Position numbers and translations under genes: made by a program. A stretch of 64,000 bases of DNA from the NCBI RefSeq assembly GCF_964275005.1, contig NC_092702.1, forward strand, positions 31,224,726 to 31,288,725. Direction: 5' to 3'. Below the pieces are notes generated by a model. That model had not been told where the DNA came from. It saw only the letters and a list, made by a program, of their open reading frames with translations, and did no database searches. The DNA is from Diadema setosum. Lineage: Eukaryota > Echinodermata > Echinoidea > Diadematoida > Diadematidae. This document shows, piece after piece, positions 1-64,000 of this stretch (the stretch's first letter is position 1; every line of letters starts with the position of its first letter).

Positions 1-614
1 CCATAATTGGAATGTATACATCGACTATAGCGATAGAAAATTTAACCTGATGTAGCTGTATGTAAGCATATTTTCTCTCATAGCTTTTTGTTAAATATAT
101 ATAGTAATCATAGCTTGCCCAAGGTTTAGCTGAGGTTTTCTTGATATTGAAGGGCCTAAAAATATTGTACACACTATATATTGCGGCAGCAAAATAGAAC
201 TGAAATAAAATAGGTCATGTGGAATTTAGCTTTTTTACTAGGTACTTATATGAAACACGTTGACGAATGTGAACACATTAATGCACAGATACGTTTGTAA
301 TCTTCATAAGTTATTATGAGTGATGTTACCAGAACTTTAAGAAACAAGTTTCACAATGTATCTAAGTATAGCGTCTATCCTTTCTCAACTCATGATAGCA
401 AGTAACCTCAAGAACTCGTTGCGAACAATTCCAACTTCACAGGCAAAATGCGGGTTTCAATCAAATGCTAAATTGTTACTATAGGAGAAACTTCAAACCT
501 CGAAAAAGACGATGTATGAATGCTGTGATCCTTGATGACAGACTTATGACTAAAACTAGATAGGCCTAGTAAACTGCATTAGATATCAAAAATTTAGGAA
601 TATAAAGGGAATGG

Positions 615-686
<72 letters not shown>

Positions 687-1527
687 GGCTGAATTCACTA
701 CAAAATAAAATGAAATAAAATGGCCTATTACCCCCTCCTCTGTAGAATTTATTCTATTGACTGCTGACAGTAAATTTATATTCAGGGTGTCTTGTCGTTT
801 TTAAAAACACGATTACTGTTTCTTTCAGGAATCACAGTGCTTCGTTGAATGATAGTGCATTGAAATCATGTTTGTTAGTCTAGATAGGCTGTTTATAACT
901 TATCTGGTGATTTCTTCTTTCATTAAGTCTCTGTAACTTTTCTGTTTCCTTCGTGTATTCTCTACTTTTCACACTTATACCATGATTCAATGATTGATCT
1001 GTACTCTACTTACCTCATCTTATCTTCTCCTCTGTTTTTCCCCGTTCTCTTGGTGGCTTCTTTTTTTTTCAGGGCTACACTTCTCACAGCTATCACAGAA
1101 ATATGAATGCTCCTTTACCGTTAACAAGCTTTGATAATGTCTTACATGCATTGGCATGCAGTACAGTACTAGTATGTTATTCTTGTCGCCATGCGCGATT
1201 GCGCACTCGATGGACATGACATCACAATGGAACATTTTTCAGCCGGAATCCCGTGCGTCTGTGATGCTATCATTTTTATTGTGACGTCACAAAGTGAATT
1301 CCATCTTTGCGCGTACATCGGCGTACCATATTGTGACGTTTTACTCGGGGTTTTAGTACATGTACTAGTATTATACGGTAAGTCAATTTTTTCCTTCTCG
1401 GGGGGGGGGGGGGGTGCGTCTTTTTTATATAAAGTGATCACATAAAAATCATTTTACATTATAAATTTCAGAATGGGGTGAGAGACTTTCAAAGAGAAGT
1501 AAAATCCATTTCATGAAGTCTCTCATA
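1..1527. other. Gene-free flank with simple repeats
   Basis: I see no gene here. The stretch is AT-rich, with an AT microsatellite at 617-686 and a G14 tract at 1400-1414. Short open frames at 1191-1445 run through the G tract and resemble no family I know. A CRE-like TGACGTCA lies at 1281-1288 in a slightly CpG-richer patch (1190-1345), but no exon can be attached to it. Confidence 0.6.
617..686. repeat. (AT)n microsatellite
   Basis: Nearly pure AT dinucleotide run of about 70 bp, broken once by a G near 654. Confidence 0.95.
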
Positions 1528-2471
1528 CCTTGAACCTTGAACCTTGAATGAGTACTCTCCCAAAAGCGAAGACGCTGTCCTGGAGAGGGCTGTGCCGTGC
1601 GGTGTGCTGTAGCATGTGCCTGTGGTGACGTGAGCGCAGGTGCATCTATATACAGGTGCAGGTGCTCGGTGCGGGTGTGCCTCTCATTACAGCATCTTAA
1701 GAGTAGGGGGCGGCGCCATCTGTCTAATGACAGGGAGGGCTGCACTCCTAAAGGTCATCAAAGTACCTGATGTTACTACTTTGGCAGGGAGAGTGTTCCA
1801 AATTCTTATGGCTCTGGGGTAAAAACTGTAGAGGTGGCAGTTGACTCTGGAGTATGGTTGGAGGTATGACAGGTTGTGTTTCCTTGTGTTATTGTGTGCT
1901 ATCCTGATTTCTTCTGGCATGGCTATGTTGACAAAACCATAGTGGATCTTGTACAACATCTCGCTTTGATGGAGGATGCGACGATGCTGTAGTGTATCCC
2001 AGCCGAGAGAAGAGAGCATAGAGGTGACACTGGATTCCCTTGAGTAATCATGGAACACGAATCTGGCTGCTTGGCGCTGGATGTTTTCTAACATCTGGGT
2101 GTCTTTCTGGGTATGTGGGTTCCAGGTGCAGGTTGCGTACTCAAGCTGAGGTCTGACGAGTTGGTTATATGCAGCTACCTTCACCTTCTTGTCACATTTG
2201 CCTAGGGTTCTCCGAATGATGCCAAGGGTTCTGGAGGCCTTAGCCTGGGTTTTCTGTGTGTGTACACCCCAACTCAGGTCGTTGGTAATTGTGACACCTA
2301 GGTATTTGTAGGATTTTGTCTGTGGTACTCTTGCCCATGCATGATGTAGGAACATGTCATTGGTTTACGCTTGAGGGTGATGGTCATGTGTGCACATTTC
2401 TTGATGTTGAAGGCCATGTCCCATGTCTCTGCTCATTTTGTTAGGGTTGAGAGGTCTTTTTGGAGGAGTTC

Positions 2472-2978
2472 CTAGTCACATCTTGATCTGATGCATCTGT
2501 ATACCACACAGTCATCAGCAAAGAGCCGGATTGGTGATGAGATCTCGTCACAGATGTCATTTATGTATACCAGGAAAAGGGTAGGTCCAAGGACCGACCC
2601 TTGCGGCACTCCAGATAAGACGTCAACAGCTGAAGATGAAGAACCATTGATGGTTACTGTCTGAGACCTTCCCGAAAGAAAACTCTTAATCCAGAGCAGA
2701 GTATGGCCACGTATACCATAGAAGTCTAGTTTGGAGATGAGTTTGCAATGGGCAACCTTATCGAACGCCTTGCTGAAATCAAGGAATAGGGTATCAGTCT
2801 GGTGTTGTTGATTGATTGTTGAGGCCCAATCATGAATAGCTTCAGTCAGTTGGATTTCGCAAGACAGGTGTTGCCTGAATCCATGTTGGTTCTTCACAAG
2901 GATGTCATTGATGGCGAGATGTTTAGAAACATGACTGAGGATAAGATGCTCCATTATCTTGCAGCACAAGCATGTCAC
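2472..2978 (-). pseudogene. LINE reverse transcriptase core (RT palm and fingers)
   Basis: An open 168-codon block of the LINE. In order it holds the HGFR motif (template binding), FLDFSKAFDKV with the first catalytic Asp, SGVPQGSVLGPTLF (thumb and palm contacts), and LFADD with the two catalytic Asp. The residues known to be needed for polymerisation are visible. The block is out of frame with the preceding RT segment and ends in a stop shortly after FADD, so it is a fossil piece and not an expressed enzyme. Confidence 0.9.
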
Positions 2979-3815
2979 TTATTGGTCGATAGTTAGCTGG
3001 ATTACTTTTGTTGCCAGATTTGTAGATACTGGTAACCCTGGCTTTTTTCCAGTCTTGGGGTATCTCATCAGTTTCATAGGATTGTTGGAAGAGGTGTGTG
3101 ATGATGGGCGACAGCTCTTCAGCATAGTCGTGTAACATTCTGGCTGGTATTCCATCTGGTCCACTTGCTTTGGTGGTATTCAGTTCCTTCAGCTGTTTCA
3201 GAATGCCCGATTCCCTGATTTCGAGATTTTCGATTGAGTCATATGGAGAAGGACCTTTATCAGGAAGTTGATGAGAGTTCTCTCTGGTGCACACTGATGA
3301 GAATTGAGCATTTAGTGCATCTGATTTCTCTATATCAGTGGAGTAGTATTTGTCATCGACTTTGAGGATTGGTATGCCAGCAGATTCTCTCCTCTGAGAC
3401 TTCACATACCTCCAAAACTTCTTTGGGTCAGTTGTTAGGCTGTCTCCGATAACATCGTTAAGGAAGTGACTGTGAGCTTGGTCTGTCATACGTTGTACTG
3501 CATTCCTCTTCCTTTTGTAGGTTTCCCAGTCTTGGGGAGATCGTGTCCGCTTTGCACGTTTATACAGCCTATCCCTCTTGTTCATTTCACGGGTTAGGTG
3601 GCGTGTGATGAATGGATAGCTGGGTTTGGTTATAGACTTCTGTTGAGGGATACTCTTCATGATCTCTAAAAGAGATGTCTTGAAGAACAGCCAGTTCTCT
3701 TCAACTGTTACATGATCGGGTTCCCTGTTGAAGTAATGATTGGCCAGGACATTGCATCTTTCCTTGATAACTTCACGGTCAGCCTTGTTATACTGATAAA
3801 TGATCCTGGCTGGTT
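2979..3815 (-). pseudogene. LINE RT N-terminal segment and endonuclease-RT linker
   Basis: This frame reads from KPARIIYQYNKADREV through a basic KRDRLYKRAKRTRSP linker to KASGPDGIPARML and NYRPIS, typical of the start of RT in CR1/jockey-like LINEs. It meets the next RT block in a different frame at about 2978. Only the element's own decay is implied. Confidence 0.85.
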
Positions 3816-3925
3816 TCTTCTGTAGAAGTTAGGGACCATGTTGATGTTGAAAAGGATGATGTTATGGTCACTGATTCCTGGTTCCACACGAATACAGTCG
3901 ACTACTTGAGGGTTGGTAGCGAGGA

Positions 3926-4367
3926 TCAGATCAAGTGTGTTTCCGGAGTCTGGTCTCGTGCATTCTTTGCAAAGCTGGGTGAGATTGCCTGTGTTGATAA
4001 AGTTGAGGAACTAACCCCCTTTTTCCTTAGTATAAACGGGGTGTTAGAGTGGATGGCATGTGTTCTTGGGTTGGTGGTTGTGGTATGCTCCCAATCGATG
4101 TCAGGAAGATTAAAGTCACCTGTGAGAATGACATTTGGCAATTTCCTCTGTTTATTCAGAATGTTGGAGTATGAGTTTTGCAGTTCGTCGATTACTTCTG
4201 GCTTGGTACTAGGTGGTCTGTAGAAACTGCCAACATAGAGTTTTCCACTTTTTGGAAAGTCTATAGAGGCCCAACACACTTCTGCTTGGCAATCAAACTC
4301 TGGTCTTCCAAGTGATGCAATATCCTGTTTGATAGCTAGAAAGACTCCTCCTCCATTCGCATTGCGA
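3926..4367 (-). pseudogene. LINE AP-endonuclease, C-terminal part
   Basis: GGGVFLAIK, then KLYVGSFYRPP and the TGDFNLPDIDW motif, identify an exonuclease-endonuclease-phosphatase fold nuclease that nicks target DNA. The N-terminal catalytic half is missing because the element is truncated near 4367, where resemblance stops abruptly. That is usual for incomplete target-primed reverse transcription. Confidence 0.85.
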
Positions 4368-5067
4368 AAAGTCTCATAAGACTTTCATGAAACGGACCCC
4401 AGGATTTTAAAACCAGTGCATGTAAAACAAAAGAAATAAAAAGAAATAAATGGGGGGTCTCGTGCGCCCCTTTAATTTTGTAAAGGCGCCTCCCCTTCGA
4501 TCCTGGATCCCTCCCTGAAAGCTGAAATCTTTTTTCATGAAACACCAACATCGTGCAGGGCATAGTGTTAGCGAAGGCATCAAAGGGGAACATACATTGA
4601 AAACGATCATGACTGATATATGCTCTTCTTTTTGAAACTTTCGGATGTTTTCACTGTTCGCCAAATTTCAGTTTTTCTTGGATGTGAGAGTTGTCCTGAA
4701 ACAGTGAAAAGGGTCTACTTATCCACTGCACTCCCCTGAGTGTAAAACAACAGTTTATCTGTGTTAAAGATATGAATGTGAATATCAAAATAGTGACACT
4801 TTTGAAAAAGGTTTTGACTGACAGAAAAAAAAAGGACGAATCCTGCATTATTCTTCCAATTTCAAGATTCCTTTCCTCAATTTGAGTCCTAGAACAAAAG
4901 AAAAAATTAGGTACTGGGTACCCCGTCTTTACTACTGGTTAGGCCCTACACTTCTCGTGATGACGTCATGACACGCTAGTCTCACTGGACTGTGGTGAAA
5001 AGCGATAAACACTGTCTTCTACAAAATGCCAACCAAAAAAGAAATTCGTTGCCTGCTCCTCGAAATG

Positions 5068-5101
5068 CCCCCCCCCCCCACACACACACACACACACACA
5101 C
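5068..5101. repeat. C12 tract followed by (CA)n
   Basis: Homopolymer C run joined to a CA dinucleotide run. Homopolymer length is likely to be unreliable in assemblies. Confidence 0.9.
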
Positions 5102-5179
5102 GATGCCCTGCATGCACGCTAGCCGAATAGCGCTTGCATGCACTAAACAGCACACCCCAGCCCCACCCCTGATTTTGTA

Positions 5180-5217
5180 GTACAATCAAGGAGCTATTAA
5201 TAGCTCCTTGGTACAAT
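5180..5217. mobile_element. Ultra-short palindromic insertion, copy 1 (24 bp, 7-bp direct repeats)
   Basis: A perfect 24-bp palindrome (5187-5210, arm CAAGGAGCTATT) is bracketed by GTACAAT at 5180-5186 and GTACAAT at 5211-5217. The identical flanks look like a target-site duplication. It shares its ends with the copies at 11124 and 50278. No coding capacity. The class is inferred from structure only. Confidence 0.6.
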
Positions 5218-5734
5218 GGTACAGCAATTAGTGTACTACACGTAGTATGTTGCATGGATGCATTCGGTTCGCTTCGATATGCATACGGCCGGATGTGTAG
5301 TGAACGTGAAAACGTGCACGTACGTCGAGTGCTGCCGCTTGATCCGACCGACAGAGTAGGTGAACAGAGCTTATTTACTTCAACTTGACTGGGGAAAAAT
5401 GTTGCTGAAATCACTTATTTAAAGTACGAGGTGAGTTTGAAGGGTTTTCATATTCTACTCAGTTTGTGTGGAAATGCCGACAGTATCACTAAAAATTGAC
5501 ACCGAGTACTGGCGCACGTGCTGTAGGGCTGCACGGCAATGGAGGCACACTGCACTTGTCTGTAGTCCCTTGCCTATGGAATTGTGATGTACTAGGCCTA
5601 CTCTACTATACTCTAGACTGGTACACACAGTACGTACCGCAACTCTAGCTGCATTCTGTCGCGTCGCCTCTCGCTCGGCCTCGTCTCGTCTGCGGCATGA
5701 CGGCGCGGCACACAGTAGCATAATGGGACTAAAG

Positions 5735-5788
5735 TCTTCTTCTTCTTCTTCTTCTTCTTCTCTTCTTCTTCTTCTTCTTCTTCTTCTT
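5735..5788. repeat. (TTC)n microsatellite
   Basis: Trinucleotide TTC/CTT run of about 54 bp. Confidence 0.95.
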
Positions 5789-6165
5789 GTCAGTACCAGT
5801 AGTCTGCTTCCTTCAACCTTGAAGATTCTTGCAGAACTTGAATATCCTTTCATTACATTTCTATATCTTTTCATTACATTTAAGTGTATAAACAAGGAGG
5901 AGCAAAACATGGGTATGATTGCATTGGCATTGGAATAGATTTGGATTGCATTAAATTTAGGCCTAACTTTGTTAGACTTCTACTTGAAAAGTATAGAGTA
6001 AAAGTTACTTTAAAAAAACACCAGTTTTCAGACATTTAAGTTTACTAAACTTTTAAAGCTTTTCTGCAATATAGTTGTTAAACTCGAGTATACAAAATTA
6101 TACTAGGCCCTAGGTGCCCTACATAATAAAATTACATACAAAATCATACCTACAACTAACTATAC

Positions 6166-6209
6166 ACAGCCCTGTCGCTGTACACAAGTGTAAGTCGCGA
6201 CAGGGCTGT
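6166..6209. repeat. Hairpin with 13-bp perfect arms
   Basis: Left arm ACAGCCCTGTCGC (6166-6178) pairs with 6197-6209 across an 18-nt loop. A related inverted pair (ACAGCCC) lies at 15330-15376 inside the Tigger-like element. Confidence 0.7.
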
Positions 6210-6795
6210 ACGGTGTGGACACTCCGTAATCTCTGTATTCCGGGGCGCCGACGCGACTTTGAATTCACTGCACCATATTTGTTACTAAGACTACATAAGG
6301 TGAAAACTTTATCTATTTAGCTACCGTTTTCAGCTATTGATATTGATATACTCATTTTACAACTTACCAAAAATTGCACCTTTTTTAATCCTGTACGCCG
6401 CAGAAATAGTAGAAATTGCAGAAATGATTCGAAATGTCGGCGCAGCACTGGGCAAAGAGGGCGCTGTTGACTTTGCGGGCGTACAAACTCTAGCAGCGCA
6501 ATTTGCATCGTTCAAAGCTGGGAAAGGTTTATTTTGAATGGCCCCGCGATGATCACAGCATTCCGGGTTAAGATTGGACTTTTTGCTCAGTGTATGTTGC
6601 GTGAGGGCTCACTATGGACTGAAATACACACACGTAGCATGCTCATAGTCCAAGTATCTCAATTCACGTGAGTGATTCGTAAAATTTGTGAAAAGAATGT
6701 AGAAATTTTCAATAGTTTTGTTGTTGTGTGGCCGTGTTCGAGGGGTTTAGTAGATATGTGTATGGGGTTCCGTAGATATGTGTATCACACACCGT

Positions 6796-6828
6796 CAGAC
6801 CCCGTGCTAGCTTAGCGCACGGGGTCTG
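6796..6828. repeat. GC-rich hairpin with 12-bp perfect arms
   Basis: Left arm CAGACCCCGTGC (6796-6807) pairs with 6817-6828 across a 9-nt loop. Two outer G:T pairs extend it. It has no flanking direct repeat. Confidence 0.75.
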
Positions 6829-7093
6829 GTCGGGCTAACCTACAACTATTACTACACGCAGCCGTTGCCTGTATTCCTTCGCAGACGTTGTCATTTTTCA
6901 GTGTGGTTGTGCGACTCCTTCATGAATATCTTTATTAATCATGGAAAACTAAAATACAAGGAATTATCATAATCTATGATAATCATTCAATAATCGGTAT
7001 GCGATTTTTTGTTTGATTACGTCAAAAACTCACCGAAATTTGTGGCTGAAATCAGGTCTGTAAACGTCCTTATTGCTTCACTCCTCATCTGCG

Positions 7094-7224
7094 TGTTATT
7101 CGAATGGCATTCACTCTCGTATACTACAACGTACAACGTAGGTAGTCGGAGAGCTAGAGGGCGCCTCTCCGACTACCTACGTTGTACGTTGTAGTATACG
7201 AGAGTGAATGCCATTCGAATAACA
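7094..7224. repeat. Perfect 60-bp inverted repeat with 11-nt spacer
   Basis: Positions 7094-7153 are the exact reverse complement of 7165-7224. The spacer 7154-7164 is CTAGAGGGCGC. No mismatch was found in the 60 pairs. No target-site duplication is evident next to it. It could be a very young foldback element, a hairpin precursor or an assembly or replication foldback. Confidence 0.9.
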
Positions 7225-7743
7225 GTGTAGTGTTTGTGCCTGTTCTGTTCCTGGAAGCTTATCTTTCCTAAGTTCAAGACTTTGTGAGTTTAGCCATCTA
7301 CAGTGTTGTACTCTATTGATAGACCTCTAGGCTTTACTTTGTACATTTTTAGATACCTTCCAATAGATCTACCTGTATTTTTTTTTTTTCTGGCGCAGCT
7401 GAAGTTGGGATTTTTTTTTTATTTCTGTCCATGCCACGGCCAGTGCAAGGGAAAGTAACACTAACAGCTACACTGTAATTTCAATTTGGCATTTATGTCG
7501 ATGCTTGAATATTGATTTTTGTATGTGCAGTCGCATCATAAGAAATGAGGTAGAGGTTGTACTACACACATACATACATTAAAAAAAAAAAACGCTGCAC
7601 CATGGTTTGGCCTCCTGTGCCAAAATTGGACAGCATGCAAAAGCATGTACTTGTAGGTTTCTATGTGTAATTGGCGGTCAAATTATGGGCAGCTTGCTTT
7701 ACTGAGTGTTTTAAAGTGTGCATTATTTGCTTTACATGATATA

Positions 7744-7983
7744 CTGTATACGCCATATATTTCGCGAGTCTAAATTTTTGCGAATCGGGAATTCTAGACG
7801 ATTTCGCGAGTGGTTAAATTCGCGATTGTGGAGTCCTGTACTGAACAGTGAAGAGTACAGGCATACGTCACATTCACATCGGGATCAGAGTCAATATTTT
7901 CGAGAGTCTTTAATTTCGCGAATAGCACCTGACTCGCGAAATTCGCGAAAATAAAAACCTCGTGAACTATTTGGCGTGTACAA
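7744..7983. mobile_element. MITE with TA flanks (mariner-like ends)
   Basis: A 240-bp segment with terminal inverted repeats: left CTGTATACGCCATATATTTC, right end ending TTTGGCGTGTACAA. The ends match at about four of five positions over 25 bp and are flanked by TA on both sides. The interior is full of TTCGCGA/TCGCGAA motifs and has no transposase. The family is inferred from TA flanks. Confidence 0.65.
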
Positions 7984-9690
7984 TAACATTTTATAAATGA
8001 AAAGAAAATATTTTTACACATTATTGTATATCTAGACATCTCTAAGGTTATTAGACACTAATTAGAGTAGGTGACAGGGCTATCATGCTAATTTAAATTT
8101 TTCTACACCTCTATATCGTTTCAAGTGAATTCTAAATAGTTCTTTGGGTCATAGATACAACTGAATACCCAAGTCGAAGTACTCTTGTAAACTTAGATCT
8201 ATACGTAAATCAATTTTACTTGAAAACAATTATGTAAGACCAGAAGTGAAGTAACATGTCCTTAGTCAGGATGTAGAACAAGATGCTTACAATTTGCATA
8301 GTTGTTTCAAGAGGCAAATCATTCTATACCTTTTTGAGTCATGTAAACATCACATTTTTAGCAAAAACTGTTCCAACTTGTGGAATGTTACATATATATG
8401 AGCAATCACTCTGTTGCAAAAGATGCAGTGTATATGAGCCAAATTGTTTCTTTTGATCACACATTTTGTTGAAAAGTTGTTTGTAATTCATTCGCATATA
8501 AAGGGACCGGTGTACTTAAAAATCCCAGCACTTAAAAGCATTGTGATGGGAAACACAAACATTGTGCTTGAATGCTTCCTGCCGAAGTTTGTTTGTTTCA
8601 ACAGTGGGGAAGGAAAAAGCAATAGTTGTGCTTCATGGAAGACATTTAGAGTGACAGTGGGGAGGGAAAAAATTGCTCTGTACTAAATTGAATGCCTACG
8701 GTTGAGATGGTGAGAAGTGCAAAGACTCACGCTCCAAGGAGCAGACAAACACATATTTTCTATTCTCTTCTTCGTGCCATTGTGATATCTGATATTTAAA
8801 AAGCACTTCATTTGTGTTTTTTTGGTCAACCATACATTCAATACTTGGCAGTCTGGTACACTGTACCTTGTTCAACGTACAGTGTATGTATAATGTCTCT
8901 ACCACAGACTGATATGAACATCATAACATGTATACATGCAAAGGTGTATAGAGAGTATCCGACCACCATACCTGATTATTACAATTGTATGCCATTAGTG
9001 TATTAACATCGTTCCTTGGTGCTCTTTGGGCTTTGCTCAGTAAGAAGATGGCAAAGGTCATTTTTACAAAAAAAACTCTAATAAATCCATGCTTCATTTT
9101 TATTTGTTTATAATTCTTTTTTCTTCTTTTTTTTTTTTTTGCATTCTTGTTATCAGAACGAAACAAATCCCAAGTACACAACCTCAGGATATTTTTACAA
9201 CCCAGAATGATATACAAACACGCAAAATGTAACACACACACACGCACAATGTTGGCTATCATCTGTAATTGTTCGACCGTGTTGACAGCTTTCTGTGCCC
9301 GTAGGTGGTGCTGACCGTTTGCTTGGGATTTGGAGGATTTGGCAGGCACATTTAAACTCAAAGTGTTTCCAAGGCCAAAAACTGCTACCGGTATTCTTTC
9401 AAGAGCCCCTTGAAATAATTAGTAGTGCTTTGTATTTTGTCGGTGATGGTACAATAGTACACATTGCCACCTCATAATGATTATCATGCGTTTGTGCTCC
9501 CCACCCGCAAGGTGTATTTAGCCTTTGGGTGGCTACGATTAGGGCACAATAACACTTACGATGGCATGATTGTTCACAGACACATTCTACTCCTTCCAAA
9601 TTTTCAGTGGCTCTGAATCTCACCAGCAATCACATGATAGGCCTCAGCATTCACATTTTAGACTTTCATTTAAAGTTTAAACATCTACAG

Positions 9691-9719
9691 TTTGTTTGTT
9701 TGTTTGTTTGTTTGTTTGG
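9691..9719. repeat. (TTTG)n microsatellite
   Basis: About seven TTTG units. Confidence 0.95.
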
Positions 9720-10405
9720 TGGTGAGTTGTCAGGAACACTGAGGAAATGAATAGAAAGCATGTTTATTTAGTAGTTTACCAGTGTCAATCAAATCAATAA
9801 AAATTATGCAGCTTATTTACTCCACGTACTAAGTCAAGTATAATGTATCACTTTTCAGTCTCATTTTAGATGACATGTTTTCACAGCCCAACCAGGCTAG
9901 TCTAGAGTCGCAAGCTGCTGTAGCCATACTATAGATGTAGGGCCTACATTGTATACTAGCTTAGCTTGCTTTTGTTCACAAGTGTATTATAACATTTGGG
10001 GCGGGCAGTGTATTGACTTGTATTTCATCTCAATTTCCTCAATAATTTGGTTGGATGACAGATTAGCGAAAACAATGATAGATTTCTTTTTTTAAAAACT
10101 ATATGTGTCTGAAATCTCTCAAAAGCAGTACCGAGTGTTGGCAGGTATGTACCAAGAATGCTGTTTTCAAGGTAAATTGTATTGAATGTGCAAATATCAG
10201 ACACAACATTGTTCTTGTTGTGTGTGCATGCAATATTGAAATTGTGTTCTGAAATGTGTTGATGACTATGTAAAGATCTTCCTGTAGGTTTCTCTCGCTT
10301 TGAACACTGACTACTTTCCTCCACCTTTCTATAATATGTTCCTTGAATTCAGTCAATCTATTTCAATAAATTCGATCCTTTTTTGTTTTCTTCCTCACCC
10401 ATCAC

Positions 10406-10492
10406 AGGTTGGGAGGAAAAGGTAGATCTGAAATATTCTGCTGTGAGAGTGAACAAGCCATAACACTAGTTGCAACTGTGCTGTCTGGAAGG
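10406..10492 (+). other. 5' leader and probable splice acceptor of the PRELID1 coding exon
   Basis: A pyrimidine-rich tract ends in CATCACAG at 10407, a good 3' splice site, so the ATG-bearing exon probably starts at 10408 with about 85 nt of 5' UTR. The reading frame is open here but has no upstream ATG. The non-coding first exon and promoter were not located. Confidence 0.5.
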
Positions 10493-12369
10493 ATGAAGTA
10501 CTTCACTTCAGCAACCATCTTCAAAAACTCATGGGACCAAGTTACATCAGCATTCTGGCAAAAGTATCCAGGACCATACAGGTATCGTTGTATGTGGGAA
10601 TAAAACAAACAAACAAACAAACAAACAAACTGAAAAACAGGCAGTTATCTTTATCATGCTGCAGAATTTAAAGTCAAACTCTCCTTCGTATCATTTTGTT
10701 TTCTTTTTTTACCCAATTACAAGTAACTGTACTCTGAGTCTTATGCAACACATGACTGAGATTACACATAGACATGACCAGTATTTTATTGGTAATGTAT
10801 TTATTATGACAGCTACCTTGTAGTAACAATTGATATAACGAATTATTAGTACTATGATGGGATAGAAAAAAGATAACATGTGGCAAGGAATGGGCTCAGA
10901 TAAGTGCTTTTAGACTCCATCCCTATTTGAGAAGCAAATAACGAGCTAATCAAACTGCTCTGTGGCAGGAAATACATGTCTGTTCTGTGAAAGTTTAGTG
11001 GACCACACTTGGCAACCGAATGAAATGCCTGCTTTTCCTGTGCTAATATTCGGAACAAGCAACTATTGTATGCGGGATAATAGGTATGGATTTTCATGTT
11101 TTGCAAAAGTTTCTATGTTCATCCATGGAGCTACAAAACTGTAGCTCCATGGTTCATCTGTTTGTTTGTTTGGTTTTTTTTTTTTTTGCTTTATTCTCCT
11201 TGTGTCACTTACATTTCAGTAAGCATGTTCTGTCTGAAGACGTAGTCGCACGCCATGTGGGGGCAGACTCCAAGCTGTACAGCATAAGGCTTCTGACCAA
11301 GACCAATCGAATGCCGAAATGGGGCAGCTTCATCTTTGGGAATTACTCCAGATTTGTATCCATTGTTGAAGAGAGCATTGTGGATCCAAAGGCCAGAACA
11401 TTGACTACCTACACCAGAAACATTGGCTATACAAACTTCATGGTAAGCATGTCACATGTCACATTGCTGAAGATGATAGGATAGGTCTGTGAGTCTGCGA
11501 CAGTCCATTAATCCATTTATTGTTTTTTTTTCTTTTCTGTATAGTGAAAGAACACGTAGCTTTAATATTTCTTTGTGTCAGGGAAGAATCAAGGTGTACA
11601 GGCTCCAGCAAGTCTAAGAGACTTCTTCATGAGACTCTAGTTTGTTCTTTTGTGGGTAATGATTTTTTTTTTTTTCATATGTTGCTTGAAGTGAGATGAT
11701 AATTTTTTTTTTTTTCTCATGTACACTGCATTTTCTTGTAATTGTCAATTATGAAAGGAAGAATAGTTTATGATTTGTATATCAGTGGTATGATAGTTGA
11801 AATGTTGAGTTTTTATATTGACTGTGATGCATACAGCAGTTTTTGGAATAAATTGTCACGGAGCATAAAAATTAGTAAGAGACATACACCTAGAGACAAT
11901 CAAAAGAAACTAAAAAAAAAAAAGCTATGCAGTTCATACATTCCCAACTTTCTGTTCAGAATGTTTATACAATTATGACTCTAGAACGCGTGAATCTGAT
12001 GTTAACAGACTAATGAAGTGCCGCTGTTTCCACGTTTGTTTTTCAATGTTGTTTGTTGCAACACAGGTATTGGAGGAGAAGTGTGTGTTCAAGCCATCAC
12101 AGGACAATCACAGCTGGACAGAGCTTCACAGGTCCATCTGGGTCAACTCCAGCCTCTACGGTGTCTCCCGAGCCCTCATGGCCTTTGGGGTCGAGCGCTA
12201 CAAGGCCAACATGGCCAAGTCGAACAAAGCGCTGCAGCACATCATTGATAAGCTCTACATGCCAGAGACTGTCCAAGACACACTACCTCAGGAGATGTCC
12301 AAACTCAGGAACCAGGCAACGGCCAAAGCCCAGGACATGGCGGCCCAGGCCCGTGGGGTGGTCCAGTGA
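10493..12369 (+). CDS. PRELID1: PRELI domain-containing protein 1 (phosphatidic-acid carrier), complete
   Basis: Three coding exons are read: 10493-10581, 11220-11442 and 12067-12369. Both introns are GT-AG and the phases agree, giving 204 aa. The protein begins MKYF, passes SWDQVTSAFWQKYPGPYSKHV (split) and RLLTKTNRMPKWG, then SIVDPKARTLTTYTRNI and SSLYGVSR. This order is the PRELI/MSF1 lipid-transfer fold of PRELID1. It ends in a helical Ala/Gln-rich tail (about residues 173-204), like the longer tail of vertebrate PRELID1. Family members sit in the mitochondrial intermembrane space. They pair with TRIAP1 to move phosphatidic acid from outer to inner membrane for cardiolipin synthesis. The ATG at 10493 is chosen because the family starts with M-x-KYF; a purine sits at -3. 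Length is slightly below the human protein (about 219 aa). No defect is seen. Intron 1 holds the palindromic insertion at 11124. PRELID3/SLMO paralogues are less likely because of the KTNRMPKW and SIVDP motifs. Confidence 0.95.
10602..10630. repeat. (AAAC)n microsatellite in PRELID1 intron 1
   Basis: About seven AAAC units, 20 bp past the intron-1 donor. Confidence 0.95.
11117..11158. mobile_element. Ultra-short palindromic insertion, copy 2 (28 bp, 7-bp direct repeats)
   Basis: A palindrome at 11124-11151 has 12-bp perfect arms (CATGGAGCTACA) and a 4-nt loop AAAC. It is bracketed by GTTCATC at 11117-11123 and GTTCATC at 11152-11158. It lies in intron 1 of PRELID1, 62 bp before the exon-2 boundary's T-rich tract ends. 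The ends match copies 1 and 3. Confidence 0.65.
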
Positions 12370-12528
12370 CGTGCACCAGCTGGCCCCTACTGGCACTAAA
12401 TTGCCTAGAGATACAATACGTATATTTATATAGAGATGTATATGTGCTCGAGTACGACTATCAATCAATGCAGGTAGAGTGGAAAGCAGGTGGAGAATAA
12501 TGGTTTCAGTATGAGCAGAAGGAACATA
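12370..12528 (+). other. Proximal 3' UTR of PRELID1 (presumed)
   Basis: Non-coding sequence right after the TGA stop. No canonical AATAAA was seen before the MITE at 12529, so the transcript end is not placed. Confidence 0.35.
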
Positions 12529-12614
12529 CAGTCAAACCTGTCTTAGTGGCCATCTGTCTGTAGTGGCCACTTTTGTCGTTTCCCTTGGGTGGCCGCTACT
12601 GACAGGTTTGACTG
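12529..12614. mobile_element. Tigger/pogo-like micro-MITE (86 bp)
   Basis: The ends CAGTCAAACCTGTC and the inverted GACAGGTTTGACTG are perfect over 14 bp and resemble Tigger-type termini. TA flanks lie at 12527-12528 and 12615-12616. The interior has TAGTGGCC/GGCCGCTA palindromic matter and no coding. It sits about 160 bp past the PRELID1 stop and may be transcribed in its 3' UTR. Confidence 0.7.
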
Positions 12615-12616
12615 TA

Positions 12617-12779
12617 CTGTAAAACAAAATTTTCACATGCATTTTAATTTCGCAAATTTCAGGAGAGCCAAGATTCGCAAAATTTAAATACGTGCAAAAG
12701 TTCTTGTTTACGCTGTATGCATTGAATGCCAGTGGCAATTCGCAAAAATTTCATGCTGCCAAAATGTCTTGCTTTACTG
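12617..12779. mobile_element. Probable MITE, degenerate terminal inverted repeats
   Basis: Left end CTGTAAAACAAAATTTT matches the inverted right end (AAAATGTCTTGCTTTACTG) with gaps. The interior repeats TTCGCAAA/TTCGCAAAA. It abuts the micro-MITE at 12529-12614. The right TA flank is not conserved, so confidence is limited. Confidence 0.4.
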
Positions 12780-12783
12780 CAGT

Positions 12784-14799
12784 CTTTGGAGTGAGCTGAG
12801 GGCAACAGGCTTCGCTTGGCACTCAGGATACCATGATGTCTGTAACCAGCTTGTGTCTGATTTCAAGACAAATGGAGAAATGAGTGAAATAACTGTGTTT
12901 CTCATTGCCAAGAACACAGGTTTTTGTACTTTATTTAACATCATTACAATTCTGTGGAGAGCTCAATATCCGTAGGTAAAAATACACACAGTATATATTC
13001 CATAGTACCCATTTTTTTTTTCCTCTGGTATGCTACACTTTATATGTGATATACATTGTATTTCACAATGTTGTAAATTTTCATTAACTTTGCAGATATG
13101 CAATTACAAACTGTATTTGAGAAATTTACATCATGGTCATATTACCTCTCATAAGGAAGATGTCATGCATTGTCTTCAGGGTGGGAAATCACTCACTTTT
13201 CTCATGAATGGGGAAAATGATTGTTCCTTCTTCCCTCACTCTGATTCTCAATCGTAAATTCACCCACACTCATTATTTACTTAGATCCAATTTGCAAAAT
13301 GTTATACTTGTGAAATATACTGCATATTCAGCAAGACATTAATCAGCTCATTTATTCTTGTGAATTATCAAAGCCAAAGTAGTCATATTTCAGTTACATG
13401 TATGACAAGAAAATACACCTACCAACTATTCCTTTTTGATAAGACTTGCTTCTTTGCTTTTTCTGTTCTTTTTCCTTTTTAGAACAGGGCCCTGTTGCAT
13501 AAAAAGATGAAATCAAACATAAGTCAGTTGTCAGCCAATCAGACTTGAGTACTGTATTCGCTGACTCATGTTTGATTTCTGACTGAAAAGTTTGATCTCA
13601 AGTTTTCGGCAAGAGGGCCCTCAAGAAATTTTATTCAACCTTGTATTCCAATTTCTACGGATACGTGCTGATAGTAATATGTAGAAAGTGAGTAAAAATT
13701 CCAATCTTTGAAAATGTTCTCCCATTTCCTGTTCATGGAATTTCAAGGGTGGCAGGTATGCAACAACGTATACTGATTTTTAAGTGATTTCATGTCCACA
13801 TTTGTATGAATACTAATTGTATGTAATACTGATTTTCAGACAGAGCTTTCCCAATGATAATGAACTCTGTTACAACAAAGTAAAAATTCATGTCCCAATT
13901 ATTATTTATACATCTGTGTATACTTCGTTTGTTCCGCTGTAGTGAAATTTTGGTACAATGAAAGAAAACTGCTGGTTCCAAGGACTTCATGGTAGTGCGA
14001 GTCAGCTTTACAAACCAATCAAACAAGCTAAATGAGACTTAGAACCATTTCTCAGTGTGATACACAGTGAATACCATCATACCTTCATATCATGTTGATT
14101 ATTATGAAGTCGTGTATACTGATATACATTGTATATTGCCGTCCTTCATAATATATCTCTCACATTCAGATATGAAGTCCTGGCAGATTGTAAAAGCCCA
14201 GTTATAGTGCAAATATTTAGCAGAATGAAGGCTTTTGTTTTCTACAGTGGAAGTAACTTTCTCTGGCGTGACTTGGTACAATCGTACTATGTGATGCCAG
14301 ATTGCATAGTGTGCATTTGACAAATGAGGCAAGTAAGATTGGTGTATACTGTAATACGTAGAGAGTAAAATAGCTTAAGTTGCAACTTGCCTTTGTCAGC
14401 ACAAATGGCTAAAACAAATGTAAGCCAGAGTTGTTGTTTATTTAGTTGATTTCATTTCATTTCTTTCTTTCTGTTTTCTCTTTAAAACAGTCCTGATTAA
14501 GTGATGAAATGTCTCAGATTTTAAGTTTGAATTTGAAGATCAAATATGACAGTGCAATGTGCTGGTGCAACTGTGCAACCAGCACCAAGTAAGGTGATTG
14601 GTCAGATTACCAATGGAACATTTTCACCCTTAGAAGGAAATACATGAACAAATTGTACACACATATTATGATCTCAGTAGCAAAAGCTGCACGACACATT
14701 TGAGTAGCATGGTCTCAAACAGTTTGAAATATATATGCTGGTGTTTGCCCTTAATGGTTGTCACTTGGAAGTGTCTGCTGTTTCTAATGCTACATGCAT
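12784..14799. other. Intergenic stretch, one small MITE
   Basis: No gene was seen. T-rich and AT-rich single-copy-looking DNA, with only short chance frames, apart from the MITE at 13487-13620. Confidence 0.5.
13487..13620. mobile_element. Small MITE with GGGCCCTGTTGC ends (Harbinger-like termini)
   Basis: A 134-bp element starts GGGCCCTGTTGCATAAAA and ends TTTTCGGCAAGAGGGCCC, inverted repeats at about 14 of 18 positions. An inner inverted pair, GAAATCAAACATAAGTCAG against CTGACTCATGTTTGATTTC, lets nearly the whole element fold. A clear 3-bp target duplication is not seen. Assignment to PIF/Harbinger rests on the GGGCCC start only. Confidence 0.6.
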
Positions 14800-16884
14800 T
14801 TTTTATGCCTCCGCCACGAAGTGGTGCCGGAGGCATTATGTTTTCGGGTTGTCCGTCCGTCCGTCCTTCCTTCCATCCGTCCGTCTGTAATGAATTTTGT
14901 GGACAGCGTAACTAAAAAACCTTTTGAGGTATCCTAATGAAACTTGGCATGTACAGTTAAACTCGCCTAAGTCGACATCGCATATGTCGAATAATCGCGT
15001 AAGTCGATGATTTTAAAAAGTCCCGATTTTTCCCCATTAACTTACGTGTATTAATTCACTCATTAGTCGAATTTTGTAAGTCGAATACTCGCCTATGTCG
15101 ATGAAATTCCAAGAACGCTTTCACGGAAAAACCATTGAATTCACTGTGCCTAAGTCGAATAAGATTTTATTGTGTAATAGATCACTGTCATTATTCATTA
15201 TTTATTACTCATTATTATTTTGTTTGTCAGATGAGTTTGAGGTGACAACAAAAGATGATGTAAAGTATCAAAATTCAAAGCGATCGCATGAACTCGTTGA
15301 ACTCTCTTCGTGTTTGGAGGTCCGCTGGTACAGCCCTGTCAGCTGCCGCGCTACGTACGTACAGCGACTGGGCTGTGTATTGCTCCACTCGCAGTAAGGC
15401 GTTCGTACAGTACACATGCGTTCATTTACATGTACAGTATTGAGCTTGCAGTGTAGTTTGGGCATTTGCATTTGCAGTGCCCTGCAGTGGAGTGGTATGG
15501 ATGAAGCTGCTGAGTTTTCAAAGCGGAAAGTAGGGGGAAAGTTACGGGCACGGGTAAATCAGAATTGCACCTCTACACGCATTTCAAGCCACGGTATGGT
15601 AAACTGGAATCAATCACTGCTCAAATATCGTTCATATTCACTTCCCCAAGGTTTAACAAGGGTGTAAAGTAATCGGACCTGTGCCAATACTAATGCACTG
15701 TCCATGCAAAGTTAGCCGCGGCCCTGCCGGGCGACCCGTGCTGCGGCACACCGCTCCAGCTCTCGGCTCCAGAGTAGACAACATACATATACATTATACA
15801 TATGTACGTGTGGTGTAACTGTAAGTCGATTTTTTTCGACTTGCGCACAAGTCGAAAATCGCCTAAGTCGATGTGTTTTGCTCAGTCCCGAGAAGATCGA
15901 CTTATGCGAGTTTAACTGTATGTGTATTATGGGGTGAAGTTGTGCCTATCAACTTTTAGGTGCACATGCTCAAGGTCAAAGGTCAAAAGGTCAAGGTCAA
16001 ATACATAAAATTTCACTATTTCCACCATATCTATGCAATGCCTGAAGATATTTTCTTGAAACTTAGTGTATACATGTATTACGCAATTAAGATTCTCTGG
16101 TGAAAGTTTGGGGTCATGAGGTCAAAGGTCAAAAGGTCAAGTAAGAATATTAAAATTTCACTTTTTTCTCTGTACCTTGGAAATTGTTCAAGGTATCCTC
16201 ATGGAGCATAGTGTATATACATGTACTGACTGGCAGTGATTATCTAGAGAATTTAGGGTTCATGGGGTCAAAGGTCAAGGGCAGCACTTCAAAATTTTAC
16301 TATTTCCCTCATATTTATTCAATGCCAGCAGGATTATTTTTTTTTTACACTTGGTGTATGCATGTATAACCCAATAGAGATTCTCTGGGAAGTCTATTTT
16401 TTTTTCTTCTTTTTTTGCCTCAACGGTCAAAAGGTCAAAGATGAAGTAAATGTGCTGAACTAACTTTTTCCTCCATATCTCGGAAGTGGCTCAAGTTGTC
16501 TTGAAACTTACTACATATTTATGCATGTTCTGCCTGACAGTGATTATCTTATGAATTTTAGGGTCAAAGGCCAGATGAAAATGGTAACAATTTACTATTC
16601 AATACTGAAATTGCACTTTTTCTCCATACCTCGAAAATTACTCAGTGCATAAGCTTATGAATGGGTCAAAGTCAAGTTAAAGTCCTAAAATTCCCAAATG
16701 CTCTCCTATTCATCCAATTAGACCTAGGTCAAGGAAGGTGAACATTCAACACATTTGTGACAAATTTTAATTATTTTGCCAATTTTGTGAAAATGTAATC
16801 ACACATTGTCCACATGTACTATAGACCTATTAGGAGAATCATGCATTATGGCGGAGGCATGTCAGTCGCCATAGCGACATTTCT
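14800..16884 (+). mobile_element. Helentron-like non-autonomous element, copy 1 (split by a Tigger-like insertion)
   Basis: The sequence matches 23002-24120 along its whole length. Without the insertion at 14954-15918 it is about 1.12 kb. The 5' end carries ATGCCTCCGCC (14805), which pairs with GTGGTGCCGGAGGCAT in a subterminal hairpin. The inverted copy GGCGGAGGCAT lies internally at 16850-16860, 24 bp before the 3' end. The stem GTCGC-CATA-GCGAC (16865-16878) follows it. Asymmetric inverted repeats plus a 3' stem-loop are the hallmark of Helentron-associated elements. Here the 3' end runs into a T tract. The interior holds repeated TCAAGGTCA and AGGTCAAAGGTCA motifs and no Rep/helicase gene. 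Confidence 0.6.
14954..15918. mobile_element. Tigger/pogo-like non-autonomous DNA transposon nested in the Helentron-like element
   Basis: A 965-bp insertion starts CAGTTAAACTCGCCTAAGTC and ends GACTTATGCGAGTTTAACTG. The inverted ends match at most of 24 positions. TA lies on both sides (14952-14953 and 15919-15920). The second copy of the host element (23.0-24.1 kb) reads straight through the same point, giving an empty-site comparison. Subterminal AAGTCGA/TCGACTT repeats are dense. Two short open frames (15095-15397, 15416-15667) show no DDE or HTH transposase features, so it is probably non-autonomous. Confidence 0.8.
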
Positions 16885-18006
16885 TTTTTTTTTTTTTTTT
16901 GTAATGAAACATGTATGTATGTATGTATACTGGTAACATGTTGGTGCCGGTAGTTCTGAGGATTTGAAATTATGAGTCAAATTGCTCTGTTTGTTTCAAG
17001 CTCTGTAAAAGTGCTGATTTTTTTTTTTTTTTTTTTTTTTTAAATCAGATTTCAACTACCCATTGAGTCATGCACAGATATGTAAGTCGTGTTACTTCAT
17101 AAGTTTGAGAGGGGTGTGAAGTTTGACCATATGACTGCTGTCAAACGGTTCATTATTCCAACTGTACAGTATATGTACAATTTTTTTTTTTTTCAATGAC
17201 ATGCTGCATTTGATGAAATGATTTATGTAATACAATTACCAATTTCTTCTTCATGTATGTAAGATGTCCTGAATGTACCAAAGTTAAAATATAACATTCA
17301 GTAAAGTGATCATTCAAATTTGTTCTGTGTCTTCCAAAGCCTCTTACTAAGGATGTCTCTGCATTAAGCTGCTACTATCCATTCCACCCACAATCTCATG
17401 ACAGTGAATAGGGTGCTTTTCATCAAGTGTTTCGTCAGTGATTTTCACTGACAAATTTGCTTTTCAGCCAGTCAGATGCAAAGATTCCAGTAGCTTATAG
17501 GGGCATTCCAGACGGAATTTTCATAATTTCACATCATGTAGTGCATAAATCGACAGTTCCATGTATAGATTTGGGGACTTTATTGTGGTCCATGAGCAGA
17601 GAAACCATTACTCTGAAAAATTTTAAACAAATTACACTGAACAATGTTGATGACATAGGAGCCTCACATATTTCAGAAATGTAGCAGTGTAATTCCATTA
17701 CAATACCACATGCTTAACAAGGTCACCTGTGTAGAATGTATGCATGCCATCTTCTTTTGTTCTGCTTCCTTGATCCCCAACTCATGCATTCTTATGGTGA
17801 GGCTGCCTTGTCATCATCCTTGTTCATTGCAATTTGTTGTAATTTTTGAAGACATTCTTATTCCTCGGCCCAATCACTATAAATTCTGAAACTACATGTC
17901 CTTGGTATAGCTAAAAGTTGTTCAAATGCAAAAGTCTGAAAATCATCCAGAGGTCCGTCAGTGACTGACAAATTTTATGCAATGCTGCCCAGGTGAATTT
18001 ACTGTG

Positions 18007-18046
<40 letters not shown>

Positions 18047-18260
18047 CACACACACACACTCACACAAAGAACAGAAAAAGAGTAAGATACTTGTATAACA
18101 TACATGTGTAAGCATTCTGTGTACTTTGTATGTGCAATTTAGATAAGGTACTGTTGTCTGACAAATGCTGGCAGCGACACGTGAGTGGAATTAGATTTAT
18201 GTAAAATGAATCAAAGATTTTATGTCATGAACGTTGACATACAAAATGTAATTGAGTATC
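16885..18260. other. Intergenic stretch with T tracts and a (CA)n repeat
   Basis: No gene was seen. Poly-T tracts lie near 16885-16902 and 17018-17040. Two short palindromes built on GTCAGTG occur at 17438-17456 and 17949-17961, both followed by AAATTT. Confidence 0.5.
18007..18063. repeat. (CA)n microsatellite
   Basis: CA dinucleotide run, broken once by T near 18046. Confidence 0.95.
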
Positions 18261-18263
18261 TGT

Positions 18264-19202
18264 ATATAAGAACGACCCAAGTCCATGGAAGACCATTTTG
18301 AGTAAACTTAAAAAAACTTCATTTCTTTTTATTTGTCCAATTATGTTCTATTCAACTGTGATGGGAAGGTAACATTGTATATACAAACATTTACATTATT
18401 GTGGAGAGGCCATTTTGTGTGATGGACTTGGGTCGTTCTTTGAATCATATACATGATATTCTGCTATAGAGATGAGAGAAGGATGAGAGAGGGCGCTATA
18501 ATATGAATGTAAGAATGACCAAAGTTCTTCATTCTTACATTCATATAAGATTTAACTCATTCATTTCAGGTACTTCCGGGGGTAATTACGATTTATCATT
18601 TATACACAAGATGAGTCCATGCATCATACTATAATTCGAGCAACGTTTGTCTGTCTGTCTGTTTGATCCTCTACTCCTCCCAGGTCCTTTGTCCGATCTC
18701 CATCAAACTTAGTGGGTGGATGCAGGTTGACCACGAAATTGCCCTTGAGGGGTTCATTTTTGGAAAGGTCAAGGTCACTGGGGTCAAAGGTCAAATAACT
18801 GTTTTTCGCTACTCCTTCAATGGGGATCTCCCAGGTGTAGGCCTACTAATATGGGGATCCCCCCAGAAATATCCTCAATGGGGATTTCCCAGGTGTAGGC
18901 CTACTTATGCTTCCAGCAAGTTTGGCCAAGATCGGACCAAGGAGTAGCGCAAAACAGTTATTTGACCCCCATTGACCCAGTGACCTTGACCATTTCTGGG
19001 GGAATCCCCATAGAGGATTTCTGGGCACTGGCTGAAGCCAAACAAGCATGATACATGTACTTCATCATAGCCCCCCCCCCCCCCCCCCCATGCCCCACTT
19101 CGGCTGATTCAGCACTCTACGGGTACATTGACTAGTAAGCTACAATTTCCTTTGTCTAACTGAATTTGGCCAAAAATTGGACTTGGGTCGTTCTTATATT
19201 GA
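18264..19202. mobile_element. Nested foldback element with three copies of its end sequence
   Basis: The outer ends are inverted: ATAAGAACGACCCAAGTCCA at 18264 and TGGACTTGGGTCGTTCTTAT at about 19179-19198. A third copy (ATGGACTTGGGTCGTTCTTT) lies inside at 18422. Inside are a perfect 18-bp-arm hairpin (ATATGAATGTAAGAATGA and its complement, about 18500-18546) and a second inverted pair. The second pair is 18768-18814 against 18942-18991, both holding GGTCAAGGTCACTGG and GTTTTTCGCTACTCC-like sequence. No coding was seen. The class is unknown. Confidence 0.6.
19071..19089. repeat. Poly-C tract
   Basis: Nineteen C in a row. Confidence 0.95.
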
Positions 19203-20514
19203 GGTCTTCAATTTCCAGACTGGTCCAATACAGGAATCAAGAACCAAGTAATCCCAAGCTTGCTTTTGTCCCTTATCTGTGAATCTGTGATGGTGTTCTT
19301 GACTGCATGAGCATACTGCTTTATTGTCATTTGCATGTCAGGAGAACAAGCATTCGCTTGTCCAGCAGCCAAACTTTGGAATTACCATAAGAAATTTGAC
19401 GAGGAAATCCCCAACTGTGGCATTCTTTAAATCAAGATTCAAAATGTGGTTTGTTTTTTTTTGGGGGGGTCATTTAAAAGTTTGTTATTGTTTAGCATAT
19501 CAGGAGCTTTTGCAATACAGAATATGTTGTCAGTGATTCTGTGCTTTATAAATTGATATCAATTATCATTAGGCCCTATATTCACCCAACTCTTCAATCT
19601 TACCTTGTTGGACAGAAATGCGTGAAGATACTGTGCAATGCAAATGCATGTTGACTTGTATTGATTCATTTTTTTTTTTTATGAATAAATAAATAAATAA
19701 AAAAAAAACTTGATCATCACTGGTGTGGCCATAAGAATATATAAATACACGTATGTGCCATACATTTCATGTAAATTTTCTACAATATTTCTTCAGATAA
19801 CTTGGATACACCCACAAAATTACATACTTTCCATTCAAGATTCTGTCACTGACAGTATCTGCCAATCACTGGCAAAGTGCCATGATTACTAAAAGACGGT
19901 GGAATGCACCCTCCCTGTACTGAACATAATTTGTATGTTTCCCTGCAATGTCTTCTGTTAATCATTTACGTAACCTGTAAACATGCAAGTTATACTCAAT
20001 CTAGGGAATGGTGCATTTCCACATTTTCCGTTTATGAAATCCATTATAAATACTCGCGTAATGATTGACAGATAATACCATTGACAGAATCTTGGTTTTG
20101 TTTGTTTGTTTGTTTGTTCATTCCCATTTGAGAAGATGGCCGGATAGCCCATATTCAGCTATGCTAAGCAGGTCTTCCATGGGGTCCAGTTGGATGTGAG
20201 GTGGGACCACTTCACCGGGTTAAACACCCTGCTCTCTGCGATGAATGAATGAAGCGGGATCTTTTACGTGCATGAGTTGTTACTCTCTCATACACGGGAC
20301 CTCCATTTTATGTCCTATCCGAGGGATTGTCCGATCCGAAGTTTGTTTGTTTGTTTGTTTGTTTGTTTAAGGGGCCGCGGAAGCGGCCCCCCCCCCCCCA
20401 CTTTTGGTTCGTCAAAAAAAAAAAAAAAACCGAAAAAAAAAATCGAAAAAAAAATCACAACACTCATGAATTTCAATTCCCAAAGATTCCGCCCTTAGAT
20501 TCTTCCCGTCCAAG

Positions 20515-20554
<40 letters not shown>

Positions 20555-20785
20555 CTTGACCTTGCCACCCCCCGTCCCCCCCCCCCCCGGTCCCGCAGCC
20601 CCCCCCCCCCCCCCCACACTGAAAAACGTTCCACGGCCCCTGTGTTTGTTCGTTTGTTTGCTTTTGAGGGCGTATCCAGGTAATCTGAAGAAAATAGTGT
20701 AAAATTATTGTCAAGTACAAAATGTACTGTATATGACACATACAACTACTGTATTTAGATATTCATGTGGCCACTTTAGTAATGT
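19203..20785. other. Intergenic stretch, low-complexity rich
   Basis: No gene was seen. 20128-20335 holds a stretch (GGGATCTTTTACGTGCATGA, CACGGGACCTCCATTTTATG) that resembles an interspersed sequence common in marine invertebrate genomes; this is recollection, not a search. It is followed by homopolymer-rich DNA at 20341-20650. Confidence 0.45.
20341..20650. repeat. Low-complexity block: (TTTG)n, GC palindrome, A, G and C homopolymers
   Basis: In order: TTTG repeats (20341-20368), a palindrome GGGGCCGC-GGAA-GCGGCCCC (20371-20390) running into poly-C, A tracts, a 38-base G tract (20516-20553) and several C tracts to 20615. Lengths are likely to be inexact. Confidence 0.85.
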
Positions 20786-21020
20786 GGGGCGCTGTGGCAT
20801 AGTGGATAAGACTCCCGACTCACGATCGGAAGACCCGAGTTCGAGTCCCGCCCAGTGCTTACGTCCTTGGACAAGATGTTTTTACTCACTATGTCCCTCT
20901 CGACCCAGGAGTATAAATGGGTACCTGCAGTGGTACCTGGCTACGCTAGGGTAATAATAATAGCAGGGCCCTCTGGTAGAGCAGTGGCAACACTGAAGAG
21001 GCTACCCTGGGTAAATAAGA

Positions 21021-21021
<1 letters not shown>
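20786..21021 (+). mobile_element. tRNA-derived SINE with (ATT)n tail
   Basis: The 5' part is tRNA-like. Its A box is TGGCATAGTGG (20795-20805) and its B box AGTTCGAGTCC (20838-20848), the internal RNA polymerase III promoter. A body of about 170 bp follows (GGAGTATAAATGGGTACCTG, then AATAATAATAGCAGGGCCCT), then the TTA/ATT microsatellite starting at 21022. The SINE family was not identified. Confidence 0.8.
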
Positions 21022-21104
<83 letters not shown>

Positions 21105-21121
21105 CATCATTATTATTATTA

Positions 21122-21181
<60 letters not shown>
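21022..21181. repeat. (TTA)n tail or microsatellite
   Basis: About 160 bp of ATT repeats with scattered ATC, continuous with the SINE 3' end. Confidence 0.95.
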
Positions 21182-21182
<1 letters not shown>

Positions 21183-21351
21183 GTTGAGGGTATCATGAAT
21201 CAACACGAGTCGGCATGCATTTGCATTGTACTTGCACAGGTCCTTTAAAGCATACATCAAACTTTCAAGGAGTTAGTGTTTGGTCTGACGGTAGAGGTGG
21301 ATATGAATGAGGTCATACATGTACTTGAAATAACAAAATTTTTCCTCTGGT

Positions 21352-21381
21352 GAGAGAGAGAGAGGGAGAGAGAGAGAGAGA
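21352..21381. repeat. (GA)n microsatellite
   Basis: GA run with one GGG interruption. Confidence 0.9.
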
Positions 21382-21647
21382 ATATGAGTAAATACACTTG
21401 TGCTTTATTCATCATACAGTTATGGGAAACTGCCCTGTGTTCCAAGTTGAATTGAAGAAATTAAATAAAACAAAAAAGTGACAGTGTTATCCAAGAATGA
21501 TGAAATATCTAGAATGAGCCAGTTATATACGAATTGGCTTATTGATAAATCAAAGAGGTATTTGACGGTATGCGTATTTAAATCTATACCACCTCGTGTG
21601 CGTGCGTGCATGAGAACACAATGACGGTTGTCTGTTCTTGCACAATA

Positions 21648-22140
21648 GGCGTTTTCACATCAGCCCGATAAAAATCCAAGCTCGAAATATTTCCCGCGAT
21701 TGCGAATTAGAGCGCTATTTCATTTCTTATTCCCATCAGCCCGAAGAGCTGGTAGCCCAAATAGTTAGAAATTTTAAAATAGCTAATTCGACAGCTGAGT
21801 ATGTTCAAACAGCATCAGTAATGTGTGTGCCCTCTCAAAAATTCCTCATGATTTGTGTGCAGTGTGTCTCGATCGATCGGGTCACACACGCTAGGCATGA
21901 TGGGATTCATCGCGCTAATTTCTCGAGTCGTTTTCACATTATCAAATAGCGCGCCACTATCCCGCTAATTCAGAAATTTCCCGAGTTGGAGTCGAGAAAT
22001 TTTCTCGATCAGAGCGATACAATTAGCGTGCTAATTCGTGTTCACATTATTAAATATCGCGCTATTTCGCTATCGGGAAAATTTCCCAAGTCAGAAAATA
22101 GCGCGCTATTTCGAAACATCGGGCTGATGTGAAAACGTCC
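21648..22140. mobile_element. MITE with GGCGTTTTCACATCAGCCCG ends
   Basis: A 493-bp element. The left end GGCGTTTTCACATCAGCCCG matches the complement of the right end (GGACGTTTTCACATCAGCCC) with one indel over about 23 bp. TA occurs on both sides (21646-21647, 22141-22142). The interior is rich in palindromic ATAGCGCGCTAT, CTCGAGT and GGGAAATTTCCC-like motifs, with repeated TTCACATTA blocks. No transposase. Confidence 0.7.
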
Positions 22141-22142
22141 TA

Positions 22143-23001
22143 GTCCTAGTCTTAGTCCTACCAAGGAGGTTTAAGAGATGGAGATCCAACTGGCTGTAAT
22201 TATTCAAACAGCAGCCATTTTTCTATTGATGCACAAAAGAATTCCACAGGTGCACTTGTGCCTTTGATGATCAGGGTTCCATGCCGCCGTCTTTTTGAGC
22301 AATCTGAAGATTCATTTCAAACTGTAACATTATATCGTCTATATTCTGCTTGTTTATTTGTCAAATAGAATGAATGGTCTCTTAATGATAAAGCATACGA
22401 AACAAAAGTAAATCCCGTCCAAGATTATATGCAAAAATGTTAACCTTAGCTGTACGTCGTGAAAATGTTTGAAACTGTACTCTCATTACAAAGCCGATTT
22501 TATCATCTTTCCGATCGCTTTCGACAAATGAAACTGATATAATTTTCGAGTATAGTTCTTTATTCATTTATATGTTAGATTAGTGTAAAGTCATGTAAAA
22601 ACGAGTAATTTTAATTTTCATTTCATCAATTTTTGTACAATTTTTATTCGCACATCCCCGTGCCTGTGCTATTAATGTGCCGCTTGTTTTCTACGAAGGG
22701 ACGGCGAAAAGCAACTACCATCATAAAGACATATCTTCCTTTGAGAGTGACGAGTCATGATGCAATGCCACATGAATCAATTGTCTTCCTATCTGTGAGG
22801 CAGCTCCAGTTTAGCACATACTTCAAATATTTCTGAGTGGCGGCATGAAACATGGGATCAAAGGGAATGAGACTGTTGTTACTCCATTTCTCAAACCTCC
22901 TTGGTCCTACTACTATCGGGCTCGTGCATAGATAATATGGATAGGGCATGTATTACACCATAGTCATTGATCCAAGGGACTTAGATCATCACTTCATATA
23001 C
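22143..23001. other. Intergenic stretch, nothing recognised
   Basis: A GTCCTA tandem (22138-22160) borders the MITE. The rest shows only short chance frames and no family resemblance. Confidence 0.5.
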
Positions 23002-24120
23002 TTTTTATGCCTCCGCCACGAAGTGTTGCCGGAGGCATCATGTTTTCTGGTTGCCCGTCGTCCTTCCGTCAGTCCGTAATGAATTTTGTGGACAGTGTAA
23101 CTAAAAAAACTTTTGAGGTATCCTAATGAAACTTGGCATGTATTTGATTATGTATTAGGGGATGATGCCTATCAACTTTCGGGTGCACATGCTCAAGGTC
23201 AATAGGTCAAGGTCAAATGCTTAGAATTTCACTATTTCCCCCCATATCTATGCCATGCCTGAAGATATTTTCTTGAAACTTAGCGTATACATGTATTACC
23301 CAATTAAGATTCTCTGCTGAAAGTTTGGGGTCATGAGATCAAAAGTCAAAGGTCAGAAGGTCAAATAAATATGCTAAAATGTTATTTTTTCTCCGTATCT
23401 CGGAAATTTTTCAAGGTATCTTCATGGAACATAGTATATATGCATGTACTGACTGGCAGTGATTATCTAGGCAATGTGGGGTTCATGGGTCAAAGGTCAG
23501 GGGTCAAAGGTTAAGGGCAACACTTCAAAATTTTACTGCTTCCCTCATGTTTATGCAATTCCAGCAGGATTATTTTTTTTTTTTTACTTGGTGTATGCAT
23601 GTATAACCTAATAGAGATTCTCTGGGAAGTTTTTTTTTTTTTCAAAAAGGTCAAAGGTCAAAGATCAAGTGAAAGTGCTGAACTTACTTCTTCCTCCATA
23701 TCTCGGAAGTGGCTCAAGTTATCTTGAAACTTAGTACATATTTATGCATGTTCTGCCTGACAGTAATTCTCTTATTAATTTTAGGGTCAAAGGCCAGATG
23801 AAAATGGTAACAATTTATGTATTCAATACAGAAATTGCACTTTTTCTCCATACCTTGAAAATTACTCAAAGCATAAACTTATGAAAGCGTCAAAGTCAAC
23901 TTAAAGTCCTTAAATCCCCAAATACATGCTCTCCTATTCATCCAATTAAACCTAGGTCAAGGAAGGTGAACATTCAACACATTTGTGACAAATATGTCAT
24001 TTTAATATTTTGCCAGTTTTGTGAAAATGTAATCACACATTGTCCACATGTACTATAGACCTATTAGGAGAATCATGCATTATGGTGGAGGCATACCAGT
24101 CGCCATAGCGACATTTCTAG
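23002..24120 (+). mobile_element. Helentron-like non-autonomous element, copy 2 (uninterrupted)
   Basis: Colinear with 14800-16884 minus its insertion. Features: ATGCCTCCGCC at 23007, its inverted form GGTGGAGGCAT at 24084-24094, the 3' stem GTCGC-CATA-GCGAC (24099-24112) and the end ATTTCTAG (24113-24120), followed by T. A CTAG end after a stem-loop is the Helitron signature. The asymmetric inverted repeats point to the Helentron (Helitron2) branch. Both copies have the same orientation and similar length (about 1.12 kb). Non-coding. Confidence 0.65.
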
Positions 24121-24403
24121 TTTTGTAGTTTATTTTGTTAGAGTTACATGTATTAACATGTCACAAGTCAGTTAATTCCTGTAGCCTATTTCCCCCAAGA
24201 AAGTCAATGCGTTTATCTTGTTAGAGTTATGTCAAAGAGCACAATTAGTTTCCGGTAGTCAAAATTTATTTTCAAAGTCGATGCGTTTCATTGCGTTTAA
24301 AAACACAACTTTAATACATATATAAGATGACCTCAGATAGAAATGGCTACAAATTCTTATTAACTTGGATTTATTAGATTAACTCACAGGCAATCTAAAT
24401 TAA

Positions 24404-24405
<2 letters not shown>

Positions 24406-24458
<53 letters not shown>

Positions 24459-24460
24459 AT
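24406..24460. repeat. (GT)n(GTAT)n microsatellite
   Basis: GT run changing into GTAT units. Confidence 0.95.
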
Positions 24461-24774
24461 GAAAAACAAAAAAGTGTTTGTGTCATCAGATGTGCGTCAG
24501 AGGTCCAAGGAAAGGTTAATACATGTATTAGTGAATGCAGATGCATGTGCTGCAAACAAACAAACCACTTTTTTTTTTTTTTTTTTTTTTGTAAATGGAA
24601 TGCACGGTCGAAGGATGAAATTAAACGCAATTACTCACCGGAAAAGTTTTCCAATCAAACGTGATGGTTGACTTCTCACCCTTTTATGATTAGGCCCACT
24701 GATACAGCTCTGTGGAAAAATAACTGGTGGTGTGGTAGATCGCGTCATAGCTAGGTTTTGTCCCTCTTGAGACG

Positions 24775-24906
24775 AAATTGATGATCACAAATCCAAAGGC
24801 TAGCTCTGTAAAAGTCCATGGCATTAATATTGATAATGCGAAAATTGATGATCACAAATCCAAAGGCTAGCTCTGTAAAAGTCCATGGCATTAATATTGA
24901 TAATGC
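24775..24906. repeat. Tandem duplication, two 67-bp units
   Basis: Unit 24775-24841 is repeated at 24842-24906 without visible differences across GATGATCACAAATCCAAAGG to GGCATTAATATTGATAATGC. The near identity implies a recent duplication or an assembly slip. Confidence 0.9.
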
Positions 24907-25704
24907 AGGTTAACAAAATTTTAGTTTAACAAAATTAGGTGATCAATACATGAGATTCCTCACGTCTCTCTGTAAAAAAAAAAAAAGTATTGGAAGAGGT
25001 ATAGGCCTATATTACATAAATTGCCCGATATAGGTCTACATAGATTGTCACCCCAGGGATCGATGACGAAGCATGCGATATCTAGTGCAAGGATTTGTAT
25101 GTGCAAGGTAATGCTCCAATTGTCTTGTATCGACCTTCATTTATACTTGCGATAAAATCCTGTGAAAGCGTACTTAGCATTATACAATTACATCAACACT
25201 TTCCGGTGGAATTTTGAACTATTAGGCATTCCTAAGCTGTTGCTTGACTTCAATTTGCCTTTAATGTCTGAACAGGAAAGGGTAAAAGTTTATGACTACA
25301 ACAGTGAAAATTTTGATCAAAATCTGATTGAAATAAGAGAGTTTTATGAAGTTGTGCTGATTTTTTAAACAGTTAATATGAATATGCATGATTGAGTTGA
25401 TGATTCATCACCTCACAAGTTTTTATTGATCGTGTTAAAAAAAATGAGTTAAAAGTAATTAAAAACATATCATTCCAGGCTGAATAACTTCAAAATAATG
25501 ATTAGTCGTTTTTTTTTTTTTTTTTTTTTTTTTGTAGGAATTGAGACAAGGGCATAATTGCATTTGAGCAATAGATACAGTATAGTAAATGAGTGAAAAT
25601 AATAACAAAAGAAATAACCGGAAAGTTCAAGATTTTGTGCACGAACTATATATGAAAACTTCACAGTAATTTGTTGTTATTACTGATACAGCCCTAATTC
25701 TCGT

Positions 25705-26580
25705 TTCATTTATTGAATTGAATTTGAATTGAAAGGTATTTATTAAATAACATCTCTTGCAGCCAGGAGGCTGGATTGCGGACATTTTACAAGGATCATC
25801 ATGAATACATTCAAATATACAAACATACATTAGAAATATTAACTATTGCACAATAAAATCAACCTTTACCATTAAAAAAAAATACAATTACAATTATTCA
25901 CATCTCTGTTCTTATTTCCATAAATAATCTCTTTTGTTTAATAAATAACCTTACTAAAAAAAAATCAACTTTCTTTTCTTCCATCTTCTCTTTTCCCCTC
26001 CTTATAAACTTTACCATCCTTATCATCACTTTCCCTCCTTCAACCTCTTCTTATTCCCTGAAATTATCCTTATCATAATCACACATTATTATTTTCCATC
26101 ATAAAAATTAAAATACCATTTACTCTCTATCACAAAATATCAATCAATATACATTCATAAAAATATACTATTGCAATGTATTATACCAAACACTAGTTTC
26201 GTATCAATGAAATTATTCAAACTACCAAATTTCATATTTCACATAACACAGAACACAGAAACATAATATGGTAATTAAACTGATCTAAAAAGTCTGCTTA
26301 AGACTAAACAATTCTGGCAAATGAGAAAAAAATTGAGATAAAATCAGAAATAAATGAATGAATGGAGGGCCCATATTCAAACACATCATTACAAAGAGAG
26401 AGAAAAAAAACCACCTTAACAATGATGAATCAACATGCGGTTTTTAACAAAGTTGAGTGTTTTATCAAAGGGAGAAAATTTCGGCGTGCCTGCAAAAGGC
26501 TGAACTTGAATAGTAAAATACAGAGTGCATGGACGTTATAACTTTCAATAAAACATCAGTTATATTCTTCTCTGTAAAAA

Positions 26581-26641
<61 letters not shown>

Positions 26642-27180
26642 CATATTCATATTAAAACACTTTAAAAACTTACACATATAGAAGCAAAATCAGTTGTTAT
26701 CTCATTTTCATGAATAATCTCTATTGTTCATACAATTAACCTGACTAACCACAACTTTTTTTTTCATCTACTCATCTTCTTCTTCTTCTCTTTCCCCCTC
26801 ATTATAAATTTTACCATCCTCTTCTTCACTTTCCCTTCTTCAACCTCTTCTTATTCCCTTACTATCTATTACAAAACCTCAATCAAAAAATCAGATATTA
26901 CATTCATCAAAAAAATATATACTACGATTATACAAAACACTAAATTCATATCAATAAGATTATTCAAAATACAACATTTCATATGTCACATGACACAGAA
27001 CAGAGGAACGTGATGTGGCAATCAAAATAAAATCAGAAAGTCTGCTTAAGACTAAGAAGTTCTGGCAGGTGAAACGAAAAATTGAGATAAGATTAGAAAT
27101 AAACAATGAATGAATGAATGAATGGCCAATAATCGAACAGGCCTTACACATATATGGAACAGAAAAGGAACGGTACATTC
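25705..27180 (-). repeat. Unclassified interspersed element with an internal ~0.5-kb direct duplication
   Basis: On the - strand the segment ends AATAAATACCTTTCAATTCA with degenerate TTCAA units, the style of a CR1/L2 LINE 3' tail. Two diverged copies of a pyrimidine-rich block follow on the + strand: 25895-26395 and 26690-27150. Shared landmarks are AATAATCTCT, TTCAACCTCTTCTTATTCCC, AGTCTGCTTAAGACTAA and TTCTGGCA. No open frame with RT motifs was seen. The class is uncertain. Confidence 0.45.
26576..26639. repeat. Poly-A followed by (TA)n
   Basis: A23 joined to a TA dinucleotide run, between the two duplicated blocks. Confidence 0.95.
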
Positions 27181-27564
27181 AAATAAAAAGGGGTAATATC
27201 TACACATTCATCGATTATGGCGTATAAACTCCCCTATTCGGCATTAGTATGACGTCTGTTATTTTCTAAGAGGCATTAGCTCAGTTTGATTTCTTCTCTT
27301 TTTTTGTATGCTGGGGGTTTGTTTTTCAGTGTGCAAAGTGGTGTGGGCTTTCTTCTCTGTAGAGGCTAGATAAAGTCAGGGCACTGAAATAATTGGCTGG
27401 AAGTCCTCTGGATGAATAATATTAGTCAAAAGAAGCCAATAACACGTTTCCTTGGTGGTGAATTTGCAGGAAACTGCGATGAATCGCAATCATGTTGCAA
27501 AAGGGCTGATGAGTGTAAAAGGCTGAAAAACCAGATACAGAAAGAAATGTAGCACATCTACCAT

Positions 27565-27570
<6 letters not shown>

Positions 27571-27595
<25 letters not shown>
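27571..27595. repeat. (GA)n microsatellite
   Basis: Pure GA run. Confidence 0.9.
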
Positions 27596-27861
27596 GCGGG
27601 AGCTGGAGTTAGAGTGACATTCCATAAATCACATATTCTATTGAGTATTATACAAACGAATTAAAAAAGTGAAGTTTAAGTGAAGATTTGCAGTTCTGTC
27701 TTTTTTTTTTTGGGGGGGGGGGCAGGGACAGGTATACTTGTGAAGTGATGTGGCATCTAATTTGCATTGTCACTAGTGATATACTTGCTTCATGAAAACA
27801 CAAAAGATTAAAATTTCCATAGATGTTCTGTTTAATGCCATATAGAAACATCTACTGTCTT

Positions 27862-27865
<4 letters not shown>

Positions 27866-27900
<35 letters not shown>
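27866..27900. repeat. (GT)n microsatellite
   Basis: Pure GT run of about 35 bp. Confidence 0.95.
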
Positions 27901-27903
<3 letters not shown>

Positions 27904-29678
27904 ATTTCGAATTACCGCCTCCCTAAAGTACTATGTAGGTCCCCTATAATGAATATGACATGGTTGTAATATAACATGATACTAGTATGTATGTATTATG
28001 TATGTGGTTATTCTATATAGTATTATGATATATATAATATATATGTGTATATACGTAACATCCGTTTTATATTGCATTTGAGCATTAACTTTGTTGTCAT
28101 AACTAGATCATAATGAAGATCAAACAAGTATGATTATTAAAAATGCAATTTTACGACAAAATTTTAGTAAGTTGATTACCGATGCGCAGTGCCAATATTT
28201 GCAACTGCTGTGTGGCAACGGTATCTCGTAAAGGAAAGAAAATTCCACAAAAATTCACTTTTCTAGCATAATGAAAGAGCACTTGACTAACCGCTTTCAG
28301 AAAGCAGGGGGAATAATCGCTACCCATAACATATTATGTCAGTATCAAGTTGATGGAATGTGTAATTTTCATGAAAAATGCATTTTTATGGAATTCCCTT
28401 TATATTTTCTTTATATTTTTGTCCACACATACGTCATAATCTCCAGTAGTCTCCTCATCCAGTGGTTCCAACACCAAAACTTTAAAACTTCTTAACTTTT
28501 GCATCGATCGTCCGATTTTCCTCAAACTTTCACTGATGTATTCTACTAAATGTTGCTGCTTTCACTCAATCCACATTTCTCTTTGGGTTTTGGTTCCCTT
28601 TAAATTTGCAATTAAGTGCCCTGACGAAGGACACGCGGTCAAGGTCAAACTCCAGTCATAGGTGAAACTCGGGTCACACGGTTTACACTCGCCGTCACAT
28701 GCAATCACGTTTGATTAATCAATAGTACTTCGCTCGCCCACGAGTGATTAAGCAGGAGCTGAACCGTGCCTAAACTGGTGCTGCTACAAAATCGACCTTC
28801 GATTGCCATCCAAATTGTATAGAATTGAACCACGTGTACCGAGCCTTACACAAATGTGTTTTTTTTTTTAGTTTGGCAACATTCTGGTCTTTGATGTTTG
28901 GAAGTGTAAACTTACCTGATATTTCAAGAAGTAAACAGCTCTAGCGATGCTACATTCACGTGACCGAGATGTATACCTGGGCTTGTCCGTCAGATGCCAT
29001 GTTTGACATTGACTTAAACGCTGAAGGAACTCACGAGATGAGCAAGAGACATACAATACATGGATCATCTGCGAAAGAGGGAGACGTCAATCTAATGACA
29101 ATTTCTTTCCGCGGCCGTTTTATAGCTAGAAGTGTCCGTTATATAGTAATACTGTTTGGTAAGGAAGTAAATAGGTCAACAATTAATTGCCTAAAGTGTC
29201 AGAGGAAGGTCAAAGGTCAACGTCAAAGGTCACCAAAAATAACTAAAATTGTCATTATCTGGCCCTGAATTCGACGAGGAATACTTTGGTGTAACGGAGA
29301 GAAGTAAATAACGAGGGGAAAAAAAAACAACCTGTGGGCAGAGAGAGTTAAAGGTCAATCTTCGATTGGTGGTCATCGTTCAGTCTACTTTATCAAAATA
29401 CAAGTGGTGTGCCATATCTCTGTGGCAGCATTGATGATTGTGAGAGGAACATCCAAGTCGACTGTGCTCAAAACTGACGAAATGAATTGCATTTTTTTCA
29501 GAAATTTTGATTGCTTACACTACACTATCCAACAGGGCTCTGATCTGGGCACTGCTCACGTCCTGAAGAGACGGTATTGTGTCACGGTGTTAATGGCTTT
29601 CGGCTACTTTGACGTACATACCTATATTTGTACGCATAGATAAATATAGACATGTACGTAGACATACATGTATATTAC

Positions 29679-29680
<2 letters not shown>

Positions 29681-29737
<57 letters not shown>
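29681..29737. repeat. (TA)n microsatellite
   Basis: Pure TA run of about 57 bp. Confidence 0.95.
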
Positions 29738-29743
<6 letters not shown>

Positions 29744-29922
29744 GTATATAATATATACACGTATACATTGAACTTGATGGATTTAGGCATTTGACTATCC
29801 AGTTGTGTCATTTGATTCCATATAATGCGAGCCGAGTGTTTTCATCTTGTCGCAGAATGCATGCCTGCATTGCGAAGCGACAATTAAAAATTATCATTAT
29901 TTCCATATCATTATTTCCATTA

Positions 29923-29926
<4 letters not shown>

Positions 29927-29964
<38 letters not shown>

Positions 29965-30063
29965 GTATTAGTATTATTATTATTATTATTATTATCATTA
30001 TTATTATTAGTATTAGTATTAGTATTAGTATTATTATTATTATCATTATTATGATTATTATCA
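29927..30063. repeat. (TTA)n microsatellite with TTAG/ATC variants
   Basis: Trinucleotide array with interspersed AGT and ATC units, about 137 bp. Confidence 0.95.
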
Positions 30064-31328
30064 TTACTATCGTTGCTGTTGTTGTACAAATGTCAATGGA
30101 AACAAAATTTCTTTGTCCCATTATAGACCAATAAAATATGAATCTGAATCTGATTATATAGTCAATGTTCTATTGGCGTTCGATATTATTTGGGGTTGTG
30201 CAAGTGTGAGAATGTATACGTCCATGCTGTTCTTATCCACGAGTGTCTTAATGCGATCTCGCCTTTGTTTTCGTATACTAGTATGGGGGCATTTTTAGAC
30301 AAACGTCCTGTTTCCAAATAACCGAGAGATCTATAATCCGTATTCATTGGACTTACTACAATATGCAATATCATTGTCACTGGGATGATAACAAAGACAA
30401 CAAAAGACGCGTGAAGACTGCTAACATATAATATTTTGAACTGATATATTTCATCTGTATGTTATATTTTTTTTTCAACATGAATAACATAGTAACTGGT
30501 TTACTGTCACGAAGCTTTATCACGAAGCAACATTAGCAAGGTCATTTGAAATTCACACATTTACCGTATCGTTATAGTTGAGACTTTATGCCATCATCAG
30601 TTACTCTTATCTACAAGGGTCACGTACACCCACTGACAGAATGCCATATCGACCAGAGAGTCGATATTCTTACTTTTTTTTTAATCACGCAATATATTAA
30701 CAGTAATGACGCCCTGCTACATCGTACCACGTAAATCTTCAAATTATACTGACATGAACGTGGACATTACGTCATAATTTCATCAGTAACTCCAATAGGA
30801 TTAGAAATAACATCAAAGCCAGACAGGAAAAAAAGAAAGCATGTCCAAGTTCAAATACTGGATACACAGACACAGGTGAGAACTGGCCTTTCGTAATGAA
30901 ACATCTCTGATTTCTTCATTGAGAAATACTGCATTTCCTACCCTTCAATGAACTCGTGTCACCTATATAGGGTATATGAGGATTCAGTCTTCATACGATT
31001 TACCTATATCGTGCTTGTCCCAATCTGTGACATTTTTAATGATAATTGAAGACATGCAGTTGTCATATAGACCTCTTCGGAAATATTAAAACGCAAGTGG
31101 TAACACTCTTTTCTTTCTATTTGTCTTCATTTTTTCTCTCTTTTTTTTTTCTTCTAATACCCAGTAATGGTACCATCGAGAACTACATACTTAAAGTCAC
31201 ACAATGTATGTCCAAGCTACAGTATGACTTAGTCCACTCCAGTTCTAATAACACTTAAGTGTTATGTGTCGTGTACACATAGAGATGATCTTCGATACAT
31301 TCGATGATGTACGTGTATGTGTATGGCT

Positions 31329-31330
<2 letters not shown>

Positions 31331-31384
<54 letters not shown>
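31331..31384. repeat. (AT)n microsatellite
   Basis: Pure AT run of about 54 bp. Confidence 0.95.
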
Positions 31385-31387
<3 letters not shown>

Positions 31388-33909
31388 CTGATTATGTATA
31401 TACAGAAAGGCTAATATACACACATTTTAAATATCCTTACAGAACAAGTTTTTTTTCAGTGACTTGATACATTTAAGTATACATTCATAACATTAATTAC
31501 CTCACGTCACTGTTCACGCCTATAGATATAGATTTAACTTTGGTTTGATAATAAATACATCAAAAGCATATGTACATGCTGCTGTGTCTACAACAATATC
31601 AGACTTGTCCGAACCTTGCAAACACGTTATAAAAGAAAAATGACAGTGTGGCAGGCGAAGTGTACACAAAATACCACAATATTAGACAAAACACAAATAG
31701 TTGTGTAAGTAGATTAAGTTTGACATTTTTTTTTTCTGCTGGTAAACGCAATTAAGCGGGCGTTGTTGGTGAAGGGATGGGTAAACAATACTAAGTATTA
31801 CCAGGCCAGTACAATTCCAAATATTCTATAGTGTATGTAGTACTTCACATGGCAGGATACAAATGGTACTGTCATAAGAATACATTAATTGATGAATGAC
31901 ACTCACAGGTAATACTTTTTACGTCATAATGCTGAACCGACTTTCTAAAAAAATACGAACACGTGTAACACCATGAAGAAGTTCAGTCATATTACCTCAC
32001 CGTGGCATAATACTTTCCTCTTAGAAATATGATGAATGCGTGGTTTTCTTCTCCTTTAACGTTTTCTACTCCTTCAATGTTTTCTACCTTGTCATAATTT
32101 CACGAATGCGAAAGGTTTCTCACGACACATCATTACACACCTATAGTTACAATCCAATACCAATGTACTCGTGGACAACGTCAAAGTAGATAATTTGGCT
32201 GCTCCTTCGGGGAACTTCCTACAGTTAACGAAGCAAGAATGTAGTAGCAAAGCAAGAAAAAAAAGATAGCTTTTCACATGCCTTATATACCTCCCTCTTA
32301 CACATAACTTGTTCGCATGCACCTCTTTTATTTGAAGTATTAAAAAGATCTTAAAAACTGTCTCGAAGAACTGAACAGAACCAGACCATTATGGCACAGT
32401 AAGAAGTTCACGTCGTATCACTCGGGTTTGTTACCTGCTACTGTATGTGCAGTTGCGGGAGAACAATTTTGCATATTGCATAATATCGCATAACATTAAT
32501 ATATAATATGATTCAATATCTAAAATTAAGGACGTGCTGCGCACAAGCATTTACTTCGAACTGTAAACACAATCATGATTGTGTCTCTTCAATTTTGGCT
32601 TAGTCATGACAGTGTAAATCGTACTGGAGACGTGGAAAATTCGGGAAATTATTTACAAGTAGAAAGCGAGTAAGGACCGCCAGACCTATGTAAATGCATC
32701 AACGTAATCTGGCGGCATCGATTCGTCGACAATGTGTGACTATTAATGTTGATATTTTTGGTTCTTCTTCTGCCATTTAGTAAGACGTACGGCATGAAAT
32801 TGTTCGACTTGAAAAAAAAAATAGATTGGCAATCATACGCTAAAAATGAAAATATATTAAAAATGTAGCAGTGTCTACAGTCATCTATACGCATTAAATT
32901 TCAAGATTGTTCAGGTTAAGATTGTTCGATTCCTATCATCATAAATTTTAAAACCTCTGTGTAGTTGCGTGATTCTTGACGAATTAATGACGAAACGAAC
33001 AAAACAAAACATGACAGGATGTGACACAATCACTTTTTTTTTTTGCGCTACGAGAGCGAAATTTCGAGAACATCAAATTAAATTACACGCCCCGAGTCTG
33101 GGGTAAAGTAATGGCGCAACTGGACGGTAGACATGGAAGCAATATCAAATCTCTACACCTAATGATTGCTGCCTTGGAATACAACTGAAAACTTACGCAC
33201 AGTAAGTTTAAGTGGTGTTGTCAGAGTTATGTCATCCAATTTTTGTTGGGGTGAACGTAAGGGCTTCTTAAATCATCTGTGGCTTATTTTTCTATTACAT
33301 CTCACCAGGCATTGACAAGAAGAGGGAAGAAAAATTAGATTCCTACAACCCCGAAACATACATCTTTCATAAAACAGGGAACACTCTTGTTACTACCAGC
33401 ATGAAATAAGGAATATAAACCTGGGATAGATTTAAAAAAAGAAATAATGTTTCTAGCTTTTATGTATACATCGTAGGCTATATCATAAAATGGTTATGTG
33501 GATCCTACTCAAATGATTGGTAGAGAGTAATCACGTGAATAGTCTTTCACTTTGCCTAACATGCCCAGCGGGCATAAGTTTTACCATTGACCGCGTACCA
33601 ACGACCGCTCAGAAATACGCGCGTGAATGTGGATTGCCGTAATCACGCTCACTGACGTCATATTTGCATACTTTAGCAGTGCGAACTCATCAATTATTTA
33701 CTGTAAATAAGTTCTAAGTTCGTTTTACAAATACACACACATACACACATCAGACAAATACATCAGCAAACAGTAATACACGACAATACACAATACAAGA
33801 CACACACACACACGCATAAACACTGCGCTTTTTATCAGGACTCCCTTCTCTTGTGGGCGTCCCCTCCCCTTCTCTGCGCCCCCTCCGCGCGTGGACACAT
33901 GCACAACAA

Positions 33910-33971
33910 CCCCCCCCCCCCACACACACACACGTACACACACACACCCACACACACACGCACACACACAT
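33910..33971. repeat. C tract and interrupted (CA)n
   Basis: C11 followed by CA repeats with GT and CCA interruptions. Confidence 0.9.
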
Positions 33972-34347
33972 ACGTAATGCGGCAAAAATATCACAGGTAC
34001 ATAATAGCTCTAGTCTCTTTAGCGAAACATGGCTTGTGAAGATTAATCAATAGTCTATCACGCTTTTAAAGATGTCGCAATGTTCGATAAAGAATTCTCA
34101 CGTTGCTCTTCAATGCGACAGAAAAACGGCTCAGATGCTGAACTATGAAGGTGAACTTAAAGAGCATCGTTGATATCTCGTTTCCGAATCGGGAGACAGC
34201 GTCATCCAAACTTGACCCATGCAATTCTGACACCGACTTTTGTCACAAAAAAAAAACAAAAAAACAACCCAACAAGTTAGTGTAATTGACAACGTTGAGA
34301 ACGTCTGCGAAAGAAGTCTATACACCCGATCGTTGAGGGCGACAGAC

Positions 34348-34607
34348 CTAATGGCAAGCACAACTCGTCGCGATCATGTCGTCGAACTCCTTGAGGATGA
34401 CGTTTAACTCGTTGTCCATGTAGAGGACGGAGATTTTGTTGAAGCTGTTGGGCACGCAGCAGGGGCTTGGGATGCGGCGTCGATCTCCCGTGGGACGTCG
34501 CAGCTTCTTGGTGTGAAGTATCGCCTGCACAGTAGCATGGTTTGTGGCGTTGAAGTGCGAGTCGAGCGGGAACGGACAGAAACCTTCACAGAAATTCCCG
34601 TCATATC
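34348..34607 (-). CDS. BMP/TGF-beta ligand, last coding exon (cystine-knot C-terminus), BMP3/GDF10-like
   Basis: This exon encodes the last 85 residues of a secreted TGF-beta-family dimer. It starts YDGNFCEGFCPFPL, has the knuckle and helix segment FNATNHATVQAIL, then SPCCVPN and ISVLYMDNELNVILKEF, and ends SCACH before TAG (34348-34350). It supplies six of the seven knot cysteines, including the dimer cysteine before CVP. The acceptor reads TTCTTCTTGTAG|GA and its phase joins the exon ending at 62164, restoring APPG-YDGN. NATN is the conserved BMP N-glycosylation sequon. NHAT-V-Q, PCCVP and the SCAC ending are typical of BMP3/GDF10; BMP2/4, BMP5-8 and ADMP usually read NHAIVQ and CGC. A run KKLRRPTGDRRR before SPCC makes the helix-to-CCVP loop several residues longer than in those relatives. 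Subfamily is inference. Confidence 0.93.
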
Positions 34608-35129
34608 CTACAAGAAGAAGACAACAAACAGAGAAAAATAAATTGATAAATTCCACAATGAGAAACAACATTTGTAGCTCCGAATTATCATAGTTGTTTT
34701 TGTTGTTTGTTTTCTGCCGGCGACTTCTGATAATCACAAAAATTACCAAATTTGAATTGTAAGAAATTGGTAGGGAAACTACTCCTGATTTCCAGCACAG
34801 ACTGTTCACAGTGTTTGCGTGCCAAAGCATGGTCTGATTATATCGTCGAAGCATTTTATTCAATGTCTTATTTTTGGTAAATTGTGAGGATATCACGAAA
34901 CTTTGACCACCAGTATCCCAGTAAAATGGATCTTTCGTGCGTTTTTCGAATGGGAATACATTCCAATCACGACATTCTGAGAGTAATGTGTATGAATTGG
35001 TTTATATCATTTCGATACTTCACAATGCATTCGAGTCCCTGAGAATGTCTATTTTAAGAGGTATTCAATCACTTTACTAGAATATTTTATCAATGAATCA
35101 GTGAATCAATCAATCAACATGTCATTCAG

Positions 35130-35175
<46 letters not shown>

Positions 35176-35180
35176 CATCA

Positions 35181-35227
<47 letters not shown>
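35130..35227. repeat. (AATC)n(TATC)n compound microsatellite
   Basis: CAAT/AATC units to about 35176, then CTAT units. Confidence 0.95.
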
Positions 35228-35314
35228 AGTCAATCAATCAAGCATACAATGAATCAATGTAAGTCTTAAATGAATGAATCAGTAATAAATGAATACCAGT
35301 TGTGTGTGTGTTAA

Positions 35315-36295
35315 CCCTACAAAGCCCAAGGGGGGGGGGCACATTGTGCCCCCTACCGTATTTTCATTTGCCACTCTTACACCCTTTACCCGATTTCAAC
35401 CAAATTTGGTGAATTTTCCTGAAATCTTATTGTTAACATTTTGATATATAATTTAGCTATGTCTGATATTGCTGGTTGCCATGGCAACCCTAAACTGACA
35501 ACCATGTTCGTCAGATTTTGCATGATTTTCTGTTCCAATTTCAGTTAACAATATAATAATGGATGAAATGGGGGTTTTCTTGGCTGTAATTTGCTGAAGG
35601 ACCAAAATGTGAAGTAATTATGGTTGTGAATTATCCTGAAATGGTTTTCTTATTATTTAGTTTATTTTTTATATGACATAGGCATCAAACAGTACATGTA
35701 ATAGAAATAATTAAAGATACAGCATTTTCCAAAGACTACCCTTTTATTTTGTGTTATCTTCACACAAGCTTTGCCTGTAATATTATTTGTTTATCATATC
35801 ATCAATCTGCAAACTCAAAACTTCAATATTTTTGAAATATAAAATGTGATACCATTAATATGAATCCATTCCAAGCAATACATCATAGGTTTCAATATTT
35901 CTTTATATTGTAATGAATAGCGCCCCCACATGTTGACCTTGAGAAATTTCAGCCATAACAAACAGTGAAGGTTGACTTGCTTATCCTTTGTGGTGAATAT
36001 GAAAATGATTGATATAAAATAAAAACATATATACTGGGGATAAAGAAATAAAAAGAAAAAAACATGATTTTACCGTATTTAATATGTATTTCTTTATATT
36101 TTGGTAAATAGCACCCTCAGTGGATGACCTTGAGAAATTTCAAATGTTGGGTCATGTAGAGTACGAGTTGCTCTCTTCACGTGCCAAATATGACGGTCAT
36201 ACATCGTATAATAAAGAAGTTATATAGGGGCACAATGTGCCCCCCCCCCCCCTTGGGCCTGCAAGGGGTCAAAATATAGCTTGGGCTTTATAGGG
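35315..36295. mobile_element. piggyBac-like non-autonomous element with TTAA duplication
   Basis: A 981-bp element lies exactly between TTAA (35311-35314) and TTAA (36296-36299). The ends are CCCTACAAAGCCCAAG and CTTGGGCTTTATAGGG, inverted with one mismatch. They carry the CCCT-A start and TTAA target preference of the piggyBac superfamily. Subterminal GGGGCACAATGTGCCCC palindromes sit near both ends (about 35332-35356 and 36228-36252). Two related inner blocks (about 35885-35960 and 36075-36150, both with TTTCTTTATATT and TTGAGAAATTTCA) look tandemly duplicated. There is no transposase. Confidence 0.8.
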
Positions 36296-37017
36296 TTAAA
36301 GAAAGAAGAGAGAGAGAGAAAAAAAAAATGGACACTATGCCAAAAAAAAAAAAAAAAATTGCCACGAATACCAATTCTAAGCTCTGAAGGATAGTAGGGC
36401 CTACACGTGTGCTTAAAGTTATGTGAAAATATCAAATGCTGTAACATTGCCATGGACATGCACTCGGCTCTATCACAAACGACCTAACACATAACTTCTA
36501 CCTTGTGCAGAATACATTCGATGAGTTTTGAAACTACCATGAGCAGTTCATCCGTGTTGTAATCATTAAGCTATGGTTGCATTAATAGGCATGATATTTT
36601 TAGCAAGCCTTGACCATTATAGAAACACTGATTGGCTCTAAATACCCGCACAGTCGTAAAGTTGACGTAGATATGGCGATTAGTCCCACGACTGGTATTG
36701 ATATGAGTAAGGCACTTTAGCAAATAAAAAAAAAATGCCGCTTCAGGAGAAGAGCCCTGATACCATATTTGAACTTCACTAATGATTTTATTCAAGATCC
36801 CCCAGGCTCCAACACACACTTTTCTTTGAGTATATGTTATCGTCTTCTTCGGTCATCGCATATCAGTAATGGTCATTGCTGAACCTAAAGCAGACGACCT
36901 TTTCAAATGTGACCACAAGCCAATCAGGAGGAGGGGAGAAGAAATGAACATAGCCTGCCTAATAAGCCTGAACCATTGAGAGAGAATAAACCTACACAGA
37001 TTAATGATGTCCCTATA

Positions 37018-37484
37018 GGGCTCACACCCGTAAATACAAGGGAATGCCCCAGGCCCCTTCACAAATTCGTACCAAAGATACCAAAATAAATGAAGAAAAA
37101 AATTGATTAAAAATCAATAATGTAGTTTGGCAAAAAACTGAATAGCTGTAGATATTGAGTATGAATTCCTCTACAAATTACATTTTGGTTGGAAGATGAA
37201 AGCTTTTCTGGTGGAATTTGAGGGGACTATATTTCATTGGGTACGTGTACGGAAAATGGGTGATTTTTTGAGTGATAAGAACTCGTAGTCTGGCTTTGCT
37301 GACCCCTGGACAGAATTTGAACTGAATTATCCACCCTGAGAATTTGATGGATGAAAGGGTATATCTAACTTATCCAGGTTAGTGAAGCTGAAACACCTCA
37401 TTTCTCCCAGCTGTTTTACAGAATTTTTTGAAATTTGATTTTTAACACACATCCCTATGGGGAAACATTTATGGGTGTGAGCCC
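37018..37484. mobile_element. MITE with GGGCTCACACCC ends
   Basis: The left end GGGCTCACACCCGTAAAT and inverted right end ATTTATGGGTGTGAGCCC match at 17 of 18 positions. The element is 467 bp and no clear target duplication was found. The interior is non-coding. Confidence 0.65.
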
Positions 37485-38597
37485 TTTATCGCCATCATCT
37501 GTTAGCCGTCTCCCTCTACGGCGATTAGTCGTGCAATGATGACAGAACGCGGTTCGAAACTGCGCGCTGTCCGCGCCATGCACGGGGAGTGAAGTCACTG
37601 TGGCTGAAACGGGGACAGCTACTGTGTTAGATTTACATTCTTCATGGTATTTTATCCCAATAGTATTATGTTCCATTGTGATGAAATTCTGCCACCTTGC
37701 GATCTCCTACGCCGTAGTGTTTGTGGTCACAGTAGCAAGTTGTTCGACTAAAATAATAATGAATCGTGACAAAGCTGAGACAGTTGAAACGCAACTGCTA
37801 AATGTCCAGTTATCATATCGTTTACCACTATCATCCAAGATCATTTGGGTTTGTGTGTGGGCGTGGGTGCAAAATCAATCTCTGAAGGCCCTTGCTATAT
37901 TTAAGTTTCATGTTGGGGAAATCCGATAAGGAAATCGTCAAAAAGATGGTAACAGATAGTCGGAATTAGAAGGAGATTCAGTTGTGTGATAAATGCTGTG
38001 TTGATTTTCAATACAAAGTGGAAAAAATTGTGAAATAAAAGTCGGCAAAATGTGTGCACAAATCTGCACTTAAATTAATGACTCACCGATATTATCATTT
38101 AAACCTTAACCTTAAGATGCAAAAGGTCGCACCACTACGTGCGTAGACCATCATGATGATGGGAATGACCAGTATGGAAGCGCGATAGTAATTCCACCTC
38201 TGTCTTTCCTTTGAGCATTAGCAGATTGCGTGGGAGGCCATTAACTCGAATAGTATCGAGACAAAATTGAATAATGGCTGTACCTGAATCAAGGCAACTT
38301 GACTTCGACTACTCAATTTCCGATCTGACATTCTAATGCACATACGAGGTAGTGATAACTTCATTTTTAATGTACTTTCCACTCTAACAAGTCTGGAGGT
38401 CTTATCATCGATAAAGGCAATATAGGCACATGCCTCCATTATGACATCATAATGTGGCGATTTTTGAGTCGCGTATCCGAGAAAAGTCTGCCGGGAAAAA
38501 AAAAAAAAAAAAAATTGATGGAGGAGACTGTGAGCATCAGGTTTGCTGGGAGACACCAGAGAGCATATCACCATGACCTCATGTTGATCCCTCTCTT

Positions 38598-38628
38598 TTA
38601 TATATATATATATATCTATATATCTATA

Positions 38629-38704
<76 letters not shown>
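38598..38704. repeat. (TA)n microsatellite
   Basis: About 107 bp of TA, with some TATC units at its start. Confidence 0.95.
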
Positions 38705-38707
<3 letters not shown>

Positions 38708-41353
38708 CTCTCTCTCCCTCCCCCTCTCTCTATGTATGTATCTATCTCCCCTCTCTTCCTTTCCTTTTCTTGACTATATCTTTCTATCTATATATTTATC
38801 TATATATCTTTATCTGTATAATTCTATATCTATATAACTATATTCAAATCAATTAGTAATTCTTGAGTCGAGCTGCTTTGTTGCGTCGACATAAACTATA
38901 ATGTCGATGAAGGGCAAAATGTCAATCAGTTGTGGGATATATTATTATCTGAATTATAAATTCCTATCAGAGCACGATAACGTGACCATCCGAATCGAAA
39001 GAAAGCATTATGAATTAAGATAACTTATTCTTAGGTAATACCGATAAAGAAGAGTATACCACCAAACTTTTTACGATTTCCAACCAAAAATGGTACCTTG
39101 AAGAATTGCGTTCAGTAATGAAATAGGAGCAAAAACAAATACGTGTAATTAGACTTCATTCCAAATACTTATGATCTGTAGTACAATTATTTCTAGAATG
39201 AAAACTTTACTTTTGACCCAAGGAAAGAAGAAAAAGTTACGATACCTGGAGAGATTTGCAAACTTTGTAACTGTTAACCGTATACGTAATAGGGCAACAG
39301 ACAACATCATCAAATTAAGCCACGTGATCTTTCCTAGATGTTCAATTTCACAATATCATAAATGATTAATTTAAAAAGCGAAATTCCACATGAGGGGGAT
39401 TTTAACATGTGCAGACAACAAATATTAAAAGAAACAAGCGCAACTGAACAGAATGCGAACAAAACTTTGACCCATTATTTAGGTACCGACAGCTCAATTT
39501 ACTACTGCATAGAAATATTCTTGCACCCTGATCCGCTCGTCTAATATAGAGCCATTTCATTCTTCATCTTGTGCCCTGCTAATTTGCCATTTATTTACCC
39601 AGTAATTTGTCGTTCGTCGCACATTACAACATGAGAGAGACAAATTAAGTTTATCCGGCACCCAGACACACGACCTTTTTGAGCAAATAGCTTTCTAAGT
39701 ATTGGACTTAGGCATCGACAGACACAATGGGACAGAAGGGAGAAAAAAAAGAATTAAAGAAATTTGAGCTACTTTAAGATGGCTAACTTATACAACGTTG
39801 CAAAATGTAGGATGAAATAAAGTGAACTTCGAGAACATCGAGATGGAGCTTTCTGTCTGATCTCCAAATTTTGTTCGAGGCTGTTTTTCTCCGGCCATGC
39901 TTTAATCAAACATGAAGGGGGAAATGAATCCCTTTGACAGTGAACCTTGTATAACTTTCGACCTTGACCTGTTTCCCACAAAGGCAAATGTTAAAAGTAA
40001 AGAGATGACTCAAGAGAGCGGTAATTCTTCGAATCAAGCAAGCTTACAGATGTCTGCTGAGCATGAGCCCCCGAAGTCTGGCTGGCTGGCAACGAAAGAT
40101 CGATTCCTCATGCAATGTCAGATTCATCGTGTGAGTTTAATGTCCCTTCATGAACTCCGCTTTTTTAATCCTAAACCAAATCTATTAATCGGAGTAAAAC
40201 CTCCGCAGTATCCATGACGGGGGAATTTATCACTATTCGTAGTGGGGGAGAAGCGGCCGAAAATCGCGCTCATTTGTCACTGCGGGATCTTCGGAGGATG
40301 GGACTAAAGAGTCCATCAGAGCTTCATCCACTTTAAGCTGGGTCCCCTTCTTTGGTAAAATTGAACAATGGCAGGGACGAAACTCCATTTATAGTTACAA
40401 AAGTACCACTCAGACATCTTGTCTCACAAAAATTACCCTTTGTAATCCCCTCTAACTGATCCCCCTGAGAGCTCAAGTCACAATATTTCATGGCTAAGTT
40501 TTTGGCTTTTTTTTTTTCCTTCTTCTTTAGTTGAGACAGGATGGATACTGATTTCGGCTGAAAGGTCAATTATGAGTAAGGAACTAAAAAAAAAGATTAT
40601 CCTGAATCGGCGAAGACGTCGCCATTCACTAACATAAGCTAATCTAAAAGCTCTCCTTCAGCTACACTAAGAAATGACCATCGATACAAAAATAATAGTG
40701 ACAAAAACAGGCTTACTTATCCCGAGTTCAAACATGATTCAAGGCAGCCAGAGCAACATGTCAATTAAAACTTTGTGCGAAATCAACTTGGATATCGTGA
40801 AGGAGATGGACTGTTATAGGTAGCAGATTGATTATTGAAATATGTCTTCATGTTCAATCCCATCATCGATATATCCATGTTTTTCATATGATGATCCTTC
40901 ATAACATGAAAAAAGGCAAATACTCATGATTTCTAGAGTTAAAGAGTCACATGTGGTGTAACACTTTCTGTGTACCTCCGTTTGTCCTATTTTGATTTCC
41001 GCTGGCAGATACAGCAAGGTCACACACGGGTTATGCCATAGTCACATGGCCAAGAAGGTAACATCAAGTCCTGGTTTGAATGTCTCGTCAGTAACGTCAA
41101 AATGCTACGCCAAAACTTCACTTATATGCCATTGCTTTCTTCAGAAATATAAATGGGTAGTTTTTTTTCGATGTAACTTCTCTTCTTAGGAAGTCGCAAT
41201 ATATATGTATTCTATATGCTAAAGTGGGTGTATACTTCCTTTCTTCTCATTGCAACCTGACGGAAAGCGTTGATATTGCAAGATACATTGTCTGAACTAT
41301 GTTTCGCAATATCAACTGGGTGGAAGTGAATACGTACGGTAAATTCCCATATT

Positions 41354-41684
41354 AGGGAGCTTTAGATTTTTTCGCGACCATTACGTTCAGAGGGGGAAAA
41401 ATGTTTTGCGCATGCGCAAAAATCGCTTATCAATATCGATCCCCCATCGTCTGAGTTTTCACTACGCGTTCTAGGCCACTTTTGCGTCCGCAAATTCATG
41501 GCGTAGAGAGCTACTCGATGCACTTATCATAAGATGAAATATGGGGGCGCCATTTTACTTTTTTGTAGGTGGCGTCTTCGCGTAATCTAAAGCTACTTTG
41601 CAACACCGACACGACGCAGGGAGAGATGAGAACGGCCAACGCAATCGTCGCCTAAACGTCCGTGCCGCAAATCTGAAGCTCCCT
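41354..41684. mobile_element. MITE with AGGGAGCTTTAGATTT ends
   Basis: The left end AGGGAGCTTTAGATTT and inverted right end AAATCTGAAGCTCCCT differ at one of 16 positions. The element is 331 bp, flanked by ATT on both sides (41351-41353, 41685-41687), a plausible 3-bp duplication. The interior is CpG-rich relative to its surroundings. No transposase; superfamily unknown. Confidence 0.7.
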
Positions 41685-41874
41685 ATTATATAAATCAGAA
41701 CCTGCAACTGGGGACTGCCTCCCAATCAATGTCATATTGATAGCAGCCATCGATTTTTCCAAAATGCGACATGGTTACCCCTTATAGAAAAAACAGGGAC
41801 TGTTTCTGATTGCAGGTAGGTCCACGATTAAAAGGTGTGTATACATAAAAAGGGACACCTTTCGAGCCAATTTA

Positions 41875-41876
<2 letters not shown>

Positions 41877-41935
<59 letters not shown>
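41877..41935. repeat. (CA)n microsatellite
   Basis: About 59 bp of CA. Confidence 0.95.
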
Positions 41936-41939
<4 letters not shown>

Positions 41940-42430
41940 CATCGAACTTATTGTGCTGAGGTACGATGTAATAACGAGTTGAGTCTTTATCCCACAGGTC
42001 GAGCACAGGTCTGTTATACTTCGGAGGCATATCGAATGCTTGGCCTCGTAGCTATGGCACAAACCTCATCGTCAAAAAGCGTTTTCGAACATGTTTATTC
42101 TACACCACCAAAACTTCGCATCTGTAGCCTTTTCTGAAAGGTTTACGGATAGTTCACTGTAGCCAATTCGAGGGTATAAAATTGGCAACAGATAGCTTGA
42201 ACGGTGATAATTGTATTTCAAATAGCACCTTTTCACCGGTCATGGAGCGCAATACTCTGCAAAATATTTTCCCCTGTGGTCAGAACATCAACCTTGCACT
42301 TAAGAGGCGGCCACATCGTGGGGTACACATTCTGAATCCAACTGACAATAACATTCAACTGCCAATTACGTACGTGCCCCTATAGGTAGAGTTCAGTGTT
42401 TTTTACGACATTGTCTTGCATTGTCGTGTT

Positions 42431-42500
42431 GTGACAGGGTTCAAACCCGGGACCTTCAAACGAATGGCACTTGTGCAATTCACTCGACCACGACGGCATC
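42431..42500 (-). other. tRNA-like sequence (SINE head or tRNA pseudogene)
   Basis: On the - strand a B-box-like GGTTTGAACCC (42447-42437) follows an A-box-like TGGTCGAGTG (42490-42481) at tRNA spacing. The cloverleaf cannot be closed convincingly, so a tRNA-derived SINE head or tRNA pseudogene is more likely than a working tRNA. Confidence 0.4.
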
Positions 42501-45500
42501 GCCAACAAATCAAGTTTCAGCGGGCTGGTAGTTCGTCAACATTACTCATGTTTCGCTTGCATTCATCTCCGTGGGGACTGTAGTGTTTGTTCTCTTAATC
42601 TTTGTTTCTCTTTCTTAAATGCATTATTCTCTTCTACGGAAAAAAAGAAGAAGATATTTTTGTGTGCGGCTGACGGATGATTACATCGATTTTAACTTTT
42701 TATGAACCAAGGCTGGTTTCATAACGCAATAACAACACATGTGACAAATCACATTTATTCGAATGATTAATTCGAAAACAAGATTCAATGAAGAAAAAAA
42801 AATGAATGAATGAAATTCCAGTTTAGAGGATAGATTAAAAACTATATTCGTAATGGAATTTATCACCCCGGGTGATTGGTTTAATCGCGTGATGTGTTAT
42901 TGCACATTTCTGACTCTCAATTGTGTTGAAAAAATAGATGTAATCTATACGATAAACTCACAAATCACTGTCGCCACAAACTATTGAGGAATTATTTTCA
43001 TTCAGTCGTCCTGGATAATACTGCAACTCTATACAGCATGCTGGGTAACATAGTAAGACCTGAGTTGGATAGCATTGATATTGCACAAGACTGGTGATAA
43101 TCGCTTCAACGAAGGGTAATTGCCTTGTGTGCGTGTTAATATCACCCTACAATCTGTGCAACACTGCCTTGGCGCATTTGAGTTAACTTCTTTTTCTCTC
43201 TGTGATGGACACTATGCATGCGCTCCCGCAAAGCGTGAGCACCCGCAGCCAAAATGATGTATTTATCAGATTCATCAAACATCATCTTCAATGTGACACA
43301 CTTATCATTCTCTCCAGACCGTATTTGATATTCATGTGATAATATGAATATCAAATGCACAATTGATAAGTGAGCCAAATTGAATTCATCAGCTGCAATG
43401 AAGTCTTATTTGGGGCCGATCGAGACAGTCATTCAACTCTGTTCAAAGTCAGCCTCATTGTTTGGTCTAGGTGAAACAACAATCGCTTTGTGCTAGTGTC
43501 AATAATGGCGGCAATATCGGTGGTGATCCGTGGTGCCCATTGCCATCATTTTCCTTGAAAAAGACCACTTCGTCCTCGCCTGGACTCTTTTCCGAGCTCC
43601 GAACCGATGTGACACCTGCTTAACTATGACATTGACCCTTGGTTGCGCCGAATTGTTCTGGGCTTGGTCTCGCCACTCGCTCCACGGCGCTTCCTTGCCC
43701 ACGACACGCTCCACCCACCCCAACGAGTTGAACGATTATTCACAAACACCTCAATTGCTATTCATCCGGATGGATATACATTTTTTTTTCTCTCTGCAGT
43801 CTCTTTCTCATCTTGCCGTGTATCATGGGCGATTCATGAAAGAGAAAGACGCGCTGTTGTTAGACTGCCGACAGCGCGAAAACGATCTTGTCAGGCTCTC
43901 TCATTAATATCATGAGATAACAACGATAAGCACCACTATTACTCTCAATTACACTTTGGCCCATTTCTGAAATACACGTGTTTTCTTCTTCATCTCCCCC
44001 CCCCCCCCCCCCAAATCATGAAGAGGTTTTAATGCTCATGATTCTGTCAGAAATGCAAAGATTGTATTTTTGTTGCAAATTACATGAAATTGCTGGCACA
44101 AGTTTGCGGTAAACAGTAAAGTTGTGTTACTGAGAGTTTTCGTATTGGTGCCAAGAGACAAACTATACCAAAGTTTCGTCAAAGTGTGGTGAACCTGTAG
44201 TCTTTACTGTTGTTTGATATACTCCAACTGGCATCACATAATCCTTTCTAACTGAAACTATCAACGGCCGCATTTACACAACGCACGTCACCGTGTTGTC
44301 GTGTATGTTTTTACTCTATATACATGCCATAAAGTAACTTAAAGATAGAAGCCACCACCTACAACGCTATACCGGGCATTATTCTGTAACTGATGTAGAA
44401 TTGGCATCCAACCATGAATCAGGGGACTAAAGGTGATCATCTAGCCCAGATTTCTTTGTCTTGCCCAATCTCCAGCAGCCATAGAACCGTTTCAATCCAC
44501 CAAAGTCGACCATAATCCGTGTGTGACTTATCGTAAATGAAGGACAGATTCTTACGAAAACAAGGTACCTGCCATTGTCGCTTCACTGCTGAATTAGGTT
44601 TGTGATCATCTGCCATTGCTATGTGGAACAAACACTATCAAACCACAACTATAAAGCATCTTTTCAAAGTACAATTTGTACTTCGGTATTCCATATTGGA
44701 GTTGTTGTAAAAGAGATAACACAAGTCCCAATTCAAATAATGGTCCGCCAGGCAACAGACTCAACCGACTTGCCTTTATTTACATACAAGATGAAACAGT
44801 TATAATTCGCCACCTTGCTAAGTATTTTTCGTGTCAGCAGTCGGTTTTGGTCTCAAGGGATTTACAAAACCACAAGGTCAGTTAATCAGATAGACGGCGT
44901 TGATAATTATTCTAATTTACGGATATTTCCCGTAAGTATCCAGTAGTAACGCACGCCCTATACAGGTTAATACCTGGAATCCAGATCACATGCATTTATT
45001 GTCGCTATGTCGGGCGAGCAAGTAACAACACCTTTTGAACAGAATACTGAGTCCTCATTAAGTTTAAATGGGTCACTAAACTAGTCCAATATTGAAATTG
45101 TAAGCTGACAACATGAGCAATGGACGGGTACTTGGTAAAATATATTGATGTTAACTGGAATATGAGCTATATCGATTTTCAGAATATCTAAATATGTAAC
45201 AATTACAAGGGTTCCCCTGGTTTACCCTGGTTAGTCAATCACGTTCTCTGAAGACGCGCGATATATTTGAATATCTCATGCTACCTCTGGCAAACTTGTA
45301 AATGAAGTCATTTCTTTCAAGTGTAAAAAGATCATATTGATTTGTGATTATAATTCTGTGATGACATTCGCGTCATCTCACTCGTAATTTCAATTTGATT
45401 TTGAATCAATATAAATCAAATTCAAATCTGATTTTTGACAACACTCCGAATAATGTTTTGCCTATAAGGTCAAAAAATAAGGAGATAGCGATTATTAACT

Positions 45501-46159
45501 GTTCACCGATGAACATACCAATCAGGGTTAAAAAAGAGAAAATAATAAAAATGTGTTACGTTTTGTATTACACTTTCCTATACATTAGAGACTGTCATGG
45601 CGCGCTCACTTTTCCTGAAATGGTCTGAAGGCCCTCTACACTGCTCTACGTACAAGAAGAACACAATTATTGAAAATCACTTCCAATCACTGTAAAAGCC
45701 AGAGTTAAACCCCACTATTGACTTAGGATGATGACCCTTTTTCATAGCCCTATTTCACATCAAGAACTAGACTACAGACACAGAAGTCTTGTCACGCCCT
45801 CCCATAGTGTAGCGTTAAGGCAGTGTAACTGTCCTTAGTCCCTCCTGTACCATAAACGTGTTTTTGCTAAATCCGTTACGGTGTACGTGCTGCCTCGCTA
45901 ATCCGCCTACTTACACTTAAGTTTCCTGCATGACTCCTTGACTTTGTGCTGCATGTCCAAACACCGTTTTCTCTGCTTTGGCTCATTTTGGAGTCAGGCA
46001 GCCAATACTTGTTGATCGCTCGTTCAGATTGTTTCTTCTTTTCTTTTCTTTTCTTTTCTTTTTTTTTTCTGTACGCGGGAATGCACTACTAGTGCAGTTG
46101 TACTTGGCAGTGATATACGCTGTCACAGATACGATTCGTCAAATGTAGATGACGCTGGC

Positions 46160-46161
<2 letters not shown>

Positions 46162-46192
<31 letters not shown>
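46162..46192. repeat. (GT)n microsatellite
   Basis: GT run of about 30 bp. Confidence 0.95.
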
Positions 46193-46195
<3 letters not shown>

Positions 46196-47501
46196 CGGGT
46201 AAATTGTATATGTAATGTGCGAGGTTGATGCAATGCAATGTCTTGGTTGATATATTTCTTCATTTACCCACGTGTATACGTGAGTACGGTCTTGCAGTGA
46301 GGTGCACTCACATCTGAGGTGCGCGCAATTAGAGCGCTCTTTAGACCATCATCATTTAAATCTGTCCGTAATGCACTCAAAAGCCAGCGATGAAGCCGTT
46401 ATGAGACGTACTTCGTTAAGCTCTTTTCCATAACATACATTCCACGCGCATTATACTTCTCTACTACGGTTGTTCGACATTAGTAGATTGCAGTCGCTCG
46501 GGGACGCCATTCATAAAGGATTTTGGGCTGCTCCTCAATGAATAGCTGGCACAAGGATCGCTGCTCCCCTCATCAATGCACTGAACTCTATAATTTTGAC
46601 AGTGTGCAACCCTCGTCCTCCTACATGGTGCAGATGTCATCATTTTATGCCGCAACGCTATCATATACTGAATGTACCGAAATCACCCTTGCATAGTATA
46701 CACTTTCCACACACAAACACACATACAGTGTATATCATTATACATTGTCGTCTTTTGGACTACTCATGATTTCGCGGGGTTTTACAATGAAATATCTGAT
46801 GCAATAATAGGTGTGCATCGATTTTTGTTCTCCACCTGGCGATTGCTAGTGTGTTAGTGCTTATAGGTGAGACAAATTTGATCTTGAGTGAAGATAAACC
46901 ATGATCAACGATTGTCATACCTTTTCGTTATTTACTAGTTCTTATATCTGTTATAAAATCATTCTGGAGATCCAAAGGGTACCATACAAACGCTATCTTC
47001 ATCTTGTTCTTCTTTGCTGATAGCCCTCTCAAGGTCTGATCACCTTCCAAGAATGCGAAACAAGCGATACAGTGAGACCCCGATTCGTAATTGTGCATCA
47101 CTTGTTTTCAGAGTTGCATTCAGTGAGATGATCTTTAAGTCGCGGAAAATATTGAAACAGGTAGGTTCGTTGGTTCTCTCATTCAGAAATCATGGTCCAA
47201 TATTGGTCTCTTCGTCCAAACAAAATGCGAAGGGGAATACGATACACACCTTCCTGGGTGAACTTGGATTGATTGACGGTTCGTCATAAATTATTACTAG
47301 AGCAAGTAAGTCAGTCACACTCACTCCGCTAAGTCTGCGAAATCGGCCAGCACGTTGGAGCAGACTACAGAGAACGGGGTCTGGTCAGACGCCAAGATTG
47401 TCGAACTTGACTGCCAAGGAGGAATGCGAGACCTTGACTAGCCAGACTGCTCACACCCATTAACATTCCTCGCCTAGGATCGATAACTAATCGTACCAGA
47501 A

Positions 47502-47534
47502 CCCCCCCCCCCCCGAAAAAAAAAAAAAAAAAAA
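47502..47534. repeat. C13 tract next to A19 tract
   Basis: Adjacent homopolymers separated by one G. Length is likely to be unreliable. Confidence 0.9.
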
Positions 47535-47699
47535 CGCGGGAAAAAGGTTGACGATGCGGACTGAACACCCCGATGAAGACCTGTTGGACTTGTTGCGCCA
47601 CACATAGCACGCAGGAAGCCAATGCGAATCTGCGTTGTTCATTCTGTCCGCGTGACATGAAGCTCTGTTTTGACGAATACCAATGTAGGTGTTGATTTT

Positions 47700-47716
47700 G
47701 TGTGTGTGTGTGTGTG

Positions 47717-47754
<38 letters not shown>
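47700..47754. repeat. (GT)n microsatellite
   Basis: About 55 bp of GT with one GC. Confidence 0.95.
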
Positions 47755-47757
<3 letters not shown>

Positions 47758-48044
47758 TGTGTCGTTGTGTGCAAGTATCTTTTATTAAATGCAGGCTGTC
47801 ATCTTAGAATTGTCTAAATATTAATGTACTGCGGTATTCATTGTTTGAAATGATCATTAAAAACACGCATCCACAAAGTGTATCAAATGTTAATCCTCAA
47901 TAAAACACCATACTGGAATTTAAATAGTGTAAGTATACATTGAAAGTCCGACTAAGTTTCTCATTTTCTGTCTATGTGACGCAACTTCTGAAAATCAACT
48001 CGGATGATTTACAGCGAGTACCTCTGGTCGGTTGAAGAAGTGGT

Positions 48045-48900
48045 CTTTGGTCAAAGGTGCAAGTTGCATATGGTCATCTGTGTCTGCTGTCTGAAGTCGA
48101 CAGTGCTATCTCTGATCAACAGTTATCTGCGGTCATAAGTCTGCCAAGAGGTCTTCAGTTGTTTCTGGTGGGCAGTAGTTGTCTGTATTGAAAGAGTGAC
48201 TTCTGTGGTCGGAAGTGAATGTTTCGGCCAGCTGCGATTGTCTGTAGAAGACAGCTGCTCTATTGTTATACAAGCGATTTTCTCTGGTGGTGGCGATTGT
48301 CTCTAGAAGACAACAGCTCTGATTACAAGCCAATTTTATCTGGTCGGCAACGGGCGTTTTTCTCTAGCAGCGATTGTCTGTAGAAGACAGCTGCTCTATG
48401 GTTAAAAGCGATTTTCCCAGATAACGGTTGTCTCTAGAAGACAACGGTTGTCTGATTACAAGCGATTTTTCTCTGGTCGGCAACGGACGTTTTTGGTTAG
48501 CAGCGGTTATCTGTAGAAGAGTGTGATTGTCTTTATAGTACCGATTGTCTGTCGGAGACAACGACGATCATCATTCTGATGAAGGGCAATTTCTAAATCA
48601 GTTGCAATATCGACTTAATGGTTTTAAGCGATTTTTCTATAGTCGGCAACGGACGTTTGTGACTGATAGCATCGGTTGTCTGTAGCAACCATAGAGATCT
48701 ATGGTTGTCTGCAGCCGGTAGCGGCCGTTTTTTGGTCAGCTGCGGTTGTCTGCAGATGACACCGTCTTTCGCTCTACAATTGATTTTCTTTGGTGAAGGC
48801 TGTCTATAGTTACCAGTAGTGTCCTATATGAGTAGTTGTCAGTAGTCAGCAACTGTAGTGTTTGCCTCTTTTCAGTAGTAGTTGATTCCTAGTCAGCAGT
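48045..48900. repeat. Degenerate tandem array built on GATTGTCTGTAGAAGACA
   Basis: Recurring blocks alternate: GATTGTCTGTAGAAGACAGC (48237, 48373 and relatives at 48292, 48425, 48505), then AAGCGATTTTCTCTGGTCGG and GGTCGGCAACGGACGTTTT. The full composite unit is about 130-136 bp in the best part (48237-48510) and decays outward to single blocks by 48900. Each unit carries the small inverted repeat TGTCT-GTAGA-AGACA. No coding sense in any frame. Confidence 0.8.
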
Positions 48901-50270
48901 AGTTGATGAATCCTGTCGGCGGTCACATAGGCAGAGTTGTATGTATGTCCATGATTTTTTCGACATGGCTACTACTAAATGCTGATTAATTCAGTACTCA
49001 CTTATGTCGATGTTGATTTGTCAATCTGTTGCACTAAAAAGTATTTGTTTTCATAACGCTTTTGTGCTTCAGCAGATAAAGATGAATATCGATGTTATCT
49101 AACATGCACTCCCGTAAGAGGAAACAAGGCGCCCTGACGCGCGTGTGACGATATTGTGTTGGCTGAATGTGTGTTGTTGTTTCAGTTACTTCTGTGAAGT
49201 ATCGCTACGCATCGAACAGTAGCTATGGTTTCCATTTCAAAGGTACACGATCCAGGAAAGTTCATCTTTATTTGAGTGTTATACCTCAATTTACAGGACG
49301 AATGTGCTCCAGGAGTGCATTCTCTTGAAGTCTGTCAGTCGTTACTGAGAGATGACGTTTCGATGATCATTTAGTGGTAAATCGTGCTTCATTAGACTGA
49401 AGTTTGGAGTCTGTCTTTGACCTATAGATTCATTTGTGATTAGCATTTCTCAGTGCACAGGGCAACAATGTCTGAATACCTGAAATGCTCCGGGTTAAAA
49501 TCTAAATGTGTGGGTCAAAATGTCACAAGTACAATACAACTGCGGATGATTTTTACATCATTTTAAATGTCCAACTCGTGATTAAATGTTAGGGAGCATT
49601 TAAAGTGTTATTATTGTCAGCCACATCGGCACGACATAGTCAGATTGCATTGAAAATTGAAAATGAGAGAAGCGCCAATGAACATGAAGCTGCAGCAATA
49701 TACAGAAGAGTACTAACTACCGTACGTGTGACCAGACGCCATCGCCATGTTTGAGAACTACACATACTAATCAGGGAATTGCGCAGTTGTGGAATAATGT
49801 CACCAAGGATTGAAAAATGAAATGCTTGATTGTTTTTATGCAAATCCCTATCTTTTTTTTTTCGTTGATATTTCATCGATTTTAAAGCAAAATTTTAAAT
49901 AATGGCTCATATACATATAAAAACTGTTCTCGCCATGATATCTGAGCCTGCTTAAACGCTATCGCACACGGTTCTGGTCGTACGTTGCCGGTGACTGAAC
50001 TAGAAAGTGATAAATACTGGCTGCGCACTATAAGACCCTAACAAATAGGGCAGTGACGTTGGCAGACGATAATGGGTCGTGACAGTAGAATTTTTGGCGG
50101 CAACCCTTTGAAAGAACAAAACTCTTCTGTAACAGTCGGGGATTACGTGGGCGTGGCATGAAACGTCCCTGGCCGATCACGGCGCAGCTTCCCCGCTGTC
50201 AACTGACGAAACGGTCACAAGAAATCAATATTGCAATAATTTGCTGCGTACTTCAGTATCACTCAAGAAG

Positions 50271-50313
50271 CTCAAACCATAGAGCTACAACAGACGTAGC
50301 TCCATGTTCAAAC
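50271..50313. mobile_element. Ultra-short palindromic insertion, copy 3 (29 bp, 6/7 direct repeats)
   Basis: An imperfect palindrome at 50278-50306 starts CATAGAGCTAC and ends GTAGCTCCATG, with one mismatch in 11 and a 7-nt loop. It is bracketed by CTCAAAC and TTCAAAC, which differ only in the first base. It lies in the BMP-like intron. The ends match copies 1 and 2. Confidence 0.55.
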
Positions 50314-52299
50314 CGACTATTTTGATGAAAGTACTCGTACCACTCTGTTTAATTTTGTTTTGAGACGTGGAAGCAATTACATGATCGTTCCCTGCTCCTT
50401 GTCCTCATCCTGGGTTTGTTCGAGAGACTACAGAGGTGTACAGTTTTGTCCCACCAGTAAAGTCAATCAGTCATGCGTCAGCGCATATCGATGATTTTTT
50501 TTTTTTATTTCATCACATTCTTTAGGTATTGCATTTACCAGGAGTTGTTTGGAAGATGTGTGGCTTGGGTTTTAGGCACCATCGGTAGTTTGGCGATTTC
50601 GGTGACATTAAGAAGTTATGTCAACTGACTGCGATACGAGCTTAGCAGCCTGGGACCATGACCCTTTGTTTAGCAACGGAAACCGGTGGTCTAGGTCATT
50701 GCAGATCCAGGTGTTGCCAACTTTAGTAATGGAAGAACAAAGAAAGGAATAGGGACGAGAAGGGAGCAGAGGAAAAGGACAGAGAAAGACAGAAGCAGAC
50801 GGAGAAGGAGATGAAGAGGTTGGTGGACGAACAAGAAGAAATTCCTACTGCCGCGCAGTCCGAAGTGTTTGAATTGTAAAGTTTTTCATCAAGTGAACTT
50901 TTTTTTTTAAACCAAAGTCGACAGATCCTTCAGCTCTTTTTTTTTTCTTACACAAAAGAAGAAAAATAAGTCGGATAAAATAAAGAGAGGAACAGAAAGA
51001 GGTCACCATTTTCAGTGTATGGGAACTGCGTAGTTCGGCTTCCTCGATAGTCATTTTCTTTTGCGAGAGTGATCTTTCCTTCTTTTCTTCTTTCTTTTAT
51101 GTTGGACTGGTTCAAACGTGCTAAGAACTACAAAATAATGTAAAGACGACGATTCAATCTGCAGGGGTGAAATATAAAATTGCGAAGACGCTTTTATCTG
51201 TCAATCTGACAGAGATGAATCTGAGGAAACTTTATTCTATTGCAATTCTAACCTTGAGACTTGTTCCGAAAAAGGTGAGATGTTGAATAGATGCTCACGA
51301 CTGAATAGATGCTCTGTCACATTGGCGTGACCAGTAGACCCATCACGCACAGAAGTGGCGTTGAGCCTGTCATTGTAATTGATGGTATTTGTTCTTCCGT
51401 GTGAAAATAAGGCTCTCCATAGAGCATCAAGTATCAATATTTGCTGTCATTCGTATGAATTTCCCCCAAAGAAAGATAAAGACCCAACTCGTGGGCTTTT
51501 TATTTTTTTTTTTCACCGAAGCAAAAGTTTTCAGCGAAAATATTGATCACTAGTTATCGGGTTTTCTTTTCAGAACTACCGGTGTGTGGCGTGTAGATTC
51601 AATGGGTGCACAGGACACAACAACGCGCTGGTAGAGAGTTGATTGATGAATTTCATTACTGTTCCTAAAGGAAGCCCCTGCTTGTTGACTGTATTTACTT
51701 AACCACACTTACAGATTAATTGTCAGCATTGCGTGATCATTGAGCCGTATTCGGTTAGGAGTCAAATTTGATTTACCTCACATCGGGAAATTGTTGCGAT
51801 GAAAGAGCGCTAAGTATGACATCACCGTCGACAGGAAATGATGAAAATAAGACCGTCAAAACACATTCTTTGGGGACTGTAAATTATCAGCAATCTACCG
51901 GCACTCCGCACAAAGACTTCGCTTTGAAATGTTAACTTTGATATTTAACTTTCACTTTGTTATCAAACGGAACAAGAATTACTTGACTCTACTGGAAAAA
52001 AAAAAGCTGCTTCGTTCAAATTGAATTTACTCGTAGCATTGTTTTTACGTGAAAATAATTTCGAACATTTAAGGCTTTTGATTATATGTGTCAATTTTTC
52101 AATTTTTGTTTGATTTCAGAAATGGTCGTAAGTATAAATATATCTCCCAGATCCATATCTATCGGTGAGATTGATAGATAACCGATCGCATGTTACTGTC
52201 AGACTGACAATAATTGAGAGAATCTCTTTTACATGCGATACGATACAAAGGATAACTTACGTAGACAATGATATAGAAACAACGAAAATAAGAAAGAAA

Positions 52300-52300
52300 T

Positions 52301-52347
<47 letters not shown>
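52300..52347. repeat. (GATA)n microsatellite
   Basis: About twelve GATA units. Confidence 0.95.
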
Positions 52348-52348
<1 letters not shown>

Positions 52349-53954
52349 GAAAGAGATAAAACAGAGAGGTAGAGAGAGGGGGAGATAAAGAGGGAGAAGG
52401 GAGGAGGAGAGGAAGCATTCGAACTCTCCAGTTGAGAGAACCATGAGCTCTACAGATTTGAGATGAACTTTACGAAGTCGGCTCTCCGGTAATTGAGGCT
52501 GCCACCCACTCGCCAGTGTAGGACTTCTACTCGAGACTAACATTAAACTCATTTGCCACCTTTAATTCTCCTGCTAATATATCAAAATTGCATTGCCTTC
52601 GTCGATCAAATGGCATTAGGATCAGCCAATAAGGATACAAACATCCGTTAGAGGTATACACTGCTGGTGAAAAACATCGAAGCGACGAGTTTGTTTTTAT
52701 TAAAAAAAAAAAAAATCATTTTGTGAGCAATGCTTACAGGCAGAAAGCTAGCGCTCGGGGCACTAACATGTCCGAGTATGTCAGAGAATGGATAAGGAAA
52801 AAAAAACAATCTTATATTCGGTCGTGTTTACAATCAAAGCTTATGGTTTCGCCGACAATGCAAAATTGCCCGATTCAGTGTATATGTTTTGGAGATGATA
52901 ACAACTAATAGATTCCATCTCCTTCCCTCACTGCCCACGACATTTTAGGGAGAAAATGTCTAATTTACAGGGACAATCGTTGATGAGACAATATGATACA
53001 CTGTCCTTGGTCAACTTCAAACGAAAATATAGGAAATATCGTAGATTTGAAACAGCCACGCGTAAGAAGTGTCCCGTGTGACGTTAGTCTAACTTAACCA
53101 CGTTATGATTAGAACATTGCACTTAAACAACAACAACAACAAAACTTAAAATAGCATAGTAGCTGCTGGATATTGTTAGTCTAATCGTGGACTGGTATCG
53201 TTTATCCACAATCCTATTACAGTACGGAGATTACGGGACAAAGAGCGCCCGGGACCGACGAACCGACTTGTTCCATCTCCCTGAAAGACTGGTAACGAAA
53301 CTGACTCTGACAACCTTAAGTCTTCGAAGTTTAAAGTCTGATGCAAAGACACTAAGTTTCAATAGAGGCACAGGCCAGAAAGGAAATGAACTGTAGGAGG
53401 GGAGGAAGGGGAGGTTAATGACGCAAAGAACTTTGCACAATACCTCCCCCATCTTTTCAGAACTCTCCGACCGGAAGAGGTCACAGTTTTGCAATTTGTT
53501 CGATAGTTACCTTAGTCCGCCCCCGTACATAATATTTTTTTTTTAAACAAACCCTTCGTGTGATTCCTTCGTTTGTTTTCGTTACTTTTCTTCTTCTTCT
53601 TTTTTTTTTTTTCTTTTTCCGTCCTTCGCTTGCCGAGCTACTTTTGACAAATATTAGCCGCGGGAATGAACATAAAGTCTTATCTGTGTTTTTGTGCGAC
53701 TGTGCGTGTGGGTGTGTTTGTGGGTGTGCTCTGGTCGCTCGGGAGAGAATGAGATTTGTTTTAAAATCTGTCGCCTTGGCGCGGCATTACTCATTGTCGA
53801 AATGTAATTTTTCAACGTCATGCCCCCTCCCCCATTAGAAATACAACAGGAATATGTTGCGAACTCCACATCAATACAAAACATTATGTATGTGGCATAT
53901 TATCATGTCACAGAGAACATTTTGCCCCCTCTCCTCTATACACGCACTCACTCA

Positions 53955-53955
<1 letters not shown>

Positions 53956-53997
<42 letters not shown>
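53956..53997. repeat. (CA)n microsatellite
   Basis: About 42 bp of CA. Confidence 0.95.
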
Positions 53998-53999
<2 letters not shown>

Positions 54000-54239
54000 T
54001 TTATGATATTCTCGTATTTTAATTTCATTCAATATCAGGTTCATTATACAATGAAATTAGTTTGAACAAGAATAAGCAGCTGTTTTTCTCATTTGTGGTG
54101 CTGAATCACATTCTTTTTTTTTACATACAATACAATATTTCTTTCTTTTTTTTTTGCAAAACACACACACAAACACATACACCTAATCCTGAAACAAAAG
54201 AAAATATGAAACCAGTTGATACAATAGCGTTTGCTTCCT

Positions 54240-54470
54240 GACAGAGCGAAGCATGAAGCAAGGTGTAGGGCAGAGAGTTGGTGTTAACGCCAAAGACCAG
54301 CGGCAGCCCATTGGGCATTCTTCACTCCGCAGCTGCCGGGAACTCATCCAGCCAGGACGCACCTGGACACACCGGACAGCGAGGTGGCCTGGATGCTGCA
54401 TGGTTTGCAATGTCACTTGGCTTCAACGCAATCGAACTGGACGGTAATCACCTTTCCAGAGAAATCAGTT
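54240..54470. other. GC-richer block with open frames on both strands, unidentified
   Basis: Composition rises sharply above the AT-rich neighbours (for example CGCAGCTGCCGGGAACTC). Open frames cross it on both strands, but neither product resembles a family I know and no splice frame is convincing. It may be an old repeat fragment or a CpG-type island inside the BMP-like intron. Confidence 0.3.
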
Positions 54471-56690
54471 TAATTTGGCCGAACAAAGTCCCCAAACTGG
54501 TAGATTCGAGGGTGAGGCATAGGCATCTTGTGATTTCGCAACGTGGGCATACGGAGATGGAGATGATTCAGAACATCCAGACGAATACTTTCCGTTTACT
54601 GTTACTCAAAAATTCATAAAAGCAGCGATCGACCGATCAAACGATCAATCGACCGTCACTTGATAAACTTTTGACATACCCATAATCTAACTCGTAACCT
54701 CTTCCATTTGACATCTATGCTAGGTCCAGACACTGATTCAAATGTCTTTGACATAAAGTACCATTTATGATTACTATAAAAGAGCAAAGTTTGCAGTTGT
54801 GAACATGTTTATTTCATGCATATCTGCGTGCAAGCTGATTTAATGGGACATCTCATTCTAATCCATCACAGTTGAGCAATGTTGATAAAAACGATGTAAT
54901 TTTCCTTCCCCAGGAGTTTGTCCATTCTATACGATACATGAATCACGATAACTTTGACAGTATGATAGTACACTAGCATGCATGGAGTCCGAGGGACATG
55001 CTGCCCTCCAATAACTACCAACGATACCTTTGGTTGAGCCCTCAGTTACTTTTCCCATGAGATAAAATTTCTTTTTAAATAGTCCTTAATCACCACCCGA
55101 TTCCACTAAGTTCATATTCCCAGTACTAAAGTTTCCTATTGGGTATTCGTATCTCTGTGCGGTATTACCCAAAATGTCCCTAATTAAGTCCAAATTCTCC
55201 CAGCTCAAGGTGCCCCCACGGTATCCCGTATCTCCACTCAGTATTATCCAAATGTCCTTAACTAGGCCAATGCCTGGTAATTACCATCCCACTACCAAAT
55301 TCCATGATAAGGGAAAAAACTCTGCATATCTTTTCATCATTTTTATTTTGTGTGTGTACATGCACGCAATGAATTTTCGGTCTGTCTTCATTATCGGAGG
55401 TGTTAATTACTTCGACCCATGAGACGCGGGAGTGGGCGAGGGTTATTTCGCCAATGAGATAAACATTCGCACAGCAGACCGTCGAAACACTGGGTGACGT
55501 CATGCCCCTGCTAAACTTGCGTCGTTTTCAAAACTCAGCGGACAGGGGTGAATGACGGACAAGCATGGGAGCGTACACTAGTAATTTGCTCCACGGGTCT
55601 CCGCCATACGCTGATCGTCTTTCTGCGGTTGATGTCATCGGAGAGGTCCACCCTCTTTATATCTATCGTTTAAATGCTTCTGGGATCGAAAATATCACTT
55701 CATCGTAATAGCCAGGACTGTAAATGCGAACAAGGATTTGATTATTCCTTCTACGCGATTGACGACATTCCGAGTTTCCTGCGTGCGTACGTTTGGGCCA
55801 CTGGAAAGCGTTCGAAGAAAGAGGCGATATGTAGCAAAATTGGGTGGACAGGTAACGCGCGCTGACGTAATATCCGCCCGCTTTCTATTCTGAGGTTATC
55901 ATTACTACGATGGCTCCTGATGCATACCACGGCAGTGAACAGACATTACATAAAGTCATGGTAGATTTCCGATTGAAAAAACAGTAGTAGCGAATCTGAT
56001 GGACGATTGTGGCAGTGCTGAAGTATGCCGACATCTGTAGAATCGTAATAAAATTCTTTTACTTCTACATATTTGACTGCACTTGATGAGAAAATTCCTT
56101 CACACATTCAACAAACAGACAAAACTGGACAATCTGTGTAGTGATATCTTTAACAATTTCTCAAACTTTCTGTTGATCTATGTCAATATAGACGATAAAT
56201 TGTTATGTTAAAACAAGAACTATTATTGTTTTCTTATTGTTGTTTTCTAAATGACATAGCGACTGTCCTCTGAAGATATGAATATGGTGGAAAATTACCT
56301 TCCCTGAAAAAAGACTTTAAAGACTCAAACACAATTCCAAAGCAACAGAACGGAAATGTTTTGTCAAATCTACGGTCGAATCCATTATTGTCATTCACCT
56401 TTCATACAAGGCAAGGATAAGTCTTTAGCTTATCATTGCTTACCACATAAAACCAATAAGATACATAAATGTTGAACTAATCTCGAAAAATATCAGTGAC
56501 ATTAGTACATAAATTCAAAAGGAATACGTAAGTTGATAAAAAAAATCAATCTATAGTATGCAGTATCTACACTAACAACGTTCAAGATGTAATCAAAGGT
56601 AGTGACGAACATAAAAGAACACATAAATCTTCTTTCTATACCTCGAAAAAAGTATGTGTAAAGATATGTCATGATATAAAAATGCATACA

Positions 56691-56709
56691 TATAGATAGA
56701 TATATATAT

Positions 56710-56747
<38 letters not shown>

Positions 56748-56773
56748 TTAAAAGAGAGAGAGAGAGAGAGAGA
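56691..56773. repeat. (TA)n(GATA)n(GA)n compound microsatellite
   Basis: TA, then GATA units to about 56747, then a GA run to 56773. Confidence 0.95.
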
Positions 56774-56897
56774 TCATATCTTGACACATTTTTGGAGATA
56801 CAGAAAGAAATATATAAAATAAACAAGCCTATCACACCTACATACGTTATAGTGAGTGTAAGTAGACAGATCCATAAACATGATGAGGTAAATTGTA

Positions 56898-56900
<3 letters not shown>

Positions 56901-56955
<55 letters not shown>
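56901..56955. repeat. (GT)n microsatellite
   Basis: Pure GT run of about 55 bp. Confidence 0.95.
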
Positions 56956-56958
<3 letters not shown>

Positions 56959-59908
56959 ATGTGTGTGTAAAGAAAAATAGCCGCAAAGAGAGCCAATCTA
57001 CATTTTCTACAAAGAGTTATCTCGTTTGAAATCTGATAGAATTTGTAATATTGTACTATAAGTCCGAGAGACAGGTGAGCACTATCCGCCAATAAACAGC
57101 TGACCTACGAGTAACAATCCATTTTCCGCGGTCAAGATAAACATGGCATGTCGTCCATCAGCGTTGAAGAAGAGAAAATGGCTTAAAAAAAAAATATATC
57201 GCCCACGTTGCAAGCACATCTACATAATAATTATGTGAAAAGATTCTCACTGTCCCTTCTCTCAACCCTCCTACACCTCCACTTTTCCACGGCATATAGC
57301 AACAGTTACTTTGTTGTCCAAGCTACGATGCATCTATCTTTGCTTTACAAAATAATTTACCTCGCATTTCTCAAAGAGTATCAAATACTCCTTCCGATGA
57401 TTGTCTAGCAAGCACAGCCGTTCTGATCATCCCAATGATATTTGCCTTTTCAAACCGACGAAAAGGTGACACAATAAAATTGTCAATCAAATTATTCGCA
57501 TCGCAGTTGTCGGTTGAATGCTCGATCCCTTTCAGATCTCTCTTTACAGCACAAAGCAGGGGGAATTCTTTGCTGTGACTTTGCTTTCAGTCATAATTTT
57601 TTTCCAAGTCTCTCGTGATAATGGGCCACAAATATATTATCAGACCGTCCTTTATTATTCATGAAACTCTTACAATTCCCTTGATACCGCGAAAAATGTT
57701 TTGCACGGTTTAGCCTTCCGGCACCTTCTTGGTGTGAGTGCGATCACGTATAGTGATACACACAGCAGGTGGTCCTTTTCTCTGTTATTACACCAAGTAT
57801 CACTGCACCTTGTAATGCACGAGCATGGATACACACACTCACACACAAACCTTGGGTTAACGCATTGCTTTGGTCATGTCCAGTCGCACTTATAACATGT
57901 TTTATATTCAGTATTTGCCAATTGGTGGTAGTAGTGGTGGTGGTTGTGATTGTTTCAAAGGTTTTCGACGCTACTTACTAAATTAGCAAGATTTTCTGTT
58001 TGTTTTTCTCTTTGCTTTTGAGTCGATTGGATTTGTGTTCATGCCTGGCCCGGTAACAAGGGGAAACACGCCTAAAAATCAGATTTATTCGCGTGTAACA
58101 CCAGTTTAGGGAGATTCTGTGTATTTGAAGTGCAGAAAATGACGGTTTTGCTAATGACAATGATGACTAATCAAAGTGTGAAATGGGTTCGCTTGTTTAG
58201 TTGGTTCGTTGATGAACCAAAATAGTTTGTTAATTTTCTCAAATGACATTGACCATTTTCATATGCTTATGAACGCATACTGCCCTGTATAGAAGTAAAA
58301 CGGAATGAGTTAAAGAAAAAAAATCTTTCGACCACCACTCTCCCCCCCCCCCCCTCCCGAGGGATCCGGGAACCTGTATTTTGGTGACGGGGCTCCAAGG
58401 GGTTTGAGAATCATGCATTGGTGGCGGTTCGGGTTGCTAACACTGGGGGGGGGGGGTCCCAATGCGAGAACTTTTATTGTCAGTATTAGATATGCATGAT
58501 TATCAAAATGATGCTGATATTGCAATAAAAATTATCATTGATTGCACACAGGTGACGTAGCTCATTTCCAGCAGTTAGGGCATGAATCCCACTTTTCATG
58601 GTGATCAATGTTGTGGTCGTGGTTCGTACGCCGTTGACTCTGTGATTTCGGAATATGCTGAAAGCCCAAGTGGCGTTCATACACATGTTTTCATTTGCAG
58701 GTAGAGATATGTAGAGAATAATTATTCTCACTGCCAGTATATCGTCCCATTGACTTGGGGGTAGGTGGAGCAGCGGGATTATTGTGATCCCGGCCTGTTG
58801 TGAACAATATCGCGCAATGATCAGATGCTTCCGTGTGGTTGGTTTCCGAGGGACGTATATTGCCTGATGTTGTTGGGCCTAGTTAATTGTTCATGGGAAC
58901 CAACAGAGGCGTCGTGTCGAGTTCACGCGAGGGGAAAAAATATCGTCCATCGCCTTCGGAAAATAGTAGTGGAACATGCCTTCTGGGGCAAAACACTTCG
59001 ACCGTGGAGAATGGGTGTTTTTTTTTTTTTTTTTTACAGAGCGATCACGCATTTTAGCACCAGCATCTACCTGATAAGTTTTCATTAACGAGTCATGATT
59101 ATCACTGCTCTTCATCCCGATCAGAAGTGGATACCTCTGATAAGAACAGAATATACTGACTCTGGCTGTTGTGACGAAGATTCTAATGGGCTAGGTAACC
59201 ACAAGAAACCAATTTAATTAGTGAGTAAAGGTAAAGACGTGACGAGGTTAGGGGTGACCAAGTTTTTTTCATCCAAGAGTGTGATTGTCCATGAGTTGGT
59301 TTTTAAAGAAGGATAAAAACGGCGATCAACCGAAGATGATCAATTTTGTGATTACATGGAGAGAAACAGGTGTTGTCTTGCTCGCCCTATTTCAGAACTT
59401 TTTCCCAGAAATGCGTTCGTTGACACATCGTTCAATCAGAATTTTCAAAGATGCCACCCCCAAAGAATTCAAAGATGCAATCGAACAGATTTCCCACGAC
59501 CCTTTGCGTAGCACCAAACAGTTCAATGCTGCAGCAGACACGTTGAACATTGCTCTACACCCCCCCCCCCGCCCTAATAATGGTAAGAGAAAATTGACCT
59601 CTTTATTACCCTAGGCCCAGTCCGAGGACTTCGTTCCTGTCTTTCATCCTGTCTTTCCTACGATATAAGTCAACATTACCATGCTTTCATGACAGTGCCT
59701 TTTATTCTCAACCAAATAAACAAACAAATAAATAAAGAAACAAACAAACAAATAACAAAAACCCACACGATTTGTCAATGTAAGATTTTTTTTCTACCTA
59801 CGGAAAGATAATGATACTGATCAAATTTTCAGATCGTTACAAATAATGTTATTTGATTTTTTATTATTTTCCATGTGTATGTTCATACATAATATACATA
59901 TACATAAA

Positions 59909-59918
59909 TATATATATG

Positions 59919-59972
<54 letters not shown>

Positions 59973-59988
59973 AGAGAGAGAGAGAGAG
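59909..59988. repeat. (TA)n(GA)n compound microsatellite
   Basis: TA run to about 59970, then GA. Confidence 0.95.
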
Positions 59989-60368
59989 GTGCAGACCTGA
60001 TAATTTGCGGGTGTGGCTATTGCATTGGTCACACTCAGACGACATGACGAGGGGGTATCATGCTATAGGTTCAGATCAATCATATTAAATTGGGTCAACG
60101 TGACCCGGAAAGCAGTCACTATTGTCTATCAAAAGAGAGCAGACGATTTTCATTTCGTCATTGTTTGTTGGTACCGCTGTCTGTCTTTCGTTTCCTCTTT
60201 TATAATTCGGGTTTTTAAAGTATATGGTTTTCGTGTAGAGTATTTTGAGCCAATTACGAATCAAAGTCACGGCTTTCAATAAGTTGAAATATCAGAACAT
60301 TCCTCCTTTAAAACGTAAGATGTTTGTGGTCATCACACGGGTACTTACCGTTATTGTTAATTTCTACC

Positions 60369-60374
<6 letters not shown>

Positions 60375-60422
<48 letters not shown>
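60375..60422. repeat. (GT)n(GTAT)n microsatellite
   Basis: GT run turning into GTAT units, the same architecture as at 24406-24460. Confidence 0.95.
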
Positions 60423-60423
<1 letters not shown>

Positions 60424-62163
60424 AGTGTCTAAAAAAAGAAATTGTGTTAATGCTAGCATTAATACCACTCTCAAATACTTTAAGACTACGTCTACAAAAC
60501 CCCAGATGAAATCTAATAATGATTGTTTCAAGGATAAAGGCATGATCATGTGGCACGTTTTGAAGCCCAACCAGCAGCCAGCAATGAAAGCAAAATCGGA
60601 CCTAATACACTATACATAAGAATTAACCCCTGTAGTCTGGTTTGCCATTAATCAGAGCTAAACACTCCCTTGGAACTTGGAGCTATATAGCTTTATAGGA
60701 GCTTTTCGTTTGTTTGGTATTCTCTTCCAATCTATCAACCAAAAGATGTCAGCTGGCACTCTCTCCTTCTTCTGGTAAGTCACACTAATACCTTAAGTCT
60801 TTGTCTCTTTTTGAGGCAGACTTCCATAACGTTTGTATTATAAATACAACAAGTTGCTCTGACCAAGATCTTTCAGCAATCAGCGATGTCAATGACTTTA
60901 CAAGAGTGGGTTTGTCTTTCGATTGCTGTTATCATAACAGGCTGTATGATAGCTCTTCCGCGCTGCTATGCAAGGGAAAAATATTTTGAAAAGGATTTGC
61001 ATGGGAGGAACGGTCCAGTGTGAGCGCATTTTCTATCTTCATGGAAATTATCACACGGAGTCGACAACTTTCGAGGCCGGTTGCCATGGGAACCTGCCGG
61101 ATTTTCAACTGATTATTTGTTTCCCAAAACGAAATCGGCTCTACGACAATCTCGATCGAGATTTAGGAGCTATTCGGTTGGATTAGATAGGTTTCAGAAG
61201 AGCTTCGTGTCACATTTGACTGTGCAGGTTGAAAGATTCCCCAGTTTTTGCTGGATTAAGGCTTGATAGTGAATAGAGAAGGAGCCATTGTCATCGATTT
61301 ATGACGTCAGATGGACGTTACAATGAACGGGATGCTGAGGTCATAAAGTGCACTTGTGAAGTTGTGAGTGAAGCAAACGGCAAGTCAACGACTTATCCAT
61401 AATATGTGAGCCTTTACTCTCTCAAATTTAGTTACCCAAAGTACACTGAGCCAAGCTCAAATGATTCCGTCATCCACTAATATAACTACTCATTATTTGG
61501 AGATAAGACTTCCCAGTGTCGAAGCAAGGACAGGACATTATATATACTAAGTACTCTTTGGTCTGCTTTTTAATGATTAAAGGTGCATATTGTAGCACAA
61601 ATGTTGATGAAAACATGCATACTGGATTTGTTGGAAACCATGTTTGTTTTTTTTCTTTTTTTTTAATCTGACATTGACTAGATCCAGCAAGGACACCATC
61701 TTATAATTTCAGTAGAATACATGGTGCCATTGCAGCATAGATTTTATCTTCCTAGAGAAAGGTTGAAATCTGAGGGTCATTTCATACTTCGTCTTTCTAC
61801 TGTTTGTGTTTTGTCAGATAGTTATAAACTATGAGCCACTAACTAAAACGTAACTCAATGAATGACAAATGCCTCTTAATATTTCTATCTTGATGAAAAT
61901 TTATTTTTATAAACATATTATATTATGAACATTACCCTTTAAAACTTGCTAACCTTTCAAAACTTGTGATTCATATCAGACTTTTTATAACACATTGAGA
62001 TTTAAACAAACAAAAAAGTAATAGAACTTTCTGCACTTTGTTGGCGTGCTGGAGCACCAACCACACCCATAGCAGGAGCATACATTCCATCATCTTTATG
62101 TCCATGCAATTGTAATGATTGACCGTGATTGAAAGCTGTTGGGAATGAGAATGAGAAACTTAC

Positions 62164-63003
62164 CAGGTGGAGCTAGAATCCAGCTGGTCCACCCTACTTT
62201 CTCAAAGCTGACTCTGTACTTGTGTAGTTGACATCTGACTCTGGCCGGTCTGGATGAAGAAGCGGTCGATCGATTGTTCTCAGCGCGGCGTTTACGTCTT
62301 ACCGCCGCTGACCCGCTTTCAACCGCGACTTCCGCGTTCCCGACCGCGTCGATCGCTTCCGCAGTATCGGTCGACTTCTGCGACACGACCGCCGAATCAT
62401 TCCACGACCTTCCTCCAGTTCGCCTATCTGGTATGACTGGGGGATGACGCGGCATAAGTTTCCAGCCGCTTGGCGTTAGTGACGCCACTACACCTCGACT
62501 TCCCAGCGGCATTCTGATGTCCCGCCGATGGATCATATTATCATTTAGATATAAAACCAAAAGCGGTTGTTTCTCTGGCCTGCCGTCTGCAGGGAATTTA
62601 ATAAACCGAACCGTCCTTTGGATATCTTCCCTTGGTGCTCGAACTTTAATTCGAAATGTTCTCCTAATGACACCGGAAGTGTTCGTCGTGCTTAGGTCTA
62701 AACTTCTTGCGGCGTGCACGAACGCCTTTGTGACGTTAAACTCTAGATACCCCGAATACGCCACTTCTATTATTCTTTGATCCATAAGAGAGCTCTGTCT
62801 TCGAATTTCCCCCTTTTTTTCAATTGTATACATATGATAAACTTTGATAAGCGCTCGTTTGTGTTCAGGATTGATGGGATCGGATGCTGAACGCCACTTC
62901 GGATGTCGCTTGAAGAGGACAAGCTCCGCCGACACAATGTTTTCTCGATCCAGAATTCCAGTAACGTCAAAGTCGAATAACTTCTTACTTGTCGATGGTA
63001 GTC
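62164..63003 (-). CDS. BMP/TGF-beta ligand, prodomain and start of mature domain (internal exon), BMP3/GDF10-like
   Basis: An 840-bp exon, phase 1 at both ends. Its acceptor is TTTGCAG|GA (after a T-rich tract) and its donor G|GTAAGT. It starts GA-LPSTSKKLFDFDVTGIL and runs through VSAELVLFKRH and YSGYLEFNVTKAF, the beta-rich latency prodomain of BMP-type ligands that chaperones folding. A Ser/Ala-rich linker leads to the furin site RRKRR (62299-62285). The mature chain then begins AENNRST and reaches RCQLHKYRVSFEKVGWTSWI and LAPPG, with the first knot cysteine and the WxxWI motif. Joined to 34348-34607 the mature chain is 126 aa with all seven cysteines. The signal peptide and prodomain start must be in an upstream exon, which I could not place in 63004-64000. 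A GTG at 62935 is not the start: the frame is open back to the splice site. It is a secreted signalling protein, expected to bind type I/II Ser/Thr kinase receptors or, if BMP3-like, to antagonise them. Confidence 0.93.
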
Positions 63004-64000
63004 CTGCAAAATAGAAACCACATGAGACAGGGCGTTAGTCAGGCGTATTACTCAGCCACCGATGCATCTGTTGGTATTCTCTGAAGAAACAACAAAATTC
63101 TACAGGGTAACAAGCACGATCGACACAAATCATACAATACTCTATAGCTACACATTGGTTACATTATTCAGGATGAGCATTGTGTCGATTTTGTGTAGTG
63201 AGAACAAGATGTTCCATTTTGTATAAATTGTTTGCTTGTTTGTTGATTCAGTGTAAAAAGAAAAAGAACGAAATCACTTAAACCTAATGACCCTACATAC
63301 ACTGCAGATGTAACAGTCACTTTAGCAGAAAATGTAATATACAAAGCTGCGAAAACGGTGAAAGTGAAGAAAGGTATCATCGTGGTTCACAGACCGCTGT
63401 AAAACAGAAACACATTATGACTTGTATAAGGATATGCTTCATTGATTACCCAGGAATTTCGAAGGGTACATCTTTTTTTATTGCAACTGATTGACAAATT
63501 GCCTGACATCGACGACGTAAAGGATTTGTCAATCAGTTACAATAAAAAAACAACTCGAAGCAAAAATTATATTAATTTGAATACATCTTCTTTTGACCCG
63601 TAATGAACTGCCTGAGTGGATCACAAAAAAAAAAAATCGTGTTCAGCTTTTATTACAAGGATCTGCTACCCTTCGATCAGCAAAAATTTGCAATAAAGAT
63701 CATCTCAATTCATTATTGTCGTAACTACCAGATGTCCAGTCCAGATACAGATACATTTAAACTTGGAGTTTAAGTGAAGGTTGTTCTCGGTTTTCTCCTT
63801 CCCTTGTGTTTCTTGTGTTCGCGTAGTTCGATGAGATGGTGTCTAAATAAGCTACTTGCTCTCTTATGTAACTCTTGCATTATGTCGAACAATTCGCACC
63901 CGATTTGTGTATTTCGTCCTATCCCCTTCTTCTTGTGTCTTGCTTAGAAAGCGTATCTTGCTTACAAAGCACCTTGCCTATGATAAGCTTTGTTGTGCCC
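63004..64000. other. Upstream intron of the BMP-like gene (presumed), with a hairpin
   Basis: No exon with a signal peptide and a phase-1 donor could be recognised here. An inverted repeat lies at 63473-63550. The rest is AT-rich with nothing recognisable. Confidence 0.5.
63473..63550. repeat. Hairpin with 27-bp arms
   Basis: 63473-63499 (T7, A, then TTGCAACTGATTGACAAAT) is complementary to 63524-63550 except for one position, with a 24-nt loop. It may be a tiny foldback element or a transcribed hairpin in the upstream intron of the BMP-like gene. No direct-repeat flanks. Confidence 0.8.

What the first reader, a model, noticed from the sequence alone, without database searches (positions are those of the whole stretch)
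5180..5217. A family of ultra-short palindromes flanked by 7-bp direct repeats (type copy)
At 5187-5210 a perfect 24-bp palindrome (arm CAAGGAGCTATT) sits between two copies of GTACAAT. Two other loci (11124, 50278) hold palindromes with the same ends (CA-A/T-R-GAGCTA, TAGCTCC-A/T-TG) between different 7-bp repeats. One exact 7-bp flank pair has a chance of about 1 in 16,384 if bases are equal. Two exact pairs and one 6/7 pair around related palindromes argue for insertion with a 7-bp target duplication. At 24-29 bp these would be far shorter than ordinary MITEs. They may be end-only relics of a larger DNA transposon, or a distinct mobilised hairpin.
Basis: partly seen in the sequence, partly recalled or inferred. 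Interest (0 to 1): 0.88.

Follow-up and report, generated by a model that had tools for sequence, protein, structure and literature searches.

The report
Scars of departed jumping genes
The tiny palindromes are most likely not miniature mobile elements but scars left where a larger, P-element-like jumping gene was cut out and the break was stitched together, and this genome appears to keep over a thousand of them, a natural record of how the enzyme cuts and how the cell repairs.

Summary
In detail: palindromes at 5187, 11124 and 50278 carry 7-bp flanking repeats (7/7, 7/7, 6/7). The unnamed 913-Mb genome has 1163 places with GGAGCTAN{0,30}TAGCTCC against 43 for the reversed control. Of 56 distinct palindromes read with flanks, 36 have an exact 7-bp duplication and 9 a 6/7 one; permuted flanks give 0.78 exact. 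Empty copies of a host repeat match the predicted pre-insertion site over 205/205 bases. They are not nano-transposons: the two arms vary independently, mostly stop by 20-21 nt, can be missing, and meet at microhomologies or filler. Intact parents exist: a 1021-bp element with perfect 32-bp terminal repeats and exact 7-bp duplications in 6 of 6 copies checked, and a 742-bp relative in this window (22162-22903). The anatomy is that of Drosophila P-element excision scars (PMC2895639, passages), with a GTNNNAC target like Galileo's. I read them as end-joining scars of a P-like element cut about 20 nt inside its ends. The transposase was not identified, so P-superfamily membership is inferred.

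The parts
5187..5210 (.). excision scar, subfamily F3 (type copy): CAAGGAGCTATTA arm + inverted arm
5180..5186 (+). left copy of target-site duplication GTACAAT
5211..5217 (+). right copy of target-site duplication GTACAAT
11124..11151 (.). excision scar, subfamily F1: CATGGAGCTAC arms (11 + 11) with 6-nt filler AAAACT
11117..11123 (+). left duplication GTTCATC
11152..11158 (+). right duplication GTTCATC
50278..50306 (.). older or mutated excision scar, CATAGAGCTAC arm and CATGGAGCTAC arm
50271..50277 (+). left duplication CTCAAAC (6/7)
50307..50313 (+). right duplication TTCAAAC (6/7)
22162..22903 (-). intact non-autonomous element F2 of the same group, 742 bp, ends CAAGGAGGTTTGAGAAATGGAGTAACAAC / CAAGGAGGTTTAAGAGATGGAG
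   Evidence: 2547 first-look candidate places in the genome, 40 scored
22904..22910 (-). target-site duplication GTAGGAC (read on the - strand), one side of F2
22155..22161 (-). target-site duplication GTAGGAC (read on the - strand), other side of F2

Best explanation
[quoted passage not shown] A full-length element inserted, preferring GTNNNAC, and duplicated 7 bp (shown for intact copies). Its transposase later cut one strand at the element's end and the other about 20 nt inside the terminal repeat, so each flank kept the duplication plus a 3' tail of about 20 nt of transposon end (inferred from where the arms stop). The two tails have the same sequence, in inverted orientation, and were trimmed and joined by microhomology-mediated or non-homologous end joining, sometimes with filler (inferred from junctions). 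The result is duplication - arm of 0-20 nt - arm of 0-20 nt - duplication, which looks like an ultra-short palindromic transposon. Recurrent joints at the same microhomologies give identical 'copies' at unrelated sites. The stated confidence is for 'excision scars of a P-like cutter'; that the enzyme belongs to the P superfamily is inferred, not shown.
For: 7-bp duplications: 36 of 56 exact plus 9 of 56 with one mismatch, against 0.78 exact expected; consensus GTNNNAC. Empty sites: the joined-flank query matches two other copies of a host repeat at 205/205, while 15 of 19 longer units span 239 bases, i.e. 34 more = 27 + 7. A duplicate of the left flank of the L096 insertion (96.5% over 890 bp) is empty at the same junction. 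Arm limit: CATGGAGCTACTAAC 317 places, 20-mer 67, 21-mer 26, controls 0; of 20 fetched places with 21 nt, 2 are longer elements, 16 stop at 21, one at 22, one at 29. Junctions: in 20 listed places taken in order, 16 distinct two-armed scars, 12 without filler, 9 of these with 1 nt or more and 7 with 2 nt or more of microhomology (p 0.004 and 0.0009); lengths 26, 27 and 29 recur and are among those predicted by AG/CT pairing of two such tails. One-armed scars: L063, L067, L074 and L066 (by eye). Intact parents: L010 1021 bp plus five more copies, 6 of 6 with exact 7-bp duplications. A second family F2 leaves such palindromes too: 11 against 0, flanks not read. Experimental analogue: P{wa} end-joining products in rad51-mutant flies (8-bp duplication, up to 17 nt of each end, short microhomologies or insertions), table passages of PMC2895639. 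P-type transposase genes with long open frames are in this genome: 34 matches to PF21788.
Against: No transposase is tied to these ends. None of 6 widened P-transposase loci shows them. One of the 30 narrow P loci (L034) has an F2 copy about 40 bp beside its P match, but that copy has its own duplication ATTGTAC and reads as a separate insertion. The only coding candidate (L096, PHD-like exon plus a 300-aa exon) has no P domain in Pfam and a non-significant profile match to the P C-terminus (E 0.056, probability about 1%). F1 matches are few (27) beside over 1100 palindromes, while F2 is the reverse. Identical scars recur (6 of 20 in set C are one 33-mer), which a mobile unit would also give; 33 and the recurrent 21 are not explained by AG/CT pairing. 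11 of 56 palindromes lack a good 7-bp repeat. Arms past 21 nt: L088 22, L089 29, and L058 and L067 match 23 and 22. Four of 40 places in sets A and A2 have no real right side or TSD that the script could recognise (L064, L066, L114 none at all; L106 only a poor one).
Confidence: 0.87

Rival explanations
1. The palindromes are nano-transposons mobilised in trans (hairpins of 20-36 bp) that insert as such with a 7-bp duplication.
For: Exact 7-bp duplications and empty sites; identical 24-mers (4 places) and 33-mers (6 loci) at unrelated sites.
Against: Arms differ independently, one arm can be missing (L063, L067, L074, and L066 by eye), fillers occur, and several recurrent forms are those predicted from microhomology. 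A passage of PMC1562414 says deleted D. melanogaster P copies need at least 138 and 216 bp of their ends to move, and that Anopheles P-MITE ends are under 100 bp.
Confidence: 0.04
2. They are internally deleted copies made by interrupted gap repair (copying from the sister element, then end joining).
For: Known route for deleted P elements (PMC2895639, passages); L089 (29-nt arm) and L097 (202-bp deleted copy with duplication ATTATAC) fit it.
Against: Interrupted copying would leave arms of tens to hundreds of nt; 16 of 18 scars with a 21-nt arm stop at 21, and the 317 places with 15 nt fall to 26 with 21.
Confidence: 0.05
3. Excision scars as above, but of a transposon superfamily other than P (for example an undescribed one encoded by the PHD-like gene of L096).
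For: L096 carries the F1 end followed by a PHD-like exon (E 8.6e-5, just under Pfam's cut-off) and a 300-aa exon with 22 genome matches, 18 of them at 27-48% identity; no Pfam transposase domain.
Against: 7-bp GTNNNAC target, CA...TG ends, 32-bp perfect terminal repeats and the apparent long inner cut are all P-like; the motif region of L096 falls on the P C-terminus in a profile comparison, but not significantly. The right end of the L096 element was not found.
Confidence: 0.2
4. Chance palindromes or recombination hotspots with fortuitous flanks.
For: 11 of 56 palindromes lack a good 7-bp repeat; the three in the window were picked by eye.
Against: 36 of 56 exact against 0.78 expected; empty sites; controls of 43, 0 and 0.
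Confidence: 0.005

Closest known systems
Drosophila P element, end-joining scars after excision of P{wa} (PMC2895639, PMC5466332; passages seen)
   Same: Target duplication on both sides, remnants of both inverted ends, short microhomologies or templated fillers, recurrent joints, roughly palindromic
   Different: 8-bp duplication and 17-nt tails there, plus frequent 5-10-nt microhomology joints; 7 bp and about 20 nt here. There induced in rad51-mutant flies at one site; here found in a genome over a thousand times (pattern count)
Galileo (P superfamily; PMC2775673, PMC4168063; passages seen)
   Same: 7-bp target duplication with palindromic preference GTANTAC / GTAGTAC
   Different: Long, internally repetitive terminal repeats; no such scar archive in the passages seen
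P-derived MITEs of Anopheles (PMC1562414; passages seen)
   Same: Short non-autonomous elements related to elements with 27-31-bp terminal repeats, perfect duplications
   Different: 8-bp duplications; whole elements, not scars
Zebrafish Pdre2 / THAP9 (PMC10983969; passages seen)
   Same: P-like element outside insects, CA...TG ends
   Different: 13-bp terminal repeats, 8-bp duplications

Membership tests
P superfamily of DNA transposons | 7-8-bp target duplication | tested here: met
   36 of 56 exact 7 bp, 0 of 36 extend to 8; 6 of 6 F1n copies checked; F2 in window GTAGGAC, L034 ATTGTAC
P superfamily of DNA transposons | palindromic GT...AC target preference as in Galileo | tested here: met
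   G1 0.61, T2 0.83, A6 0.72, C7 0.56 among 36 exact duplications; Galileo consensus from passages of PMC2775673, PMC4168063
P superfamily of DNA transposons | terminal inverted repeats of about 31 bp beginning CA | tested here: met
   L010: 32-bp perfect CATGGAGCTACCAAAAAGATGGAGTAACAACG; the feature itself varies in the superfamily (13 bp in Pdre2)
P superfamily of DNA transposons | 5' strand cut well inside the terminal repeat (17 nt in P), giving scars that keep both ends | tested here: inconclusive
   Arm lengths mostly stop by 20-21 nt; consistent with such a cut, but inferred from scars, not from enzyme products
P superfamily of DNA transposons | element encodes a transposase with THAP, split RNase H and GTP-binding domain | tested here: inconclusive
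   34 matches to PF21788 in the genome, none of 6 wide loci with these ends; L096 gene not a Pfam P transposase
hAT superfamily (considered) | 8-bp target duplication (recalled), scars from hairpinned flanks rather than retained ends (passage of PMC3878927) | tested here: not met
   7 bp, and scars keep up to about 20 nt of each end
   independent arm lengths, missing arms, fillers

The most novel reading that the evidence does not exclude
A P-like transposon lineage with a cut about 20 nt inside its ends, and possibly a PHD-finger-bearing enzyme, has been almost wholly excised from this genome in its F1/F3 branches. It left a standing archive of over a thousand natural end-joining events on one known break structure, in which F1-type scars outnumber recognisable intact F1 elements by tens to one.
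Probability: 0.4. Interest if true: 0.75.

Novelty: new variant of a known kind. Interest (0 to 1): 0.6.

Why it matters
If each scar starts from the same break (two identical tails of about 20 nt), the set is a natural experiment on double-strand-break repair spread over evolutionary time. It would also let one read a transposase's inner cut site from genome sequence alone, and it warns that short palindromes with perfect target duplications in repeat catalogues may be scars rather than mobile units.

Tried and rejected
Nano-transposon, interrupted gap repair, chance and hAT were considered (see rivals). I first took L098 as a parent element; it is an F2 element (duplication CAGAGAT) inserted into an older F1 scar. 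I first took the 198-bp match for a whole element ending in a palindrome; flanks of 10 copies did not match and showed that the sequence goes on, and L010 is a 1021-bp element with an internal palindrome. P-transposase loci L050-L055 were checked for these ends without success, and their own ends were not found. An AlphaFold model of the L096 exon is useless (mean pLDDT 39) and was not searched. Pfam, PDB and profile comparison of the L096 exon gave nothing firm. A search of 43 joined flanks against the loci in hand printed no hit beyond exact self matches. Literature: ten searches showed no paper on a genome-wide archive of such scars in their listings; most listed papers were not opened, and the nine that were opened were seen as passages only.

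Rows dropped before counts. One search counts each distinct flank-palindrome-flank once and includes L010 and L090, whose palindromes lie inside or at the end of an element. Set A is 20 places in listing order on C4-C5, skipping L076 (already fetched); 40 were asked for and 20 obtained. One search counts the carrier repeat L101/L102/L113 once and leaves out L106 and L114. Set A2 (L056-L075) leaves out C1 places already in the palindrome list and paired places, so it leans to short right arms. Set C is 20 of the 26 places with 21 nt. One search pools A, A2 and C, and is therefore biased towards a 1-nt overlap; only (set A) is used for the p-values. One search used 50 of 108 F3 palindromes and reference strings taken from the palindromes themselves, since no F3 parent is known; its two 22-nt arms follow from that. 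One search used a query shifted by one base (22163-22904). Right ends of the F1n family were read in 5 of the 10 copies whose left ends were read, plus L010.

Full report
Observation. The three palindromes and their flanks are in the window as described. On the - strand the third reads GTTTGAA/GTTTGAG, so its flanks match 6 of 7. GAGCTAN{0,30}TAGCTC occurs 3 times in the window against 0.03 expected. In the whole 913-Mb genome GGAGCTAN{0,30}TAGCTCC has 1163 places against 43 for the reversed pattern, and the type copy's own subfamily CAAGGAGCTAN{0,30}TAGCTCCTTG has 108 against 0. The exact 24-mer occurs at 4 places, 3 of the 4 with an exact 7-bp repeat, each different. The 1163 include copies made otherwise, such as the internal palindrome of the F1n element (27 matches) and the carrier repeat described below (some 19 units).

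Target duplications. Among 56 distinct palindromes read with flanks, 36 have an exact 7-bp repeat, 9 have one mismatch and 11 have two or more. Permuted flanks give 0.78 exact, shifts by 1-3 bases give 0, and 0 of 36 extend to 8 bp. The consensus is G(0.61) T(0.83) N N N A(0.72) C(0.56). In 20 places with the 15-mer CATGGAGCTACTAAC, taken in listing order with one already fetched left out, 16 have an exact repeat, 2 have one mismatch and 2 have none; three of the 20 are copies of one event.

Empty sites. One scar (27 bp, duplication CTGAGAG) sits in one unit of a tandem repeat with a period of about 207 bp that is itself dispersed. A query made of its two flanks without the scar and one duplication matches units on C20 and C6 at 205 of 205 bases, and 26 other units over the full query at 95-99%. 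Another 19 units match over the full query at 84-86% and are longer, 15 of them exactly 239 bases, that is 205 + 27 + 7; three of these 19 were read and hold the scar, the rest are judged by length. The unit next to the scarred one on C4 is empty (query 33-205 at 98%). Only 40 of 94 first-look candidates were scored. For the longer element L096, 890 bp of its left flank recur 6-7 kb downstream at 96.5% identity with the junction empty.

Anatomy. Read against the terminal repeat CATGGAGCTACTAACAGAGATGGAGTAACAACGG, each palindrome is a left arm and a right arm of independent length. Examples: 15+7 (L057, L070), 17+12 with 2 shared nt (L101, L109, L068), 19+9 with 2 shared (L104, L105, L060), 20+4 (L110), 21+13 with 1 shared (six loci), 21+20 plus filler (L081, L087). 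Scars with no right arm are L063, L067 and L074, and by eye L066. Counts fall from 317 places with 15 nt to 67 with 20 nt and 26 with 21 nt. Of 20 fetched places with 21 nt, two are longer elements (L082 = L096, L090 = L097); of the other 18, 16 stop at 21 (one of these, L095, without a recognisable right side), one at 22 and one at 29. L058 and L067 match 23 and 22 nt, ambiguous with their flanks. A cut at 20 nt plus chance matching of the next base fits this. F3 arms could be judged only against strings taken from the palindromes themselves; the longest symmetrical ones are 18 and 19 nt.

Junctions. In set A, 16 distinct two-armed scars have 12 joints without filler; 9 of these share 1 nt or more and 7 share 2 nt or more, against 33% and 16% for blind joins (p 0.004 and 0.0009). 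Two identical tails can pair only at self-complementary words; AG/CT pairings predict lengths 14, 17, 24, 26, 27 and 29, and 26, 27 and 29 recur three times each in the pooled sets, behind a 33-mer (six) and level with a 21-mer, which share one nt at the joint. This offers a reason why the same palindrome recurs at unrelated sites without being mobile.

Parents. L010 holds an intact element: 1021 bp (L010 1322-2342), 32-bp perfect terminal repeats CATGGAGCTACCAAAAAGATGGAGTAACAACG, duplication CTTGGAC on both sides, longest stop-to-stop frame 128 aa. Its left part has 27 matches in the genome, the L096 end and fragments included. In five further copies whose right end I could fetch, the right terminal repeat and an exact 7-bp duplication are there in 5 of 5. 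A second family, F2 (742 bp, left end sharing ATGGAGTAACAAC with F1), lies in this window at 22162-22903 with duplication GTAGGAC. It has 2547 first-look candidates, of which 40 were scored, and it also leaves short palindromes, 11 against 0, whose flanks I did not read. F2 therefore has many intact copies and few scars in that narrow pattern, F1 the reverse; I have no tested explanation for the contrast. No parent of the type copy's subfamily F3 was sought.

Mechanism and class. [quoted passage not shown] Laboratory excision of P{wa} in rad51-mutant flies gives 8-bp duplication - up to 17 nt - microhomology or filler - up to 17 nt - duplication, besides joints at 5-10-nt microhomologies (PMC2895639, table passages; PMC5466332, passages). 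The present scars have the same plan with 7 bp and about 20 nt. Galileo, of the P superfamily, has 7-bp GTANTAC duplications (PMC2775673, PMC4168063, passages). Tc1/mariner, piggyBac and hAT leave a few nucleotides, nothing, or random scars from hairpinned flanks (PMC3878927, passages). The genome has P-type transposase genes with long open frames (34 matches to PF21788; domains in L051 and L052), but none could be tied to these ends. An F2 copy lies about 40 bp from the P match in L034 with its own duplication. The coding candidate L096 has a PHD-like exon just under Pfam's cut-off and a 300-aa exon with 22 genome matches, 18 of them at 27-48% identity; its resemblance to the P C-terminus is not significant and its right end was not found. 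So 'works like a P element' is well supported by the scars, while 'is a P element' rests on termini, target and cut pattern, without an enzyme.

Verdict. The feature is a natural archive of excision scars, known in kind from Drosophila experiments. I found no description of such an archive in the listings of the ten searches named in Tried and rejected; subscription literature was not covered.

Noticed in passing
window 22162-22903 (-): Intact 742-bp F2 element with 7-bp duplication GTAGGAC; 2547 first-look candidates in the genome, 40 scored, the other copies mostly 91-95% identical.
   Followed up: yes
L098 27-812: An F2 element (duplication CAGAGAT) inserted inside an F1 excision scar that keeps its own flanks GTGTGAC/GTGTGAG: a relative dating.
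   Followed up: yes
L096 27-3298 and L099 522-1411: F1 end followed by a PHD-like exon and a 300-aa exon of a multicopy family; the 890-bp left flank is duplicated downstream and empty there, as might follow an aberrant transposition.
   Followed up: partly
L121 (G000:C4:47272480-47272780): Dispersed tandem repeat, unit about 207 bp; a unit carrying the same 27-bp scar (judged mostly by length) at some 19 places, so a scar can be copied by its host repeat.
   Followed up: yes
L072 20-61; L085 around its scar: Stacked scars: an extra partial end before the full scar (L072), or a second scar end just left of the duplication (L085), suggesting reuse of one target.
   Followed up: no
L010 1498-1519: The intact 1021-bp F1 element carries an internal 22-bp F1 palindrome; its border was seen in all 10 further copies read.
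   Followed up: partly
window 1687-3660 (-): Broken reverse-transcriptase frames (RVT_1 E 1e-21 in 2475-2978), probably a non-LTR retrotransposon.
   Followed up: no
window 62096-62935 (-): Open frame with weak TGF-beta propeptide and TGF-beta matches, both below Pfam cut-offs.
   Followed up: no
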